Below, piece after piece: positions 1 to 64,000 of a stretch of DNA of 64,000 nucleotides (the first letter of the stretch is position 1; each line of letters begins with the position of its first letter). A program made the position numbers and the translations under genes. The notes beneath the pieces are model-generated. The model did not search any database. It was given only the letters and a program-made list of their open reading frames with translations, and had not been told where the DNA came from. Location of the stretch: positions 682,001 to 746,000 of the forward strand of contig NZ_FZPA01000001.1 in the NCBI RefSeq assembly GCF_900188185.1, given 5' to 3'. The stretch comes from Sphingopyxis indica (GTDB taxonomy: Bacteria > Pseudomonadota > Alphaproteobacteria > Sphingomonadales > Sphingomonadaceae).

Positions 1-83
1 CGATCAGCGCCGAGAGAATGATCCATGCCGATTTCAAGCTCAAAGTCCCCCGCCAACTTGCAAAGAAAAAAGCGGTAACCTAG
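1..83 (+). CDS. Possible 3' end of an unidentified gene
   Basis: An open frame enters from the left edge and ends at TAG 81-83, giving a basic tail that ends in AKKKAVT. Third codon positions are mostly G or C, as in the real genes here. Too little remains to name a family, and it could be chance. Confidence 0.3.
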   Translation, partial: ISAERMIHADFKLKVPRQLAKKKAVT

Positions 84-143
84 GGCCGGTGGAGACCGAC
101 GGGACACCATGCTTCCGCCGAAGGATTAAGTAGCGGAGCGACC

Positions 144-1481
<1,338 letters not shown>

Positions 1482-1530
1482 TATATCGAAAGGGCTCCGC
1501 CCGAGTGCGGAGCGAAGAAAGGTTTTGACC

Positions 1531-1764
1531 ATGCTGGAAATGCGTCCCGATTGCGAACGGTGCGGCCGCGACCTGCCCGCCGACAAGCACGGCGCCTTCA
1601 TCTGTTCGTTCGAATGCACCTTCTGCGCCGATTGCGCCGACAAGCTGGAGGAGCGCTGTCCCAATTGCGGCGGCGACCTGCTCGACCGGCCGATGCGCGA
1701 AGGCCCGGCGCTCGCGAAATTCCCCGCTTCGACCGAACGGCGCCATCCGGGAGCGCGGGGCTGA
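1531..1764 (+). CDS. DUF1272 zinc-ribbon-like small protein
   Basis: 77 aa, rich in paired cysteines: CERC, ICSFECTFCADC and CPNC. This is the layout of the DUF1272 family, whose function is unknown and which presumably binds zinc. The ATG at 1531 is preferred over an in-frame TTG at 1525 because GAAAGG (1517-1522) sits about 8 nt upstream. It lies between glmM and thiD on the same strand, 16 nt before thiD, so co-transcription is likely. Confidence 0.8.
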   Translation: MLEMRPDCERCGRDLPADKHGAFICSFECTFCADCADKLEERCPNCGGDLLDRPMREGPALAKFPASTERRHPGARG

Positions 1765-1780
1765 TCGTGCGGAGGGCGGC

Positions 1781-3046
1781 ATGACCGCGCGCGTTCTCAT
1801 CATTGCGGGGTCCGACAGCGGCGGCGGCGCCGGGATTCAGGCCGACATCAAGACGGTGACGATGCTCGGCAGCCACGCGATGACCGCGATCGCCGCGATC
1901 ACCGCGCAGAACACGCTCGGCGTGCAGGGCGTCCATGCGGTGCCGACCGAGATGGTGCTGATGCAGATCGACAGCGTCGTCGCCGACATCGGCGTCGACG
2001 CGGTGAAGATTGGCATGATCGGCAGCGCCGAAACCGCGGCGGCGGTGGCGGAACGGCTCCGCATTCTTGTGGAATTGCACGATGCTTCGGTTGCGGTGCG
2101 ATCCGTAGCCAACCCCGAATTGCTGCGTGAGCGAGGGGTTCGACGGTCCGGTGACTATGCCATGCCGCAACGCCGATTGAGTTTGCCAATCGTCTTCGAT
2201 CCCGTGATGGTGGCGACAAGCGGGGCCGAACTGGCGGATGCCGAAACGATCGCGGCGTTTGAATCGCTGATGGATATTGCGACGGTTGTAACCCCGAACC
2301 TGGACGAATTGACAAGATTGGGAGGCGAGGACGCGGTCTTGCGTCGTGGCTGCGCGTTGTTGGTCAAGGGCGGGCACGGCGATGGCGACATACTCACCGA
2401 TCGCCTCCTCGTCCCAAAGGGATTGAGCAAGGATTGCATTGCCGAATGGGAAGCGCCGCGGATCGACACGCCGCACACCCACGGCACCGGCTGCACGCTG
2501 GCGAGCGCGATCGCGACGGGGCTCGCGCAGGGGATGCCGCTCGAACCCGCGGTGGCGCGCGCGCGCGACTTCGTGCGGCTAGCGCTGCTCGATGCGCCGG
2601 CACTGGGGAAGGGGCATGGCCCGATGGGGCAGCAGGCCGTTCGCAACGACGGGCTGTTCACCGGTCCCGCACTCAACCAGATCACACTGCCCGCGGCCGA
2701 TTATGCCGCGTCGGTCGCCTTCTACAAGCAGCTCGGGTTGACGCAGATCGTCGATAGTCCGGACAATGGCTATGCGCGGTTCGAGGCGGCGAACGGCGTC
2801 ACCCTCTCGATCCATCTTTCCCCTCCCGCAAGCGGGAAGGGAGAAACGGGAGCCACCACCTATCTCGAAAGCGGTGCGCTCGATGCGTGGGTCGCCTATC
2901 TGGCGCGGCGCGGGGTGCGCTTCGACCAGATGCCGAAGGACGAGGATTGGGGCTGGCGCGAGGCGCGGTTGACCGATCCCGCCGGCAATCGCCTGTGTCT
3001 TTATCAAGCGGGTGAGTATCGGAGGTTTCCGCCGTGGCGGATCTGA
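1781..3046 (+). CDS. thiD: Hydroxymethylpyrimidine kinase fused to a VOC (glyoxalase-like) domain
   Basis: Residues 1-285 are a ThiD-type HMP/HMP-phosphate kinase of thiamine synthesis: GSDSGGGAGIQAD (10-22), KGGH (196-199) and HGTGCTL with catalytic Cys238. Residues about 295-410 form a vicinal-oxygen-chelate domain (NQITLPAADYAASVAFY at its start, then DPAGNRLCLY). No stop separates the two, and at 421 aa it is far longer than ThiD alone (about 265 aa). Two segments look inserted in frame: about residues 96-135 inside ThiD, in lower-GC codons, and about 347-356 inside the VOC part, which is a copy of an intergenic palindrome. Kinase identity is clear; the function of the VOC half is unknown. 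Confidence 0.88.
   Translation: MTARVLIIAGSDSGGGAGIQADIKTVTMLGSHAMTAIAAITAQNTLGVQGVHAVPTEMVLMQIDSVVADIGVDAVKIGMIGSAETAAAVAERLRILVELHDASVAVRSVANPELLRERGVRRSGDYAMPQRRLSLPIVFDPVMVATSGAELADAETIAAFESLMDIATVVTPNLDELTRLGGEDAVLRRGCALLVKGGHGDGDILTDRLLVPKGLSKDCIAEWEAPRIDTPHTHGTGCTLASAIATGLAQGMPLEPAVARARDFVRLALLDAPALGKGHGPMGQQAVRNDGLFTGPALNQITLPAADYAASVAFYKQLGLTQIVDSPDNGYARFEAANGVTLSIHLSPPASGKGETGATTYLESGALDAWVAYLARRGVRFDQMPKDEDWGWREARLTDPAGNRLCLYQAGEYRRFPPWRI
2090..2171. repeat. Palindromic in-frame insertion in thiD
   Basis: Outer arms GTTGCGG (2090-2096) and CCGCAAC (2165-2171) enclose AACCCC (2111-2116) and GGGGTT (2135-2140). The segment encodes roughly residues 96-135, where other ThiD proteins have only a few residues between the ERLR helix and the DPVM strand. 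Codon use is less GC-biased than in the flanks. The reading as an inserted palindromic element is an inference. Confidence 0.4.
2819..2843. repeat. Intergenic-type palindrome inside the thiD-VOC coding sequence
   Basis: CCCTCCCGCAAGCGGGAAGG here matches the palindrome at 3147-3168 and 3053-3068 almost base for base, but lies in frame inside the VOC domain and encodes SPPASGKGE. Confidence 0.7.
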
Positions 3047-3049
3047 TCT

Positions 3050-3172
3050 CCTCTCCCGCTTGCGGGAGGCGCCAGGGGTGGGCGCATCTCGCCCTGGTCC
3101 CGGCCCACCCCGCTGCGACTAGCGAGCAAGCTCGCAAGTCTCGCTGCCCCTCCCGCAAGCGGGAGGGGAGGC
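3050..3172 (-). repeat. Composite palindromic element, copy 1
   Basis: Terminal palindromes of the CTCCCGC/GCGGGAG type lie at 3053-3068 and 3147-3168, with an inner hairpin GCGAGC-TT-GCTCGC (3122-3135 when read on the minus strand). Its reverse complement shares the core CAGCGAGACTT...TAGTCGCAGCGGGGTGG with the element at 29778-29965. It fills the thiD-rnhB gap, and its right palindrome supplies the rnhB Shine-Dalgarno. Confidence 0.75.
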
Positions 3173-3173
3173 C

Positions 3174-3731
3174 ATGTTGATCGTTGGCGTCGACGAGGCC
3201 GGGCGCGGGCCGCTCGCGGGGCCGGTTGTGGCCGCGGCGGTGATCCTGTGCGAGCGCGGGATCGACGGGCTCGACGATTCCAAGAAGCTCTCCGCAAAGC
3301 GACGCGCCGAGCTCGACATCGAGATCAAGGCGCATTGCCGCTGGGGCGTGGGTGAGGCGAGCGTCGCCGAGATCGATGCGATCAACATATTGCAGGCGAC
3401 CTTCCTCGCGATGACGCGCGCGGTCGAGGCACTGGGGTGCGATCCGCACGAGATACTGGTCGACGGCAACCGCCTGCCGCGCTGGCGCTATCGCGCGCGC
3501 GCCATCGTCGGCGGCGATGCGCTGCACCCGTGCATCTCGGCGGCGAGCATCGTCGCCAAACAGCATCGCGATCGCTTCATGGTCGCGGCTGCGCGCGACT
3601 TTCCGGGCTTTGGCTGGGAAAGGAACATGGGCTATGCTACGCCCGAGCATCTGACGGCGCTGCGCCTCCACGGCCCGACGCCGCTCCATCGGACCAGCTT
3701 TGCACCGGTTGCGCAAAGGCAATTGATCTGA
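3174..3731 (+). CDS. rnhB: Ribonuclease HII
   Basis: Cleaves RNA in RNA-DNA hybrids and removes misincorporated ribonucleotides. 185 aa with the N-terminal signature [12 protein letters not shown] (7-18) and expected acidic residues Asp7, Glu8, Asp97 and Asp133; the conserved C-terminal GY.T.EH pattern is also present. The ribosome-binding GGAGG at 3162-3166 lies inside a repeat palindrome directly upstream. In many alphaproteobacteria rnhB sits next to ccrM; here one SDR gene separates them. Confidence 0.97.
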
Positions 3732-3749
3732 TCGAGAAGAGGGGGCGCG

Positions 3750-4646
3750 ATGAGGGATGGATTCACCGCCGACGATGTTTCGGCGCAGACCGGCCGCACC
3801 TTCCTGATCACGGGCGCCAATGCGGGCATCGGGTTCGAGGCGGCGCGGGTTCTCGCCGCGCGCGGCGGGCGGGTGATCCTCGCATGCCGCGACGAAAGCC
3901 GTGCCACGGCGGCGATCGAGCGCATTCGCGCCGATGTGCCGAAGGCCGAGCTCTCCTTCCGGCGCCTCGACCTCGCCGATCTCGATCAAGTGCGCGAAGC
4001 GGCGGCGGCGGTGCTGGCGGGACCGCGGATCGACGTGCTGATCAACAACGCCGGGGTGATGATCCCGCCGCGCAGCTTGACCCGGCAGGGTTATGAGCTG
4101 CAGTTCGGGGTCAACCACCTCGGCCACTTCGCCTTCACCGGACTGGTCCATCGGCACGTCGACGACCGGATCGTGGTCACCGGCAGCCTCGCGCATCGCG
4201 GCGGTGAGATGGACTACAGCGATCTCGGCGCGGAGCGCGGCTATCATAACTGGTCGCGCTATCAGATGAGCAAGCTCGCCAACATGCTCCATATGTTCGA
4301 GCTCGACCGGCGGCTCGGCGCCGCCGGTCGCGCGACGCAGGCGATCGGCTGTCATCCCGGCGTCGCGCTGACCGAGCTGCAGCGGCACCTGCCGATGCCG
4401 CTGCGCTATCTGGCGCCGCTCGCCGCGCCCTTCTTCAACAGCGCGGCGCGCGGCGCGTGGCCGACCCTGCACGCCGCTACCGGCGCGCATGTCCAGGGCG
4501 GCGATTATGTCGGGCCGCAGGGCTTGGGCGAGGTGACCGGGCGGTCGGGGCCGGCGCGCACGGCGGGCGTCGCGCGCGATCCGGCGCTGGCGCGTGAGCT
4601 TTGGGAGCGCTCGATCGACCTCAGCGGGGTCGATCCGGGGATTTGA
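3750..4646 (+). CDS. Short-chain dehydrogenase/reductase
   Basis: 298-aa Rossmann-fold oxidoreductase. The cofactor motif TGANAGIG is at 21-28, NNAG at 99-102, and the catalytic set is Ser146 with Tyr171 and Lys175 (YQMSK). The overall pattern resembles the retinol-dehydrogenase/WWOX-like branch of SDRs, but the substrate cannot be told from sequence. It starts 18 nt after rnhB and lies between rnhB and ccrM, with no obvious functional tie to either. Confidence 0.85.
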   Translation: MRDGFTADDVSAQTGRTFLITGANAGIGFEAARVLAARGGRVILACRDESRATAAIERIRADVPKAELSFRRLDLADLDQVREAAAAVLAGPRIDVLINNAGVMIPPRSLTRQGYELQFGVNHLGHFAFTGLVHRHVDDRIVVTGSLAHRGGEMDYSDLGAERGYHNWSRYQMSKLANMLHMFELDRRLGAAGRATQAIGCHPGVALTELQRHLPMPLRYLAPLAAPFFNSAARGAWPTLHAATGAHVQGGDYVGPQGLGEVTGRSGPARTAGVARDPALARELWERSIDLSGVDPGI

Positions 4647-4684
4647 CCGCGCGCGCCGGCCCGCGCCGAAAAAATTTCCGCGCT

Positions 4685-6014
<1,330 letters not shown>

Positions 6015-6046
6015 GGATATTCGACAAGCGTTGGACAACAGAGCCG

Positions 6047-6157
6047 CGTGTCCCCGCGAAGGCGGGGACCCATCTCCGGTCGGTTCCAGATGGCGCCGGC
6101 GGGAGATGGGCTCCCGCGTTGGCGCTACGCGCCGCCTTCGGCTCCGCGGGAGCACAT
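6047..6157. repeat. Composite repeat family B, copy 1
   Basis: Two hairpins flank a shared core: TCCCCGC/GCGGGGA on the left, then CCCATCTCCGGTCGG and GGAGATGGG, then CTCCCGCG/CGCGGGAG on the right. The right hairpin is enlarged by about 30 nt containing GGCGCTACGCGCCGCC. Related copies are at 20137-20249 and 58661-58747. Confidence 0.7.
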
Positions 6158-6192
6158 GGCTTTTATTCGGCGGAAGGGCGTAGCGAAAACCG

Positions 6193-7323
6193 ATGTTCCA
6201 GCCACTCATCAAGCCCGACCTCGGCGGAGCGTCTTCCGACGCCCGCATCTATCTGCGCCCCGCCTGCCTCATCGACCGGCCGCACGAGTTCGACGACGCC
6301 TGCTTGCGCATCGCCGATACGATGTTGTGGTTCGCCGCGTGGCACGTCAGCGTGCGTGACAAAGACGCGGTGAAATCGGCGATCGTTCTGGTTCCCGAAC
6401 TCGACGACTGGATCGCGGCGATGCCCGATGCGCTGGCCGAAGCCGCGGCCGCGCAGCGCGCCGCGACGCAGCGGCCGCGCGGGACGCTGCAGCTCGGCGA
6501 GCGGACGATCCGGCTCGGCGAACCGCAGCTGATGGGCATTTTGAACGTCACCCCCGACAGCTTCTCCGACGGCGGCAAGCATGTCGACCAAGCGGCGGCG
6601 ATCGACGCGGGCTTTGCGATGGGCATGGCGGGCGCGGCGATCGTCGATGTCGGCGGCGAATCGACACGCCCCGGCGCGCCGCTGATCTGGGAGGGCGATG
6701 AAATCCAGCGCGTCGAAGGCGTCGTCGCGGCGCTTGCGAAGGGCGGGGTTGCGGTGTCGATCGACACGCGCAAGGCCGCGGTGATGGAGGCGGCGCTCGC
6801 CGCCGGCGCGGCAATCGTCAACGATATTTCGGCGCTGCGCTACGACGAGCGCGCGATCGAGGTCGTCGCAAATGCGGGCTGCCCGGTGGTCCTGATGCAC
6901 GCCCCCTCGGCGAAGAGCGACCCGCACGAGGGAGGCAGCTATGCGCACATCCTCTTCGACGTCTACGACATGCTAGCCGAGCGGATTGCGGCGTGCTCGG
7001 CGGCGGGGATTGCGCGCGAGCGGATCATCGTCGATCCGGGCATCGGCTTCGGCAAAGGGGTCGCCGACAATCTCGCGCTGGTGAACGGCCTTGCGCTCTT
7101 CCATACGCTCGGCTGCCCGGTTCTGGTCGGCGCGAGCCGCAAGCGGATGATCGGCGCGCTCGACAATGAGGCCGCGGCCGATGCGCGGCTCGGCGGCTCG
7201 ATCGCGCTCCACTACCAGGCAGCGGGGCAGGGGGCACAGCTCTTGCGCGTCCACGATGTTGCCGAGACGCGGCAGGCGCTGCGGATCTGGCGCGGGCTGC
7301 GCGACGCGGCGCTGACGGCCTGA
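6193..7323 (+). CDS. folP: Dihydropteroate synthase
   Basis: Joins p-aminobenzoate to the pterin pyrophosphate in folate synthesis. 376 aa, with the signature LNVTPDSFSDGG at 117-128, GGESTRPGA further on, and DPGIGFGK in the second pterin-binding loop. About 100 residues precede the barrel, an extension longer than in E. coli FolP; its role is not evident. The start lies about 35 bp after a composite repeat and no strong Shine-Dalgarno is visible. Confidence 0.96.
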   Translation: MFQPLIKPDLGGASSDARIYLRPACLIDRPHEFDDACLRIADTMLWFAAWHVSVRDKDAVKSAIVLVPELDDWIAAMPDALAEAAAAQRAATQRPRGTLQLGERTIRLGEPQLMGILNVTPDSFSDGGKHVDQAAAIDAGFAMGMAGAAIVDVGGESTRPGAPLIWEGDEIQRVEGVVAALAKGGVAVSIDTRKAAVMEAALAAGAAIVNDISALRYDERAIEVVANAGCPVVLMHAPSAKSDPHEGGSYAHILFDVYDMLAERIAACSAAGIARERIIVDPGIGFGKGVADNLALVNGLALFHTLGCPVLVGASRKRMIGALDNEAAADARLGGSIALHYQAAGQGAQLLRVHDVAETRQALRIWRGLRDAALTA

Positions 7324-7329
7324 GCGCGC

Positions 7330-8763
7330 TCAGGCTGCGGTGTCGATGCCGAGTTCGCCGAGCTTGCGATAGAGCGTCGAGCGCCCGATGCCCAGACGGC
7401 GCGCCACCTCGCTCATCCGGCCGCGATAGTGGCCGATGGCGAGGCGGATGACGTCGGCTTCGATCTCCTCGAGCGGGCGCAGATTACCGTCGGGAAGATA
7501 GAGGGTGACGCCGATCGCTTCGCCGTTGATCGCGATCTCGCCGTCATTGTTCGCCGTTCCGCCGCCCAGCGCCGCCTCGATCGCCGAAAAATCGGCTGCG
7601 GTGAGGACGTCGGTCTTGCTCTCGACCGCGGCGCGGAACAACACGTCCTGTAGCTGCCGGACATTGCCCGGCCATGCATAGGAGACGAGCAGGCGCAGTG
7701 CATCGTCGGTGATGCCGATCTGTCCCATGCCCGGCAATCCGCTGATGCGGGTGAGCAGGTGGCGCGTGAGCGGCCCGATGTCGCCGCGGCGTTCGCTGAG
7801 CGAGGGCAGCGTCAGCTGCGCCGTCGTCAGCGCATAATAGAGATCCTCGCGGAAATGCCCGGCCTCGATCAGCTTGTCGAGCGGGCTCGCGCTGGTCGAG
7901 ATGATCCGGACGTCGACATTCTGCCGGATGCTGCCGCCGATCATCTGGACTTCGCCGGTGCTCAGAAATTCGACGAGCCTGGCCTGCGTTTCGAGCGGGA
8001 TGCACTCGATATGGTCGATGATGATGCTGCCGCCGTCGGCCTGCACCAGCCGGCCGATCTGGCGATCGAAGGCGCCGGGAAAGGCGCCGCGCTCGTGCCC
8101 GAACAGTCCCGATCCGATCAGCCCCGGCGACACCGCCGAACAATCGACCATCACCAGCGCGCCGCGCGACCGCGGGCTGGCGCTGTGGATCGCGCGCGCG
8201 AAAACCTCTTTGCCGGCGCCGGGCTTGCCGTTGATCATCACCGGGATGCGCGCGCGCGCCGCCTTCGCCGCGATCGCGAGCGCGGTACGGAAATTGGGTG
8301 AGGAGCCGATGATTTCCTCGAAACCGAGCGGCGCGCGGAGCTTTTCGGTCAGCGGCCGGAGCTCGCCCTGCGGACCGCCGGAGCCGGTAACGCGGTCGAG
8401 CGCTTCGAGCAGCCGGTCGGGTGCGATCGGCTTCTGAACGAAATCGCTCGCCCCCGCGCGCATCGCGGCGACCGCCATTTCGACTCCGTTGCGCATCGTG
8501 ATGACGACCAGCGGCAGCGCGGGGCGCCAGCGTCGCAGTTCGGCGACGAATTCGGGGATCGGGATGCCGGGCGCGCCCTGATCGACGATCACTGCGTCGA
8601 GCGCCATGCCGTCCTGCGTTCCCAGTCTGGCGAGCGCGGTGTCGGTATCGGCCGCGATCACGCTGCGCCAGCCGCCACGCGAGGCGAGCGCCGAAAGAAA
8701 GCGCTGTTGCGCCGGTTCGCTGTCGACGATCATCAGCATTCGTGTGTCGCGGTTGGTCGCCAT
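7330..8763 (-). CDS. REC-AAA-Fis regulator with altered GAFTGA loop and Walker B
   Basis: 477 aa. Receiver domain (8-125) with phosphoacceptor Asp61 and Lys111, AAA+ domain (150-375) with Walker A GKPGAGKE (179-186), and a Fis-type helix-turn-helix (448-470). The GAFTGA loop that touches sigma-54 reads GAFPGA (226-231). Walker B reads SIIIDH (246-251), with His where the second acid normally lies. The protein keeps the NtrC architecture but may not activate sigma-54 promoters. The ATG at 8763 follows AAGGGAAG and gives a complete receiver. It is convergent with folP, with 6 nt between them. Confidence 0.88.
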   Translation of the reverse strand: MATNRDTRMLMIVDSEPAQQRFLSALASRGGWRSVIAADTDTALARLGTQDGMALDAVIVDQGAPGIPIPEFVAELRRWRPALPLVVITMRNGVEMAVAAMRAGASDFVQKPIAPDRLLEALDRVTGSGGPQGELRPLTEKLRAPLGFEEIIGSSPNFRTALAIAAKAARARIPVMINGKPGAGKEVFARAIHSASPRSRGALVMVDCSAVSPGLIGSGLFGHERGAFPGAFDRQIGRLVQADGGSIIIDHIECIPLETQARLVEFLSTGEVQMIGGSIRQNVDVRIISTSASPLDKLIEAGHFREDLYYALTTAQLTLPSLSERRGDIGPLTRHLLTRISGLPGMGQIGITDDALRLLVSYAWPGNVRQLQDVLFRAAVESKTDVLTAADFSAIEAALGGGTANNDGEIAINGEAIGVTLYLPDGNLRPLEEIEADVIRLAIGHYRGRMSEVARRLGIGRSTLYRKLGELGIDTAA

Positions 8764-8800
8764 CGTTCCCGATTCTTCCCTTTGTTCCAGTCCAATATGC

Positions 8801-8823
8801 CATTGTTCCGCGTTGGGACAGTG
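8801..8823. promoter_or_regulatory. Imperfect dyad upstream of the REC-AAA-Fis gene
   Basis: CATTGTTCC (8801-8809) and GGGACAGTG (8815-8823) form an inverted repeat with a 5-nt spacer and two mismatches. It lies 38 bp upstream of the regulator start in a divergent promoter region. It could be an autoregulatory operator; no experimental support is visible. Confidence 0.35.
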
Positions 8824-8993
8824 ACCTACGCCACAGGGGGTAAAGGGGCGATTAAGGCCGCACGACATTTGCGGCCCCGAAGCGCCGCGACACGCGGCCC
8901 CTTGAGCATCGCGGGAGGCGTGGCTAAGACCGGCGCGAATCCGGATTTTCGGCCCGCGCGCGCGGCCGGGCAAAGCTATGTAGGGGAAGAGCG

Positions 8994-9116
8994 ATGGCGG
9001 AACAGGAAATGAAGACGGCGAACGAAACCTATGCGGGTTTTCTGAGCCTGCTCAAGACGGGCACGATCCTGACCGTGATCGTCGCGGCTTTCGTCGTCCT
9101 CCTGATCGCGTCCTGA
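8994..9116 (+). CDS. aa3-type cytochrome c oxidase subunit IV-like small membrane protein
   Basis: 40 aa: a short polar N-terminus (MAEQEMKTANETY) followed by one transmembrane helix (about 20-39) ending at the C-terminus. Size and pattern match the small bacterial aa3-type oxidase subunit IV family, which in sphingomonads commonly sits directly before the transhydrogenase genes. AGGGGAAG ends a few nt before the ATG at 8994. The stop is 10 nt before pntAA, so they are probably co-transcribed. Confidence 0.75.
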   Translation: MAEQEMKTANETYAGFLSLLKTGTILTVIVAAFVVLLIAS

Positions 9117-9126
9117 CGCGACCGGC

Positions 9127-10248
9127 ATGCGCATCGCCGTATTGAAAGAGCTCGCCCCGGGCGAGACTCGTGTCGCCGCGACCCCCGAAACCGTGAAGAA
9201 ATTCATCGGGCTGGGCGCCGAAGTTGCCGTTGAATCGGGAGCAGGCAACCATGCCTCGATCGCCGACGCCGATTATAGCGCCGCGGGCGCAAAGGTCGGC
9301 AGCCGCGCCGACACGCTGAAGGGCGCGAACATCATTCTCGGCGTGCAGGGCTCCGATCCCGAGAGCCTGTCGGGCTTCGCCGACGGGGCATGGCTGGCGG
9401 CGGGGCTCAACCCGTTCGGGGAGCGCGCGCGCGTCGATGCCTATGCCCAGTTGGGGATTGAGGCGCTGGCGATGGAATTCATGCCGCGCATCACGCGTGC
9501 GCAGTCGATGGATATCCTCTCGAGCCAGGCGAATCTAGCGGGCTACAAGGCGGTCCTGATGGCGGCGAACGCCTATGGCCGTGCCTTTCCGATGATGATG
9601 ACCGCCGCGGGCACGGTAAGCGCCGCCAAGGCGTTCGTGATGGGCGTCGGCGTCGCCGGGCTGCAGGCGATCGCGACCGCGAAGCGCCTCGGCGCGCAGG
9701 TCAGCGCGACCGACGTGCGCTCGGCGACCAAGGAGCAGATCCTCAGCCTCGGCGCCAAGCCGATCTTCGTCGAAAGCGTCGCGGGGATCGAGGGCGAGGG
9801 CGCGGGCGGCTATGCCACCGAAATGTCCGACGAATATAAGGCGGCGCAGGCCGAACTTGTGTCGTCGCATATCGCGAAACAGGACATCGTCATCACCACC
9901 GCGCTGATCCCGGGCCGCCCCGCGCCGCGGCTGATCTCCGATGCGCAGCTCGCGACGATGCGCGCGGGCAGCGTGATCGTCGACATGGCGGCCGAAAGCG
10001 GCGGCAATGTCGAAGGTTCGGCGCCGGGCGAAACGAAGAAGATCCACGGCGTCACGGTGATCGGTGCGCAGAATATCGCGGCGCTGATGCCCGCCGACAC
10101 GAGCGCATTGTTCAGCCGCAACCTGTTCAATTTCCTCTCGGCTTTCTGGGACAAGGAGGCGGGCAAGCCCGTGCTGGACGAGGAGATCGGCAATGCTGTG
10201 CGGCTGACGCAGGGCGGCAAGGTCGTCAACGAGCGGTTGCTCGGCTGA
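9127..10248 (+). CDS. pntAA: NAD(P) transhydrogenase subunit alpha part 1 (NAD-binding domain)
   Basis: Peripheral NAD(H)-binding component (domain I) of proton-translocating transhydrogenase, which makes NADPH from NADH using the proton gradient. 373 aa; it begins MRIAVLKELAPGETRVA, the N-terminal signature of this and alanine-dehydrogenase folds, and contains the nucleotide loop MGVGVAGLQAIATAKRLGA. It ends before any membrane segment, so the alpha subunit is split as usual in alphaproteobacteria, with the membrane part at 11104-11385. Confidence 0.95.
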   Translation: MRIAVLKELAPGETRVAATPETVKKFIGLGAEVAVESGAGNHASIADADYSAAGAKVGSRADTLKGANIILGVQGSDPESLSGFADGAWLAAGLNPFGERARVDAYAQLGIEALAMEFMPRITRAQSMDILSSQANLAGYKAVLMAANAYGRAFPMMMTAAGTVSAAKAFVMGVGVAGLQAIATAKRLGAQVSATDVRSATKEQILSLGAKPIFVESVAGIEGEGAGGYATEMSDEYKAAQAELVSSHIAKQDIVITTALIPGRPAPRLISDAQLATMRAGSVIVDMAAESGGNVEGSAPGETKKIHGVTVIGAQNIAALMPADTSALFSRNLFNFLSAFWDKEAGKPVLDEEIGNAVRLTQGGKVVNERLLG

Positions 10249-10362
10249 CGCGGCCGACTTTCTGCTGAAACTTTCGCGTCCCACTGCGCGTTCGCGGGAG
10301 GGACGGAGGCGAGCTTCTGATATGCTCGCCCGTCCTCCGGCGGGATTTCGAACGAGGAGAGC

Positions 10363-10950
10363 ATGAGCGTGAACAGGCAGCTTCTATGCGCGGCCGCCGT
10401 GGCGGCGATCACCCTGACGGGATGCGACAAGACCCCCGAGCCGCCGGCGACCGAGACGATGAAGATCGACGGCGGCGCGGTGGCCGGAACCACCGATGCG
10501 TCGCACAATATCATCGAAAATCTGATGGCGATGCCCAATGAAAAAACGCTGGTTTCGGCAGTAACCGCGGCGGGGCTCGCCGAAATGCTGTCGGGCGACG
10601 GGCCATACACCGTCTTCGCGCCGAGCGACGCGGCGTTTCAGCAGGTTCCGGTGGTCACACGCAACGGCTGGATGCGCCCCGCGCAAAAGGATGTGCTCGC
10701 CGGCGTGCTCAAATATCATGTCGTCCCCGGCAAGCTGGCGGCGGCCGACCTTGCAGCGAAGATCGAGCAGGGCGGCGGCAAGGCGGTGCTGACCACCGTC
10801 GACGGGCAGGAACTGACCGCCTCGATGAACGGCGACAAGATATTGCTCACCGCGGCAAGCGGTAACAAGGCGACCGTGACCGCCAGCGACCTCGACCAGT
10901 CGAATGGCGTCGTGCATATCGTCGATGCGGTGCTGTTGCCCAAGATGTAG
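10363..10950 (+). CDS. Fasciclin-domain lipoprotein
   Basis: 195 aa. The signal ends in the lipobox LTGC, so the protein is likely a lipid-anchored envelope protein. A single fasciclin (FAS1) domain covers roughly 45-193, with the family patterns YTVFAPSDAAF, LKYHVVPGKL and NGVVHIVDAVLLP. FAS1 domains mediate adhesion in several systems; the role here is unknown. GAGGAG (10354-10359) precedes the ATG. It interrupts the transhydrogenase genes, lying between pntAA and pntAB. Confidence 0.9.
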   Translation: MSVNRQLLCAAAVAAITLTGCDKTPEPPATETMKIDGGAVAGTTDASHNIIENLMAMPNEKTLVSAVTAAGLAEMLSGDGPYTVFAPSDAAFQQVPVVTRNGWMRPAQKDVLAGVLKYHVVPGKLAAADLAAKIEQGGGKAVLTTVDGQELTASMNGDKILLTAASGNKATVTASDLDQSNGVVHIVDAVLLPKM

Positions 10951-11103
10951 AGCCTCCGTGCTGCCGTGAAATTTTATGTCGCTAAACGCCGGTATTTTTG
11001 GCGATAATGCTTCGCGGGCGCGGCTTTTCGACCGCTTAGGAGTCGACAGCCCCGCTCCCGGGCTGCAATAGGGGCGCGCACGGAATCAACAGGGGAGTAT
11101 GCC

Positions 11104-11385
11104 GTGGATTTCATCGCCATCTTTTCGATCTTCGTCCTCGCCTGTTTCGTCGGCTATTTCGTCGTCTGGTCGGTGACCCCGGCGCTGCACACGCCGCTGA
11201 TGAGCGTGACGAACGCGATTTCGTCGGTGATCATCGTCGGCGCGCTGATCGCGAGCGCTGCGGCGGGTTCGCCGCTGTCGAAATGGCTGGGCCTCGCGGC
11301 CGTCGTCATGGCGAGCGTCAACATCTTCGGCGGCTTCGCGGTCACCGAACGCATGCTCGCAATGTACAAGAAGAAAGAGCGCTAA
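11104..11385 (+). CDS. pntAB: NAD(P) transhydrogenase subunit alpha part 2 (membrane domain)
   Basis: 93-aa membrane component with three predicted helices (about 3-22, 33-53 and 59-78) and the family segment TPLMSVTNAISS. The GTG at 11104 is the start; GGGGAG at 11092-11097 is well placed, and the nearby ATG at 11099 is out of frame. It pairs with pntAA and pntB to form the proton channel. A repeat separates it from pntB. Confidence 0.93.
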   Translation: MDFIAIFSIFVLACFVGYFVVWSVTPALHTPLMSVTNAISSVIIVGALIASAAAGSPLSKWLGLAAVVMASVNIFGGFAVTERMLAMYKKKER

Positions 11386-11400
11386 CAGTCGGAAATCAAT

Positions 11401-11479
11401 CGTCACCCCGGCGAAGGCCGGGGTCTCCACGTCAAAGCCTGACGCAATGATGAGATACCGGCTTTCGCCGGGATGACGG
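11401..11479. repeat. CGTCA-bounded palindromic repeat
   Basis: CGTCACCCCGGCGAAGGCCG opens the element and CTTTCGCCGGGATGACG closes it, giving inverted CGTCA/TGACG ends with a small hairpin in each arm. It occupies the pntAB-pntB gap. Confidence 0.75.
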
Positions 11480-11498
11480 CAGGGGGACAAGCCTTATC

Positions 11499-12920
11499 AT
11501 GCACGAAGTCGCACCGATCAATCCCTGGGTGGCACTGGCCTATCTGGTTGCCGGGGTCTGTTTCATCCTCGCGCTGCGCGGCCTGTCGTCGCCCGCCTCG
11601 TCGCGGCGCGGCAACCGCTTCGGCATGGCGGGCATGACGATTGCGGTCGTCACCACCCTGTTGACGCACGAACTCGCCAACCCGGTCGAGGTGATCGGCG
11701 CGATCGCGATCGGTGCGGTGATTGGCCTCGTGATGGCGCGGCGGATCGCGATGACCGCGATGCCGCAGCTCGTCGCCGCCTTCCATAGTCTCGTCGGCCT
11801 CGCCGCGGTCGCGGTGGCGGCGGCGGCCTATCTCAATCCCGGTGCCTTCGGCATCGCCGATGCCACCGGGCAGATTTTCACCGTCAGCCGCATCGAAATG
11901 GGGCTCGGCGTCGCAATCGGCGCGATCACCTTTTCGGGGTCGGTCATCGCCTTCCTGAAGCTCAACGGCAATATGTCGGGCGCGCCGATCATCCTGCCGC
12001 TGCGCCACGTCATCAATCTCGGTACGCTTGCGGCGATCCTCGGGCTCATCGGCTATTTCCTGACCGACCAGTCGCCCGCGGTGTTCTGGACGATCACCGC
12101 GCTGAGCTTCCTGATCGGTTTCCTGCTGATTATCCCGATCGGCGGCGCCGACATGCCGGTCGTCGTGTCGATGCTCAACAGCTATTCGGGGTGGGCCGCG
12201 GCCGCGATGGGCTTCACCTTGCATAACAGCGCGATGATCATCACCGGCGCGCTCGTCGGCTCGTCGGGTGCGATCCTGTCCTACATCATGTGCCGCGCGA
12301 TGAACCGCAGCTTCATCAGCGTCATCGCCGGCGGCTTCGGCGCCGATGCGGCGGCAGCGGGCGGCGCGGCGAAGGAACAAAGGCCGTGGAAACCCGGCAG
12401 CGCCGAGGATGCGGCCTTCCTGATGAGCCAGGCCGACAATGTCATCATCGTTCCCGGCTATGGCATGGCGGTCGCGCAGGCGCAGCACGCGCTGCGCGAA
12501 ATGGCCGACATGCTCAAGAAGGAGGGCGTGAACGTCAAATATGCGATCCACCCGGTCGCGGGCCGTATGCCCGGCCATATGAACGTGCTGCTCGCCGAAG
12601 CGAACGTCCCCTATGACGAGGTGTTCGAACTGGAAGACATCAACAACGAGTTCGCGCAATGCGACGTCGCCTTCGTCATCGGCGCCAACGACGTGACCAA
12701 CCCGGCGGCCAAGACCGACAAGACGTCGCCCATCTATGGCATGCCCGTCCTCGACGTCGAAAAGGCGAAGACGGTGCTGTTCGTGAAGCGCTCGATGGGC
12801 GGCGTCGGCTATGCCGGGGTCGACAACGACGTCTTCTACATGGATCAGACGATGATGCTGCTCGGCGACGCCAAGAAAATGGCCGACGATATCGTCAAGG
12901 CGCTCGGCGAGGGGCACTAG
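11499..12920 (+). CDS. pntB: NAD(P) transhydrogenase subunit beta
   Basis: Membrane and NADP(H)-binding subunit of the proton-translocating transhydrogenase. 473 aa: an N-terminal region of about eight to nine membrane helices, then the soluble domain III from about residue 290, with the nucleotide fingerprint VPGYGMAVAQAQ and the conserved GANDVTNPAAKTD. It is the third gene of the pnt set, 113 nt after pntAB with a repeat between. Confidence 0.97.
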   Translation: MHEVAPINPWVALAYLVAGVCFILALRGLSSPASSRRGNRFGMAGMTIAVVTTLLTHELANPVEVIGAIAIGAVIGLVMARRIAMTAMPQLVAAFHSLVGLAAVAVAAAAYLNPGAFGIADATGQIFTVSRIEMGLGVAIGAITFSGSVIAFLKLNGNMSGAPIILPLRHVINLGTLAAILGLIGYFLTDQSPAVFWTITALSFLIGFLLIIPIGGADMPVVVSMLNSYSGWAAAAMGFTLHNSAMIITGALVGSSGAILSYIMCRAMNRSFISVIAGGFGADAAAAGGAAKEQRPWKPGSAEDAAFLMSQADNVIIVPGYGMAVAQAQHALREMADMLKKEGVNVKYAIHPVAGRMPGHMNVLLAEANVPYDEVFELEDINNEFAQCDVAFVIGANDVTNPAAKTDKTSPIYGMPVLDVEKAKTVLFVKRSMGGVGYAGVDNDVFYMDQTMMLLGDAKKMADDIVKALGEGH

Positions 12921-12926
12921 TTTTTC

Positions 12927-13004
12927 CGTCGCCCCCGCGAAGGCGGGGGCCGCCATCGCCCTTGCGCAGGATTGCTTGCGGCCCCCGCCTTCGCGGGGGC
13001 GACG
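12927..13004. repeat. CGTCG-bounded palindromic repeat after pntB
   Basis: GTCGCCCCCGCGAAGGCGGG at the left and its near reverse complement at 12980-13004 form a long inverted repeat with small internal hairpins. It lies just after the pntB stop and could act as a transcript end or 3' stabiliser. Confidence 0.75.
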
Positions 13005-13030
13005 ATAATTTTGAGGGATAGTTTCATCAT

Positions 13031-13729
13031 ATGCGCAAGATCGGTTTGATCGGGGGAATGAGCTGGGCATCGACCGAGCTCTATTACCGCCATCTCAACA
13101 AGGGCGTGCAAAAGCGCGTCGGGACAGGTTGTTCGGCGCCGATCCTGCTCGAAAGCCTCAACTATTGCGAGCTGTCGCGGCTGACCACCGAAGAGCAATG
13201 GGCACATGCCAGGGACGTCCTCATCGAATCGGCAAAGCGGCTCGAAGACGGCGGCGCGACCGCATTGATGATTGCCGCCAATTCGATGCACCGTGTCGCC
13301 GAGGATGTGGCGGCCGCGATCTCGATTCCGATCCTCCATATCGTCGACGAGACGGGCGAGAGGCTGCACGCCGACGGGGTGAAGGCGGCCGCGGTGATCG
13401 GCACACGCAACGTGATGACCGAACCGTGGTTCCGCCAGCGGCTGGTGCGTCATGGCCTGACGCTCGCGCCCTATGACGGCGAGCGCGTCGAAGAGATCGA
13501 CCGGATCATCTATGACGAGCTGATGCAGGGCAAGGTGAGCGAAGGTTCGCGCCGCACGATGCGCACCTTCATCACCGACATCGCGAAACAGGATATTCAG
13601 GCGCTCGTCCTCGCCTGCACCGAACTCGTGATGCTCGTCGATCCCGACGCGAACGTCCTGCCGATCTACGACACGACGCGCATCCACGTCGCCGCGGGGG
13701 TCGACTGGATATTGGGCGACGCGCCCTAG
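13031..13729 (+). CDS. Aspartate/glutamate racemase family protein, first catalytic residue replaced
   Basis: 232 aa in the Asp/Glu/hydantoin racemase superfamily: N-terminal KIGLIGGMSWAST and the C-terminal ACTEL with Cys196. Two-base racemases carry a Cys or Thr directly before the first conserved Asn; here the motif reads AANSMH, with Ala83 before Asn84. The YgeA branch has Thr at that position. A one-thiol enzyme such as a decarboxylase or isomerase is possible, so racemase activity should not be assumed. It stands alone between two repeats. Confidence 0.8.
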   Translation: MRKIGLIGGMSWASTELYYRHLNKGVQKRVGTGCSAPILLESLNYCELSRLTTEEQWAHARDVLIESAKRLEDGGATALMIAANSMHRVAEDVAAAISIPILHIVDETGERLHADGVKAAAVIGTRNVMTEPWFRQRLVRHGLTLAPYDGERVEEIDRIIYDELMQGKVSEGSRRTMRTFITDIAKQDIQALVLACTELVMLVDPDANVLPIYDTTRIHVAAGVDWILGDAP

Positions 13730-13730
13730 A

Positions 13731-13835
13731 GTGATTTCGAGTGAAATGGAACATTTCACGGCTCGGAAATCACGGCAAAACAAGAATCTAGAGTGCCGGT
13801 TTTGATTCTATCAAAACCGAACGCACTCTAGAATC
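13731..13835. repeat. Pair of adjacent AT-richer palindromes
   Basis: First palindrome 13731-13773: GTGATTTC/GAAATCAC with inner TGAAATG/CATTTCA. Second 13784-13835: CTAGAGTGC (13788-13796) with GCACTCTAG (13823-13831), and inner GGTTTTGAT with ATCAAAACC. Base composition is much lower in GC than the surroundings. The pair could terminate or protect the racemase transcript. Confidence 0.7.
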
Positions 13836-13879
13836 TGCCCTGTTCAGGCGGAATCATTTCCTGCTGCGGTTCAATCTCT

Positions 13880-14293
13880 CTATGCGATCCGCGTCCAGGT
13901 CACCGTCCGGCAAAAGATCGATACGCATCCCTTCATCGTCAGCCGGTCGCCCTTCACGCGCAGATGTGCGGTGTAATAGCGCCCGTCCTCGGGGCTATAG
14001 CCTTGTCCCTTCCAGCCGTCGCCCGTTCGCACCAGATCCCAATAGATTTGCAGCCCCTCGACTTTGCGGCTGCGCTTGGCCGCGTCGGGATTGCGCACGT
14101 CGCGCTGACCGCCCGGGGGCTCCTCGATCAACAGCCGCTCGATCCGGCCGCACATCCTGCCGCCGCACGGCGCCATCGCGACGATGCCTTTGCCGTCGTC
14201 GGTTTTCCAGCGTCCGGCAAGGCCCGCCGGCGCCGCTGCGAGCGACGGGGCGGCGATCAGGGCGCCGAGCGCCAGACCTGTCCTGTATAGCAT
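13880..14293 (-). CDS. DUF2147 family secreted protein
   Basis: 137 aa with a signal peptide ending near ALAA/APSLAAA, then a domain beginning AGLAGRWKTDDGKGIVAMAPC and ending in a Trp-Thr-Arg strand, the typical DUF2147 layout (small exported beta-rich protein, function unknown). Paired cysteines (CGGRMC, and CVSIFC near the end) could form disulfides. The ATG at 14293 follows GGGAGAGG. It is divergent from the beta-helix gene at 14392. Confidence 0.8.
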   Translation of the reverse strand: MLYRTGLALGALIAAPSLAAAPAGLAGRWKTDDGKGIVAMAPCGGRMCGRIERLLIEEPPGGQRDVRNPDAAKRSRKVEGLQIYWDLVRTGDGWKGQGYSPEDGRYYTAHLRVKGDRLTMKGCVSIFCRTVTWTRIA

Positions 14294-14391
14294 TGCGACC
14301 TCTCCCTCTTTTGACACGCATGTCAGCAACATTGCTTGGCATCCGTCAACACTTGTCGCATGATCGCTGCCAAACATGGGGAGAGAGAGCG

Positions 14392-15594
14392 ATGCGAGTC
14401 CTGTTCCTGCCGATCGCGGCCGCCGTCGCGGTCGCTGCCACGCCTGCCGCCGCCAAGACGATCAGCGTCAGCGCAGCAACACCCGACGCCAATGAAAAGC
14501 TGCAAGAGGCGCTGATCCTCGCCGAGCCCGGCGATGTGGTCGAGCTCGGTGCGGGGGTGTGGAAACTCACCGACGGCCTGTCGCTCGATGTCGATAACGT
14601 CACGCTGCGCGGTGCCGGGGTGAAGGACGGCGAGGGTTCGATCCTCGACTTCTCCGGCCAGCAGGGCGCGGGCGAGGGGCTGCTCGTCACCTCCGACGAC
14701 GTGCTGCTCACCGATTTCGCGGTGCTCAATACCAGGGGCGACGGGATCAAGTCGAAGGATGCGAACCGCATCGTCTATCACCGGCTGCGCGTCGAATGGA
14801 CCGCGGGGCCGAAGGAGACCAACGGCGCCTATGGCATCTATCCGGTCGAGAGCCGCGACGTGCTGATCGACAGCGTCTATGTCCGGGGCGCGTCCGACGC
14901 GGGCATCTATGTCGGCCAGTCGAAGAATGTCGTCGTGCGCGATTCGATCGCCAAGGAAAATGTCGCGGGGATAGAGATCGAGAATTGCTATGACGCCGAC
15001 GTCCACGACAATATCGCGGTGCAGAATAGCGGCGGCATCCTGGTCTTCGACCTGCCGAGCCTGCCGCAGCAGGGCGGGCACAATGTCCGCGTCTTCGACA
15101 ATATCGTGCAGGACAACAGCACGCCGAACTTCGCGCCCAAGGGCAATATCGTTGCGAGCGTGCCGACCGGCACCGGGGTGCTGGTGATGGCGAACCGCCG
15201 CGTTGAAATATTCGGCAATGCGCTGGAGAATAACGGCACCGCGAATGTGATGATCGTCGGCTATCGCTATCCCTATGACGACGCGAAATATCAGCCGCTG
15301 CCGCAGGACATCCTCGTGCGCGACAATGTCCATGGCAAGGCGGGCTTTGCGCCGGCCTTCCCCGGCGGCGCCGAGATGGCGGCAGCGATGGGCGGCGCGA
15401 TCCCGCCGGTGCTGTGGGACGGTGCGGGGAGCGCGGTCGTCAACGACGACGTCGGCGTCCTGTCGCTTGGCCTGCCCGACGTTTCGACCCCGCAGAGCGA
15501 AGCGCAACCCTCGCCCGCCGACCTGAAGGGCGATGCCCCCGCCACGCTGCCCGGCGTCACCCTGCCCGCCAGCATGGAGGCCAAGGTTCAGTGA
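14392..15594 (+). CDS. Secreted parallel beta-helix repeat protein
   Basis: 400 aa with a signal peptide (about 1-22, ending PAAA). Residues about 60-290 hold successive beta-helix turns recognisable from repeats such as NVTLRGAGV, DVLLTDFAVLN, NVVVRDSIAKENVAGIEIEN and DVHDNIAVQNSGGILV. It matches the beta-helix family that recurs as a two-gene pair with the diheme protein encoded next (TIGR03805/TIGR03806 type). It is likely periplasmic or surface-located. The ATG at 14392 follows GGGGAGAGAGAG. No catalytic motif of a known pectin-type lyase is evident. Confidence 0.88.
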   Translation: MRVLFLPIAAAVAVAATPAAAKTISVSAATPDANEKLQEALILAEPGDVVELGAGVWKLTDGLSLDVDNVTLRGAGVKDGEGSILDFSGQQGAGEGLLVTSDDVLLTDFAVLNTRGDGIKSKDANRIVYHRLRVEWTAGPKETNGAYGIYPVESRDVLIDSVYVRGASDAGIYVGQSKNVVVRDSIAKENVAGIEIENCYDADVHDNIAVQNSGGILVFDLPSLPQQGGHNVRVFDNIVQDNSTPNFAPKGNIVASVPTGTGVLVMANRRVEIFGNALENNGTANVMIVGYRYPYDDAKYQPLPQDILVRDNVHGKAGFAPAFPGGAEMAAAMGGAIPPVLWDGAGSAVVNDDVGVLSLGLPDVSTPQSEAQPSPADLKGDAPATLPGVTLPASMEAKVQ

Positions 15595-16616
15595 GACGTA
15601 TCGCCGCCGCCCTCGCCGCGGCGCTGCTGTGTGCGAGCGGCGCGGTCGCGGTGCCCGAGGCCGGTCCCAACCAGGCGGCGATCGACGGCGATGCGATGCC
15701 GCGCAAGCTCTCCGAATTCGGGATATTTCGCGCCGGCACCAGCGAGCCGGTCGACGCGCTGCTCGGCTATACGCTGCACACGCCGCTGTTCAGCGACTAT
15801 GCGCAGAAACAGCGGCTGATCTGGGTGCCGCCGGGCAAGCAGGCGACGCTTTCCGACGATGGCCATATCGACTTCCCGGTCGGCAGCATGATCGTCAAAA
15901 GCTTCGGCTGGCCCGGGCAGAATGGCGGCCGCCCGGTCGAGACGCGCCTGCTCCTCCACCGCGCGGACGGCTGGACCGCGCTGCCCTATATCTGGGATGC
16001 CGACGGCAAGGATGCGACGCTGGCGATCGCCGGGCGGCGCGTGCCCGTGACCTTCAAGGCGCCCGACGGCGCTATGCACAGCATCCCATATGCGGTGCCG
16101 AACAAAAATCAGTGCAAGGAATGCCACAGCAAGGCGGGCGAAATCGTCCCGATCGGTCCCAAGGCCGCGAATATCAATTTCGAAAATGCGCTAGACCGTC
16201 ATGATTTCGCAAGGTTTTTTGCGGAGCCTCCCATTTCGGCCGACCCGATGCCGCAGTGGGACGACCCGGCGAGCGGCACGCTCGAGCGGCGCGCGCGCGC
16301 CTATCTCGACGTCAATTGCGGTCATTGCCACAACCCGCAGGGGAGCGCCTCGAACAGCGGCCTCTTCCTGCGCTGGACCGACCCCAAGGGCGTCAGTCTG
16401 GGCATCGGCAAGCGTCCGACCGCCGCGGGACGCGGCAGCGGCGGAATGGAATTCGCGATCAAGCCCGGCGATCCCGACCACAGCTTCCTGATCTATCGGC
16501 TCGAGAGCCTCGACCCCGGCATCGCGATGCCCGAACTCGGGCGCTCGACCGTGCATAGGGAGGGTGTCGCGCTGCTCAGGCAATGGATTGCGCAGATGCC
16601 GAAGGACGGGCATTAG
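15591..16616 (+). CDS. SO2930-type diheme c-type cytochrome
   Basis: 341 aa, exported (signal peptide about 1-20). Two haem-c attachment motifs are present: CKECH (175-179) and CGHCH (243-247). The N-terminal half contains LSEFGIFR and TPLFSDYAQK, typical of the SO2930-like family. The GTG start at 15591 overlaps the preceding stop in GTGA, so the pair is translationally coupled. The pair is conserved across unrelated bacteria; its reaction is unknown, but two haems imply electron transfer. Confidence 0.88.
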   Translation: MRRIAAALAAALLCASGAVAVPEAGPNQAAIDGDAMPRKLSEFGIFRAGTSEPVDALLGYTLHTPLFSDYAQKQRLIWVPPGKQATLSDDGHIDFPVGSMIVKSFGWPGQNGGRPVETRLLLHRADGWTALPYIWDADGKDATLAIAGRRVPVTFKAPDGAMHSIPYAVPNKNQCKECHSKAGEIVPIGPKAANINFENALDRHDFARFFAEPPISADPMPQWDDPASGTLERRARAYLDVNCGHCHNPQGSASNSGLFLRWTDPKGVSLGIGKRPTAAGRGSGGMEFAIKPGDPDHSFLIYRLESLDPGIAMPELGRSTVHREGVALLRQWIAQMPKDGH

Positions 16617-16636
16617 CCGGTTAGCTTTCCCGCCCT

Positions 16637-16729
16637 CGTCATTGCGAGGAGCGAAGCGACGCGGCAATCCAGCGTGGCGTAAACCGCTCTGGATTGCTTC
16701 CCCCGGCTTTCGCCGGGGTCGCAATGACG
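16637..16729. repeat. CGTCATTGCGAGG-type palindromic repeat
   Basis: It opens CGTCATTGCGAGGAGCGAAG and closes GGGGTCGCAATGACG; inside, GGCAATCCAG and CTGGATTGC pair. This is a widespread alphaproteobacterial intergenic repeat type. It lies between the diheme gene and maiA. Confidence 0.8.
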
Positions 16730-16780
16730 AGGCTTTGTCAGACGCTTGCCAAAACGACCAAATAGTTTCTAGGTCTGCCT

Positions 16781-17413
16781 ATGGCCACCCTCGTCCTCCA
16801 CGATTATTTCCGCTCCTCGGCGAGCTTCCGCGTCCGCATCGCGCTCAATCTCAAAGGGCTCGACTATGATCGCGTCGAGGTCAGCCTGATTGCAGGCGAG
16901 CAGAAGAGCGACGCCTATCTCGCTCAAAATGCGCAGGGTTTCGTGCCGATGCTCGTCGCCGATGGCGAGCCGATCATCCAGAGCCTCGCGATCATCGACT
17001 GGCTCGACCGCGCCTTTCCCGAGCCGCGGCTGATCCCCGACGAGGCGATGCCGCGCGCGGTCGCCCTCGCGCAGGCGCATGTCGTCGCATGCGACATCCA
17101 TCCGCTCAACAATCTGCGCGTGCTCAAATATCTGACCAGGGACCTCGGGCTCAACGAGCAGACCAAGGATCATTGGTATCGCCACTGGGTCGCGGAAGGC
17201 TTCGACGCGCTCGAGGCGATGGCGGGCGAGGGGCGCTATCTGGGCGGCGACGTGCCGGGGATCGCCGACTGCTGCCTCGTCCCGCAAATGTATAATGCGC
17301 GGCGCTTCGACCTGCCGCTTGACGCTTATCCGCGCCTTGTCGCGATCGACGCGGCGTGCATGGAGCTCGAAGCCTTCCAGCGCGCGCATCCCGATGCGGT
17401 GAAGGCGGGTTAG
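16781..17413 (+). CDS. maiA: Maleylacetoacetate isomerase (zeta-class GST)
   Basis: Converts maleylacetoacetate to fumarylacetoacetate in tyrosine breakdown using glutathione. 210 aa; N-terminal thioredoxin fold followed by a helical domain. The zeta-class signature normally reads SSCSxRVRIAL; here it is SSASFRVRIAL, keeping Ser12-Ser13 but with Ala14 in place of the Cys. That Cys assists but is not the only catalytic group in studied enzymes, so activity is plausible. No other tyrosine-degradation gene is adjacent. Confidence 0.88.
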   Translation: MATLVLHDYFRSSASFRVRIALNLKGLDYDRVEVSLIAGEQKSDAYLAQNAQGFVPMLVADGEPIIQSLAIIDWLDRAFPEPRLIPDEAMPRAVALAQAHVVACDIHPLNNLRVLKYLTRDLGLNEQTKDHWYRHWVAEGFDALEAMAGEGRYLGGDVPGIADCCLVPQMYNARRFDLPLDAYPRLVAIDAACMELEAFQRAHPDAVKAG

Positions 17414-17427
17414 CTCAACCGATGATC

Positions 17428-17453
17428 GTCATTCCGGCCTTCGCCGGAATGAC
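17428..17453. repeat. Short single-hairpin palindromic repeat
   Basis: CGTCATTCCGGCCTTCGCCG and the following GAATGACC form one arm of the CGTCA-type repeat family, standing alone after maiA. Confidence 0.65.
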
Positions 17454-17517
17454 CGGCCATGGGGAAGCCGCGCATTCGGGGCTTGCGGGGCGCCGCGGCT
17501 GCGATAGGATGCGCGCT

Positions 17518-17964
17518 ATGGCCGCCAAGACGCTGAACCTCGACCAGTTCCTTCCCTATCGCCTGTCGATCGCGTCGAACGCGCTGTCGGAACGGATCGC
17601 CGAGGAATATCAAAGCCGCTTCGGGCTCAAGATCCCCGAATGGCGGCTGATGGCGGTGCTCGGCGAAGGCCAGCCGAAGACGCAGCGCGAACTCGTCGCC
17701 GCAACGCGGATGGACAAGGTGACGGTCAACCGCGCCGCCAAGGCGCTTGCCGACCGCCAGCTCATCGCGCGGCAGGCGCATGAAGCCGATGGGCGCTCGC
17801 ATCATCTGGCGCTCACCGAAACCGGCCGTTCGCTCTACGACGCCATCGGTCCCGCCGCCCTCGCGACCGAAGAACGGCTCGAATCGCACCTCAGCGCTGC
17901 CGAGCGCAAGACGCTGATGGCCATCCTCGCAAAGCTGATCAAAGCCGCCGAAGACTATGATTGA
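17518..17964 (+). CDS. MarR-family transcriptional regulator
   Basis: 148-aa winged-helix regulator with a helical dimerisation N-terminus, a DNA-binding region around TQRELVAATRMDKVTVNRA (about 60-80), a wing (EADGRSHHLALTETG) and a C-terminal dimer helix. AGGA (17506-17509) supports the ATG at 17518; an in-frame ATG at 17509 is possible. Its last 8 nt overlap the next gene, making it the first gene of the PqqD-like/HprK-like/nucleotidyltransferase operon and its probable regulator. Confidence 0.9.
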   Translation: MAAKTLNLDQFLPYRLSIASNALSERIAEEYQSRFGLKIPEWRLMAVLGEGQPKTQRELVAATRMDKVTVNRAAKALADRQLIARQAHEADGRSHHLALTETGRSLYDAIGPAALATEERLESHLSAAERKTLMAILAKLIKAAEDYD

Positions 17965-18238
17965 TCGCCGCTATCGTGCGGCGCCGAAAGAAGCGCTGCG
18001 CGTCGAGCCGCTGGGCGAGCTGACCGCGATCTTCGACCGGCGGTCGGTCCAGACGCATCTGGTCGTGTCGCCCATCCCCGAGATTCTCGCCGCAATGGGC
18101 GAGAAACCGTGCGACGCCGCGACCCTCGCCGCACGGCTCGCCGCCGATTTCGAGGTCGAGGCCGAAGGCGACGTGCGTGCGATCGTCGCCGAACGGCTGC
18201 GCGAACTCGCCGACCTCGGGCTGGTGGCGCCGGCGTGA
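17957..18238 (+). CDS. HPr-rel-A system PqqD family peptide chaperone
   Basis: 93 aa. A beta-rich N-terminus (LGELTAIFDRRSVQTHLV) followed by a winged-helix-like C-terminus (DAATLAARLAADFEVE, then RLRELADLGLV) matches the PqqD-related recognition fold that presents precursor peptides to modifying enzymes. It is the small component that accompanies HprK-related kinase A. The ATG at 17957 lies inside the end of the MarR gene, and its stop overlaps the kinase start in GTGA. No substrate peptide is recognised nearby. Confidence 0.8.
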   Translation: MIDRRYRAAPKEALRVEPLGELTAIFDRRSVQTHLVVSPIPEILAAMGEKPCDAATLAARLAADFEVEAEGDVRAIVAERLRELADLGLVAPA

Positions 18239-19101
18239 GGCACGGCACGCGCATCGCGGTCGGTCCGGTGCAATTCCGCGTCGGCAGCGATTGGGCGAAA
18301 CCGATCGCGGCACTCGACCGGCTCTACGCGGACTATCCGCAGCACGAGGACCGGCCCGCCGATGCGACGGTGCGGTTGTTCGCGGCGCGGCCGTGGCGGC
18401 GCTGGCTGCGCCCGTCGGTGCATATCGGCGGCGATTATGTCGTCCCCGACGCGCTGCCGCTGCCGCTCTCGATGGGGCTGCTCGCCGCCGAAATGGGGAT
18501 GAATTTGCAGGTCGCGCTGGGCTGGCGCCGGCACCTGCTGCTCCACGCGAGCGCGGTCGCGAAGAATGGCCGCGCGGTCATAATGTCGGGCGCGTCGGGA
18601 TCGGGCAAATCGACGCTCGCTGCGCTGCTCGGCGAGGGAGGCTGGCGCCTGATGGGCGACGAATTCACGCTGATCGCGCCCGCCAGCGGCGAGGCTTTCG
18701 CCTTTCCGCGCGCGGTGAGCCTGAAGAATCAGGCGATCGCCGAGCTCGCGGGGCGCGTCGATCCGGCGCGCCTCGGCCCGCTGCTCGCGGGCACGCCCAA
18801 GGGCGATATCCGCCACCTGATCCCGCGCGCCGATGCGATCGAGACAATGCATGAACCCGTGCGGCCCGCCTTGCTCCTCTTTCCGCGCTTCGGCGGCGAG
18901 GCGGCGGTCGTGCCGATGGGCGAGGGCGAAGCCTTCGTGCGGCTCACCGAGGCGTCGACCAACTATATCGCGCTGGGCGAAGCAGGTTTCGGCGCACTGA
19001 CCCGGCTGGTGCGCACCGTGCCGGCCTTCGCCATCGCCTATCCCGACAGCGCGAGCGGCATCGCGCTGGTCGAAGATCTGTGGGCGGAGGCGGCACGGTG
19101 A
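18235..19101 (+). CDS. HprK-related kinase A
   Basis: 288 aa related to HPr kinase/phosphorylase but lacking the N-terminal HPrK domain. Walker A is GASGSGKST (119-127); HASAV (104-108) and GDEF (141-144) occupy positions of the kinase His and Asp residues. HPr kinase phosphorylates a serine in a protein, so a peptide or protein substrate is plausible, perhaps one held by the PqqD-like partner. The GTG start at 18235 is chosen for the GTGA overlap with the previous stop; it also gives the full N-terminal domain. Confidence 0.85.
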   Translation: MRHGTRIAVGPVQFRVGSDWAKPIAALDRLYADYPQHEDRPADATVRLFAARPWRRWLRPSVHIGGDYVVPDALPLPLSMGLLAAEMGMNLQVALGWRRHLLLHASAVAKNGRAVIMSGASGSGKSTLAALLGEGGWRLMGDEFTLIAPASGEAFAFPRAVSLKNQAIAELAGRVDPARLGPLLAGTPKGDIRHLIPRADAIETMHEPVRPALLLFPRFGGEAAVVPMGEGEAFVRLTEASTNYIALGEAGFGALTRLVRTVPAFAIAYPDSASGIALVEDLWAEAAR

Positions 19102-20114
19102 GTGCGATGGCAATCCTCGTCGACCTGTTCGCCGGGCGCCGCGACGCGGCGGCGCTGGCCCCGCGCGAGTGGGACGGGGTGATCGGCGTCGCGCGGGCCG
19201 AGGCGATGCTCGCGACGCTGGCGCACCGGCTCGCCGAGGTCGACGTGCCTGAACCCGTTGCACTGCTGCTCGCCGACCAGCGCCGCGCCGCCGAAGTCGC
19301 GACCGGGCAGGCGCTATGGGAGGCCGAGATGGCGCGGCGCGCGCTCGCGCCCGAGCGGATCGAATTCGTGCTGCTGAAAGGCACTGCCTATGCCGCCGCG
19401 GGCCTGTCCTGCGCGGCGGGCCGGCAGATCGGCGACCTCGACATCCTCGTCGGCAAACACGATCTGGCGCGCACCGAAAATGCGCTGCTCAAGGCGGGGT
19501 GGGAGTGGGTGAAGTCCGATCCCTATGACGACGCCTATTACCGCGCGCATATGCACGAGCTGCCACCGCTGATTCACGGGGGCCGCGACCGGATGATCGA
19601 CGTCCATCACACAATCCTGCCGCGCACGCACAGGAAGACGCCCGATCCGCTCGCGATGCTCGCCGATGCGGTGCCGGCTCCGGACGGGTTCGCGGTGCTG
19701 TGTCCGACCGACATGGCGTGCCACTGCGCAGCGCACCTGCTCGCTGACGGCGATTTGCAGGGGGGATTGCGCAATTTGTGGGACTTCCACTGCCTTGCCA
19801 GCGACTTTGCCGTCGCCGATCCGGGGTTCTGGGGCAAGCTCGACGGGCGCGCCGATCAGCACGGGCTTCGAAGCGAAGTGCGCCGCGCGGCGCGGCTCGC
19901 GCGCGACCTGTTGGGCACGCTGCTTCCGTCGGGATGGGATGCGCACGACCCGACCGACCGCTGGTTTCACCGCCGCCTGCTCGCCCGAGACGATTGGGGG
20001 CGATCGAGCGATTTCCTGCTCCAGCAGGCCTTCTACATCCGCTCGCACTGGCTGCGGATGCCGCCGGCGATGCTCGCGCGTCATTTGTGGACCAAATGGC
20101 ACAAGCGGAGATGA
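19098..20114 (+). CDS. HPr-rel-A associated nucleotidyltransferase
   Basis: 338 aa of the uncharacterised nucleotidyltransferase family (NTP_transf_5-like). The conserved stretch VLLKGTAY (91-98) is followed by RQIGDLDILV (109-118), where Asp113 and Asp115 would bind metal; a later MIDVHHTI gives a third acidic site. It starts with GTG at 19098, again overlapping the previous stop (GTGA). It completes the three-part HPr-rel-A cassette; the transferred group and its target are unknown. Confidence 0.82.
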   Translation: MSAMAILVDLFAGRRDAAALAPREWDGVIGVARAEAMLATLAHRLAEVDVPEPVALLLADQRRAAEVATGQALWEAEMARRALAPERIEFVLLKGTAYAAAGLSCAAGRQIGDLDILVGKHDLARTENALLKAGWEWVKSDPYDDAYYRAHMHELPPLIHGGRDRMIDVHHTILPRTHRKTPDPLAMLADAVPAPDGFAVLCPTDMACHCAAHLLADGDLQGGLRNLWDFHCLASDFAVADPGFWGKLDGRADQHGLRSEVRRAARLARDLLGTLLPSGWDAHDPTDRWFHRRLLARDDWGRSSDFLLQQAFYIRSHWLRMPPAMLARHLWTKWHKRR

Positions 20115-20136
20115 TCGCTGACCTGGATGATCCTCC

Positions 20137-20249
20137 GTGTGTCCCCGCGGCGCCGGAGGCAGCGCGTAGCGCCAACGCAGGAACCCATCTCCGGTCGGTT
20201 CAAGATGGCACCGGCAGGAGATGGGCTCCCGCCTTCGCGGGAGCACATA
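20137..20249. repeat. Composite repeat family B, copy 2
   Basis: It shares CCCATCTCCGGTCGGTT and GGAGATGGGCTCCCGC with the copy at 6047-6157. Here the enlarged hairpin, containing GGCAGCGCGTAGCGCCAACG, sits in the left arm and the right arm is the short form, the reverse of copy 1. Confidence 0.7.
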
Positions 20250-20256
20250 CCTTACT

Positions 20257-20922
20257 TCAAAGCCTGGCGAGCAAAGGCACCAACTCGGCATAATCGCCGA
20301 TTACATGGTCGGCGCCCAGATCGCCGACCGGATGGTGAAGCTGGCCGAAATCGACCGCAACGCTCGTTGCACCGGCACCTCGTGCCGCCATGACGTCATG
20401 GATGCTGTCGCCGACGAAGGCGGTGCGTCCGCCCCCGCACGCGGCGATCATTGCGCGAACCGGCGCGGGCGACGGCTTCGCCTTGCCGGGGCCGAGCGTG
20501 TCGCCGCCGACGATCGCCGCCATGCGGCCCGCGATCCCCAGCGCATCCAGCAAGTCGCGCGCGAGCCGCTCGAGCTTGTTGGTCACCACCGCGGTCTTCA
20601 CCCCGAGCGCCGCCAGCCGGTCGAGTGCCTCGACCGCGCCCGGGAACAGCCGCGTCCGCTCGGCAACATGCGTTTCGTAATAGGCGATCAGCTCGCGATA
20701 AAGATGTCCTGAATCGTCGGGTATGCCGCCCGTCGCCGTCAGCCCCTGTTCGAGCAGATGCGCGGTGCCGAGCCCGATCATCGGCCGCACCGCCTCGACA
20801 TCGAGCGGGTCGCGCCCGGCGACGGCGAGCGCATGGTTGAGCGCGGCGGCGATGTCGCCCACGCTGTCGACGAGCGTGCCGTCGAGGTCGAAGCCGACGA
20901 TGGCGAAGGGAAAATCGTGCAT
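20257..20922 (-). CDS. gph: Phosphoglycolate phosphatase-type HAD hydrolase
   Basis: 221 aa. HAD motif I is DLDGTLVDS (about 12-20), motif II a threonine in VVTNK, then a conserved Lys, and motif IV GDSIHD. A helical cap lies between motifs I and II. It matches the Gph family, which clears 2-phosphoglycolate from DNA repair. The ATG at 20922 is used; ATG 20934 in frame is an alternative, and neither has a clear Shine-Dalgarno. It is divergent from glmU with about 50 bp between them. Confidence 0.88.
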   Translation of the reverse strand: MHDFPFAIVGFDLDGTLVDSVGDIAAALNHALAVAGRDPLDVEAVRPMIGLGTAHLLEQGLTATGGIPDDSGHLYRELIAYYETHVAERTRLFPGAVEALDRLAALGVKTAVVTNKLERLARDLLDALGIAGRMAAIVGGDTLGPGKAKPSPAPVRAMIAACGGGRTAFVGDSIHDVMAARGAGATSVAVDFGQLHHPVGDLGADHVIGDYAELVPLLARL

Positions 20923-20970
20923 CGCGGGCGACATGCCGCGATGCTCTGGAATCCGCAAGGATTTGCTGGC

Positions 20971-22329
20971 ATGGCAGCGCGCATGAGCAACGCGATCGCC
21001 GCCGTCATCCTCGCCGCGGGCAAGGGCACCCGCATGAAGTCCGATCTGCACAAGGTGCTGCACCCGATCGCGGGCCGCCCGATGCTGCTGCACCTGATGG
21101 CGAGCGTCGACGAACTGAACCCCGCGAAAAAGGTGGTCGTCGTCGGCGACAAGGCGGACCAGATCGAAGCCGCGCTGAACGGGAGCGCCGCGCTCGCGGT
21201 GCAGGAGCCGCAACTCGGCACCGGCCATGCGGTGCAACAGGCCGAGGCGGCGCTGGCGGGTTTCGATGGCGACGTGCTGATCCTCTATGGCGACGTTCCT
21301 TTCGTGCCGCCTGCGACGATGCGCGCGATGGTCGACCGCCTCAACGCGCCCGACGCGCCCGCGGTCGTCGTCCTCGCTTTCGAGCCCGCCGATCCGCTGC
21401 AATATGGGCGTGTCATCACCGACGGTGACCGCGTCGTGAAGATGGTCGAACACAAGGACGCGACCGAGGCCGAGCGCGCGGTGCGGCTGTGCAATTCGGG
21501 GCTGATGGCGGCGAAGGCGCGCGATCTGTTCGCGCTGCTCGCGCGCGTCACCGACGACAATGCCGCGAAGGAATATTATCTCGTCGACATCGTCAATATC
21601 GCCAACGCCGACGGGCGGCATTGTGCGGTAGCGAGGGCCGACCCGGCCGATGTCGCCGGCATCAACAGCCGCGCCGAACTCGCCGCCGCCGAGGCGCAGT
21701 GGCAGAGGTTCAAGCGCGAGGAGGCGATGGCGGAGGGCGCATCGCTGCGCGCGCCCGAAACCGTGTGGTTTTCCTGGGATACCGAGCTGGGCCGCGACGT
21801 TACGATCGAGCCCAATGTCGTGTTCGGCCCCGGCGTGACGATCGCCGACAATGTCATCGTCAAGGCGTACAGCCACATCGAGGGCGCGACGATCGCGGCG
21901 GGGTGCGAGGTCGGCCCCTTCGCGCGGCTGCGTCCCGGCACGGTGCTCGGCGAAAAGGCGAAGATCGGCAATTTCGTCGAAACCAAGAAGGCCGAGCTCG
22001 GCAAGGGCGCCAAGGCGAACCATCTGACCTATCTCGGCGACGTCACGGTCGGCGCGAACGCCAATATCGGCGCGGGCACGATCACCTGCAATTATGACGG
22101 CTATTTCAAATATCGCACCGAGATCGGCGAAAATGCCTTCATCGGATCGAACAGCGCGCTCGTCGCGCCGGTGAAGATCGGGCGCGACGCGATCGTCGGC
22201 GCGGGCAGCGCGGTGACGCGCGACGTCGCCGATGGCGAGCTGCGCCTCGTGCGCGGCGAACAGCTCGTCAAGCCGGGCTGGGCCGATCGCTTCCACGACG
22301 CGATGCGCAAGAAAAAGGCGGAGAAATAG
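20971..22329 (+). CDS. glmU: Bifunctional GlcNAc-1-P uridyltransferase / GlcN-1-P acetyltransferase
   Basis: Performs the last two steps to UDP-GlcNAc. The N-terminal uridyltransferase begins VILAAGKGTRMKSDLHK; the C-terminal half is a left-handed beta-helix acetyltransferase with hexapeptide repeats (GVTIADNVIVKAYSHIEGA) and the active-site region HLTYLGDVTVG...NIGAGTITCNYDG. 452 aa from ATG 20971, chosen for AAGGA at 20957-20961; ATG 20983 would give 448 aa. It is followed, after other genes, by glmS. Confidence 0.97.
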   Translation: MAARMSNAIAAVILAAGKGTRMKSDLHKVLHPIAGRPMLLHLMASVDELNPAKKVVVVGDKADQIEAALNGSAALAVQEPQLGTGHAVQQAEAALAGFDGDVLILYGDVPFVPPATMRAMVDRLNAPDAPAVVVLAFEPADPLQYGRVITDGDRVVKMVEHKDATEAERAVRLCNSGLMAAKARDLFALLARVTDDNAAKEYYLVDIVNIANADGRHCAVARADPADVAGINSRAELAAAEAQWQRFKREEAMAEGASLRAPETVWFSWDTELGRDVTIEPNVVFGPGVTIADNVIVKAYSHIEGATIAAGCEVGPFARLRPGTVLGEKAKIGNFVETKKAELGKGAKANHLTYLGDVTVGANANIGAGTITCNYDGYFKYRTEIGENAFIGSNSALVAPVKIGRDAIVGAGSAVTRDVADGELRLVRGEQLVKPGWADRFHDAMRKKKAEK

Positions 22330-22377
22330 CCGCGCGGGCGAGCGGCTGCCGGGAAAAGTCTCGACTTCGGGTTTGAA

Positions 22378-22554
22378 CCTGCCCGCACAAGGCGTATCTT
22401 CGCCAATACCGGTCCCGGCAATGCGGGGTCGATCGCACTGCTCGAGCGGCTGGGTTTCCGGCGCGAAGGGCGGCTTCGCGGCGAATGGCCGACCCATGTC
22501 GGGGTGCGCGATTCGCCGATTTTCGGGATGTTGCAGGGTGAACGGCCGGCTTGA
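22378..22554 (+). pseudogene. C-terminal remnant of a GNAT acetyltransferase
   Basis: A frame ending in TGA 22552-22554 reads RRIFANTGPGNAGSIALLERL, GFRREGRLRGEWP and THVGVRDSPIFGML. This is the conserved C-terminal end of RimJ/RimL-like N-acetyltransferases. There is no start codon and no N-terminal two-thirds, and the frame runs back into the glmU stop. It is read as a truncated, decayed gene of about 55 codons. Confidence 0.65.
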
Positions 22555-22595
22555 GTCTTCGCTTTGGAGTGCCCCTTGCATCGGGAGACACGATT

Positions 22596-22913
22596 ATGAG
22601 CGACCGCTACGACGGCAAACCTTTCCTGATTCTGATCGACGCCTGGGTGCTCGATGCGATCGGCCACCTCGACGCCGACTGGCAGGCGACGGTCGAGGCG
22701 ATGGAGCCGCAACTGCGCCAGACCTTCGGCGGCGAGGGCGCGTGGCAGGACATCGTCGCCGAACAGATGAAATTTCCCGACGGGCTCGGCGCGCAGGTCG
22801 AGCGCATCTGGCTCGACGGCAAGGCGCGGTTCGAGGAGGCACGCGGCGAGGCGCCCAATCCGGTGGCCTTTGCGCAGATGTTCGTCGACAGGAATTTCCA
22901 GCGCGCAGAATGA
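22596..22913 (+). CDS. Conserved hypothetical protein
   Basis: 105 aa, acidic and Trp-rich (DAWVLDAIGHLDADWQ, EGAWQDIVAEQM), probably soluble and helical. No family function is recognised. The ATG at 22596 follows CGGGAGAC (22581-22588). GC-rich codon use agrees with a real gene. It lies between the GNAT remnant and the toxin-antitoxin pair. Confidence 0.65.
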   Translation: MSDRYDGKPFLILIDAWVLDAIGHLDADWQATVEAMEPQLRQTFGGEGAWQDIVAEQMKFPDGLGAQVERIWLDGKARFEEARGEAPNPVAFAQMFVDRNFQRAE

Positions 22914-22928
22914 ATGTCACCGCGATGC

Positions 22929-22963
22929 TTGCAATGATATCATGATATGATATCTATATATCA
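22929..22963 (+). promoter_or_regulatory. Promoter and operator of the vapBC module
   Basis: An AT-rich island in GC-rich DNA. ATGATATCAT (22934-22943) is a perfect palindrome and GATATC recurs at 22936 and 22949, a likely binding array for the RHH antitoxin. TTGCAA (22929-22934) and TATCTA (22951-22956) are spaced 16 nt, placing the start point at about the antitoxin ATG; the transcript may be leaderless. Confidence 0.5.
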
Positions 22964-23205
22964 TGACTCGCATCTTGACCGAAATCCCCGACGAAGACGT
23001 GCAAAAGCTGGACGCGCTCGCGGCGCGGACCAACCGGTCACGCGCGGCCGCCATTCGCGAGGCCGTGCGGCTCTACCTCGTTCAGAATAGCGGCAGCACC
23101 GACTGGATCGCGCGCGGCGCGGGCTATTGGAAGGACCGGGCCGACATCGGCGACGCGGTCGATTATCAGCGCGCGCTTCGCGAAGACCGCGATTCATTCG
23201 ATTGA
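22963..23205 (+). CDS. Ribbon-helix-helix antitoxin (CopG/VapB type)
   Basis: 80 aa. The N-terminus MTRILTEIPDEDVQKLDALAA with RTNRSRAAAIREAVRLYL is a ribbon-helix-helix DNA-binding fold; the acidic, flexible tail would wrap the toxin. No Shine-Dalgarno precedes the ATG, which abuts an AT-rich operator, consistent with a leaderless mRNA. The toxin gene starts 6 nt after the stop. Confidence 0.85.
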   Translation: MTRILTEIPDEDVQKLDALAARTNRSRAAAIREAVRLYLVQNSGSTDWIARGAGYWKDRADIGDAVDYQRALREDRDSFD

Positions 23206-23211
23206 GCGCCC

Positions 23212-23577
23212 GTGTCCGATCCCTTTTTCGATACTAATATTCTGATCGACTGGTTGAAAGACCGGCCGCAGGCGAGCGCCGAACTGTCGCGCTACAAGCG
23301 ACATCGCATCAGCCGCATCGTGTGGACCGAAATATTGGCGGGCGAGTCGCTCGAGGGCCGCGATGCGGTGCAGCAACTGCTCGCGCCCTTTGAAATCGTC
23401 GAGATCGACGCGCGGATCGCTTCGGCCGCTGCCGACATCCGCCATCGCACGCGAATGAAGCTGCTCGACGCCTATGTTCTGGCGACCGCGCAGGTGAACG
23501 GCGCGATATTGATTACCCGCAATAGCAAGGATTTTCCGGCGAACATGCCGGGCATCCGCATTCCTTACACAATCTGA
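23212..23577 (+). CDS. PIN-domain toxin (VapC type)
   Basis: 121-aa PIN-fold ribonuclease. The acidic metal-binding residues are visible: Asp7 (FFDTNILID), Glu40 (WTEILAGE), Asp86 (KLLDAYVLATA) and Asp107 after TRNSK. VapC toxins cut tRNA or rRNA when freed from VapB; the target here is unknown. The start is GTG 23212. The module is inserted between glmU and glmS, genes often adjacent in relatives. Confidence 0.88.
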   Translation: MSDPFFDTNILIDWLKDRPQASAELSRYKRHRISRIVWTEILAGESLEGRDAVQQLLAPFEIVEIDARIASAAADIRHRTRMKLLDAYVLATAQVNGAILITRNSKDFPANMPGIRIPYTI

Positions 23578-23595
23578 CAAGAAAGCCCTCCAACC

Positions 23596-25415
<1,820 letters not shown>

Positions 25416-25419
<4 letters not shown>

Positions 25420-25829
25420 GCTGGGAAGCCTCCTGCCACTGCGGCGCCGTCTCGATCCGCCTTGCCAAGGCGCCCGAAGAGGTCGCCGAGTGCAATTGCT
25501 CGCTCTGCTTTTCGCACGGCATCCTGTGGGCCTATTATTCGCCGCGCGATGTCGTGATCGAGGGGGCGACGCGGACCTATAACCGCGCCGATCGCGCCAG
25601 CCCCAATTCGGACCTGCATTTCTGCGCGACCTGCGGCTGCTCGACGCACTGGTCGGCGACCGAGGGGTTGATAGAGCGGATGGGCGGCGAGGTCGACCTG
25701 ATGGGCGTCAATATGCGCCTGTTCGGCCCCGCGCAGCTCAGCGGGATCAGGCTGGTCTTTCCCGACGGACGCGGCTGGTCGGGCGAGGGGCCGTGGGATT
25801 ATGCGCGCGATGCCGAGGTCATGCCCTGA
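25416..25829 (+). CDS. GFA (glutathione-dependent formaldehyde-activating) family protein
   Basis: 137 aa. Zinc-ligand cysteines are CHC (7-9), CNCSLC and CATCGC, the standard GFA arrangement. Despite the family name, most members have unproven function and are best read as small zinc proteins. Its ATG overlaps the glmS stop by 4 nt, so it is co-translated with glmS. Confidence 0.85.
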
Positions 25830-25833
25830 CGCC

Positions 25834-26493
25834 ATGTCCTTTGCCGCCATCATCTTCGATTTCGACGGCGTGATCGCCGACAGCGAGGTGCGCGCGAACC
25901 GGTCGCTCTCCGAAAGCCTGACCGCGATCGGGATGCCCGCGACCTATGAGGACTGTCTGCGCGACTATTACGGGCATAATTGGCAGGAGACGGCGCGGCG
26001 GATCGAGGCGCGCTTCGGGCGGCCGCTGCCCGCCGATTTCCGCGAAACGCATCGCGAGCGGGCGCGGGCGCGATTCATGGAGGGGTTCGACGCGGTTCCA
26101 GGCGCCGCCGCATTTCTCGATGAACTGGATGCTATGCCGCGCGCCATCGCCTCGTCCAGCCGCGCCGAATATATCGGCTGGGCGCTGGGGCGCTTCGGGC
26201 TCGCGCATCATTTCGGCGCGCATGTCTATAGCGCCGACGGTTGGGCGCGCGGCAAGCCGCACCCCGACATCTATCTGACCGCTGCCAAGGGGCTGGGGGT
26301 CGATCCTGCCGCGTGCCTCGCGATCGAGGATTCGCCGACCGGTGCGCGGGCCGCGCTTGCGGCGGGCATGACGGTGGTCGGCTTTTGCGGCGCGGGGCAT
26401 ATCCTCGACCGTGCCGCGCATGGCGCGATGCTGCGCGAGGTCGGCGTGCATCATGTCGCGCACGCTTTCGACGAGATCGCGGTGACCGCCTGA
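25834..26493 (+). CDS. HAD-IA family hydrolase
   Basis: 219 aa. Motif I is IIFDFDGVIADSE; motif II is the SSS in IASSSRAEYIGWAL; motif III Lys lies in GKPHPDIYL; motif IV is EDSPTGARAA. The pattern resembles sugar-phosphate phosphatases and beta-phosphoglucomutase relatives, so a small phosphorylated metabolite is the likely substrate. The ATG at 25834 is 4 nt after the GFA gene. Confidence 0.87.
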   Translation: MSFAAIIFDFDGVIADSEVRANRSLSESLTAIGMPATYEDCLRDYYGHNWQETARRIEARFGRPLPADFRETHRERARARFMEGFDAVPGAAAFLDELDAMPRAIASSSRAEYIGWALGRFGLAHHFGAHVYSADGWARGKPHPDIYLTAAKGLGVDPAACLAIEDSPTGARAALAAGMTVVGFCGAGHILDRAAHGAMLREVGVHHVAHAFDEIAVTA

Positions 26494-26679
26494 CGTTCGG
26501 CGGCGGCAGGGCCACGCAGACCCGAAAAACCGCTGTCCTGCAAGCCATTGGTCGGTTAGCCTGCCTCTGGAGACCAAGGCTGGCTGGAGCGGCGTGCAGC
26601 CTTGGCCGCTGATGCGAATTGCGAGTAAAGTTGCGCTGTTTTCCGCGCCTTTCGTAATGCAGCCCGAAGGAGAAAAACA

Positions 26680-27549
26680 ATGTGCGACGAAATCACCGAA
26701 GCCGATCTCGACCGCGCCGGATTGCCGGTGCGGCGCCGCGCGTTCGGCGCGCTCGTCGGGGCGGGAGCGGTCGCCTCGATGCTCCCCGCGGCGGCGTGCG
26801 CGGCGGGCGCGGTGAAAGGGCGCGACGTCGGCATTACGACCGACGACGGCACCGTCGACGCCTATTTCGTCGCTCCGAGCGAGGGCACACATCCCGGCGT
26901 GCTGATGTGGCCCGATATTCGCGGCCTGCGCCCCGCTTTCCGTCAGATGGCCGACCGGCTCGCAGGCGACGGCTATGCGGTGCTGTGCGTGAATCCCTTC
27001 TATCGCTGGGCGAAGGCGCCGGTGGTCTATTCGGGGCATGATTTCGACGATCCGGGCGTCCGCGACACGCTGTTCGGCTATCTGCAAAAGCTCGACAAAA
27101 GCGCTGTCCAGACCGACGCCAAGGCGCATCTCGCTTTCCTCGACGCGCAAAAGGAGGTCGATACCGCCCGCAAGACCGGCACCGTCGGCTATTGCATGGG
27201 CGGGCCGATGGTCATCTGGACCGCGGCCTTGGCGCCCGACCGCATCGCCGCGGCGGCGAGCTTCCACGGCGCGCGCGTTGCGACCGACGCCGCCGACAGC
27301 CCGCACCTGCTGATCCCCGGCACCAAGGCGGGCTATCTGTTCGCGATCGCCGACAATGACGACCAGCAGGACCCCGAATCCAAGGAAAGGCTGAAGGCCG
27401 TGCTCGATCCGCGCCCCGAATGGCACGAGGTCGAGGTCTACAAGGGCGCGCTCCACGGCTGGTGCCCGCCCGACGGCCGCGCCTATAATGAGGAAGCCGC
27501 GGAAAAAGGCTGGAGCCGGATGCTCGCGCTGTTCAAGACGACGCTTTAG
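26680..27549 (+). CDS. Dienelactone hydrolase family protein with Tat-like signal
   Basis: 289-aa alpha/beta hydrolase. The putative triad is Cys172 in GYCMGG, an Asp near 225 (IADND) and His259 in LHGW; a Cys nucleophile is the mark of the dienelactone hydrolase branch. Residues 18-40 (RRRAFGALVGAG then a small-residue stretch) look like a twin-arginine export signal. AAGGAG lies about 8 nt before the ATG. The natural substrate is unknown. Confidence 0.88.
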   Translation: MCDEITEADLDRAGLPVRRRAFGALVGAGAVASMLPAAACAAGAVKGRDVGITTDDGTVDAYFVAPSEGTHPGVLMWPDIRGLRPAFRQMADRLAGDGYAVLCVNPFYRWAKAPVVYSGHDFDDPGVRDTLFGYLQKLDKSAVQTDAKAHLAFLDAQKEVDTARKTGTVGYCMGGPMVIWTAALAPDRIAAAASFHGARVATDAADSPHLLIPGTKAGYLFAIADNDDQQDPESKERLKAVLDPRPEWHEVEVYKGALHGWCPPDGRAYNEEAAEKGWSRMLALFKTTL

Positions 27550-27565
27550 ACCGGGCGCAGCAACA

Positions 27566-28582
27566 TCACCCCATCGGGTAGAGGATGTCCTTGCCGACCC
27601 GATCGAGCGCCTTCATCACCTCTTCGCTAAGCACCAGTTCCATCGCGTCGAGGATCGGATCGAGCTGCTCGTAGGCGCTGACCCCGACGATCGTCGAGGC
27701 GACGAAATCATGCTGTTTCGACCAGGCGGTCGCCATGGTGACGGGGTGCAGCCCGGCTTCCTCGGCGATTTTCAGATAGCGTTCGGTCGCCGCCAGCGTC
27801 TTGTCGTTGACGAAGCGGCGGCCCATCGCGGCCTGCCGGCCCTCCATCTGGAGATAGCGCGAGAAGCGTGCGCCTTCGGGCTTGGCGCCGCCCTGATATT
27901 TGCCCGACAGCACGCCGCCGGCGAGCGGCGAATAGGGGATCAGGCTGACGCCTTCCTGCCGGCACACCTGCGCCAGCTCGTCTTCGAAACGGCGGTTGTT
28001 GAGGCTGAAATTATTCTGGATCGTATGATAGCGCGAAATGCCCAGCTTCTCCGACGCCGCGAGCGCCTTCATCAGCCCCCAGCTCGACTCGTTCGAGCAG
28101 CCGAGGATGCGCACCTTTCCTTCGCGCACCAGCTCGTCGAGCGCGTCCATCATCTCGTCATATGGCGCGTCATGGTCGGGCCAGTGCGTCTGGTAGAGAT
28201 CGACATAATCGGTCTGGAGCCGCGTCAGGCTGTCCTCGATCGCCTTGCGGATGTGATGGCGGTCGAGCGCGGTCATCCCGCCACGGCACGGCGACTTGAA
28301 CCAGACGTGGCTCGGCCCCGACACTTTGGTCGCGAGGATGATCGCGTCGCGGTTCCGGGTCTTCAGCCAGCGGCCGACGATCTCTTCGGTGCGCCCGACC
28401 CATTTGACGTCGGGCGGCACCGGATAGCCTTCGGCGGTGTCGAAGAAATTGATCCCGGCGTCGAGGCAGCGGTCGAGGACGCGAAAGGCGGTCGCTTCGT
28501 CGGCCTGGCTGCCGAAGGTCATCGTTCCCATGCAGATGTCGGACACATGGATGGCGCTCTGGCCGAGGCGGCGGCTTTTCAT
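27566..28582 (-). CDS. Aldo/keto reductase (Tas-like)
   Basis: 338 aa NADPH-dependent reductase on a TIM barrel. The catalytic tetrad is Asp48, Tyr53, Lys86 and His133 (FFDTAEGY, LATK, YQTHW). The long loop after Tyr53 and the overall length match the Tas/Mgr branch. GGAGAAG precedes the ATG at 28582. It is convergent with the dienelactone hydrolase and follows the LysE gene on the same strand. Confidence 0.9.
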   Translation of the reverse strand: MKSRRLGQSAIHVSDICMGTMTFGSQADEATAFRVLDRCLDAGINFFDTAEGYPVPPDVKWVGRTEEIVGRWLKTRNRDAIILATKVSGPSHVWFKSPCRGGMTALDRHHIRKAIEDSLTRLQTDYVDLYQTHWPDHDAPYDEMMDALDELVREGKVRILGCSNESSWGLMKALAASEKLGISRYHTIQNNFSLNNRRFEDELAQVCRQEGVSLIPYSPLAGGVLSGKYQGGAKPEGARFSRYLQMEGRQAAMGRRFVNDKTLAATERYLKIAEEAGLHPVTMATAWSKQHDFVASTIVGVSAYEQLDPILDAMELVLSEEVMKALDRVGKDILYPMG

Positions 28583-28651
28583 GGGCAGTCTTCTCCGGTC
28601 GCGAGGGGGAGGGGAGCGCCCGTCCATAGGTTGCAAGGCGCAACCTTGCAA

Positions 28652-29242
28652 TCAGAGGAGCAGCGCGAGCGATCCGACGAGCAGCGCTGCCATCGTCCAG
28701 TTGAACGCGCGCAGCCGCGCCGGGCTCGACAGCCAGCCGCGCAGCGCCGTTCCCATCACCGCCCAGGTGCTGCACGAGGGAAGGTTGATCACCCCGAAAA
28801 CGAGCGCGACGAGCGTCACGGCGGCAAGGTTGCGATCGGGCGCATAGAGCGCGATCGCGCTCAGCGCCATCGTCCAGGCCTTGGGATTGACCCATTGGAA
28901 CAGCATCGCCTGCACGAAGCTCATCGGCTTGCCGCGCGCGCCGCTGCCGGTGTCGGGCGCCGCGGCGTTCGCGATCTTCCACGCGAGCCACAGGAGATAG
29001 ACGACGCTCACCACTTTCAATATCGTCCCCAGCGCCGGGAAGAGGTCGAACAGCCCCATCAGCCCCACGCCGACCAGCACGATCATCAGCATGAAGCCGA
29101 GCCCGACGCCCAGCGCGTGCGGAACAGTGCGGCGCAGCCCGAAATTGGCGCCCGATGCCATCAGCATCATATTGTTCGGCCCCGGCGTGATCGACGAGAC
29201 GAAGGCGAAAGCCGAAAGGGCGAGAAGAGCGGTTTGATTCAT
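28652..29242 (-). CDS. LysE/RhtB family amino-acid exporter
   Basis: 196-aa inner-membrane protein with about six helices. The family N-terminus is visible as SSITPGPNNMMLMASGANFG, followed by QWVNPKAWTMALS. Members export amino acids or related metabolites. It is divergent from an Lrp/AsnC gene with a perfect inverted repeat between them, a classic regulator-exporter arrangement in which the amino acid likely induces export. Confidence 0.92.
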   Translation of the reverse strand: MNQTALLALSAFAFVSSITPGPNNMMLMASGANFGLRRTVPHALGVGLGFMLMIVLVGVGLMGLFDLFPALGTILKVVSVVYLLWLAWKIANAAAPDTGSGARGKPMSFVQAMLFQWVNPKAWTMALSAIALYAPDRNLAAVTLVALVFGVINLPSCSTWAVMGTALRGWLSSPARLRAFNWTMAALLVGSLALLL

Positions 29243-29274
29243 GCGGCGCAATATAATCAGGAAAGGCGCGCCGT

Positions 29275-29316
29275 GGATTGCAAAGATGTCTTCTAATCGG
29301 CTAGAATTTGCAATCC
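29275..29316. promoter_or_regulatory. Lrp-type operator between lysE-like and lrp-like genes
   Basis: GGATTGCAAA (29275-29284) and TTTGCAATCC (29307-29316) form a perfect 10-bp inverted repeat with a 22-bp spacer that itself holds TTCTA...TAGAA. The right arm touches the lrp ATG. The layout suits an Lrp dimer pair controlling both divergent genes. Confidence 0.7.
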
Positions 29317-29769
29317 ATGAGCAAGATGGACGCCATAGACCGCAAGATATTGCGCGAACTGACCCGCGACGGTCGCATATCCAATATCGAGCTCGCCGAC
29401 CGCGTCGGCCTGTCGCCCTCGGCCTGCCTGCGCCGGGTGCAGGAACTCGAACGCTGCGGGGCGATCAAAGGGTATCGCGCGGTGCTCGATCCCGCGAAGC
29501 TGGGGCTGACCTTCATCGCCTATGTCACCGTCGGCCTGTCGTCGCACACCAAGGCCTCGCAGGCAGGGTTCGAAGCGGCGATGGCCGAGGCGCCCGAGGT
29601 GCGCGAGTGCCACAACATCACCGGCACGATCGAATATCTGCTGCGCGTCGAAACGGAGAATCTGGCGACTTACAAGCATTTTCACACCGAAGTGCTCGGC
29701 GTGCTGCCGCAGGTCCATTCGATCACCACCTATGTGCTGATGGACTCGCCGAAGGACGAGCGGGCTTAG
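29317..29769 (+). CDS. Lrp/AsnC family transcriptional regulator
   Basis: 150 aa. N-terminal helix-turn-helix (MDAIDRKILRELTRDGRISN, then ELADRVGLSPSACLRRVQ) and a C-terminal ligand-sensing RAM domain from about residue 65. It likely senses an amino acid and controls the divergent LysE-type exporter through the adjoining inverted repeat; its ATG abuts the operator, which suggests autoregulation. Confidence 0.92.
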   Translation: MSKMDAIDRKILRELTRDGRISNIELADRVGLSPSACLRRVQELERCGAIKGYRAVLDPAKLGLTFIAYVTVGLSSHTKASQAGFEAAMAEAPEVRECHNITGTIEYLLRVETENLATYKHFHTEVLGVLPQVHSITTYVLMDSPKDERA

Positions 29770-29777
29770 ATAGCAAA

Positions 29778-29965
29778 CCCCTCCTCTTCAGAGGAGGGGC
29801 AGCGAGACTTACGCGCTTTGCGCGTTAGTCGCAGCGGGGTGGTGCCTGATCTCTTGCGCGCTGTCGCGTGCCACCACCGGCGTCGGGTGAACAGTCCCCC
29901 GGACTGTTCAGGTCGGTCCGGGGGACCGACCGACCCGACACCCCCCCTCCTCTGAAGAGGAGGGG
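29778..29965 (+). repeat. Composite palindromic element, copy 2
   Basis: Identical 22-nt palindromes (CCCCTCCTCT/AGAGGAGGGG) bound it at 29778-29799 and 29944-29965. Inside are hairpins at 29811-29825 (ACGCGC-TTT-GCGCGT), 29888-29910 and 29911-29931. The core CAGCGAGACTT...TAGTCGCAGCGGGGTGG is shared with 3050-3172. Confidence 0.8.
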
Positions 29966-30009
29966 CTTTACGGCTTGAACCGCCGCCCCGCCGACCGCAT
30001 ATCGGTTGC

Positions 30010-30996
30010 ATGCCGAAACTTTCCTTCCTCGACCTCGTGCCCGTCACCGACACCGGCACGATCGCCCGGTCGCTCGCCAACGCCGCGGATCTCGCTCGCC
30101 ATGCCGAGGCGCTCGGCTACCATCGCTATTGGGTCGCCGAGCATCACGGCATGGCGGGTATTGCAAGTGCGGCGACCGCGGTGGTGCTCGCGCATATTGG
30201 CCACGCCACCGCGACGATGCGCATCGGCGCGGGCGGGATCATGCTGCCCAACCACGCGCCGATGGTGATCGCCGAGCAATTTGGAACGCTCGAGGCGTTG
30301 TTTCCGGGGCGTGTCGATCTGGGGCTCGGCCGTGCGCCCGGATCGGACCAGCGCGTCGCGCACGCGCTGCGTCGCACGCTCGCGAGCGACGAGCGGCAAT
30401 TCCCGCAGGATGTGGTAGAATTGCAGGCGTTTCTCGCCGGCGACGAACGCCTCGGCATCCGCGCGGTGCCGGGCGAGGGGAGCAGGGTGCCGCTGTGGAT
30501 CCTGGGGTCGAGTCTGTTCGGTGCGCAGCTCGCCGCGGCGCTCGGGCTGCCCTATGCCTTTGCCAGCCATTTCGCGCCCGACGCGCTCGACGAGGCGCTC
30601 GACGTCTATCGCCGCCAGTTCAAACCGTCGGAGCAGCTTTCCGAACCCTATGCCGCCGCGGCGTTCAACGTCTTCGCCGCCGACACGCGCGAGGAGGCCG
30701 AACTGCTCGCCAGTTCGCAGCAGCAGGCCTTCGTTGCGCTGCGCACCGGCAATCCGGGGCGGATGAAGCCGCCGCTCGCGGGCTATAAGGACAGCCTGCC
30801 GCCGAACGCGCGGGCCATTCTCGACCATGTGCTGCAATGTTCGGCGACCGGAACCGTCGACGATGTCGCGGCGGGGCTGAAGGCCTTCGTCGAGCGGACC
30901 GGCGTCGACGAGGTGATTGTGGCCTCTTCCATGTACGATCACGCCGCGCGCAAACATTCGCTGGCGCTGGCGATGGAGGCGGCGAAAGCGCTGTGA
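30010..30996 (+). CDS. LLM class flavin-dependent oxidoreductase
   Basis: 328-aa luciferase-like TIM barrel. It begins [13 protein letters not shown] and carries [26 protein letters not shown] and [16 protein letters not shown], the pattern of the MsnO8-like branch. It probably uses reduced FMN and oxygen; the substrate is unknown. No associated flavin reductase is adjacent. It begins 45 nt after a composite repeat. Confidence 0.9.
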
Positions 30997-31049
30997 CGAC
31001 CGATGCGATGCCCCCGGTTTCATCATATTCGGTGGTTCCGAGCCCCGTG

Positions 31050-31079
31050 TTGACGCGGCTCCGGCTGCGGCAGTATAGG
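31050..31079 (+). promoter_or_regulatory. Likely promoter of argD
   Basis: TTGACG (31050-31055) and TATAGG (31074-31079) are spaced 18 nt, close to the sigma-70 consensus. Transcription would start near 31085, about 65 nt before argD. Confidence 0.55.
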
Positions 31080-31094
31080 AGCGGCCCGACCGAG

Positions 31095-31120
31095 GGCGGC
31101 CCGCATGGGGTCGCCTTTTT
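31095..31120 (+). terminator. Hairpin plus T-tract in the argD leader
   Basis: GGCGGCCC (31095-31102), loop GCAT, then GGGGTCGCC (31107-31115) and TTTTT (31116-31120). It has the form of an intrinsic terminator but lies between the argD promoter and its start codon, so it could be an attenuator as well as a stop for upstream transcripts. Confidence 0.5.
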
Positions 31121-31149
31121 GCTTTGTCTGCTCACGAAAGGTGCAAGCC

Positions 31150-32336
31150 ATGTCGATCACGCCGCTGATGCCCGTTTATCCCCGGTGCGCGGTGCGTCCG
31201 GTCCGCGGCGAGGGGGCCTATCTGATCGGCGAGCGCGGCGAGCGTTATCTGGACTTTGCAAGCGGCATCGCGGTCAATCTGCTCGGCCACGGCCATCCGC
31301 ATCTGACGCAGGCGATTCAGGAGCAGGCGGCGACGCTGATGCATGTGTCGAACCTCTACGGCAGTCCGCAGGGCGAGGCCTTTGCCGCACGGCTCGTCGA
31401 GCATACGTTCGCCGATACCGTCTTCTTCACCAATTCGGGCGCCGAGGCGGTCGAGTGCGCGATCAAGACCGCGCGCGCCTATCATTCGAGCGCGGGCAAT
31501 GCCGAAAAGCATGTTCTGATCACCTTCAACAATGCGTTCCATGGGCGCACGCTCGGCACGATCTCTGCGACCAATCAGGAAAAGCTGCGCAAGGGGTTCG
31601 AGCCGCTGCTGCCGGGCTTTGCCTATGCGCCGTTCGACGACCTCAACGCGGCGCTCGACCTCGTCGACGACAATACCGCCGGTTTCCTCGTCGAGCCGAT
31701 CCAGGGCGAGGGCGGCATCCGCCCGGCCTCGCAGCCCTTCCTTCAGGCGCTGCGCGACATCTGCAACGAACGCGACCTGATGCTGATCTTCGACGAGGTC
31801 CAGTGCGGCGTCGCGCGCACCGGCACCCTCTATGCCTATGAACAATATGGCATCGCGCCCGACATCATGGCGAGTGCGAAGGGCATCGGCGGCGGCTTCC
31901 CGCTCGGCGCGTGCCTCGCGACCGAAAAGGCGGCGCGCGGCATGGTGATCGGCACCCATGGCTCGACCTATGGCGGCAACCCGCTCGCGATGGCGGCGGG
32001 GCAGGCGGTGTTCGACGTGATCCTCGAGGACGGGTTTCTCGACCAGGTCAAGGCGACCGGCGAGCGGCTGCGCGGGGCGCTCGAGCAGCTGATCCCCAAC
32101 CATGACGGGCTGTTCGACAGCGTGCGCGGCATGGGATTGATGCTCGGGATCAAGATGACGTCGGAAAGCCGCCCCTTCGTCGCGCATCTGCGCGACAATC
32201 ACGGGCTGCTGACCGTCGCGGCGGGCGACAATGTCGTGCGCATCCTGCCGCCGCTCAACATCGAGCAAAGCCATATCGACGAGTGCATCGAGAAATTGTC
32301 GGCGGGCGCGGCGAGCTATACGCCGCCGGAAAGCTG

Positions 32337-32337
<1 letters not shown>
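31150..32337 (+). CDS. argD: Acetylornithine/succinylornithine aminotransferase
   Basis: 395-aa class III PLP aminotransferase of arginine (and possibly lysine) synthesis. The PLP lysine is Lys244 in [26 protein letters not shown] holds the Asp that contacts the pyridine ring, and [12 protein letters not shown] binds the phosphate. The ATG at 31150 is preferred over an in-frame ATG at 31105 that overlaps the leader hairpin. The stop overlaps argF in TGATG. Confidence 0.96.
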
Positions 32338-33256
<919 letters not shown>

Positions 33257-33260
<4 letters not shown>

Positions 33261-34171
33261 GCGAAACGACCGAAACCTGGTTCGACCAACCGCTTGCCTT
33301 CACGATAAGCGACCGCCATGTTCGCGGGCGGTTGGTGCGGCTTTGCCCGGTGCTCAACACGATCATGACGGCGCACAGCTACCCGCCCGCCGCCGAAAAG
33401 CTGCTCGCCGAAGCGCTGGTGCTGACCGTCCTGCTCGGCTCGACGCTCAAGGATGCGGGAAGCCAGCTGACCTTGCAGGCGCAGACCGGCGGCGGTCCGG
33501 TCGAATTGCTCGTCTGCGACTATAAGGACGGCGAACTGCGCGGCTATCTGAAGTTCGACGCCGAACGGCTGGCCGAGGTCGGCAGCGATCCGACGCTGTT
33601 CGCGCTCTTCGGCGAAGGCTTTCTGGCGATCACCTTCGACCAGGCCGCGACCGGCGAGCGTTATCAGGGGATCGTGCCGCTCGAAGGAACGTCGATCGGC
33701 GATGCCGCCGAACATTATTTCGAACAGTCCGAACAAATCCCCAGCCTGATCAAGCTGTCGTCGCGCCACGATGCCGAGGCGGGATGCGTCGCCGGCGGAC
33801 TGCTGCTCCAGCATCTGCCCGAGGGCGAGGTCGGCCGAGACCGTCTCCATGTCCGGCACGACCATCCCGAGTGGGAACATGCGCGGACGATCGCCGAAAC
33901 GCTGAAGGGCGACGAACTCACCGACCCCGCGACCTCGCTCGAAACGCTCGCCTGGCGCCTGTTTCACGAGGAAGAGGTGCGCATCGAGCCCGGTGCCGCC
34001 ATATCGCGCGGTTGCCGGTGCAGCACCGGCTATTTCGCCGGCGTGCTCGCCAAATTTCCCGAAGCCGAGCGGCGCGACATGGCCGACGAGGCGGGGGTGA
34101 TCCGGATCGACTGTGCCTTCTGTTCGCGCATCTTCCCGGTTCCGCTCGACGAGATTTCGGCCGCCTCCTGA
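33257..34171 (+). CDS. hslO: Hsp33 redox-regulated chaperone
   Basis: 304-aa holdase activated by oxidation. The C-terminal zinc switch is visible as GCRCSTG (CxC) and, about 30 residues later, CAFCS (CxxC). The GTG start at 33257 overlaps the argF stop. The argD-argF-hslO order places a chaperone in an arginine operon, as in several relatives. Confidence 0.95.
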
Positions 34172-34307
34172 CCCGCCGGCCCCGGCCGCGCATCGACGAA
34201 GCGAGGCATATCGTCGCCAAGCGGTTGAAATGTCACGAGGGCGTTGTTATCTCGGCCGCCGTGCAGGGGTCGCATTCTTGCCGAATGGCGTCGTTGGACA
34301 GGTGGAT

Positions 34308-34721
34308 ATGGCGATCGTCTCTCCCAAATCGCGTTACATTTTCGCCCTCGGAGCGCTGATCGGCGCCGGCTCGGTCGCGGCACCGGCGCAGGCGCCGTCG
34401 CTTGCGATGCTCGACCGGCTCGAAAAGGGCCGGTGGGAATTGACCGAGCGCGGTCAGCAAAAGCCGCTCCAGACGATGTGCCTGGGTGATGCGCGCAAGA
34501 TGATCCAGATCCATCATCCGCGCGGCGAATGCTCGCGCTATGTGATCGAGGACCGTCCGGACTCGGTGACCGTTCACTATACCTGCCCCGGCGCTGGGCA
34601 CGGCCGCACGACCATCCGTGCCGAAACCAACCGCCTCGTGCAGATCGACACGCAAGGGATCGCAGGCGGCAAGCCCTTCTCGCAGGCGATCGAGGCGCGC
34701 CGCGTCGGCCCCTGCGGCTGA
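34308..34721 (+). CDS. DUF3617-like secreted protein
   Basis: 137 aa with a signal peptide (about 1-29, ending APAQA). The remainder, starting LDRLEKGRWELTERG and ending with RRVGPC, fits the DUF3617 pattern of small exported proteins; two or three Cys (MCLGD, GECSRY, YTCPG) may form disulfides. AGGTGG lies just upstream of the ATG. Function unknown. Confidence 0.72.
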   Translation: MAIVSPKSRYIFALGALIGAGSVAAPAQAPSLAMLDRLEKGRWELTERGQQKPLQTMCLGDARKMIQIHHPRGECSRYVIEDRPDSVTVHYTCPGAGHGRTTIRAETNRLVQIDTQGIAGGKPFSQAIEARRVGPCG

Positions 34722-34743
34722 CGGCTCAAACGGTAACGCCGAA

Positions 34744-34751
34744 TTAACCAT
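34744..34751 (+). promoter_or_regulatory. CtrA-type half-site upstream of queC
   Basis: TTAACCAT, the same 8-mer as in the ccrM leader, lies 160 bp before queC. A single half-site is weak evidence for regulation. Confidence 0.25.
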
Positions 34752-34912
34752 TCATGCTGCATAAGGGCGGCACGACGCACCGATGTGTGTTCTTCTCCCT
34801 AACGGCATTATGCCAAACTGGGTCGTATGGCACTTTGCCCTGCGACCCATTTCTTTGTTGCGCCGCAGCACACGCCCTTGCACGCGCCGCCGCCGGGGCG
34901 TATCGGGCGCCT

Positions 34913-35608
34913 ATGCAGATGATGCACGGAAAGACGATGATCGTCCTGCTTTCGGGCGGGCTCGACTCGATGGTATGCGCCGGTCTGGCGCGCGAAGCGG
35001 GCGCGCGGATCGTCGCGCTGACGGTCGATTACAACCAGCGCCACCGCGTCGAGCTCGAATCCGCGGCGCGGATCGCCGCCGCGGTCGGCGCCGCCGAGCA
35101 TATCGTCCTGCCGCTCGATTTGCGGCGCTTCGGCGGTTCGGCGCTGACCGACGATATCGCGGTGCCCAAGGAAGGGGTGTCGCAAGACGATATTCCGGTC
35201 ACCTACGTTCCCGCGCGCAACCTGATTTTTCTGTCGCTGACGCTGGGCCTTGCCGAAGCACGGCTTGCGCAGGACATCGCGATCGGGGTCAATGCGCTCG
35301 ACTATTCGGGCTATCCCGACTGCCGCCCCGAATTCATCGCCGGGTTCGAGGCGCTGGCGCGGCTCGCGACGCGCGACGGCGACAAGGGCGTCGATTTCAA
35401 GATCCACGCCCCGCTTCAGCACATGACCAAGGCCGACATCGCGGCAGAGGCGGCGCGGCTCGGCATGGACGCCGGGATGAGCTGGTCGTGCTACGACCCG
35501 ACGCCGGAGGGACTGCACTGCGGCCAGTGCGACAGCTGCCGCCTGCGCCACAAGGGCTTCGTCGACGCCGGGCTCGCCGATCCGACGCGCTACGCCGTCG
35601 CGGTCTGA
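34913..35608 (+). CDS. queC: 7-cyano-7-deazaguanine synthase
   Basis: Converts 7-carboxy-7-deazaguanine to preQ0 with ATP and ammonia, toward queuosine in tRNA. 231 aa. The PP-loop is LLSGGLDS near the N-terminus, and four zinc cysteines lie in CYDPTPEGLHCGQCDSC near the C-terminus. ATGs at 34913, 34922 and 34937 all precede the PP-loop; 34913 is used. A 53-codon upstream in-frame extension to 34754 has no family support and was rejected. Confidence 0.95.
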   Translation: MQMMHGKTMIVLLSGGLDSMVCAGLAREAGARIVALTVDYNQRHRVELESAARIAAAVGAAEHIVLPLDLRRFGGSALTDDIAVPKEGVSQDDIPVTYVPARNLIFLSLTLGLAEARLAQDIAIGVNALDYSGYPDCRPEFIAGFEALARLATRDGDKGVDFKIHAPLQHMTKADIAAEAARLGMDAGMSWSCYDPTPEGLHCGQCDSCRLRHKGFVDAGLADPTRYAVAV

Positions 35609-35612
35609 TCCG

Positions 35613-36245
35613 ATGACCTATGCGGTCAAGGAAATCTTCCTCACCCTGCAGGGCGAGGGTGTGCAGGCGGGGCGCCGCGCGGTCTTCTGCCGCTTCGCCG
35701 GCTGCAATCTGTGGACCGGACGCGAGCAGGATCGCGCCAAGGCGATCTGCCAATTCTGCGACACCGATTTCGTCGGCACCGACGGAACGCTCGGCGGCAA
35801 ATATGCCGATGCGGCGGCGCTGGTGCGCATCATCGCCGAATGTTGGGGCGCGGGCGGGGACGACCGCTTCGTCGTGCTGACCGGCGGCGAACCGATGCTG
35901 CAGGTCGATGATGCGCTGATCGACGCGCTCCACGCGGCGGGCTTTACGATCGCGATCGAAAGCAACGGCACGCAGGCGGTGCCGCGCAGCATCGACTGGA
36001 TCTGCATCAGTCCCAAGGCTGGAAGCGACCTCGTTCAGACGAGCGGCGACGAGCTGAAGCTCGTCTGGCCGCAGCCGGGCAGCGACGTCGACCGGCTCGC
36101 GGCGCTCGACTTCCGCCACCGGCTGATCCAGCCGCTCGACGACCCGAACGCCGCGGCGAACGTCCGCGCGTGCATCGACCTTGTGATGGCCGATCCGCGC
36201 TGGCGCCTGTCGCTCCAGGCGCACAAGGCGCTCGGGCTGCGCTGA
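35613..36245 (+). CDS. queE: 7-carboxy-7-deazaguanine synthase
   Basis: 210-aa radical SAM enzyme that contracts the pterin ring to 7-carboxy-7-deazaguanine. The cluster cysteines are Cys31, Cys46 and Cys49, a CX14CX2C spacing as known for the Burkholderia-type QueE rather than the usual CX3CX2C. It also has LTGGEPMLQ. It begins 4 nt after queC. The queD step enzyme is not in the window. Confidence 0.95.
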   Translation: MTYAVKEIFLTLQGEGVQAGRRAVFCRFAGCNLWTGREQDRAKAICQFCDTDFVGTDGTLGGKYADAAALVRIIAECWGAGGDDRFVVLTGGEPMLQVDDALIDALHAAGFTIAIESNGTQAVPRSIDWICISPKAGSDLVQTSGDELKLVWPQPGSDVDRLAALDFRHRLIQPLDDPNAAANVRACIDLVMADPRWRLSLQAHKALGLR

Positions 36246-36248
36246 GGG

Positions 36249-36593
36249 TCAGTCGGCGCCGGTTTTGCTTGCCGCGTCGGGCGTGACCGACTGCTTGACC
36301 TTGGGGGGCGGGACGGTGTCGGGATCGGCCTTTTCCTCGCTCTCTTCGGTGGCCGCCGCCGCCTCGTCGTCGGCCTTCTTCCCGGCGGGCTTCGCCGTGT
36401 CGCCCGCGGGCACGCTGTCGTCGACCGCGGTGCCGTCGATATTCGTATCGTCGAGCACGATCATCGAATCGCTGATCGTGCCGGGCTCAACCTCGACCGC
36501 GTCGAGCTTGGTCGTCGTCTTGTTCGTCGAATCGCTCCCGCCGCAGGCGGCGAGCGTCAATAGGAGCGCGGCGGGCAGGGTGAGGCGGGTCAT
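36249..36593 (-). CDS. Small acidic lipoprotein
   Basis: 114 aa. Signal peptide with lipobox LAAC (Cys17), then a low-complexity, strongly acidic chain rich in Asp, Glu, Thr, Ala and Pro. No fold or family is recognised, and the mature part is probably disordered. It starts 9 nt after lipB on the same strand. Confidence 0.65.
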   Translation of the reverse strand: MTRLTLPAALLLTLAACGGSDSTNKTTTKLDAVEVEPGTISDSMIVLDDTNIDGTAVDDSVPAGDTAKPAGKKADDEAAAATEESEEKADPDTVPPPKVKQSVTPDAASKTGAD

Positions 36594-36602
36594 GGGCCTG
36601 TC

Positions 36603-37256
36603 CTAATCGCTCGGCGAAAGCTTGTCGAGAAAGGCGGGCAGGCTTGCGTGCAGCGCCGCGTCCACCGCCGCGAAATCGGCGTCGATGCCGAGCGCGGCGA
36701 GGCTCGTCACCGGAAATTCGGCGATCCCGCACGGCACGATGCCGCCGAAATGCGAGAGGTCGGGAGCGACGTTGAGCGAGAAGCCGTGCAGCGTCACCCA
36801 GCGCCGCACGCGCACGCCGATCGCCCCGATCTTCGCCTCGCGCCCTTGCGGATCGTCGGTCCAGATCCCGATCCGCCCCTCGGCGCGGCGCGCGGCGACC
36901 CCGAAGCTGCCCAGCGTGTCGATCACCCAGCCTTCGAGCGCCGAAACGAAGCCGCGCACGTCGCGCCCGCGCTGCGCAAGGTCGAGCTGGACATAGCCGA
37001 CGCGCTGGCCGGGGCCGTGATAAGTGTAGCGCCCGCCGCGCCCCGCATCATAGACCGGAAAGCGCGGATCGAGCAGTTCGGCGGGGTCGGCGCTCGTTCC
37101 CGCGGTGTAGAGCGGCGGGTGCTCGAGCAGCCAGATGCGTTCGCGCGCTTCGCCGGCATGGATCGCGGCGGCGCGGGCCTCCATGTCCGCAAGCGCCCCC
37201 TCATAGCCGGTGAGGCCGGGCGACACGATCCATTCGGGCAGGGCGGGGCGGGTCAT
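36603..37256 (-). CDS. lipB: Lipoyl(octanoyl) transferase
   Basis: Moves octanoyl groups from ACP to lipoyl domains of dehydrogenase complexes. 217 aa. The catalytic pair is Lys142 ([10 protein letters not shown]) and Cys176 (GGIVPCGI); [13 protein letters not shown] (76-88) is the family signature. The ATG at 37256 gives the standard length. Confidence 0.96.
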
Positions 37257-37386
37257 CGCGCGCCTCTGCACCCGCGCGCGCGCCGAAGCAAGAGACGTGC
37301 AGCTCAGGGCGCCGGTCGGGACAAGGGCTGGACAGCCGCGGCGAAGAGCGCCACTCTGCGTGCGACCATTAAATCACGGAGAGATG

Positions 37387-38133
37387 ATGCGGAAATTCGA
37401 CATGGCTGCGGCATGGGACGATGCGCGGCAACTGATGCGATCCTATACGGCGCTCACCGTCGCGATTGCCGCGGTTTTCCTGTTCCTGCCCGCGCTTGCC
37501 TTCGCGTGGCTCGGCCCTGCGCCCGTTGCGCCGACCGAAGGCATGGGGATCGACCAGATAGTGCGGATCTATGAACAGAATATGGTGCAGAGTCTGGTCC
37601 CGCGCATCGGTGTCGCGCTCGCCGCGCTGATCGGCACCGCGGCGATACTGCGACTGTGGCTCGCGCGCGGCGGGGTGAGCGTTGGCGAATCGCTCGCTTT
37701 TGCGCTGGCGCTGTTTCCGACGCTGATCGCGATCGAATTGCTCACCAGCCTCGCGTTCGCGCTCGGCCTGTTGCTGCTCATCGTTCCGGGCCTCTATCTC
37801 GTCGGCCGCCTCGCGGTGACTGTTCCGGCGGCGATTGATCGCGGCATCCGAAATCCGATCGACGCCATCCGCACCAGCTGGCGGCTGACCGACGACAATG
37901 GCTGGAGCATATTCTTCTTTCTCTTGCTGGTCACGCTGGTGATCGGGATCATCAGCGTCATCGCGGGGGTGGTGACGATGTCGCTGTTCGGCGCCGAAAC
38001 GGGCGCCGGGAAGATCGTTTCCGGATTGGTCGGGGCCGCGTTCATCGCCGCGGGCAGCTTCGTCTCGCTCGCCGTTTCGGCCGCCATCTATCGGCAACTT
38101 GCGGCGGAGGGCACCGCAGGCGTTTTCGAATAG
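37387..38133 (+). CDS. Multi-helix membrane protein (first of a related pair)
   Basis: 248 aa with about six hydrophobic segments. The motif ATSW/RTSWRLTDDNGWSIFFF in the second half, together with FxLxxxGLLLLIVPGLYL, recalls glycerophosphodiester-phosphodiesterase-type membrane domains and YciC-like proteins. GGAG at 37378-37381 favours ATG 37387 over 37384. The next gene has the same topology and an equivalent GTSWRMTAASQWKI segment. Function unknown. Confidence 0.75.
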   Translation: MRKFDMAAAWDDARQLMRSYTALTVAIAAVFLFLPALAFAWLGPAPVAPTEGMGIDQIVRIYEQNMVQSLVPRIGVALAALIGTAAILRLWLARGGVSVGESLAFALALFPTLIAIELLTSLAFALGLLLLIVPGLYLVGRLAVTVPAAIDRGIRNPIDAIRTSWRLTDDNGWSIFFFLLLVTLVIGIISVIAGVVTMSLFGAETGAGKIVSGLVGAAFIAAGSFVSLAVSAAIYRQLAAEGTAGVFE

Positions 38134-38172
38134 GCCGCCAAGGCCATCATGGAATTTGCAGGGGAGAAAACC

Positions 38173-39033
38173 ATGAACCGGATAAGCATCAGTCAGGCCT
38201 GGTCCTACACGACCAGCTTCTTTAACGGGCAGGGCGTCAACCACGCCATCGTCCTGATCGGGGTCGGCATCCTCGTGCCGCTGATTCTGCAATTGCTGCT
38301 CGGCGGCGGGGCGACCATGTTCGACCCCGCGAGCATGGCCGAAGGCGGCGGTGCAGCGGCGATCGCCGCGATGGGCGCGGGTGGCTTCCTGCTCAGCCTC
38401 GTCAACTATCTGCTCCAGACGGGCAGCTATTTCGCATCATGGCGGATCGGTTTGACGGGTGGCGGCGAGCCGGTCGGCACGGCAATCGGTTACGGCCTGA
38501 TCGCCGCGCTGCCGGTGTTCCTGCTCACGGTGGTCATCGTGCTCGTCCTCGGCATCATCGGTTTCCTCGTCTTCGGAAGCGCGATCATGTCGATGGCGTC
38601 GGGACAGCGGCCGAGCGATTCGGCGCTCGCCGGGCTGGGCCTTGCGCTCTTCCTGCTCGTGCCGCTGTTCCTTCTGTTTCTTGCGTGGGTCGCCGCGCGT
38701 TTCTGCTGCACCGGGCCGGCGATGGCCGACCAACGCAGCTATAATGTGCTGAGCGCCCTCGGCACCTCGTGGCGGATGACCGCGGCGTCGCAGTGGAAGA
38801 TTCTTGCCTATTTCATCCTGCTCGGGATCGCGATGTTCGTCGTCTTCATGATCCTCGGGATGATCGTCGGCGTTTCGGCCTTTGCCGGCGGGCTCCAGAG
38901 CACGGGGTCGATGTTCAGCCTGATCGTCGGGGCGATCATCATCAGCATCCCGCTCGCCTATCTGCAGGTCGGCGTGCCCGCGGGCATCTATCGTGCGCTC
39001 GGCGGGACGAGCACGAGCGAAGTATTCGCCTGA
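38173..39033 (+). CDS. Multi-helix membrane protein (second of a related pair)
   Basis: 286 aa, about six membrane helices, with GTSWRMTAASQWKILAYF matching in position the RTSWRLTDDNG segment of its upstream neighbour; AGGGGAG precedes the ATG at 38173. The shared layout suggests an old tandem duplication. No family function is recognised. Confidence 0.75.
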   Translation: MNRISISQAWSYTTSFFNGQGVNHAIVLIGVGILVPLILQLLLGGGATMFDPASMAEGGGAAAIAAMGAGGFLLSLVNYLLQTGSYFASWRIGLTGGGEPVGTAIGYGLIAALPVFLLTVVIVLVLGIIGFLVFGSAIMSMASGQRPSDSALAGLGLALFLLVPLFLLFLAWVAARFCCTGPAMADQRSYNVLSALGTSWRMTAASQWKILAYFILLGIAMFVVFMILGMIVGVSAFAGGLQSTGSMFSLIVGAIIISIPLAYLQVGVPAGIYRALGGTSTSEVFA

Positions 39034-39070
39034 ACGACCATGGACGAGGGGGCGCTGCGGCGCCTCCTCG

Positions 39071-39931
39071 TCACGCCCATTTTGCGAGCGGCGGCAGGCT
39101 CATCAGGATCGCGTCGATATTGCCGCCGGTCTTGAGCCCGAACAGCGTGCCGCGATCATAGACCAGATTGAATTCGGCATAGCGGCCGCGCCAGACGAGT
39201 TGTTCCTCACGCTCGGCCTCGGTGAAGGGCTGGTTCATCCGGCGCCGCACGATCTGGGGAAAGACGTCGAGGAAAGCCTCGCCGACCGCGCGGGTGAATT
39301 CGAAATTGCGGTCATATTCGGCATCGTCGCCGCATTCGAGATGGTCGTAGAAGATCCCGCCGACGCCGCGATGCACCCCGCGGTGCGGGATATAGAAATA
39401 GTCGTCGGCCCATTTGGCATAGCGTTCATAGACGTCGGGGCCAAAGGGCGCGCAGGCAGCGCGCAGCCGTGCGTGAAAGGCGTCGGTGTCTTCCCGATAG
39501 GGGATCGGCGGGTTGAGGTCGGCGCCGCCGCCGAACCAGCGCTTTTGCGTCACCAGGAAGCGGGTGTTCATATGCACCGCCGGCACATGCGGATTGGCCA
39601 TATGCGCGACGAGGCTGATCCCCGTGGCAAAGAAGCTCGGGTCCTCGTCCGCGCCGTGGATCGACTGCGCGAAGTCGGGGGCGAAGCGGCCGCCGACCGT
39701 CGAGACATTGACCCCGACCTTTTCGAAGACCTTGCCCGTCATCACCCCGCGCACGCCGCCGCCGCCTTCGCCAGGGGCAATTCCCTCGGCCTCGCGGTCC
39801 CATGGCGTATATTCGAAGGCCGCGTCGCTTCCCGCTTCGGCCTCGATCGCCTCGAACTCGGCGCAAATGCGGTCGCGGAGCGATTCGAACCAGTCGCGGG
39901 CCGCCTGCTGCTGGGGATCGAGCGAAATCAT
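39071..39931 (-). CDS. hemF: Oxygen-dependent coproporphyrinogen III oxidase
   Basis: 286 aa; decarboxylates coproporphyrinogen III in haem synthesis using oxygen. The family signature HMNTRF is present, as are WFGGGADLNPPIPY and FGLKTGGNIDAILMSLPP near the C-terminus. Its ATG overlaps the stop of trmL in ATGA. Haem supply fits the neighbouring cytochrome genes. Confidence 0.97.
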   Translation of the reverse strand: MISLDPQQQAARDWFESLRDRICAEFEAIEAEAGSDAAFEYTPWDREAEGIAPGEGGGGVRGVMTGKVFEKVGVNVSTVGGRFAPDFAQSIHGADEDPSFFATGISLVAHMANPHVPAVHMNTRFLVTQKRWFGGGADLNPPIPYREDTDAFHARLRAACAPFGPDVYERYAKWADDYFYIPHRGVHRGVGGIFYDHLECGDDAEYDRNFEFTRAVGEAFLDVFPQIVRRRMNQPFTEAEREEQLVWRGRYAEFNLVYDRGTLFGLKTGGNIDAILMSLPPLAKWA

Positions 39932-40386
39932 GATGCGAAACCTTTCGTCTGGCGAAGCGCCTCGGCGAGCGCGATGCCAGCCGCGACCGCGACGTTCAAG
40001 GAGCGAAAGCCGGGCTGCATCGGAATCGCGACCCGCGCGTCGGCCGCCGCATGGACATGCGCCGGCACGCCCGAGGATTCGGACCCGAACAATAGCATGT
40101 CATCGGGGGTGAAGGCGAAGGCGGGAAGGGGCGTGGCCCCCGCCGTCGTCAGCAGCACGATCCGCTTGCCTGCCGCCGCGCTCCACGCGCGAAACGCATC
40201 CCAGCCGGCGTGGCGCCGGACGTTGGCGCGCGCCGCATAATCCATTCCGGCGCGCTTCAGGGCGCCGTCGGAAAAGGGGAAGCCGCACGGTTCGACGATA
40301 TGCGCCGCAACCCCGAAGCAGGCGACGGTGCGCAGCGTCGTGCCGACATTGCCGGCGATATCGGGCTGGAAAAGCGCAAGGTCCAT
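39928..40386 (-). CDS. trmL: tRNA (cytidine(34)-2'-O)-methyltransferase
   Basis: 152-aa SpoU/SPOUT methyltransferase acting on the wobble base of leucine tRNAs. It begins MDLALFQPDIAGNVGTTLRT, the TrmL N-terminus, and the trefoil-knot SAM site is FGSESSGVP and IPMQPGFRSLNVAVAAGI. It is coupled to hemF. Divergent from petABC. Confidence 0.93.
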   Translation of the reverse strand: MDLALFQPDIAGNVGTTLRTVACFGVAAHIVEPCGFPFSDGALKRAGMDYAARANVRRHAGWDAFRAWSAAAGKRIVLLTTAGATPLPAFAFTPDDMLLFGSESSGVPAHVHAAADARVAIPMQPGFRSLNVAVAAGIALAEALRQTKGFAS

Positions 40387-40470
40387 CACGGCTCCATAGG
40401 ACGAGCCGCGGGTCAAATCGAGGGGCCGCCGATACGATCATCGCGCGGCAGGGCAAGCGGAAATTGTCTG

Positions 40471-40499
40471 TTGGCAAGCCCATTATGTGCGGCTATCAG
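40471..40499 (+). promoter_or_regulatory. Candidate promoter of petABC
   Basis: TTGGCA (40471-40476) and TATCAG (40494-40499) are spaced 17 nt, about 108 bp upstream of petA. Confidence 0.35.
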
Positions 40500-40606
40500 G
40501 CCCGCAATTCCCGGAGGGGCTGCCGGGAGAGGCGCATGTTCGTGCCTGCAACGGGGCGGTCCATTCCGGCGGAATTTTGTCAGTTCACCCATGCAAGGGC
40601 AGTCGA

Positions 40607-41164
40607 ATGGCCAGTGAAACCAATCTCAACGCCGGCATCGAAGAAGGCGTCCGGCGCCGGGATTTCATCAATATCGCCGCCGTCAGCTTCGCCGGGGTCG
40701 GCGCCGTCGCGGTGGTCCTGCCGCTGGTCAACCAGATGAACCCGTCGGCCGATGTGCTCGCGCTGTCGTCGACCGAGATCGACATTTCGGCCATCGAAAC
40801 GGGGCAGGCGATCAAGACGAGCTGGCGCAAGCAGCCGGTTTTCGTCCGCAACCTGACCGCAACCGAGATTGCGGCGGCGAACAAGGTGCCGCTCAGCGAA
40901 TTGCGCGACCCGCAGACGCTCGCCGAGCGCACCAAGGTGGGCAAGGAAAACTGGCTGATCACCCTCGGCGTCTGCACGCACCTTGGCTGCGTCCCGCTCG
41001 GTGCCGCCGAAGGCGAGCCGCGCGGCGATTTCGGCGGCTATTTCTGCCCGTGCCACGGGTCGCACTACGATACCGCGGCGCGCATCCGCAAAGGCCCGGC
41101 GCCGAAGAACCTCGTCGTGCCGCCCTATGAATTCACCAGCGACACCGCTGTAACGATCGGCTGA
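40607..41164 (+). CDS. petA: Ubiquinol-cytochrome c reductase Rieske iron-sulfur subunit
   Basis: 185 aa. The 2Fe-2S ligands lie in CTHLGC (123-128) and CPCHGSH (147-153). The N-terminal [21 protein letters not shown] is a Tat-type, uncleaved membrane anchor. It is the first gene of the bc1 complex operon, followed by petB after 14 nt. Confidence 0.97.
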
Positions 41165-41178
41165 GGAGCGAGATTGAG

Positions 41179-42462
41179 ATGAGCTTTCCCTGGGCCAAGC
41201 AATATGAACCCCAGCAGCCGCTGATGAAGTGGCTCGACGAGAAGCTGCCGCTGCCGCGCCTCGTCTATAATGCCGTCGGCGCGGGCTATCCGGTGCCGCG
41301 CAACCTCAACTATTTCTGGAACTTCGGCGTTCTTGCCGGGGCCGCGCTGGCGATTCAGATCATCACCGGTATCGTGCTCGCGATGCACTATGCCGCGAAT
41401 GCCGGCGTCGCTTTCAACTCGGTCGAGCATATCATGCGCGACGTCAACGCCGGCTGGTTCATCCGCTACGCGCACATGAACGGCGCGAGCATGTTCTTCA
41501 TCGTCGTCTATCTCCACATCTTCCGCGGCCTTTACTACGGTTCGTACAAGGCGCCGCGCGAGATGGTGTGGCTGCTCGGCGTCGTGATCTTCCTCCTGAT
41601 GATGGCGACCGCCTTCATGGGCTATGTGCTTCCCTGGGGTCAGATGAGCTTCTGGGGTGCGCAGGTGATCACCGGCTTCTTCTCGGCGATTCCGGTCGTC
41701 GGCGAGCCGATCCGCGTCTGGCTGCTCGGCGGCTTCGCGCCGGACAATGCCGCGCTCAACCGCTTCTTCTCGCTGCACTATCTGTTGCCCTTCGTGATCG
41801 CGGGCGTCGTGATCCTGCACATCTGGGCGCTGCACATTCCGGGGTCGAACAACCCGACGGGCATCGAGGTGAAGGACGAGCAGGACACGGTCCCGTTCCA
41901 CCCCTATTACACCGCGAAGGACGGCTTCGGGCTCGGCATCTTCCTGCTCATGTTCGTGCTGCTGACCTTCTTCAGCCCGAACCTGCTCGGTCATGCCGAC
42001 AATTATATTCCGGCGAACCCGCTCTCGACGCCGGCGCATATCGTCCCCGAATGGTATTTCTGGCCCTTCTACGCGATCCTGCGCGCCTTCACCTTCAACT
42101 TCCTGTGGATCGACGCAAAGCTGTGGGGCGTCATCGCGATGTTCGCCTCGATCGCGCTGCTGTTCTTCCTGCCGTGGCTCGACAGCTCGCCGGTCAAGTC
42201 GTCGACCTATCGCCCGCTGTACAAGAAGTTCTTCTGGGTGCTTGTGTTCGACGTGCTGCTGCTCGGTGTCTGCGGGAAAATGCCGGCGGAACAACCGTGG
42301 GTTGTCCTCAGCCAGATCGGCGCCGCCTATTATTTCGCCCACTTCCTGATCATTCTGCCGATCGTGTCGCGGATCGAACGTCCGGCGCCGATGCCGAACT
42401 CGATCACCGAAGCGGTTCTCGCAAAGCATGCCGACGACATGTCGGCGGCGGCAACGGCCTGA
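41179..42462 (+). CDS. petB: Cytochrome b of the bc1 complex
   Basis: 427 aa, about eight to nine membrane helices. Q-site motif [13 protein letters not shown] is present, as are the haem-b histidine pairs in the helices around [22 protein letters not shown] and [10 protein letters not shown]. It carries electrons between the two quinone sites. Co-transcribed with petA and petC. Confidence 0.97.
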
Positions 42463-42493
42463 GCGCCGGACTTTAATAGGAGCTGAAACAGCC

Positions 42494-43303
42494 ATGGTTC
42501 GTCCGCTCGGATTTCTCGTCGGCCTTGGTTTCATCGCGGCGCTGTTGTGCGCGATTTTCACCACGCCGCTTTCCAACGAGCCCAACGCCGCGCATGAGTT
42601 TCACAAGCACCCGCGCCACCTCGCCCTGTCGAGCGACGGGCTGTTCCCCCGCTGGGATTTGCAGAAGCTGCAGCGCGGGATGCAGGTGTACAAGGAGGTC
42701 TGCTCGGCCTGCCACAGCCTGAATCATGTCGCCTTCCGCGACATCGGCGAACTCGGCTATACCGAAGGCCAGGTTAAGAGCTTCGCCAAGGGCTTCCAGG
42801 TGCCGTCGGTCAATCCCGATACGGGCGAGCCGGCGACGCGCGATGGCCTGCCGTCGGATTATTTCCCGGCGCCCTATGCCAATGAAGTCGCGGCGCGCGC
42901 GGCGAACAACAATGCGCTGCCGCCCGACCTGTCGCTGATCACCAAGGCACGCGAAGGCGGCAAGGACTATGTCTATTCGCTGCTCACCGGCTTCCAGAAC
43001 CCGCCGGCGAATCTGCCGAAGGAACTGCAACCGGCGACGGGCCTACACTACAACCCCTATTTCGCGAATCTCAACCTCGCGATGGCGCCGCCGCTCAGCG
43101 ACGGCCAGGTCACCTATGCCGACGGCACCAAGGCGACGGTCGATCAGATGGCGAGCGACGTCACCGCCTTCCTCGTATGGACCGCCGAGCCGAAGCTGGT
43201 GAAGCGGGTGCAGGTGGGCTGGGCAGCGGCGCTGTTCCTCGTGATCTTCTGCGTCCTCGCCTATCTGTCGTACCGCAATATCTGGGCCGACAAGAAGCAT
43301 TGA
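42494..43303 (+). CDS. petC: Cytochrome c1
   Basis: 269 aa. An N-terminal signal/anchor, the haem-c motif CSACH (70-74), the axial Met in NLAMAPPL, and a C-terminal transmembrane anchor (about 240-262). It passes electrons from the Rieske protein to soluble cytochrome c. 31 nt after petB. Confidence 0.97.
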   Translation: MVRPLGFLVGLGFIAALLCAIFTTPLSNEPNAAHEFHKHPRHLALSSDGLFPRWDLQKLQRGMQVYKEVCSACHSLNHVAFRDIGELGYTEGQVKSFAKGFQVPSVNPDTGEPATRDGLPSDYFPAPYANEVAARAANNNALPPDLSLITKAREGGKDYVYSLLTGFQNPPANLPKELQPATGLHYNPYFANLNLAMAPPLSDGQVTYADGTKATVDQMASDVTAFLVWTAEPKLVKRVQVGWAAALFLVIFCVLAYLSYRNIWADKKH

Positions 43304-43327
43304 TGGGGTAAAGGGGCGGCTGGGCCG

Positions 43328-43882
43328 ATGATCGCGCTGCCGCCCCGTCCCGACCTCGATCTGGCGGCGCTCGTCCGCACCATCCCCGACTTTCCGAAAC
43401 CGGGAATCCGGTTCCGCGACATCACGACGTTGATCGGCGACGCTGAGGGCTTTTCCGAGAGCATCAGGCGCCTCACCGATCGTGCCGCGGTCTATCGCCC
43501 CGATCTGATCGTCGCGGTCGAAGCGCGCGGCTTTCTGTTCGGTGCCGCGATGGCGACCGCGATGGGGCTCGGCCTCGTCCCGGTGCGCAAGGCGGGCAAG
43601 CTGCCCGGCCTGACGATCGGCGTCGACTATGAACTCGAATATGGCGTGGACAGGCTCGAACTGCACGAAGGCGCGGTGGTCGCGGGGCACCGCGTCATCC
43701 TGATCGACGACCTGCTCGCGACCGGCGGCACGATTCTCGCCGCGGCGCAGCTGATGCGCAACGTCGGGGCGGAGGTCGCGGCGGCGATGTTCGTGATCGA
43801 CCTGCCCGACCTCGGTGGCTCAGCGCGGCTGCGCGATGCGGGGCTCGCCTGCGAGACGCTGATCGCGTTCGATGGGGATTAG
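43328..43882 (+). CDS. apt: Adenine phosphoribosyltransferase
   Basis: 184 aa; salvages adenine to AMP. The PRPP-binding loop is VILIDDLLATGGT and the family start is FPKPGIRFRDITTL. It lies 24 nt after petC on the same strand, so it may share the transcript although its role is unrelated. Confidence 0.96.
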   Translation: MIALPPRPDLDLAALVRTIPDFPKPGIRFRDITTLIGDAEGFSESIRRLTDRAAVYRPDLIVAVEARGFLFGAAMATAMGLGLVPVRKAGKLPGLTIGVDYELEYGVDRLELHEGAVVAGHRVILIDDLLATGGTILAAAQLMRNVGAEVAAAMFVIDLPDLGGSARLRDAGLACETLIAFDGD

Positions 43883-43929
43883 CGGTCGAGACGGCTGCTT
43901 CGGGGTGGGGAGCTGTCGTCCCCCATCTT

Positions 43930-44008
43930 CGTCATTCCCGCGAAAGCGGGAATCCAGGGCGTGCGTCGGCTGACCCCACACGGGATTCCCGCTTTCGCGG
44001 GAATGACA
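43930..44008. repeat. CGTCA-bounded palindromic repeat after apt
   Basis: CGTCATTCCCGCGAAAGCGG on the left and TTCCCGCTTTCGCGGGAATG on the right form inverted ends with a hairpin in each arm. Confidence 0.75.
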
Positions 44009-44087
44009 AGGCTATGATACAAAATGTCGCCGATCTATCGCAAGCCGACAAATTCGCCGCGAAGCGGCGGCCGCTTGCTTAGACAAG

Positions 44088-44114
44088 AAAAAAGCCCGCG
44101 CCGAAGCGCGGGCT
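44088..44114 (-). terminator. Intrinsic terminator of the DUF1134 gene
   Basis: Read on the minus strand: AGCCCGCG, loop of 6 nt, CGCGGGCT, then six T. It lies 28 bp past the DUF1134 stop. Confidence 0.85.
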
Positions 44115-44141
44115 CTCGCCCCCTTGGCAAGCACGCGGGGA

Positions 44142-44933
44142 TCAGAAGGGCAGCCAGCTCTGCTTCTTGCGGAACTTCATATAACCGACGTTGGCACCCA
44201 GCCGCGCGCCGACGCCGACGCGGATCGGGATCAGGACGATGTCGCCGCTGCGCAGGTAGCTCGCGTTGAATCCGCCGATCAGATAGGCCGCGCCCTCACC
44301 CGCGGGGAAGCGCTTGTAGAGATCCTCGCTGTCGAAGAGATTATAGACCAGGATGAAGGTGTTCCCCGCATTGGCGCCCGCGTCGAAGCCGATCGACGGT
44401 CCGGTCCAATAGGCGGGCATCTCGCCCTCGACCTTGTGATAGAGCGTGCCCGAGCCATAGCGCACGCCGATGCCGAGCGCGCCGCTCGCTTCGCGGCCGA
44501 CGATATAGGCGTTGGGCTCGCCCTGCTTCTTGAGGACGTCTTCGATCAGGCTTGCAAGCCCCTGCGCGCCCTTGCCGAACACTCCTTCGGCGGCGCCGAT
44601 CAGGTCGTCCTCCTTATAGGTCGTGCCCGGGTCGGCGGTCGTGGCGGCGGTCTGCGGATCGGTCCCGACCGTGGCGGTCGTTGCGGGTGGGTCGACCGGC
44701 GCGCCGGTGATCTGTTCGTCGCCCGTCGCGAGGTCGCCGTCATAGGAGGGAGTGCTGCTATCGGTCGAAGGATAGGCCGGCGGCGGGGGTGTCTGGTCGG
44801 GATTGTCAAGGTCCGAATCGATCACCGTATTCGGATCGACCTCGGTCATCTGCGCGGCGGCGGGGAGCGGCGACAGGGCAAGGCCGAGCGTCGCGAGCGC
44901 CATCGCGGCGAATTTGGTTAAGACTGGACGCAT
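44142..44933 (-). CDS. DUF1134 (EipA-like) envelope protein
   Basis: 263 aa with signal peptide (about 1-28, cut after PAAA), a low-complexity Pro/Thr/Asp linker (about 40-100) and a C-terminal DUF1134 domain (about 105-263) with GREASGALGIGVRYGSGTLY and GPSIGFDAGANAGNTF. Brucella and Caulobacter homologues (EipA) maintain the cell envelope. It is monocistronic, with its own terminator. Confidence 0.88.
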   Translation of the reverse strand: MRPVLTKFAAMALATLGLALSPLPAAAQMTEVDPNTVIDSDLDNPDQTPPPPAYPSTDSSTPSYDGDLATGDEQITGAPVDPPATTATVGTDPQTAATTADPGTTYKEDDLIGAAEGVFGKGAQGLASLIEDVLKKQGEPNAYIVGREASGALGIGVRYGSGTLYHKVEGEMPAYWTGPSIGFDAGANAGNTFILVYNLFDSEDLYKRFPAGEGAAYLIGGFNASYLRSGDIVLIPIRVGVGARLGANVGYMKFRKKQSWLPF

Positions 44934-45111
44934 GCATTCCCCCACTATTCCGGTGGCGCCGCCAAAAATCGTCGCGACGCGCGTTAATCATGACTCCTGC
45001 TGTGACTCGCGGGCAATGAACGGGCGATGACCCGAGTCGATTTTACGCCGGAACGAATCCCTTTTACCGCGAACGGCACGGCACGGCAGAAAAAAAGGAC
45101 AATATTGGGCG

Positions 45112-45140
45112 TTGCGGGCCGCCGCACTGCTGGCTATAGC
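45112..45140 (+). promoter_or_regulatory. Likely tRNA-Ser promoter
   Basis: TTGCGG (45112-45117) and TATAGC (45135-45140) are spaced 17 nt, placing the start about 36 nt before the tRNA. Confidence 0.6.
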
Positions 45141-45182
45141 GCCCGCTCAGGCCAACACTGTCGCCGACGCGGCGGGCCATGC

Positions 45183-45275
45183 GGAGACGTGGGTGAGTGG
45201 CTGAAACCAACGGTTTGCTAAACCGTCGTACTGGTAAATCCGGTACCGAGGGTTCGAATCCCTCCGTCTCCGCCA
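45183..45275 (+). tRNA. tRNA-Ser (GCT)
   Basis: A 93-nt class II tRNA. Acceptor GGAGACG pairs with CGTCTCC; anticodon GCT is at 45217-45219 in the loop of stem CGGTT/AACCG; a long variable arm and the T-loop GGTTCGAATCC follow. Discriminator G and CCA (45273-45275) are encoded. Confidence 0.97.
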
Positions 45276-45315
45276 CCTCCCTTTTTCGTTCTTTTTCGAT
45301 ACCACGGCTCGCCCC

Positions 45316-46038
45316 CTAACGCCGTTCGAGCCACCAGCGCTGGCGCCAGCCATATTGCGTGGCGATGGAGGTTCCCGCAGCGTTGGTCGCGGGGCGAAAG
45401 CGGAAGCGCTCTTCGATCAGGCGGCAGGTGGTCGCGTCGAGCGATGCGTCGCCGCTCGATCGCGTGATGCGGCAGCCCGTCGCGCGGCCCGTCGGCTGGA
45501 CGGTGAAGCGCACTTCGACCTCGCCACCGGATTTCGCGCGGCTCGCGGCTTTCGGATAATCGCTGTCCTCGATGCGGCCCCCGAGCAGGACGGGGCGCGT
45601 TCCACCGCCGCCCGTGCCATCGCCCGAACCACCCGATCCGGTGCCGTCGCCCCGCCCCCCGGCGGCCGAGCCGGGGCCGGGCGCCGGCGCCGCGCCCGCC
45701 GCGGGCTCGGTGCCTTTTCCCGGGCTCGGCGCCGCAGCGACCGGCGGCGGATCGGGAGGCCGAATCTTCGGTTCGGGCGCCGCGACTGGCGCCGCCTTTG
45801 CGACCTTTGCCGGCGGAGCGGCTTGGCCCGCGGCCTTGTCCGCTTTGGGCTCCGCGAGCGGCGGCGCTTCGGGCGGCGGCGCGGGGAGGGCAATCGCGGT
45901 GATGGCCTCGCTCGCCGTGCGCACCGCGCTGAGATCGAGACCGCTCGCCAGTCCCGCGCCGATCAGGGCGACCGCGGCCAGCGCAGCGCCGGCGGAGGCG
46001 GCCCGCTGCTGGCGCGAAAGCTGTCCGGTATAGACCAT
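45316..46038 (-). CDS. TonB-like energy-transducing protein
   Basis: 240 aa. One N-terminal membrane helix (about 14-34), a Pro/Ala-rich linker (50-110), a Gly-rich stretch (about 113-145) and a C-terminal TonB fold (about 155-240) with DYPKAASRAKSGGEVEVRF and the conserved Tyr-Trp end. TonB-type proteins power outer-membrane receptors. No exbB/exbD is adjacent, and the Gly-rich linker is unusual. Confidence 0.85.
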   Translation of the reverse strand: MVYTGQLSRQQRAASAGAALAAVALIGAGLASGLDLSAVRTASEAITAIALPAPPPEAPPLAEPKADKAAGQAAPPAKVAKAAPVAAPEPKIRPPDPPPVAAAPSPGKGTEPAAGAAPAPGPGSAAGGRGDGTGSGGSGDGTGGGGTRPVLLGGRIEDSDYPKAASRAKSGGEVEVRFTVQPTGRATGCRITRSSGDASLDATTCRLIEERFRFRPATNAAGTSIATQYGWRQRWWLERR

Positions 46039-46086
46039 GCGACCCTCTCCGGACGCGCCGCTTCCGCGCGCCCTCAGGCGGTCATC

Positions 46087-46953
46087 CTAAAGGAATTCGT
46101 CTAGCGTGGACATGAACCGGTCGAACTGGTCGTGGTGGAGCCAATGGCCGGCATTGTCGAACTCGATCACCTTCGCGGTGCTGAAATGCTCGATCCGGCC
46201 GTCCTTTTCGGGATTGGAGGCCCAGCTGTCGGCGCCGTAAAGGAGCAACGTCGGACAGATGATCGCCGACCACAGCGCTTCGATGTCGTTCTGCGGCAGG
46301 TCGAACACCGGCCAGACGTTCAGATAATTGTCGAACTTCCAGCTCCAGCTGCCGTCCTCGTTGCGGTTGATCCCCTGCACGGTCAGGTGGCGCGCCTGTT
46401 CGGGGGTCAGATAGGCATTCTCCGCCATCATCCGCGCGAGCGCATCGTCGAGCGTTGGATAGCGCTTCGGCATTCGGCCCGCCGCCTGGCGCTTGTCCTC
46501 GATCCATTTGCGGAAACGGTCGCCGACCGGGATCGCCGCGCGCTCCGCAATCACTTTCGGCGAGGGGCCGAGCCCTTCGATCGCGACGAGCTTTGCGACA
46601 TTTTCGGGATAAAGGCCCGTATAGCGCAATGCGATATTGCCACCGAGCGAGTGCGCAACGATCGTCACCGGCGCGAGGTCGAGCTGGTGGATCAGCTGCG
46701 CGAGGTCATAGACGAGCGTGTCCATGTCGTAATTGGCGTCGGGCGACCAGGCGCTGTCGCCGTGACCGCGCAGGTCGGGCGCGATGACATGATAGCGGTC
46801 CGCCAGCCTTTCGGCGACCCAGTCCCAGCTCCGGCAATGGTCGCGCCCGCCGTGGACGAGCAATAGCGGCGGCGCCTCTTCATTGCCCCAGTCGACATAA
46901 TGCAGCTTCAGCCGCTGCGAAATGAAGCTGTGCGAAGTGGGGCCTCTTGTCAT
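46087..46953 (-). CDS. Alpha/beta hydrolase
   Basis: 288 aa. Nucleophile Ser102 in AHSLGGN, oxyanion HGG (34-36), GHGDS (64-68) and catalytic His in DNAGHWLHHDQ. The pattern is that of epoxide-hydrolase/esterase-type serine hydrolases; the substrate is unknown. Divergent from the SDR at 47046. Confidence 0.88.
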   Translation of the reverse strand: MTRGPTSHSFISQRLKLHYVDWGNEEAPPLLLVHGGRDHCRSWDWVAERLADRYHVIAPDLRGHGDSAWSPDANYDMDTLVYDLAQLIHQLDLAPVTIVAHSLGGNIALRYTGLYPENVAKLVAIEGLGPSPKVIAERAAIPVGDRFRKWIEDKRQAAGRMPKRYPTLDDALARMMAENAYLTPEQARHLTVQGINRNEDGSWSWKFDNYLNVWPVFDLPQNDIEALWSAIICPTLLLYGADSWASNPEKDGRIEHFSTAKVIEFDNAGHWLHHDQFDRFMSTLDEFL

Positions 46954-47045
46954 CCTGTCGTCCTTGCTGTCTGTTTGGGTTTCAAAAGGCGACCGAAGTG
47001 CGATCCGTCAACCCCGGATCGCGCATGGGAAAGGGAGAGAAGGCG

Positions 47046-47837
47046 ATGTCGACGTTCCGGGACAATCTGCTCGAGGGCAAGACCGCCTTCGTCGCGGGGG
47101 GCACCAGCGGGATCAACCTCGGCATCGCGAAACGCTTTGCCGAGCTCGGCGCCAAGGTGGCGGTCGCCGGCCGCGACCCCGAAAAGGCGCAGCGCGCTGC
47201 CGCCGAGATCGGTGCGGGCGCGATCGGTCTCTCGGGCGATGTGCGCGATTATGACGCGATCCGCGGCGTGATGGAGGCCGTTGCCGACAGGCTGGGACCG
47301 ATGGACATCGTGATCTCGGGCGCGGCGGGCAATTTCCTCGCGCCGGTGCTCGGCATGTCGGCCAACGCCTTTCGCACCGTCGTCGATATCGACCTCAACG
47401 GCACCTTCAACGTGTTTCGCGGCTGCCACGACCTGCTCAACACGCCCGGCGCGTCGCTGATCGCCATCACCGCGGGACAGGCGGTCAACGCCTCGGCGTT
47501 GCAGGCGCACGCCTGCGCCGCGAAAGCCGGGATCAACCAGCTGATCCGCGTCCTCGCGCTCGAATGGGGACCCGATGTGCGGATCAACGGCATTTCGCCG
47601 GGTCCGATCGCCGACACCGAGGGCATGAAGCGCCTTGCCCCCGATGCGGCTTCGCGCGAGGCGCATTATGCACGCATCGCGATGAAGCGCTGGGGCAGGA
47701 TCGAGGAGGTCGCCGAATCGGCGGTGTTCCTCTGCTCGCCCGCCGCGAGCTACATCACCGGTACGATCCTCGATTGCGACGGCGGCAGCCAGGTGGGCGA
47801 CGCTTCGCGTATCGACCTTGCACGCGGCATGGCCTAG
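47046..47837 (+). CDS. SDR family protein resembling 2,4-dienoyl-CoA reductase
   Basis: 263 aa. Cofactor motif GGTSGINLGIA (18-28). The usual YxxxK is replaced: the helix reads QAHACAAKAGINQL, with Cys at the Tyr position and the Lys kept, as in the peroxisomal dienoyl-CoA reductase branch (DECR2). It likely reduces dienoyl-CoA intermediates during unsaturated fatty acid oxidation. GGGAGAGAAGG precedes the ATG. Confidence 0.85.
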   Translation: MSTFRDNLLEGKTAFVAGGTSGINLGIAKRFAELGAKVAVAGRDPEKAQRAAAEIGAGAIGLSGDVRDYDAIRGVMEAVADRLGPMDIVISGAAGNFLAPVLGMSANAFRTVVDIDLNGTFNVFRGCHDLLNTPGASLIAITAGQAVNASALQAHACAAKAGINQLIRVLALEWGPDVRINGISPGPIADTEGMKRLAPDAASREAHYARIAMKRWGRIEEVAESAVFLCSPAASYITGTILDCDGGSQVGDASRIDLARGMA

Positions 47838-47929
47838 GGCGGCGATCCTTTCCGGCAGAACAAGGGCTTGCGCGCCGGGGCGTCCTGCGTCCAAAGCGAC
47901 GCCGAACCGGAAAGGGGAGAGCGGCGCCC

Positions 47930-49201
47930 GTGGATATGGCACCCTATCGCGCGCATCGGCGCATATTGACCGCGAGCCTCGTCGGCACGGCGGTCGAATT
48001 CTATGATTTCTATATCTATGGCACCGCAGCGGCGCTCGTCTTCGGTCCGCTCTTTTTTCCGTCGGAGTCCGAATCGGCGCAGCTGATGCTCAGCTTCATG
48101 AGCTTCGGCCTCGCCTTTTTCGCGCGGCCCGTCGGCGCGGTGGTGTTCGGCCATTTCGGCGACCGCATCGGGCGCAAGTCGACGCTCGTCGCCTCGCTGA
48201 TGCTGATGGGCGGCTCGACGCTGCTGATCGCCTTCCTGCCGACCTATGCAATGGCGGGGTGGATCGCGCCGCTGCTCCTTTGCATCCTGCGCTTCGGGCA
48301 GGGATTCGGACTCGGCGGCGAGTGGGGCGGCGCCGCGCTGCTCGCGGTCGAATATGCGCCGCCGGGCTGGCGCGGACGCTTCGGCATGTTTCCGCAGCTC
48401 GGCGCGCCGGTCGGGTTCATCGCGGCGAACGGACTGTTCCTGCTGCTCGGCCTATGGCTCGGCGATGACGATTTCGCCGACTGGGGCTGGCGCATTCCCT
48501 TCCTCGTCTCGGCGGTGCTCGTGGGGCTGGGACTCTGGGTGCGGCTCAAAATCCGCGAAACCCCGGCCTTTGCCGAAGCGATGGAAAAGGAGCCGCCGGT
48601 CGGCGTGCCGATGGGCGAACTGCTGCGCAGCCACGCGCTGACGACGCTTGCAGGCACCTTCGCGGTCGTCGCCTGTTTTGCGATCTTCTATCTCGCGACG
48701 AGCTTTGCGCTCGCGCACGGCACGACCGCGCTCGGCTATCCGAAGGAAGAGTTTCTGCTGATCCAGCTCGGGGCGATCCTCTTCCTCGCGCTCGGGATCG
48801 TCGTCGCCGGCTATTGGAGCGACGGCGCAAGCGCGCAGCGCGTGCTCGGCTGGGGCTGTGCCGCGACGGTGCTGATCGGCTTCGTCTTCGGCCCGTCGCT
48901 CGCGTCGGGCGCGTGGGGCATCGTCGCGCTCGGCCTGTCGGCGTCGCTGTTCGTGATGGGGCTCGTCTATGGCCCGCTCGGCGTGTGGCTGCCCGGACTG
49001 TTCCCGGTGCGCGTGCGCTACACCGGCGCGTCGGTCGCCTTCAACGTCGGCGGGATCATCGGCGGCGCCGGGGCGCCGATCGCCGCGCAATGGCTGAGCG
49101 ACCAGGGCGGGACCAGCTTCGTCGGACTGTATCTGGGCGTCGCCGGTTTCTTGAGCCTGCTTGGCCTGCTGCTCGTCAGGAAGCGCGTCGTAGCAGCGTA
49201 A
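47930..49201 (+). CDS. MFS transporter, metabolite:proton symporter (MHS) type
   Basis: 423 aa, 12 predicted helices. The N-terminus GTAVEFYDFYIYGTAAALVFG and the loop GHFGDRIGRKSTL mark the MHS branch (shikimate, proline/betaine, dicarboxylate carriers). GTG 47930 is chosen for GGGGAG at 47914-47919; ATG 47936 is possible. Its last 26 nt overlap the convergent rsmD gene. Confidence 0.9.
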   Translation: MDMAPYRAHRRILTASLVGTAVEFYDFYIYGTAAALVFGPLFFPSESESAQLMLSFMSFGLAFFARPVGAVVFGHFGDRIGRKSTLVASLMLMGGSTLLIAFLPTYAMAGWIAPLLLCILRFGQGFGLGGEWGGAALLAVEYAPPGWRGRFGMFPQLGAPVGFIAANGLFLLLGLWLGDDDFADWGWRIPFLVSAVLVGLGLWVRLKIRETPAFAEAMEKEPPVGVPMGELLRSHALTTLAGTFAVVACFAIFYLATSFALAHGTTALGYPKEEFLLIQLGAILFLALGIVVAGYWSDGASAQRVLGWGCAATVLIGFVFGPSLASGAWGIVALGLSASLFVMGLVYGPLGVWLPGLFPVRVRYTGASVAFNVGGIIGGAGAPIAAQWLSDQGGTSFVGLYLGVAGFLSLLGLLLVRKRVVAA

Positions 49202-49721
49202 GCCGCGCCTTGCCGACGCGGCGTTCGGCGTCGATTTCGAACCCCGCGACCGATACATCCTCCTTGTCGGCGGTCTCGATCGAGATCCAGCTGTCGGGCC
49301 CGATCCAGCCGAGCCGGTTCAGCTTGTCGAGCGCGACGCTGCCCGCGCCGGTGCCATAGGGCGCGTCGAAGAGCAGCAGGTCATGGCTGCGCGGCGCCGG
49401 GCCGAGGCTCAGCACCGAGCCAGCGCGCACGTCGGCGCGGGGGCCGGCGCCGAGCGCGGTAAGGTTCTTCTTCAGCGCATCGAGCGCATCGCGGTCCTGT
49501 TCGCCGAACAGGCAGCGTTCGGCGCCGCGCGACAGCGCCTCGATCCCAAGCGCGCCCGACCCGGCGAACAGGTCGGCGACATAGAGCCCTTCGAAGCTGC
49601 CGAGGCGGCTCGCGAGCATCGAGAAGAGGGTTTCGCGCATGCGGTCGGCGGTCGGGCGCGTCGCGTCATTCTTTGGCGCGAGCAGCTTGCGCCCGCGCCA
49701 TTCGCCGGCGATCACCCTCAT
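49176..49721 (-). CDS. rsmD: 16S rRNA (guanine(966)-N2)-methyltransferase
   Basis: 181 aa. The N-terminus MRVIAGEWRGRKL and TRPTADRMRETLF are the RsmD signature, followed by the SAM loop DLFAGSGALGIEAL. The catalytic [D/N]PP[Y/F] reads DAPY here. It overlaps the rlu gene in ATGA and the convergent MFS gene at its 3' end. Confidence 0.94.
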   Translation of the reverse strand: MRVIAGEWRGRKLLAPKNDATRPTADRMRETLFSMLASRLGSFEGLYVADLFAGSGALGIEALSRGAERCLFGEQDRDALDALKKNLTALGAGPRADVRAGSVLSLGPAPRSHDLLLFDAPYGTGAGSVALDKLNRLGWIGPDSWISIETADKEDVSVAGFEIDAERRVGKARLTLLRRAS

Positions 49722-50566
49722 TTCGCCATCCGCCGCCGGAACTGGAACAGCGCATCGCGCGGGACGACCTCGACCGCGCCGACGTCGAGCCCTTCGACGC
49801 CGAATTCGCCATAGCGCGTGCGGATCAGCCGGCTGACCTGCAGCCCCAGATGTTCGAGGACACGGCGCACCTCGCGGTTCTTGCCTTCGGTCAGGGTCAG
49901 CTCGATCCACTGGTTGCGCCCGGTGCGGCGTTCCAGATTGGCGTCGATCCTGCCATAGCGGATGCCGTCGATGGTGACGCCGAGCGCCAACTCCTCGAGC
50001 TGCGCCTGGCTGATGTCGCCGAAGGCACGCGCGCGATAACTGCGCTCGACCCCGCTCGCGGGCAATTCGAGCTGGCGCTTGAATTCGCCGTCATTGGTGA
50101 GCAGCAGCAGCCCCTCGGTATTATAGTCGAGGCGTCCGACCGGCATCAGCCGCGGCAGGCCCTTGGGCAGGACGTCATAGATCGTCTTGCGCCCCTTCGG
50201 GTCGCGGGCCGCGGTCAAACAGCCTGCGGGCTTGTGAAAGCGATAGAGGCGCGTCGACACGGGCTTTGCGACCGGATTGCCGTCCACGGTCAGCCCTTCG
50301 AGCGACGTCAGCAGCGGCGCGGGCTGCGCGATCGTCTCGCCGTTCAGCGCGACGCGGCCATCCTCGATCATCCGCTCGACATCGCGGCGCGAACCCACGC
50401 CGGCGCGCGCGAGCAATTTGGAAATACGCTGCGGCCCATCCTCGTCGCGCGGCTCTTCGGCAGGCTTGCGGGCGGGGCGTTCGGTCCGCGCGCTACGGCG
50501 TCCGCGCGGAGCTTCGCGCTCGCCGCCGGAGCGGGCAGGGGATCGGGGAGGTCTGCGCGTCGTCAT
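49718..50566 (-). CDS. RNA pseudouridine synthase (RsuA/RluB/E/F family)
   Basis: 282 aa. An Arg-rich N-terminal tail, an S4 RNA-binding domain (RISKLLARAGVGSRRDVERM) and the synthase domain with catalytic Asp in GRLDYNTEGLLLLTNDGE. The order with rsmD suggests rRNA modification, RluB being most likely. ATG 50566 is used; ATG 50587 in frame is possible. Confidence 0.9.
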   Translation of the reverse strand: MTTRRPPRSPARSGGEREAPRGRRSARTERPARKPAEEPRDEDGPQRISKLLARAGVGSRRDVERMIEDGRVALNGETIAQPAPLLTSLEGLTVDGNPVAKPVSTRLYRFHKPAGCLTAARDPKGRKTIYDVLPKGLPRLMPVGRLDYNTEGLLLLTNDGEFKRQLELPASGVERSYRARAFGDISQAQLEELALGVTIDGIRYGRIDANLERRTGRNQWIELTLTEGKNREVRRVLEHLGLQVSRLIRTRYGEFGVEGLDVGAVEVVPRDALFQFRRRMAK

Positions 50567-50720
50567 GGGAACGGATGGGGCTTTCATGTCGTTATTTGCA
50601 ACAGCAGTGTTGCTGTGCGGCCACGCTCATAGCCGGAAAAGCATCGCTTCGTCGATGGCAAGCAAAAGGCCGCTTGCAGGCGGGCCGAGCCGGAGTCATG
50701 CCGCCGAAGAAGGAGTGTCC

Positions 50721-51158
50721 ATGCTGTTCGCGTCACGTCCGTCGTGCATCAAGCGGCTGCTGGTCGTCGAGGATGACCCGCTGGTCGCGTTCGACAATGA
50801 GCGGACGCTGAAGCACGCGGGATATGACGTCGTTGCATCGGTCGATTCGGGCGAGGCGGCGGTGGCGCTGCTCGCAACCGAACCGGTCGATGCGCTGGTG
50901 CTCGACCTCGCGCTGGCGGGCCATATGACGGGCCGCGAAGTCGCACGCGTCGCGCGCGATCGCGGCATTGCCGTGCTGCTCGTCACCGGAAAATGCCCCG
51001 ACGACGCGGAAGATATCGCGCTCGCCTGTCTCAACAAGCCGCACAGCGCGGCAGCGCTCATCGGCGCGTTGCGCGCAATCGAGACGATGATCTGCCAGAA
51101 CAAGGCGCCGCGCAAGGTCAGCGGTCTCCAAACCTATTGGCGGCCCGAAGCCGCGTAA
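50721..51158 (+). CDS. Single-domain response regulator
   Basis: 145-aa receiver domain with no output domain. Acidic pocket Asp18-Asp19, phosphoacceptor Asp62 (LVLDLALAG) and a conserved Lys in CLNKPHS. AAGGAG precedes the ATG. Such lone receivers relay or sink phosphate. No kinase is adjacent. Confidence 0.88.
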   Translation: MLFASRPSCIKRLLVVEDDPLVAFDNERTLKHAGYDVVASVDSGEAAVALLATEPVDALVLDLALAGHMTGREVARVARDRGIAVLLVTGKCPDDAEDIALACLNKPHSAAALIGALRAIETMICQNKAPRKVSGLQTYWRPEAA

Positions 51159-51222
51159 CTTGTTTCCCTCTCTTCCCGAATGCTATCGGGACCCCGCAGC
51201 GGGGCGGATGGGAGATAGGCGC

Positions 51223-51963
51223 ATGAAAATCCTGCTCGGCCTTGGCGGCGTCGTTGGGCTGGTTGCCGCGATGCTGGTTTTCGGCTTTCCGAACCGTGCG
51301 CCGGCGGCGAGCCATGTGGAGAATGCGCTGGCGCAGCCGGTGCTCGTCGAGCTTTTCACCAGCCAGGGCTGCTCGTCCTGCCCGCCCGCCGATCGCCTGC
51401 TCGCCAGGCTCGACGGCGAGGACGGGGTGGTCGCGGTGAGCCGCCCCGTCACCTATTGGGACCGCCTCGGCTGGAAGGACACGCTCGCGCGCAGCGGCAA
51501 CGACCGGCTCCAGCGCGACTATGCCGCGCGGGGCATCCCCGGCAGCGGCGTCTATACGCCCGAAGCGGTGGTGCAGGGCGCGGCGGCGGCGGTCGGGTCG
51601 GACGAAAGCGCGCTCCGTGACCTGATCGCCGGGAGCCGCAAGGACAAGGCGATCGCGCTCGCGCAGCAGGGTGCGGAAGTCGTCGCCTCGCGGGCGCGCG
51701 CCAATGTCGAACTCCGCTTCCTCGCGATTGCAAGCCACTCGATGGTCGACATCGCCAAGGGCGAGAACCGCGGCCGCAGGATCGGCTACACCAACGTCGT
51801 CCTCGCCGAACAGCTCGCCCCCTGCGACCCGTCGCTCGCGTGTCGCGCGCCGATTCCGGCGGGCATAGCGGGCCGCAAGGGCGCCGACCGCTGGGCCGCG
51901 ATATTGCAGGATCGCGACGGCGGAACGGTGCGCGCCGTGCGCTGGATACGCCCGGCGGCCTAA
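51223..51963 (+). CDS. DUF1223 thioredoxin-like secreted protein
   Basis: 246 aa. N-terminal signal or anchor (about 4-22), then VLVELFTSQGCSSCPPADRLL with a CSSC redox pair, the DUF1223 signature. Probably periplasmic; function unknown. AGGGGAGATAG-like purines precede the ATG at 51223. Confidence 0.85.
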   Translation: MKILLGLGGVVGLVAAMLVFGFPNRAPAASHVENALAQPVLVELFTSQGCSSCPPADRLLARLDGEDGVVAVSRPVTYWDRLGWKDTLARSGNDRLQRDYAARGIPGSGVYTPEAVVQGAAAAVGSDESALRDLIAGSRKDKAIALAQQGAEVVASRARANVELRFLAIASHSMVDIAKGENRGRRIGYTNVVLAEQLAPCDPSLACRAPIPAGIAGRKGADRWAAILQDRDGGTVRAVRWIRPAA

Positions 51964-52051
51964 TCCCCGCTTCCAATTTGCCGCCAAGGCTTTAGGCCTG
52001 TTGCTATTCGCAGGCCGGTCGCCACGACGGGCAGGGGGGAGACGAAACAAC

Positions 52052-53440
52052 GTGCAGCCCGCAACCGTGACGCCGGCACCGAAAAGCTGGTGGGACAGCA
52101 TCAAGCCCTATCTCGAACGCGCGCCGCTTGCCGCTCTCCTTCTCGGGATTTCTTCCGGTTTTCCCTATGCGATGATCGGTGCGACGCTCACCACGCGGCT
52201 TTCGCAGGACGGATTCGAAAAATCGTCGATCACCGCCTTTTCGCTCGCCTTCCTCGTCTATAATTTCAAACCGCTTTGGGCATGGGTCGTGGACGCGGTG
52301 CGTCTGCCCGGATCGCGGCTGTTCGGCCAGCGCGTGACCTGGCTCATTTTGGCAGCGGCGCTCGTGATGCTCGCGGTCGGCAATCTTGCGCTCGTGGATC
52401 CGGCGCATGTCGGGCGGTCGCCGGTCGGCCAATTCATGCAATGGTTCGGCCTTGTCCGCGAAGGAACGTTGGCGGCGCTCTTCGAGATGGCGGTCAGCGC
52501 CATCCTCGTCGGCTTCGCGGGTGCGACATTCGACATCGTGATCGACGCTTACCGGATCGAGATATTGAAACCGGAGCAGCTCGGTGTCGGGTCGGGCATG
52601 TCGCAATATGGCTGGCGCATCGGGTCGGCGGGAGCCGGCGGCCTCGCTCTATTCCTTGCGGCTCGGCACGGCTGGGAGGCCGCCTATCTTGCCTGCGCGC
52701 TGCTCGCCCTGCCTGCTGTGATCGCCGGTTTTTGGGTCGGCGAACCCGAGCGTCACCGCGAAGCCGTGACACGCAAGGGGCGCCCGAGCATCGCGAGCGG
52801 GATTATCGGGCCTTTTCGCGAATTTTTCAGCCGCCATGGCGCATGGCTCGTGCTCGCCTTCATCCTGCTTCACAAAATCGGCGACACGCTGAGCCAGCTT
52901 ACGCTGCGATTACTGCTCGACGACCTTGGTTTCAGCAATGACGAGATTGCGATCTTCGACGTCGGTTTCGGTTTCTGGGCCTATCTGATCGGCATTTTCA
53001 TCGGCGGTATTCTCTATGCGCGGATGGGGATGAAGAGATCGGTGATGCTCAGCTTGATCCTGATGGCGATAAGCAATTTCAGTTTCGCGCTGCTCGCGGC
53101 AGCGGGACACAGCAATTGGGGCCTCGCGGGCGCCATATGTTTTGAAAATATCGCCAGCGGCATTGGCGGCGTCGTCGTGATTGCCTATTTCTCCGCGCTT
53201 TGCGATCTGCGCTTCACTGCGGCGCATTATGCGCTGATCAGTTCGGCGGCGAGCATCGTCGGTCGTTTCCTGACCGGCACGACCGCGGGCGCGATGATGG
53301 AGGCCTTCGGGAACGTCGCCTTCTATTTGTTGACGGTCGTGGCAGCGCTGCCCGGCATCCTGCTCTTCTGGTGGATGATGCGCAGCGGGTTGGTCGATTT
53401 GTCGGTCGGCACGGCGGGCAAGGTCGATCCGGGAGGTTAG
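52052..53440 (+). CDS. AmpG-like MFS permease
   Basis: 462 aa, about 12-14 helices. LLGISSGFPYAMIGATLTTRL, FKPLWAWVVDAVRLP and the AYRIEILKPEQLGVGSGM segment mark the AmpG family, which imports anhydromuropeptides for peptidoglycan recycling. GTG 52052 follows AGGGGGGAGA at good spacing. Its last 4 nt overlap the convergent folC. Confidence 0.9.
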   Translation: MQPATVTPAPKSWWDSIKPYLERAPLAALLLGISSGFPYAMIGATLTTRLSQDGFEKSSITAFSLAFLVYNFKPLWAWVVDAVRLPGSRLFGQRVTWLILAAALVMLAVGNLALVDPAHVGRSPVGQFMQWFGLVREGTLAALFEMAVSAILVGFAGATFDIVIDAYRIEILKPEQLGVGSGMSQYGWRIGSAGAGGLALFLAARHGWEAAYLACALLALPAVIAGFWVGEPERHREAVTRKGRPSIASGIIGPFREFFSRHGAWLVLAFILLHKIGDTLSQLTLRLLLDDLGFSNDEIAIFDVGFGFWAYLIGIFIGGILYARMGMKRSVMLSLILMAISNFSFALLAAAGHSNWGLAGAICFENIASGIGGVVVIAYFSALCDLRFTAAHYALISSAASIVGRFLTGTTAGAMMEAFGNVAFYLLTVVAALPGILLFWWMMRSGLVDLSVGTAGKVDPGG

Positions 53441-54753
53441 TCCGGCAACTCCCCATTCGTCCTGAGCACCTCGCCCGCAAGATAGAGCGAGCCTGAGATC
53501 AGGACGATTTCATTGGCCGGATCGACATCGAGGCTGGACAGCGCGGCCTCGACCGACGCGGCCGCCTTCGCATTGCGGCCGAACGCTTTCGCATCATGGT
53601 GCTCGTGCCCCGGCACCGGGACCACTGTCACCGACGCCAGATGCTGCGCCAGCGGCGCCAGGATCGCATCGGGGTGCTTGTTCGCGAGCATCCCGGTGAC
53701 GAGGTGGATGCGACGCGGCTCGTTCGCGAAAAAGCGTGCGAGATGCGCGCCCGCATCGGCATTGTGCGCGCCGTCGAGCCAGATTTCGGTTGCCGGCGGG
53801 ACGAGCGCGGTGAGCGTTCCGGGCTCGAGCCGCTGCAGCCGTGCGGGCCAGAAGGCGGCCGAGACCCCCTTTGCGATCGCATCGGGGCCGGGCTTTGCAC
53901 CCGGCGCCAGATGAAGCATCGCGATCGCGAGGCCCGCATTGCGCATCTGGTGCAGCCCGGGCATCCGCGGGCGGAGCAGCGCGGGCAACGTCCCGTCCAT
54001 CGACGACCAGCGGAACGCGTCGCCGGCCGGTTCGATCGACCAGGCTTCGCCCTCGACGAAGGGCACTACGCCGACTGCCTCGGCGCGCGCCTCGATGACG
54101 CGCGCGAGCGGTCCGGGATAGGCGAGCGTCGCGAGCGCCGCGCCGGCCTTGACGATTCCCGCCTTTTCCCATGCGATCCGTTCGGCGGGCGGTGACGGCG
54201 TGCCGTCCTCGGGGGCCAGCAGAAAGGCCTCATGGTCGATGCCGAGCGATGCGATCCCGCAAACCGCGGGCGCGGGAATGACGTTCGTCGCGTCGAGGCG
54301 GCCGCCGAGCCCGACCTCGATGATGCAGTCGTCGGCAGGCGTACGCGCGAAGGCAAGGAAGGCGGCGGCGGTCGTCACCTCGAAGAAGCTCGCCTGCAAG
54401 CCGTTGGCGGCATCGAGCACCTCTTCGAGCAGCGATGCGAGCAGCGCATCGTCGATCAGCTGCCCCGCAAGGCGGATACGCTCGTTGAAGCGCACCAGAT
54501 GCGGGCTCGTATAGGCGTGGACGCGGCGCCCCTGCGCCTCGAGGATCGCGCGCAGATAGGCGCAGGTCGACCCCTTGCCATTGGTTCCGGCGACATGGAA
54601 GGTTCGCGGCAGCCGCGCCTGCGGATTGCCGAGCCGGGCGCACAGTTCGGCGATGCGCTCGAGCCCCAATATGTCGCGTCCCGGCGAGAGCGCCGCGAGG
54701 CGGTCGAGTTGCGCCTGGACGGCGGGATCGGAGCTGTGTGCGTGGTCGGGCAT
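53437..54753 (-). CDS. folC: Bifunctional folylpolyglutamate/dihydrofolate synthase
   Basis: 438 aa Mur-ligase-fold enzyme. P-loop GTNGKGST, then TSPHLVRFNERI and EVGLGGRLDATNV, all typical. It adds glutamate in the last folate steps. It is the downstream end of the leftward trp-accD block. Confidence 0.96.
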   Translation of the reverse strand: MPDHAHSSDPAVQAQLDRLAALSPGRDILGLERIAELCARLGNPQARLPRTFHVAGTNGKGSTCAYLRAILEAQGRRVHAYTSPHLVRFNERIRLAGQLIDDALLASLLEEVLDAANGLQASFFEVTTAAAFLAFARTPADDCIIEVGLGGRLDATNVIPAPAVCGIASLGIDHEAFLLAPEDGTPSPPAERIAWEKAGIVKAGAALATLAYPGPLARVIEARAEAVGVVPFVEGEAWSIEPAGDAFRWSSMDGTLPALLRPRMPGLHQMRNAGLAIAMLHLAPGAKPGPDAIAKGVSAAFWPARLQRLEPGTLTALVPPATEIWLDGAHNADAGAHLARFFANEPRRIHLVTGMLANKHPDAILAPLAQHLASVTVVPVPGHEHHDAKAFGRNAKAAASVEAALSSLDVDPANEIVLISGSLYLAGEVLRTNGELPD

Positions 54754-54795
54754 GGTCGAGCCTTGAGAATGAAGAGCGCTTGGTCCTGCCCCCCC

Positions 54796-54868
54796 CGTCA
54801 TGCCGGACTTGATCCGGCATCCATCTGCGCGGTCGTCGCATGGACCCCGGATCAAGTCCGGGGTGACG
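54796..54868. repeat. CGTCATGCCGGACTTGATCC-type palindromic repeat
   Basis: CGTCATGCCGGACTTGATCC opens and GGATCAAGTCCGGGGTGACG closes, inverted relatives. It lies between folC and accD; the same type is at 56571-56646. Confidence 0.8.
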
Positions 54869-54892
54869 AACAAAAAGGCCTGACCCGCGCCC

Positions 54893-55744
54893 TTACGCCG
54901 CCTTCTCCGGCGCCAGATAGCCGATCAGCCGCCCCAGCGTCTGCGGCAGATCCTTGCGGTGCACCACCATGTCGATCATCCCGTGCTCGAGCAGATATTC
55001 GGCGCGCTGGAACCCTTCGGGCAGCTTTTCGCGGATCGTATTCTCGATCACGCGCTGACCTGCAAAGCCGATCAGCGCATTGGGCTCGCTGATCTGGACG
55101 TCGCCGAGCATCGCATAGCTCGCGGTGACCCCGCCGGTCGTCGGATCGGTCAACAGGACGATATAGGGCAGGCCCGCGCGGCGCAGCCGCTGCAGCGCGA
55201 CGGTCGCGCGCGGCATCTGCATCAGCGACAGCGTGCCCTCCTGCATCCGCGCGCCGCCCGCGGCGGTGATCGCGACATAGGGACAACCGCGCTTGATCGC
55301 CTCCTCGACGCCCGCGACGAAGGCCTCGCCCACGGCGACGCCCATCGATCCGCCCATGAAGGCGAAATCCTGCACGCCGATCACGACCGGGCGGCTGTCG
55401 ATGCGGCCGAAACCATTCTGATAGGCGTCGCGCTCGCCGGTCTGCGCACGCGCCGCCTTGATGCGATCGACATATTTCTTGGTATCGCGGAACTTGAGCG
55501 GATCCTCGGGCGCGGCGGGCGCGGGCAGCAGCTCGTGGAGGCCCCCGTCGAACAGCTGCGCGAACCGCTCCTTGGCGCCGATGCGGTCGTGATGGTCGCA
55601 GCGCGGGCAGACGTTCAGATTGTCCTCCCACTCCTTGACGAACACCATCTGCTGGCACTGGCGGCATTTGTGCCAGAGGTTGTCGGCGGTATCGCGCTTC
55701 GCGGTGAAGGGCAGGGCGTTGCGGACGCGGTCGAGCCAGCTCAT
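54893..55744 (-). CDS. accD: Acetyl-CoA carboxylase carboxyltransferase subunit beta
   Basis: 283 aa. The zinc ribbon is HKCRQCQ and VCPRCDHH; the carboxyltransferase core includes GGARMQEG and [17 protein letters not shown]. It makes malonyl-CoA with AccA. Its start overlaps the trpA stop in ATGA. Confidence 0.97.
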
Positions 55745-56529
55745 GCGGCGATCTCCTTTGCGCCGTGGATAGCATCGGCGAGGGTGCGGGTGAAGGCTTC
55801 GAGGTGCGGCGCGGCCTGTTCGCCATGCTCGGCGATGATGTCGACGAAGGCCGACCCGACGACGACGCCATCGGCGACCTTCGCGATCGCAGCGGCCTGT
55901 TCGGGCGTGCGAACGCCGAAGCCGACCGCGACGGGCAGGTCGGTCGCGGCCTTGAGGCGCGTCACCGCATCCTCGATGCTCGTCTGCGCAGCCTGCTGGA
56001 GCCCGGTGATGCCGGCAACCGACACATAATAGAGGAAACCGCCCGCGCCGTTCAGCACGTCGGGCAGGCGCGCCGCGTCGGTGGTCGGCGTCGCAAGGCG
56101 GATGAGGTCGACCCCTGCGGCGCGGAGCGCGGGGCCGAGCTCGGCATCCTCTTCCGACGGGATGTCGACGCAGATCACGCCATCGACGCCCGCCTTGGCG
56201 CATTCGGCGGCGAACCATTCGGACCCGCGGACCGTCATCGGATTGGCGTAGCCCATCAGGACGAGCGGGGTGTCGGGGTGGCGCTGTCGGAACGCGGCGG
56301 CCTGCGCGAAGATGTCGGCGGTGGTGGTGCCTTTGGCGAGGCTGCGCAGGTTCGCCTTCTGGATCGCAGGGCCGTCGGCCATCGGATCGGTAAAGGGCAT
56401 CCCAAGCTCGATCACATCGGCGCCCCCTGCGACGAGCGCGTCGAGGTTGGCGGCGGTGTCGCCATCGCCTGCGGTGATGAAGGCGACGAGCGCCGGGCCT
56501 TTCGTAAAGGCGGATTCGAAGCGGGTCAT
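55741..56529 (-). CDS. trpA: Tryptophan synthase alpha chain
   Basis: 262 aa barrel that releases indole. [16 protein letters not shown] contains the catalytic Glu, and LMGYANPM and [10 protein letters not shown] complete the active site. It is coupled to accD and separated from trpB by a repeat. Confidence 0.97.
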
Positions 56530-56570
56530 ATAGCCCTCTCCCTTATAATTTCCGGCCGATTTCGTCGTTT

Positions 56571-56646
56571 CGTCATCCCGGACTTGATCCGGGATCCATT
56601 GGCCCGACGCTGCATGAATCGATCCCGGATCAAGTCCGGGATGACG
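56571..56646. repeat. CGTCATCCCGGACTTGATCC-type palindromic repeat
   Basis: CGTCATCCCGGACTTGATCC at the left and GGATCAAGTCCGGGATGACG at the right are exact reverse complements. It lies between trpB and trpA. Confidence 0.85.
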
Positions 56647-56674
56647 ATGACTGGTATGTTGCGCCAGGATTCCA

Positions 56675-57886
<1,212 letters not shown>

Positions 57887-57899
57887 GTCATCCCCAACC

Positions 57900-57997
57900 G
57901 TTCGCCCTGAGGAGCCATTGAGCTTGTCGAAATGGCGTCTCGAAGGGTGCTTCGAGACGGGTCTTCGCCAGGCTCAGCCCCTCCTCAGCACGAACGG
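57900..57997. repeat. TTGAGCTTGTCGAA-type palindromic repeat
   Basis: Contains GAGCTTGTCGAAATGG, GTCTCGAAG with CTTCGAGAC, and outer GTTCGCCCTGAGGAG with CTCCTCAGCACGAAC. It fills the trpF-trpB gap. Confidence 0.7.
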
Positions 57998-58001
57998 ACT
58001 C

Positions 58002-58634
58002 TCAAATATTGCGTGCCGCTTTAAGGAAAGCCGCCATCTTGTCCACATCCTTGACGCCGGGGGCGCTTTCGATCCCGGTCGACACATCGACGAGCGGCGC
58101 CCCCGTCGCTGCGATCGCCGCCGCGACATTGTCGGGATCGAGCCCGCCCGCAATGCCCCAGTCCATCGTATGACGATGATTTTTGAGCAGCGACCAGTCG
58201 AAGCGCGTGCCGGTGCCGCCGGGCAGCGCCTGCGCGGGCGCGTCGAACAGGATGCGGTCGGCGATACCGCGATATTTCTGCATCCGCTCGAGCGTCCCGG
58301 CATCCTTGAGGCCGATCGCCTTCCACGCCTCGATCGCGACATGCTGCTTGACCGCGGCGATCCATTCGGGGGTTTCGCTGCCGTGGAACTGGACGATGTC
58401 GGGCTTCACCGTTGCGACCGCCTTGCCCGTGAGTTCGGGCGGCGCGTTGACGAGCAGCAACGCGACCCTGACCGCCGAACCGGCGCGCTGGCGCAGCGCT
58501 GCGGCGGTGGACAGGTCAAGGTGGCGCTGGCTCGGCTCATAATGAACGAGCCCGATATGCGTCGCACCGAGCCGGATCGCGGCATCGACCGCGTCGGGAG
58601 AGGTGAGGCCGCAGAATTTGACAAGTGGGGGCAT
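58002..58634 (-). CDS. trpF: Phosphoribosylanthranilate isomerase
   Basis: 210 aa; isomerises PRA in tryptophan synthesis. The KFCGLTSPDAVDAA start carries the catalytic Cys, and the phosphate loop is LAGGLDPDN-like (IAGGLDPDNV). First trp gene of the leftward cluster. Confidence 0.96.
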   Translation of the reverse strand: MPPLVKFCGLTSPDAVDAAIRLGATHIGLVHYEPSQRHLDLSTAAALRQRAGSAVRVALLLVNAPPELTGKAVATVKPDIVQFHGSETPEWIAAVKQHVAIEAWKAIGLKDAGTLERMQKYRGIADRILFDAPAQALPGGTGTRFDWSLLKNHRHTMDWGIAGGLDPDNVAAAIAATGAPLVDVSTGIESAPGVKDVDKMAAFLKAARNI

Positions 58635-58660
58635 GATTATCGAGCCTGATTCGAGAGTTC

Positions 58661-58747
58661 TGTGCTCCCGTTAAGGCGGGAGCCCATCTTCGGTCGGCGC
58701 CATATTGAACCGGTCGGAGATGGGTCCCCGCCTTCGCGGGGACACGC
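58661..58747. repeat. Composite repeat family B, copy 3
   Basis: GCTCCCG/CGGGAGC and TCCCCGC/GCGGGGA hairpins flank CCCATCTTCGGTCGG and GGTCGGAGATGGG. It is the compact form, with no enlarged arm, in the pyrF-trpF gap. Confidence 0.7.
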
Positions 58748-58771
58748 GGCCCTGTCAATAAACCGGAACTG

Positions 58772-59446
58772 CTAAAGCGTCGCCTCGATCTCGCGCGCCG
58801 CAAGGTCGGGATCGGACGACTGGCTGATCGGGCGGCCGACGACCAGGATCGAAGCTCCGTCGGAAAGCGCCTGCGCCGGAGTGACGATGCGTTTCTGGTC
58901 GCCCGCCTTGCCGTTCGCGGGGCGGACACCCGGAACGACGAAGAAGCCGCCGGGCCACGCCTTGCGCGCCGACCTCACTTCGTGGCCCGAACAGACGATG
59001 CCGTCGAGCCCCGCCTCGCGCGCCAGCGCGGCCAGACGGACGACCTGGTCGTGCGGCGTTCCGCCGACGCCGATGTCGTCGAGATCGGGCGAATCGAGGC
59101 TGGTGAGCACCGTCACCGCCACTACCTTCGTGCCCACGCCCGCCACCGCCTTCGCCTCTTCGAGCATCGCGCGGCCGCCCGCGGCGTGAACCGTCAGCAC
59201 CGCGGGTTCGAGCGGGCGCAGCGCCTGGATCGCCTTGGCGACGGTATTGGGAATGTCGTGGAGTTTGAGGTCGAGGAAGATCGGCAGGCCGACCTTCGCC
59301 ATCTCATGCACGCCGTGATGGCCGTTGGCGCAAAAGAATTCGAGACCCAGCTTCAGCCCGCCGACATGATGCCGGACCTTCTGCGCCAGCGTCTGGGCGG
59401 CGTCGAGGTGCGGCGTGTCGATGGCGAGATAGAGCGGCGATGTCAT
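58772..59446 (-). CDS. pyrF: Orotidine 5'-phosphate decarboxylase
   Basis: 224 aa; makes UMP. The catalytic DLKLHDIPNTV motif is present, and the phosphate site is near the C-terminus (VVGRPIS). Coupled by ATGA to lapA upstream. Confidence 0.96.
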   Translation of the reverse strand: MTSPLYLAIDTPHLDAAQTLAQKVRHHVGGLKLGLEFFCANGHHGVHEMAKVGLPIFLDLKLHDIPNTVAKAIQALRPLEPAVLTVHAAGGRAMLEEAKAVAGVGTKVVAVTVLTSLDSPDLDDIGVGGTPHDQVVRLAALAREAGLDGIVCSGHEVRSARKAWPGGFFVVPGVRPANGKAGDQKRIVTPAQALSDGASILVVGRPISQSSDPDLAAREIEATL

Positions 59447-59784
59447 TGTGTTTCCAATGGCGATGGGGGGATGTCGTCCACCGGGCGCGGCGCCGGCGTC
59501 GGGGCGGGGGCCGGGTCCGAAGGCCGGCTGGCCATGGCGCGCAGGTCGGAGAGCTGGCGTTCGCTATGGTCGAGCCGGCGATTGAGCGTCCAGCGCGAGG
59601 CGCGCAGCGCGATCCACAGCGGCACGCTGCCGATCAGGAAAGAGACGAGGATCAGCACCGGCAGCTTGGTGTCGAGTACCTGCCCCGGCCAGATCGTCAC
59701 GGTCACCGGAATCCAGTTTGCCATCGAAAAGATGACCAGCACCGCGGTCAGCAAGACCCAGATGATCGTTCGCAGGATTCCCAC
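59443..59784 (-). CDS. LapA-domain membrane protein
   Basis: 113 aa with two membrane helices (about 4-22 and 41-61) and a Pro-rich cytoplasmic tail. This LapA/YciS-type family is involved in LPS assembly control in E. coli. GTG 59784 is chosen for GAGGAG 7 nt upstream. Confidence 0.82.
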   Translation of the reverse strand: MGILRTIIWVLLTAVLVIFSMANWIPVTVTIWPGQVLDTKLPVLILVSFLIGSVPLWIALRASRWTLNRRLDHSERQLSDLRAMASRPSDPAPAPTPAPRPVDDIPPSPLETQ

Positions 59785-59843
59785 TTCGTTGCTCCTCGTC
59801 CGGCCCCGCCCGTTTCTAAGCGAGTTTCGTGCGCGTTTCCAGC

Positions 59844-61160
59844 CTATCCGGCGCCGAAGACGCGCGCGAAGATCGTATCGACATTCTTCATATGATAGCC
59901 GAGGTCGAACAGGTCGGTGAGCTGCTCGGCCGACAGGCGCGCGGTGACCTCGGGGTCGGCCTTGAGCAGTTCGAGCAGCGACAGTGCGCCGTCCGATTCC
60001 CACACCTTCATCGCGTTGCGCTGGACGAGCGCATAGCTGTCCTCGCGGCTCGCCCCCGCCTGCGTCAGCGCGAGCAGCACGCGCTGCGAATGGACGAGCC
60101 CGCCCATGCGGTCGAGATTCTTCTGCATTCGCTCAGGATAGACAAGCAGCTTGTCGATCACACCGGTCAGCCGCGCGAGCGCGAAGTCGAGCGTGACCGT
60201 CGCGTCGGGGCCGATGAAACGCTCGACCGACGAATGGCTGATGTCGCGCTCGTGCCACAGCGCGACATTCTCCATCGCGGGGATCGCCGCGCTGCGCACC
60301 ATGCGCGCGAGGCCGGTCAGATTTTCGGTGAGCACCGGGTTGCGCTTGTGGGGCATCGCCGATGAGCCCTTTTGCCCCGGCGAGAAATATTCCTCGGCCT
60401 CGAGCACTTCGGTGCGCTGCAAATGCCGCACCTCGATCGCGAGCCGCTCGATCGACGAGGCGATGACGCCCAATGTCGCAAAAAACATCGCGTGGCGGTC
60501 GCGCGGGATCACCTGCGTCGATACCGGTTCGACCGCAAGGCCGAGCTTCGCCGCGACATGCGCCTCGACGCGCGGGTCGATATTGGCGAAGGTCCCGACC
60601 GCCCCCGAAATCGCGCAGGTCGCGACCTCCGCCCGCGCGGCGATCAGGCGCGTCTTGCAGCGCGAAAATTCGGCATAGGCCTCGGCGAGTTTGAGCCCGA
60701 AGGTGACGGGTTCGGCGTGGATGCCATGGCTGCGCCCGATCGTCGGGGTGAGCTTATGCTCATAGGCCCGCCGCTTGATCGCCGCGAGCAGCGCATCGAG
60801 GTCGGCGAGCAACAGGTCCGCCGCCTGCGTCAGCTGCACCGCAAGGCAGGTGTCGAGCACGTCACTCGACGTCATGCCCTGATGCATGAAGCGTGCCTCG
60901 TCGCCGACCTGCTCGGCAACCCAGGTCAGGAAAGCGATGACGTCGTGCTTGGTCACCGCCTCGATCGCGTCGATCGCGGCGACGTCGATCGCGGGCTTGG
61001 TCGCCCACCAGTCCCACAGCGCCTTCGCCGCCGATTTGGGGACGACGCCCAGTTCGGCGAGCGCGTCGGTCGCATGCGCCTCGATCTCGAACCAGATGGA
61101 GAAGCGATTCTCGGCCGACCAGATCGCGGTCATGGCCGGGCGAGCATAGCGCGGAACCAT
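59844..61160 (-). CDS. purB: Adenylosuccinate lyase
   Basis: 438 aa fumarase/aspartase-family lyase used twice in purine synthesis. The family signature GSSAMPHKRNP contains the catalytic Ser loop; MTSSDVLDT and GRSHGIHAEP supply other active-site residues. AAGGAAGGAA precedes the ATG. Confidence 0.97.
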   Translation of the reverse strand: MVPRYARPAMTAIWSAENRFSIWFEIEAHATDALAELGVVPKSAAKALWDWWATKPAIDVAAIDAIEAVTKHDVIAFLTWVAEQVGDEARFMHQGMTSSDVLDTCLAVQLTQAADLLLADLDALLAAIKRRAYEHKLTPTIGRSHGIHAEPVTFGLKLAEAYAEFSRCKTRLIAARAEVATCAISGAVGTFANIDPRVEAHVAAKLGLAVEPVSTQVIPRDRHAMFFATLGVIASSIERLAIEVRHLQRTEVLEAEEYFSPGQKGSSAMPHKRNPVLTENLTGLARMVRSAAIPAMENVALWHERDISHSSVERFIGPDATVTLDFALARLTGVIDKLLVYPERMQKNLDRMGGLVHSQRVLLALTQAGASREDSYALVQRNAMKVWESDGALSLLELLKADPEVTARLSAEQLTDLFDLGYHMKNVDTIFARVFGAG

Positions 61161-61359
61161 ATAATTTCCTTCCTTAGCGGCGCCTTGTCGGACGATCGGA
61201 CCGAAACTGCGGCAGGGCGCGCCCTAGCAGGGGCCGGGCGTTTTTCCAATCGGGCGGAATCGGCAACTTTACGCCCCGCTTCCGGATTGGTCGCACGCCC
61301 CTTCAATATGGGCGGCGGACCGCACGGACAGGCTCCGCCGCCGTCACAGGAGATACAGG

Positions 61360-61857
61360 ATGTTGAAACAGATGCTTTTGATCGGCGCCGCCGCGATCAG
61401 CTTCCCCGCGCTCGCGCAGGAAACGCCCCCGGCGGGCGACGATATGGCGCCGACGGCGCAGACGCCGACCGAGCCGGCCCCCGACGGCATGGATACCGCG
61501 ACGCCACCGGTCGATCCGTCGACGCCGCCGACCGACCCGACCACGCCGCCGAGCGATCCGACGACGCCGCCGGCGGGTGAAGCGACGAGCGAGCCCGGCG
61601 CCGCTACGCCCGATCAGGTCGCGCAGATCGTGAACCAGGAATTCCCGACCTATGACGCCGACTCGACGCAGGAACTCAACGAAACCGAGTTCGCGACCTG
61701 GATGAAGAAGCTGCGCACCGCGACCGACCCGACGGTCGATCCCGAATCGGAGCAGGTGAAGAGCTGGATCGGTCAGGCTTTCGCGGCGGCCGACGCCGAC
61801 AAATCGGGCGGCGTCACCAAGGAAGAGCTGACCGGCTTTCTGTCGCGCGGCGCTTGA
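61360..61857 (+). CDS. Secreted EF-hand protein with Pro/Thr repeat
   Basis: 165 aa. Signal peptide (about 1-19), a Pro/Thr/Asp linker with three seven-residue repeats (DPSTPPT, DPTTPPS, DPTTPPA), then two EF-hand loops: DADSTQELNETEF, which is imperfect, and the canonical DADKSGGVTKEEL. Probably a periplasmic calcium binder. CAGGAGAT precedes the ATG. Confidence 0.83.
   Translation: MLKQMLLIGAAAISFPALAQETPPAGDDMAPTAQTPTEPAPDGMDTATPPVDPSTPPTDPTTPPSDPTTPPAGEATSEPGAATPDQVAQIVNQEFPTYDADSTQELNETEFATWMKKLRTATDPTVDPESEQVKSWIGQAFAAADADKSGGVTKEELTGFLSRGA
61513..61575 (+). repeat. Three 21-bp tandem repeats in the EF-hand gene
   Basis: Units start at 61513, 61534 and 61555 and each encodes DP-S/T-TPP plus one residue. 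They differ by a few bases, mostly at synonymous or conservative sites, and could vary in number between strains. Confidence 0.8.
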
Positions 61858-61955
61858 TCGAGCGCCCTTGACGGGGTGGTGCAGCCGTCGGGATCGCCGG
61901 CGGCTGCATCCGCCGAAGCCATGAGAACCGCCGGAGCATTCCGGCGGCTCTTGGC

Positions 61956-62354
61956 CTATGCGCGCATGACTTTGACGATCGCGAGGCGGCGCTGCTGGCC
62001 CTCGCGGTCGGGCCACAGGATCGACTGCCCCTCGCGCATCCCGATCAGCCCGGCGCCGACCGGGGTCAGGATCGACACGCGCCCCGCCGAAATGTCGGCG
62101 TCGGCGGGATAGACGAGCTCAACGGTGCGCGACTGGCCATTGCCTTCGTCGACGAATTCGACCCTGCTGTGCATTGTCACGACATCGGCGGGCATTTTTG
62201 CCGCCGGATGGATTTTGGCACGGTCGATTTCCTGCAGCAGCAGCTCGGCGGCGGGCGAGCGCTCGCGCCGCGCGAGTGCGAGGTCGGTCAGCGTGTCGGC
62301 TTCGGTGTCGATCATGTGGATGGCCGGCCGCTTGGCCGGGGCGCGCTTGGTCAT
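61956..62354 (-). CDS. Rnk-type nucleoside diphosphate kinase regulator (GreA/GreB C-terminal fold)
   Basis: 132 aa. The C-terminal half (VVTMHSRVEFVDEGNG, VELVYPADADI, ILTPVGAGLIGMREGQSI) is the GreA/GreB C-domain as found in Rnk. Rnk-like proteins bind RNA polymerase near the secondary channel. A short helical N-terminal part replaces the GreA coiled coil. Confidence 0.85.
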   Translation of the reverse strand: MTKRAPAKRPAIHMIDTEADTLTDLALARRERSPAAELLLQEIDRAKIHPAAKMPADVVTMHSRVEFVDEGNGQSRTVELVYPADADISAGRVSILTPVGAGLIGMREGQSILWPDREGQQRRLAIVKVMRA

Positions 62355-62569
62355 CGCTGAATGCTTTCAAGTCGAGCGCAGGCGCCAAGCCTGTCGCTGC
62401 ATGGTGATGGTCAGAAAAAGGAGTTCGCCCCGGGCTCGGGGCGCAATGCTCCGGACCCGGGGTCAGCTGCCGGCGAGCAGCTGGCCCGCGTGCGAGTGAA
62501 GGCGCGAAGAGTGAAGACGACTCTGCATCGGCGCGATGATGTCTCGCCCGGGCGGACAAGTCAAACGCC

Positions 62570-63262
62570 CTAAAGCAACCCCAGCGACCGAAAACTGCGG
62601 AAATCAGAGCCGCCGATAATGATATGATCGTGCAGCTGGATTCCCAGCCGCCCCGCGGCGTCGGCGATGTCGCGGGTGATCGCGATGTCCTGACGGCTCG
62701 GTTCGGGGCTGCCGCTCGGATGATTGTGGACGATTATCATCGCCGCGGCGCCGAGTTCGAGCGCGCGCTTGACGATCTCGCGGACATAGATCGCCGACTG
62801 GTCGATCGACCCTTCGCTCGCCAGTTCGTCGCGGATCAGCATGTTGCGTGAGTTGAGATAAAGGACGCGCACCCGCTCGACGTCGAGCGGCCCCATGTCG
62901 GCGCGCAGCCAGTCGAGCAGCGAATCCCAGCTGGAAAGCAGCGGCTTGTCGCGAAATTCGCCCTTCAGCAGTCGCAGGCTCGTCAGCTGAACGATCTTCA
63001 GCGCGGCCACCGCGGTGTCGCCCATTCCGGGCACGCGGCGGAGCGATTCGGGGTCGGCGCTGACGAGCTGCGCCAGCGACCCGAACTCGCCGAGCAGCGT
63101 CTTGGCGAGCGGCTTGGTGTCGCGGCGCGGGATGGCGAGCGCGAGCAGATATTCGACCAGCTCATAATCGGCCATGCCCTCGGCATCGCCGCCGATCAGC
63201 CGCGCGCGCAGCCGCGAACGGTGGCCCGCATGATCGGGGACGGTGGCGGGCGTGTCGGCCAT
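62570..63262 (-). CDS. radC: RadC/JAB-domain protein
   Basis: 230 aa. An N-terminal helix-hairpin-helix part (LRRVPGMGDTAVAALK) and a C-terminal JAMM metalloprotease-like domain with IIVHNHPSGSPEPSRQD and HDHIIIG. Its real role is uncertain; DNA repair was the historical assignment. ATG 63262 gives the family length. Confidence 0.93.
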   Translation of the reverse strand: MADTPATVPDHAGHRSRLRARLIGGDAEGMADYELVEYLLALAIPRRDTKPLAKTLLGEFGSLAQLVSADPESLRRVPGMGDTAVAALKIVQLTSLRLLKGEFRDKPLLSSWDSLLDWLRADMGPLDVERVRVLYLNSRNMLIRDELASEGSIDQSAIYVREIVKRALELGAAAMIIVHNHPSGSPEPSRQDIAITRDIADAAGRLGIQLHDHIIIGGSDFRSFRSLGLL

Positions 63263-63467
63263 GCCTCGCGAATAACCGCCTTGTCGGCCTTGCTCAACGG
63301 TCATAGACATCGGCAGACAGCGATGCGGACCAATTTCCTGCATCGAAAGGAGATTTCCGGTATTGTGGCGCCGGAGGGATTCGCGGTCGAAGGACGGTAT
63401 TTGCGCCTCATGACAGCATCGCAGACCCGCGAAACCTCGTCCCCGACCGCGCCGCGGACGATCGGCG

Positions 63468-64000
63468 ATGCGTGAAGATGCGGCCGCCGCGCCGCGTCCG
63501 AAACGCCTGTTCAAGAAGCGTTGGATGACCGCGGGCGCCGTTGCCGCGCTCGCGGCGGCGCTCTGGGTTGCGCGCGAACCGATCGTCGACAGCTTCATTC
63601 GCGATCAGTTCGACGGTCGCGGCATTCCTGCGCGCTACACGATCGACGAAATCGGCTTCAGCACCGAAAGACTGACCGATGTCGTGATCGGCGATCCGGC
63701 GAAGCCCGACCTCACGGCCAGGCTGGTCGAGGTGCAGATGGCCTATGGTCTCTCCGGCCCCTATGTCTCGACGATCCGCGCCGACGGGGTGCGGCTCTAT
63801 GGCCGCTTCGCCGACGGCCAATTGTCGCTCGGCGCACTCGATCGCTTTCGCGACCCGGCCGACACCACGCCCTTCGCCTTGCCCGACCTGGCGGTGGTGC
63901 TGCGCGATGCCCGCGCGCGGATCGACACGCCGTGGGGCGCGGTCGGCGCCTCGCTGAACGGGATGGGCAATCTGCGCAAGGATTTCACCGGCAAGCTCGC
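63468..64000 (+). CDS. YdbH-like protein, N-terminal part
   Basis: Begins MREDAAAAPRPKR; a basic stretch (RPKRLFKKRW) and one membrane helix (about 20-37) are followed by an exported domain (YTIDEIGFSTERLTDVVIG, VEVQMAYGLSGPYVSTI). This matches YdbH/AsmA-type bridge proteins for lipid transport between membranes. Truncated by the window edge; divergent from radC. Confidence 0.75.
   Translation, partial: MREDAAAAPRPKRLFKKRWMTAGAVAALAAALWVAREPIVDSFIRDQFDGRGIPARYTIDEIGFSTERLTDVVIGDPAKPDLTARLVEVQMAYGLSGPYVSTIRADGVRLYGRFADGQLSLGALDRFRDPADTTPFALPDLAVVLRDARARIDTPWGAVGASLNGMGNLRKDFTGKL

Follow-up and report, generated by a model that had tools for sequence, protein, structure and literature searches.

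The locus analysed here raises the question of what a cassette of predicted peptide-modifying enzymes acts on when no substrate is encoded beside it. The cassette lies in a 64,000-nucleotide stretch of the Sphingopyxis indica genome (hereafter the window), in which four genes overlap successively, MarR and pqqD by 8 nt, and pqqD and the kinase gene, as well as the kinase and nucleotidyltransferase genes, by the sequence GTGA. The positions, frames, and overlaps of the four genes in the initial annotation were all correct on rechecking, and the identities that it gave to their products are borne out by profile matches:

17518..17964, forward strand, MarR regulator (PF12802), a neighbour through rearrangement that lies outside the module
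17957..18238, forward strand, PqqD-like protein of the RiPP-recognition-element (RRE) type (TIGR04353), predicted to bind a partner peptide
18235..19101, forward strand, HprK-related kinase A (TIGR04352), GTG start, predicted peptide serine kinase
19098..20114, forward strand, PF14907 nucleotidyltransferase, GTG start, predicted to attach a group to the peptide after its phosphorylation

The MarR regulator matches MarR_2 with 49.3 bits (cut-off 27), the PqqD-like protein PqqD_rel_X with 53.6 bits (cut-off 35), the kinase HprK_rel_A with 230.8 bits (cut-off 200), and the nucleotidyltransferase NTP_transf_5 with 175.6 bits (cut-off 31.2). Against the Pfam PqqD model, the PqqD-like protein scores 17.8 bits, below the cut-off of 23.4. 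All three members of the HPr-rel-A cassette exceed their cut-offs and are in order, with the nucleotidyltransferase in the same operon, and the arrangement is far from chance because it recurs across the phylum Pseudomonadota. The cassette looked client-less because the gene of a co-inherited small protein is located 316 kb away in the S. indica genome. We consider it likely that the pqqD, kinase, and nucleotidyltransferase genes of the window belong to a module that has been split in two, the other part of which encodes the probable substrate, a protein predicted to be exported by the Tat pathway.

Active sites of the kinase and nucleotidyltransferase

The P-loop of the kinase is intact, as initially proposed, and its G-x-G-K-S-T core is identical in 61 of the 61 aligned kinases, as are residues H104, S121-G122, G124-K125-S126-T127, and D142-E143. 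In the nucleotidyltransferase, residues K94-G95, G112-D113, D115, D168, and H170 are identical in all 60 aligned sequences. The AlphaFold2 model of the nucleotidyltransferase (pLDDT 94) has a nucleotidyltransferase fold, and no sequence relatives of the protein were found in the PDB. Degradation of the active sites across the family would have counted against the predicted protein- or peptide-modifying system; neither site is degraded, and the intact sites support this prediction.

Partner small protein

The initial annotation had seen no substrate peptide at the locus and had suggested that one may be encoded elsewhere. A profile search of all frames of the window identified no copy of the partner peptide (best E 0.11). 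The genome search for a co-occurring small ORF, which the annotation had recommended, gave a predicted-exported small protein as the substrate candidate, the gene of which is located at G000:C31:383903-384316 (L101:9903-10316), on the same contig as the cassette.

The S. indica partner peptide is 137 residues long. It carries a signal of the twin-arginine type and two cysteines that are invariant, and its C-x-x-S motif, which is conserved near the C terminus, reads C-F-A-S, with Ser132 as the serine. Alignments of the partner peptides contain a twin arginine, a hydrophobic stretch, and an A-x-A motif, which are features of Tat substrates and point to export, and TatC is encoded in the S. indica genome. 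Curated Tat models match few of the peptides (TIGR01409 one of 34; PF10518 one, weakly), and the scanned members have no family match in Pfam or NCBIfam. The structure model of the peptide is poor (pLDDT 65). The C-x-x-S motif is present in 60 of the 61 Sphingomonadaceae peptides and in 27 of the 27 peptides of the main phylum cluster, compared with 4 of 6142 other ORFs. No serine other than that of the motif is invariant in the A1 alignment as well as in A5; among the Sphingomonadaceae peptides, S53 of A1 is a further invariant serine. The C-terminal likeness of A1 and A5 rests on the short motif, because the two profiles align over only the signal and first cysteine (44 columns).

Co-inheritance and linkage in Sphingomonadaceae

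The kinase exceeds the cut-off in 61 of 199 sampled Sphingomonadaceae genomes. The peptide profile A1 matches all 61 of these and one of the 138 kinase-negative genomes; its rows were drawn from 34 of the 61 genomes, and the other 27, including S. indica, are independent detections. The single kinase-negative match is weak (E 3.5e-5), corresponds to a 203-residue ORF without the motif, and is apparently spurious. Six genera mix kinase-positive and kinase-negative genomes, and the peptide follows the kinase in all six, which is a better count than the Fisher co-occurrence test (p = 5.5e-51), as the latter ignores relatedness.

The cassette and the small-protein gene are inherited together, the latter normally standing directly before pqqD. 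The small-protein gene is next to pqqD in 57 of the 61 genomes, with a median distance of 11 nt from the peptide stop to the pqqD start (200 nt or less in 52 of the 57). Two independent splits keep both halves of the module, one in Sphingopyxis between the peptide gene and pqqD, and the other in genome G040 between pqqD and the kinase gene. In G040 (locus L104), pqqD, the product of which scores 41.1 bits against TIGR04353, stays beside the peptide gene, and the kinase and nucleotidyltransferase are encoded elsewhere.

Small proteins outside Sphingomonadaceae

Outside Sphingomonadaceae, 78 of the 80 named loci encode a small protein whose signal is similar, 70 of them found with an iterated signal HMM and five assigned by eye. 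The HMM has four matches elsewhere, three of which are the same kind of peptide encoded downstream of the cassette. The phylum comparison covered 39 of 51 over-cut-off genomes, the remainder of which included members of Sphingomonadaceae. Such a small protein is encoded at 34 of the 40 phylum loci, and the peptide was not found at five of the 39 over-cut-off loci (L170, L171, L172, L185, and L192), of which L171 is near a contig edge.

The C-terminal regions at the 80 named loci can be divided into 17 of the C-x-x-S type, four A-x-x-S, 46 "GYWK", and 11 without a type. The "GYWK" type, the commonest outside Sphingomonadaceae, has no such serine. C-x-x-S was rejected as a universal mark of the peptides, since it occurs at 17 of the 80 held-out loci, at one of which (L204) it is spurious. 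The C-terminal type follows the kinase tree, with two changes on 125 tips compared with at least 41 in shuffles. The tree contains 76 of the 80 named, 34 of the 40 phylum, four of the eight class, and 10 of the 60 family loci, together with the window; types were set by eye for L216, L198, L220, L261, L262, L183, L226, L229, L272, L258, L155, L157, L182, L193, and L117, and L199 and L269 were excluded.

The variation of the C-terminal types, the commonest of which outside Sphingomonadaceae is without the serine motif, would fit a small Tat-type protein that is a member of the module other than the kinase substrate, such as a sensor or partner in the periplasm, with the kinase and nucleotidyltransferase acting on something else. 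Other peptides could be supplied by the four PF13471 (lasso leader-peptidase type) loci of S. indica, which are on contigs C7, C13, C20, and C24, whereas the cassette and peptide gene are on C31. However, a peptide client is to be expected from the presence of a PqqD-like RRE, the G040 peptide gene is still beside pqqD even though the kinase and nucleotidyltransferase genes are not, and the C-terminal type tracks the kinase tree. We therefore regard a non-substrate role of the small protein as unlikely.

Flanking genes

The neighbours of the cassette in Sphingomonadaceae are pst-phoR and gph-glmU-glmS. The right flank in the window contains:

20257..20997, reverse strand, HAD phosphatase (gph-like; PF13419), retained in genomes without the cassette
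20977..22329, forward strand, glmU, a background neighbour according to the neighbour comparison

Among 20 kinase-less loci, which were chosen by eye and include eight from mixed genera, seven are empty sites with pstS-phoR-gph-glmU intact and the whole four-gene unit absent. The candidacy of pst-phoR and gph-glmU as functional partners is weakened by their presence at these sites. Pho-box control through the phoR-like neighbour was rejected, as a scan of the 330 nt before the signal at 57 loci gave no convincing site (mean mismatches 4.86 compared with 5.31 in shuffled sequences).

The persistence of pst-phoR and gph-glmU-glmS without the unit also speaks against a module that decorates a surface polysaccharide or lipid by LicD/FKRP-like chemistry, with the peptide as only a carrier or primer. 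Such a function would fit the position of some units outside Sphingomonadaceae in PEP-CTERM/XrtA polysaccharide loci, such as L163 (TIGR03087, TIGR03088, and TIGR03108), the presence of FKRP among the weak fold matches of the nucleotidyltransferase (E 0.11), and the location of LPP clusters in capsule loci, which is described in passages of PMC13381572. Nevertheless, a single XrtA locus was annotated in this analysis, and we consider polysaccharide or lipid decoration improbable.

MarR and the rearrangement in Sphingopyxis

The cassette is preceded in the window by:

16781..17413, forward strand, maiA (maleylacetoacetate isomerase; TIGR01262, 255.3 bits), left side of the junction and old neighbour of MarR
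17414..17956, no strand, MarR-bearing stretch, the maiA-MarR side joined to pqqD, with the junction at the MarR/pqqD overlap according to the locus comparison

The initial annotation regarded MarR as a control layer of a four-gene operon. The 8-nt overlap agrees with this, and the adjacency of MarR to the kinase gene in 73 of the 77 kinase-bearing genus genomes makes some local co-transcription likely in Sphingopyxis. However, MarR is not conserved as the first gene: it is absent from most loci and precedes the cassette in three of the 61 Sphingomonadaceae genomes (the window and two of the 60 other loci), all from Sphingopyxis. A MarR orthologue is encoded in 80 of the 80 genus genomes, including those without the kinase or peptide. 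Furthermore, in genus-mates G181, G762, and G807, which retain the link of the cassette to the peptide gene, its older neighbour, the order cytochrome-maiA-MarR-FAH is found at a distance from the cassette. MarR was therefore rejected as a component of the system, and a conserved MarR control layer is highly improbable.

The junction is deduced from L304-L306, which were compared with the window, L073, and L075, and with L101-L103. A rearrangement within the genus separated the peptide gene from pqqD and put maiA-MarR in its place; reading the operon alone was misleading, because the probable client had been separated and a bystander regulator had taken its position.

The complete genome G827 contains neither the kinase nor the peptide gene, and its MarR gene is 96 nt from gph. 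Co-loss after separation would be one explanation of G827; however, the genome also has no close FAH (best 27% identity) and may have lost a larger segment.

A toxin-antitoxin or defence unit with a MenT/MNT-like nucleotidyltransferase toxin, suggested by MenT1 being the best fold match (E 5.8e-4), deserves hardly any credence, since aminoglycoside nucleotidyltransferases match the same fold and a co-inherited unit of four genes, one of them for a predicted-exported small protein, is unlike a toxin pair.

Proposed modification and export of the small protein

If the small protein is the client of the split module, the PqqD-like protein would bind its N-terminal leader/Tat-signal region in the cytoplasm, and the HprK-like kinase would phosphorylate Ser132, the conserved serine of the C-F-A-S motif close to the C terminus. 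The nucleotidyltransferase may then put a nucleotidyl or sugar-phosphate group on the phosphoserine, after which the Tat pathway would export the folded, modified protein and the signal would be cleaved off. The end product probably has a periplasmic or cell-surface function, and MarR would have no role. More tentatively, the same steps could represent an undescribed peptide route of Pseudomonadota, used by most HPr-rel-A carriers, in which the Tat signal is also the leader read by PqqD and C-x-x-S phosphorylation of the folded precursor is followed by a nucleotidyltransferase cap in the cytoplasm and Tat export; we consider this wider reading possible but somewhat less likely than not.

HPr-rel-A proteins are widely annotated without a substrate, and no publication naming HPr-rel-A, HprK-related kinase, or TIGR04352 was found in a text search of the literature collection used here. 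With the fourth gene, the cassette becomes part of an enzyme-client pair that can be tested at a specified residue. Should the proposed chemistry be correct, the modified peptides would be exported by a route used for folded proteins, and phosphopeptide systems of the kind described in Bacillota would range across Pseudomonadota as well.

Comparison with known systems

The HPr-rel-A models (TIGR04352, TIGR04353, and PF14907) have the same three members in the same order as the window. These models cover three genes without specifying a substrate, whereas here there is a fourth, co-inherited gene of a predicted-exported small protein, which is unlinked in Sphingopyxis. The kinase profile aligns with HPr kinase 1jb1 through the histidine, P-loop, and D-D positions; the histidine, P-loop, and first aspartate are kept, but the second aspartate is a glutamate. 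The cassette kinase additionally differs from HPr kinase/phosphorylase in its TIGR00679 score of 16.6 bits (cut-off 240) and in having no HPr gene beside it.

According to passages of PMC9266682 and PMC13381572, PadeK, ThcoK, SyanK, PsmK, and LppK are HprK-like kinases that phosphorylate a precursor serine, and their clusters also contain an RRE and a nucleotidyltransferase. The linear polyphosphorylated peptides (LPP) of Bacillota, encoded by lppA-K-B-S-D-N, share with the system described here a discrete RRE, an HprK-like kinase, an NTP-transferase, and a small exported precursor, and their clusters are within polysaccharide loci, as is L163; a point against the proposed mechanism is that no activity of LppN was visible in the host used for the published work (passages of PMC13381572). 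LPP clusters as described there differ in a SipW-like SpI peptidase and an MsbA-like transporter, neither of which is among the conserved neighbours at 60 Sphingomonadaceae loci, and in the leader motif [Y/W]xxPx[LVIAFY], which is present in none of the 61 Sphingomonadaceae peptides. The precursors described here are larger, have a C-terminal serine motif, and are predicted to be exported by the Tat pathway.

The lasso-peptide macrolactam cyclase and B2 protease are not among the conserved neighbours at Sphingomonadaceae loci. The paeninodin and pseudomycoidin systems (PadeK, PsmK, and PsmN) resemble the cassette in an HprK-like kinase that acts on a C-terminal serine and in a B1-type RRE, and their nucleotidyltransferase homologue is associated with the attachment of a hexose to the phosphoserine (passages of PMC9266682). 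By analogy with these systems, the cassette and its peptide may best be read as a Gram-negative counterpart of the LPP and paeninodin phosphopeptide systems.

Organization of the HPr-rel-A cassette

The initial annotation described four overlapping genes at positions 17518-20114 of the window, and these were recovered as described: a MarR regulator, a PqqD-like protein (TIGR04353), an HprK-related kinase A (TIGR04352), and a PF14907 nucleotidyltransferase. The relatives returned by a protein search bear the name Sphingopyxis. The stretch carries the HPr-rel-A cassette, which is formed by the last three genes. His104, the P-loop core, and Asp142-Glu143 of the kinase are the same in all 61 aligned family kinases, as are Lys94-Gly95, Gly112-Asp113, Asp115, Asp168, and His170 of the nucleotidyltransferase in the 60 sequences of the family alignment. 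The kinase profile aligns to the HPr kinase 1jb1 with an E-value of 0.0024. A fold search with the predicted structure of the nucleotidyltransferase (pLDDT 94.0, pTM 0.92) returned MenT1 (E 5.8e-4), aminoglycoside nucleotidyltransferases, and, weakly, FKRP (E 0.11).

Kinase homologues P0001-P0120 are labelled PF27840.1 in the protein database, and a Pfam hmmscan of the window's kinase gave no such entry. In three loci with below-cut-off kinase relatives (L123, L124, and L194), the PqqD-like domain is seemingly fused to the kinase. The apparent L123 fusion combines a PF05402 match of 28 bits with a P-loop and has a nucleotidyltransferase nearby, and L194 has an upstream 70-residue ORF with a signal-like stretch. 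The kinase, nucleotidyltransferase, and peptide all appear fragmented in locus L090, from a genome that is 86% complete and 7% contaminated (G007).

A small Tat-type peptide is inherited with the cassette

Kinase homologues above the family cut-off are encoded in 61 of 199 family genomes, and about 20 kb were fetched around 60 of them, the remaining one being the window. Clustering of the ORFs around the kinase identified one small ORF 5' of pqqD in 53 of the 60 loci, and a profile (A1) built from 34 of those ORFs finds this partner in 57. The partner, predicted to be exported by the Tat pathway, contains R-R, a hydrophobic stretch, A-x-A, and two invariant cysteines; its mature part has S-x-x-x-C near its start and C-x-x-S near its end. 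The 34 A1 peptides belong to no Pfam or NCBIfam family; their matches were one weak signal-type hit in Pfam and two in NCBIfam. In the window's genome (G000), the gene is located as follows:

Partner peptide gene of the window's genome
Contig C31:383903-384316, 137 residues, Ser132 in the motif, 316 kb from the cassette

The partner peptide travels with the cassette. A1 matches 62 of the 199 family genomes, namely all 61 kinase carriers, 34 of which supplied A1 rows while the other 27 are independent detections, and the kinase-less G017, where the match is weak and dissimilar. Six genera are mixed for the kinase, holding carriers and non-carriers, and in all six the peptide follows the same distribution. 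The whole four-gene unit, cassette plus peptide gene, is missing from seven of 20 hand-picked kinase-less loci, in which pstS-phoR leads directly into gph (a gph-like HAD phosphatase) and glmU. One genome (G040) is split differently, with the peptide and PqqD on one contig and the kinase and nucleotidyltransferase on another. A vapBC-like pair (ribbon-helix-helix PF01402 and PIN-domain PF01850) lies between glmU and glmS at 22963-23577 of the window, and ORFs similar to its members occupy that position in 15 and 16 of the 60 family loci.

Across the class, the kinase exceeds the cut-off in 8 of 289 genomes, six of them non-family, and a Tat-like small ORF precedes pqqD in five of these six loci. 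The sixth is a short contig (L118), and we read its upstream ORF as a polysaccharide export protein. Across the phylum, 51 of 299 genomes exceed the cut-off; 40 loci were fetched, 39 above it and one below, and 34 encode partner-type proteins, 27 in one homologous cluster and a further seven of a divergent kind. In a scan of named genomes, 267 relatives were confirmed and the best 80 were retained, with records from Magnetococcales, Chromatium, Massilia, Thiobacillus, Zooshikella, and Methylomonas among them. Training a signal HMM on 84 signals from the previously fetched loci gave matches to the upstream ORF in 33 of the 80 named loci at E 0.1 and to none of 5805 other ORFs. Since these loci hold few true Tat proteins, this control tests how well ordinary ORFs are excluded more than how well other Tat signals are. 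Iterated regardless of position, the HMM reaches 70 of 80 loci with four matches elsewhere, three of which are proteins of this type encoded on the opposite flank of the cassette. With five added by eye, 78 of the 80 loci have such a peptide; in the other two, 514 and 743 bases of sequence precede the kinase.

MarR is a bystander brought in by rearrangement

MarR had been proposed as a control layer of the cassette, and it is instead a bystander: a homologue lies near the kinase in two of the 60 fetched family loci, both within the genus. All 80 genus genomes carry the MarR orthologue, 77 the kinase, and 77 the peptide; the neighbour of the kinase is MarR in 73 and the peptide in three, never both together, and in one genome (G786) there is a contig break. 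The three peptide-linked genus-mates retain the order cytochrome-maiA (maleylacetoacetate isomerase)-MarR-FAH at another place in the genome. The window and two genus-mates have the order maiA-MarR-pqqD, with the peptide gene flanked by a phoR-like gene and FAH. Two adjacencies were swapped: peptide-pqqD and MarR-FAH became MarR-pqqD and peptide-FAH.

In a complete genus genome without kinase or peptide (G827, locus L307), MarR lies 96 nt from gph, which is the rearranged junction minus the cassette; a close FAH is also absent. A right-handed beta-helix protein (PF13229, window 14302-15594) and an SO2930-type dihaem cytochrome (TIGR03806, 15414-16616) lie 5' of maiA and stay with it genus-wide.

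C-terminal serine and peptide types

The pattern [ST]-C-[WYFL]-x-S-[FLIYVM], written after inspection of the family, phylum-cluster, and class peptides, occurs near the C terminus in 60 of 61, 27 of 27, and 3 of 5 of them, respectively, and in 4 of 6142 other ORFs. The sole family exception is a broken gene, from G007. In the 80 held-out named loci the pattern occurs in 17, one of them spurious, versus 2 of 7728 other ORFs. When A1 is compared with the profile of the phylum cluster (A5), only the signal and first cysteine align (probability 96.7), and the C-x-x-S serine is the only one invariant in both.

The 78 named-locus peptides comprise 17 with C-x-x-S, four with A-x-x-S, 46 of a "GYWK" type without C-x-x-S, and 11 fitting none of the patterns. 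On a 125-tip kinase tree, which also reflects organism kinship, three C-terminal types, some assigned by eye, require two changes, the minimum, versus at least 41 in shuffles. "GYWK" peptides, such as those of L232 and L237, are about 200 residues long and are the commonest partner in named loci outside the family. Their conserved C terminus, D-I-V-x-Y-L-x-x-T, may hold another acceptor.

Proposed mechanism and comparison with known systems

On the precedent of the systems in PMC9266682 and PMC13381572, we propose that the PqqD-like protein would present the peptide, the kinase would phosphorylate its serine, the nucleotidyltransferase would modify the phosphoserine, and the folded product would be exported via Tat. 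TatC is encoded in the window's genome. PMC9266682 describes phosphorylation of a C-terminal serine by PadeK, ThcoK, and SyanK, as well as a requirement for PsmN in placing hexoses on the phosphoserine. In PMC13381572, on the linear polyphosphorylated peptides (LPPs) of Bacillota, LppK phosphorylates Ser3, LppB is an RRE, and LppN activity was not seen in the host used.

The open-access papers searched contained nothing on HPr-rel-A, HprK-related kinase, or TIGR04352, nothing joining HprK with PqqD and twin-arginine or with PEP-CTERM and exosortase, and nothing joining a twin-arginine signal with a RiPP precursor peptide. Four genes of the PF13471 lasso leader-peptidase type lie away from the cassette in the window's genome, on contigs C7, C13, C20, and C24 (L310-L313).

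By analogy, the cassette may be likened in its working to an LPP or paeninodin cluster, yet it is neither. The LPP leader motif occurs in 0 of 61 family peptides, and the conserved neighbours in 60 family loci include no peptidase, exporter, or cyclase. LPP clusters are located in capsule loci, according to PMC13381572. Outside the family, the unit of locus L163 lies between PEP-CTERM/XrtA glycosyltransferases and an XrtA amidotransferase, a position resembling the capsule setting of the LPPs.
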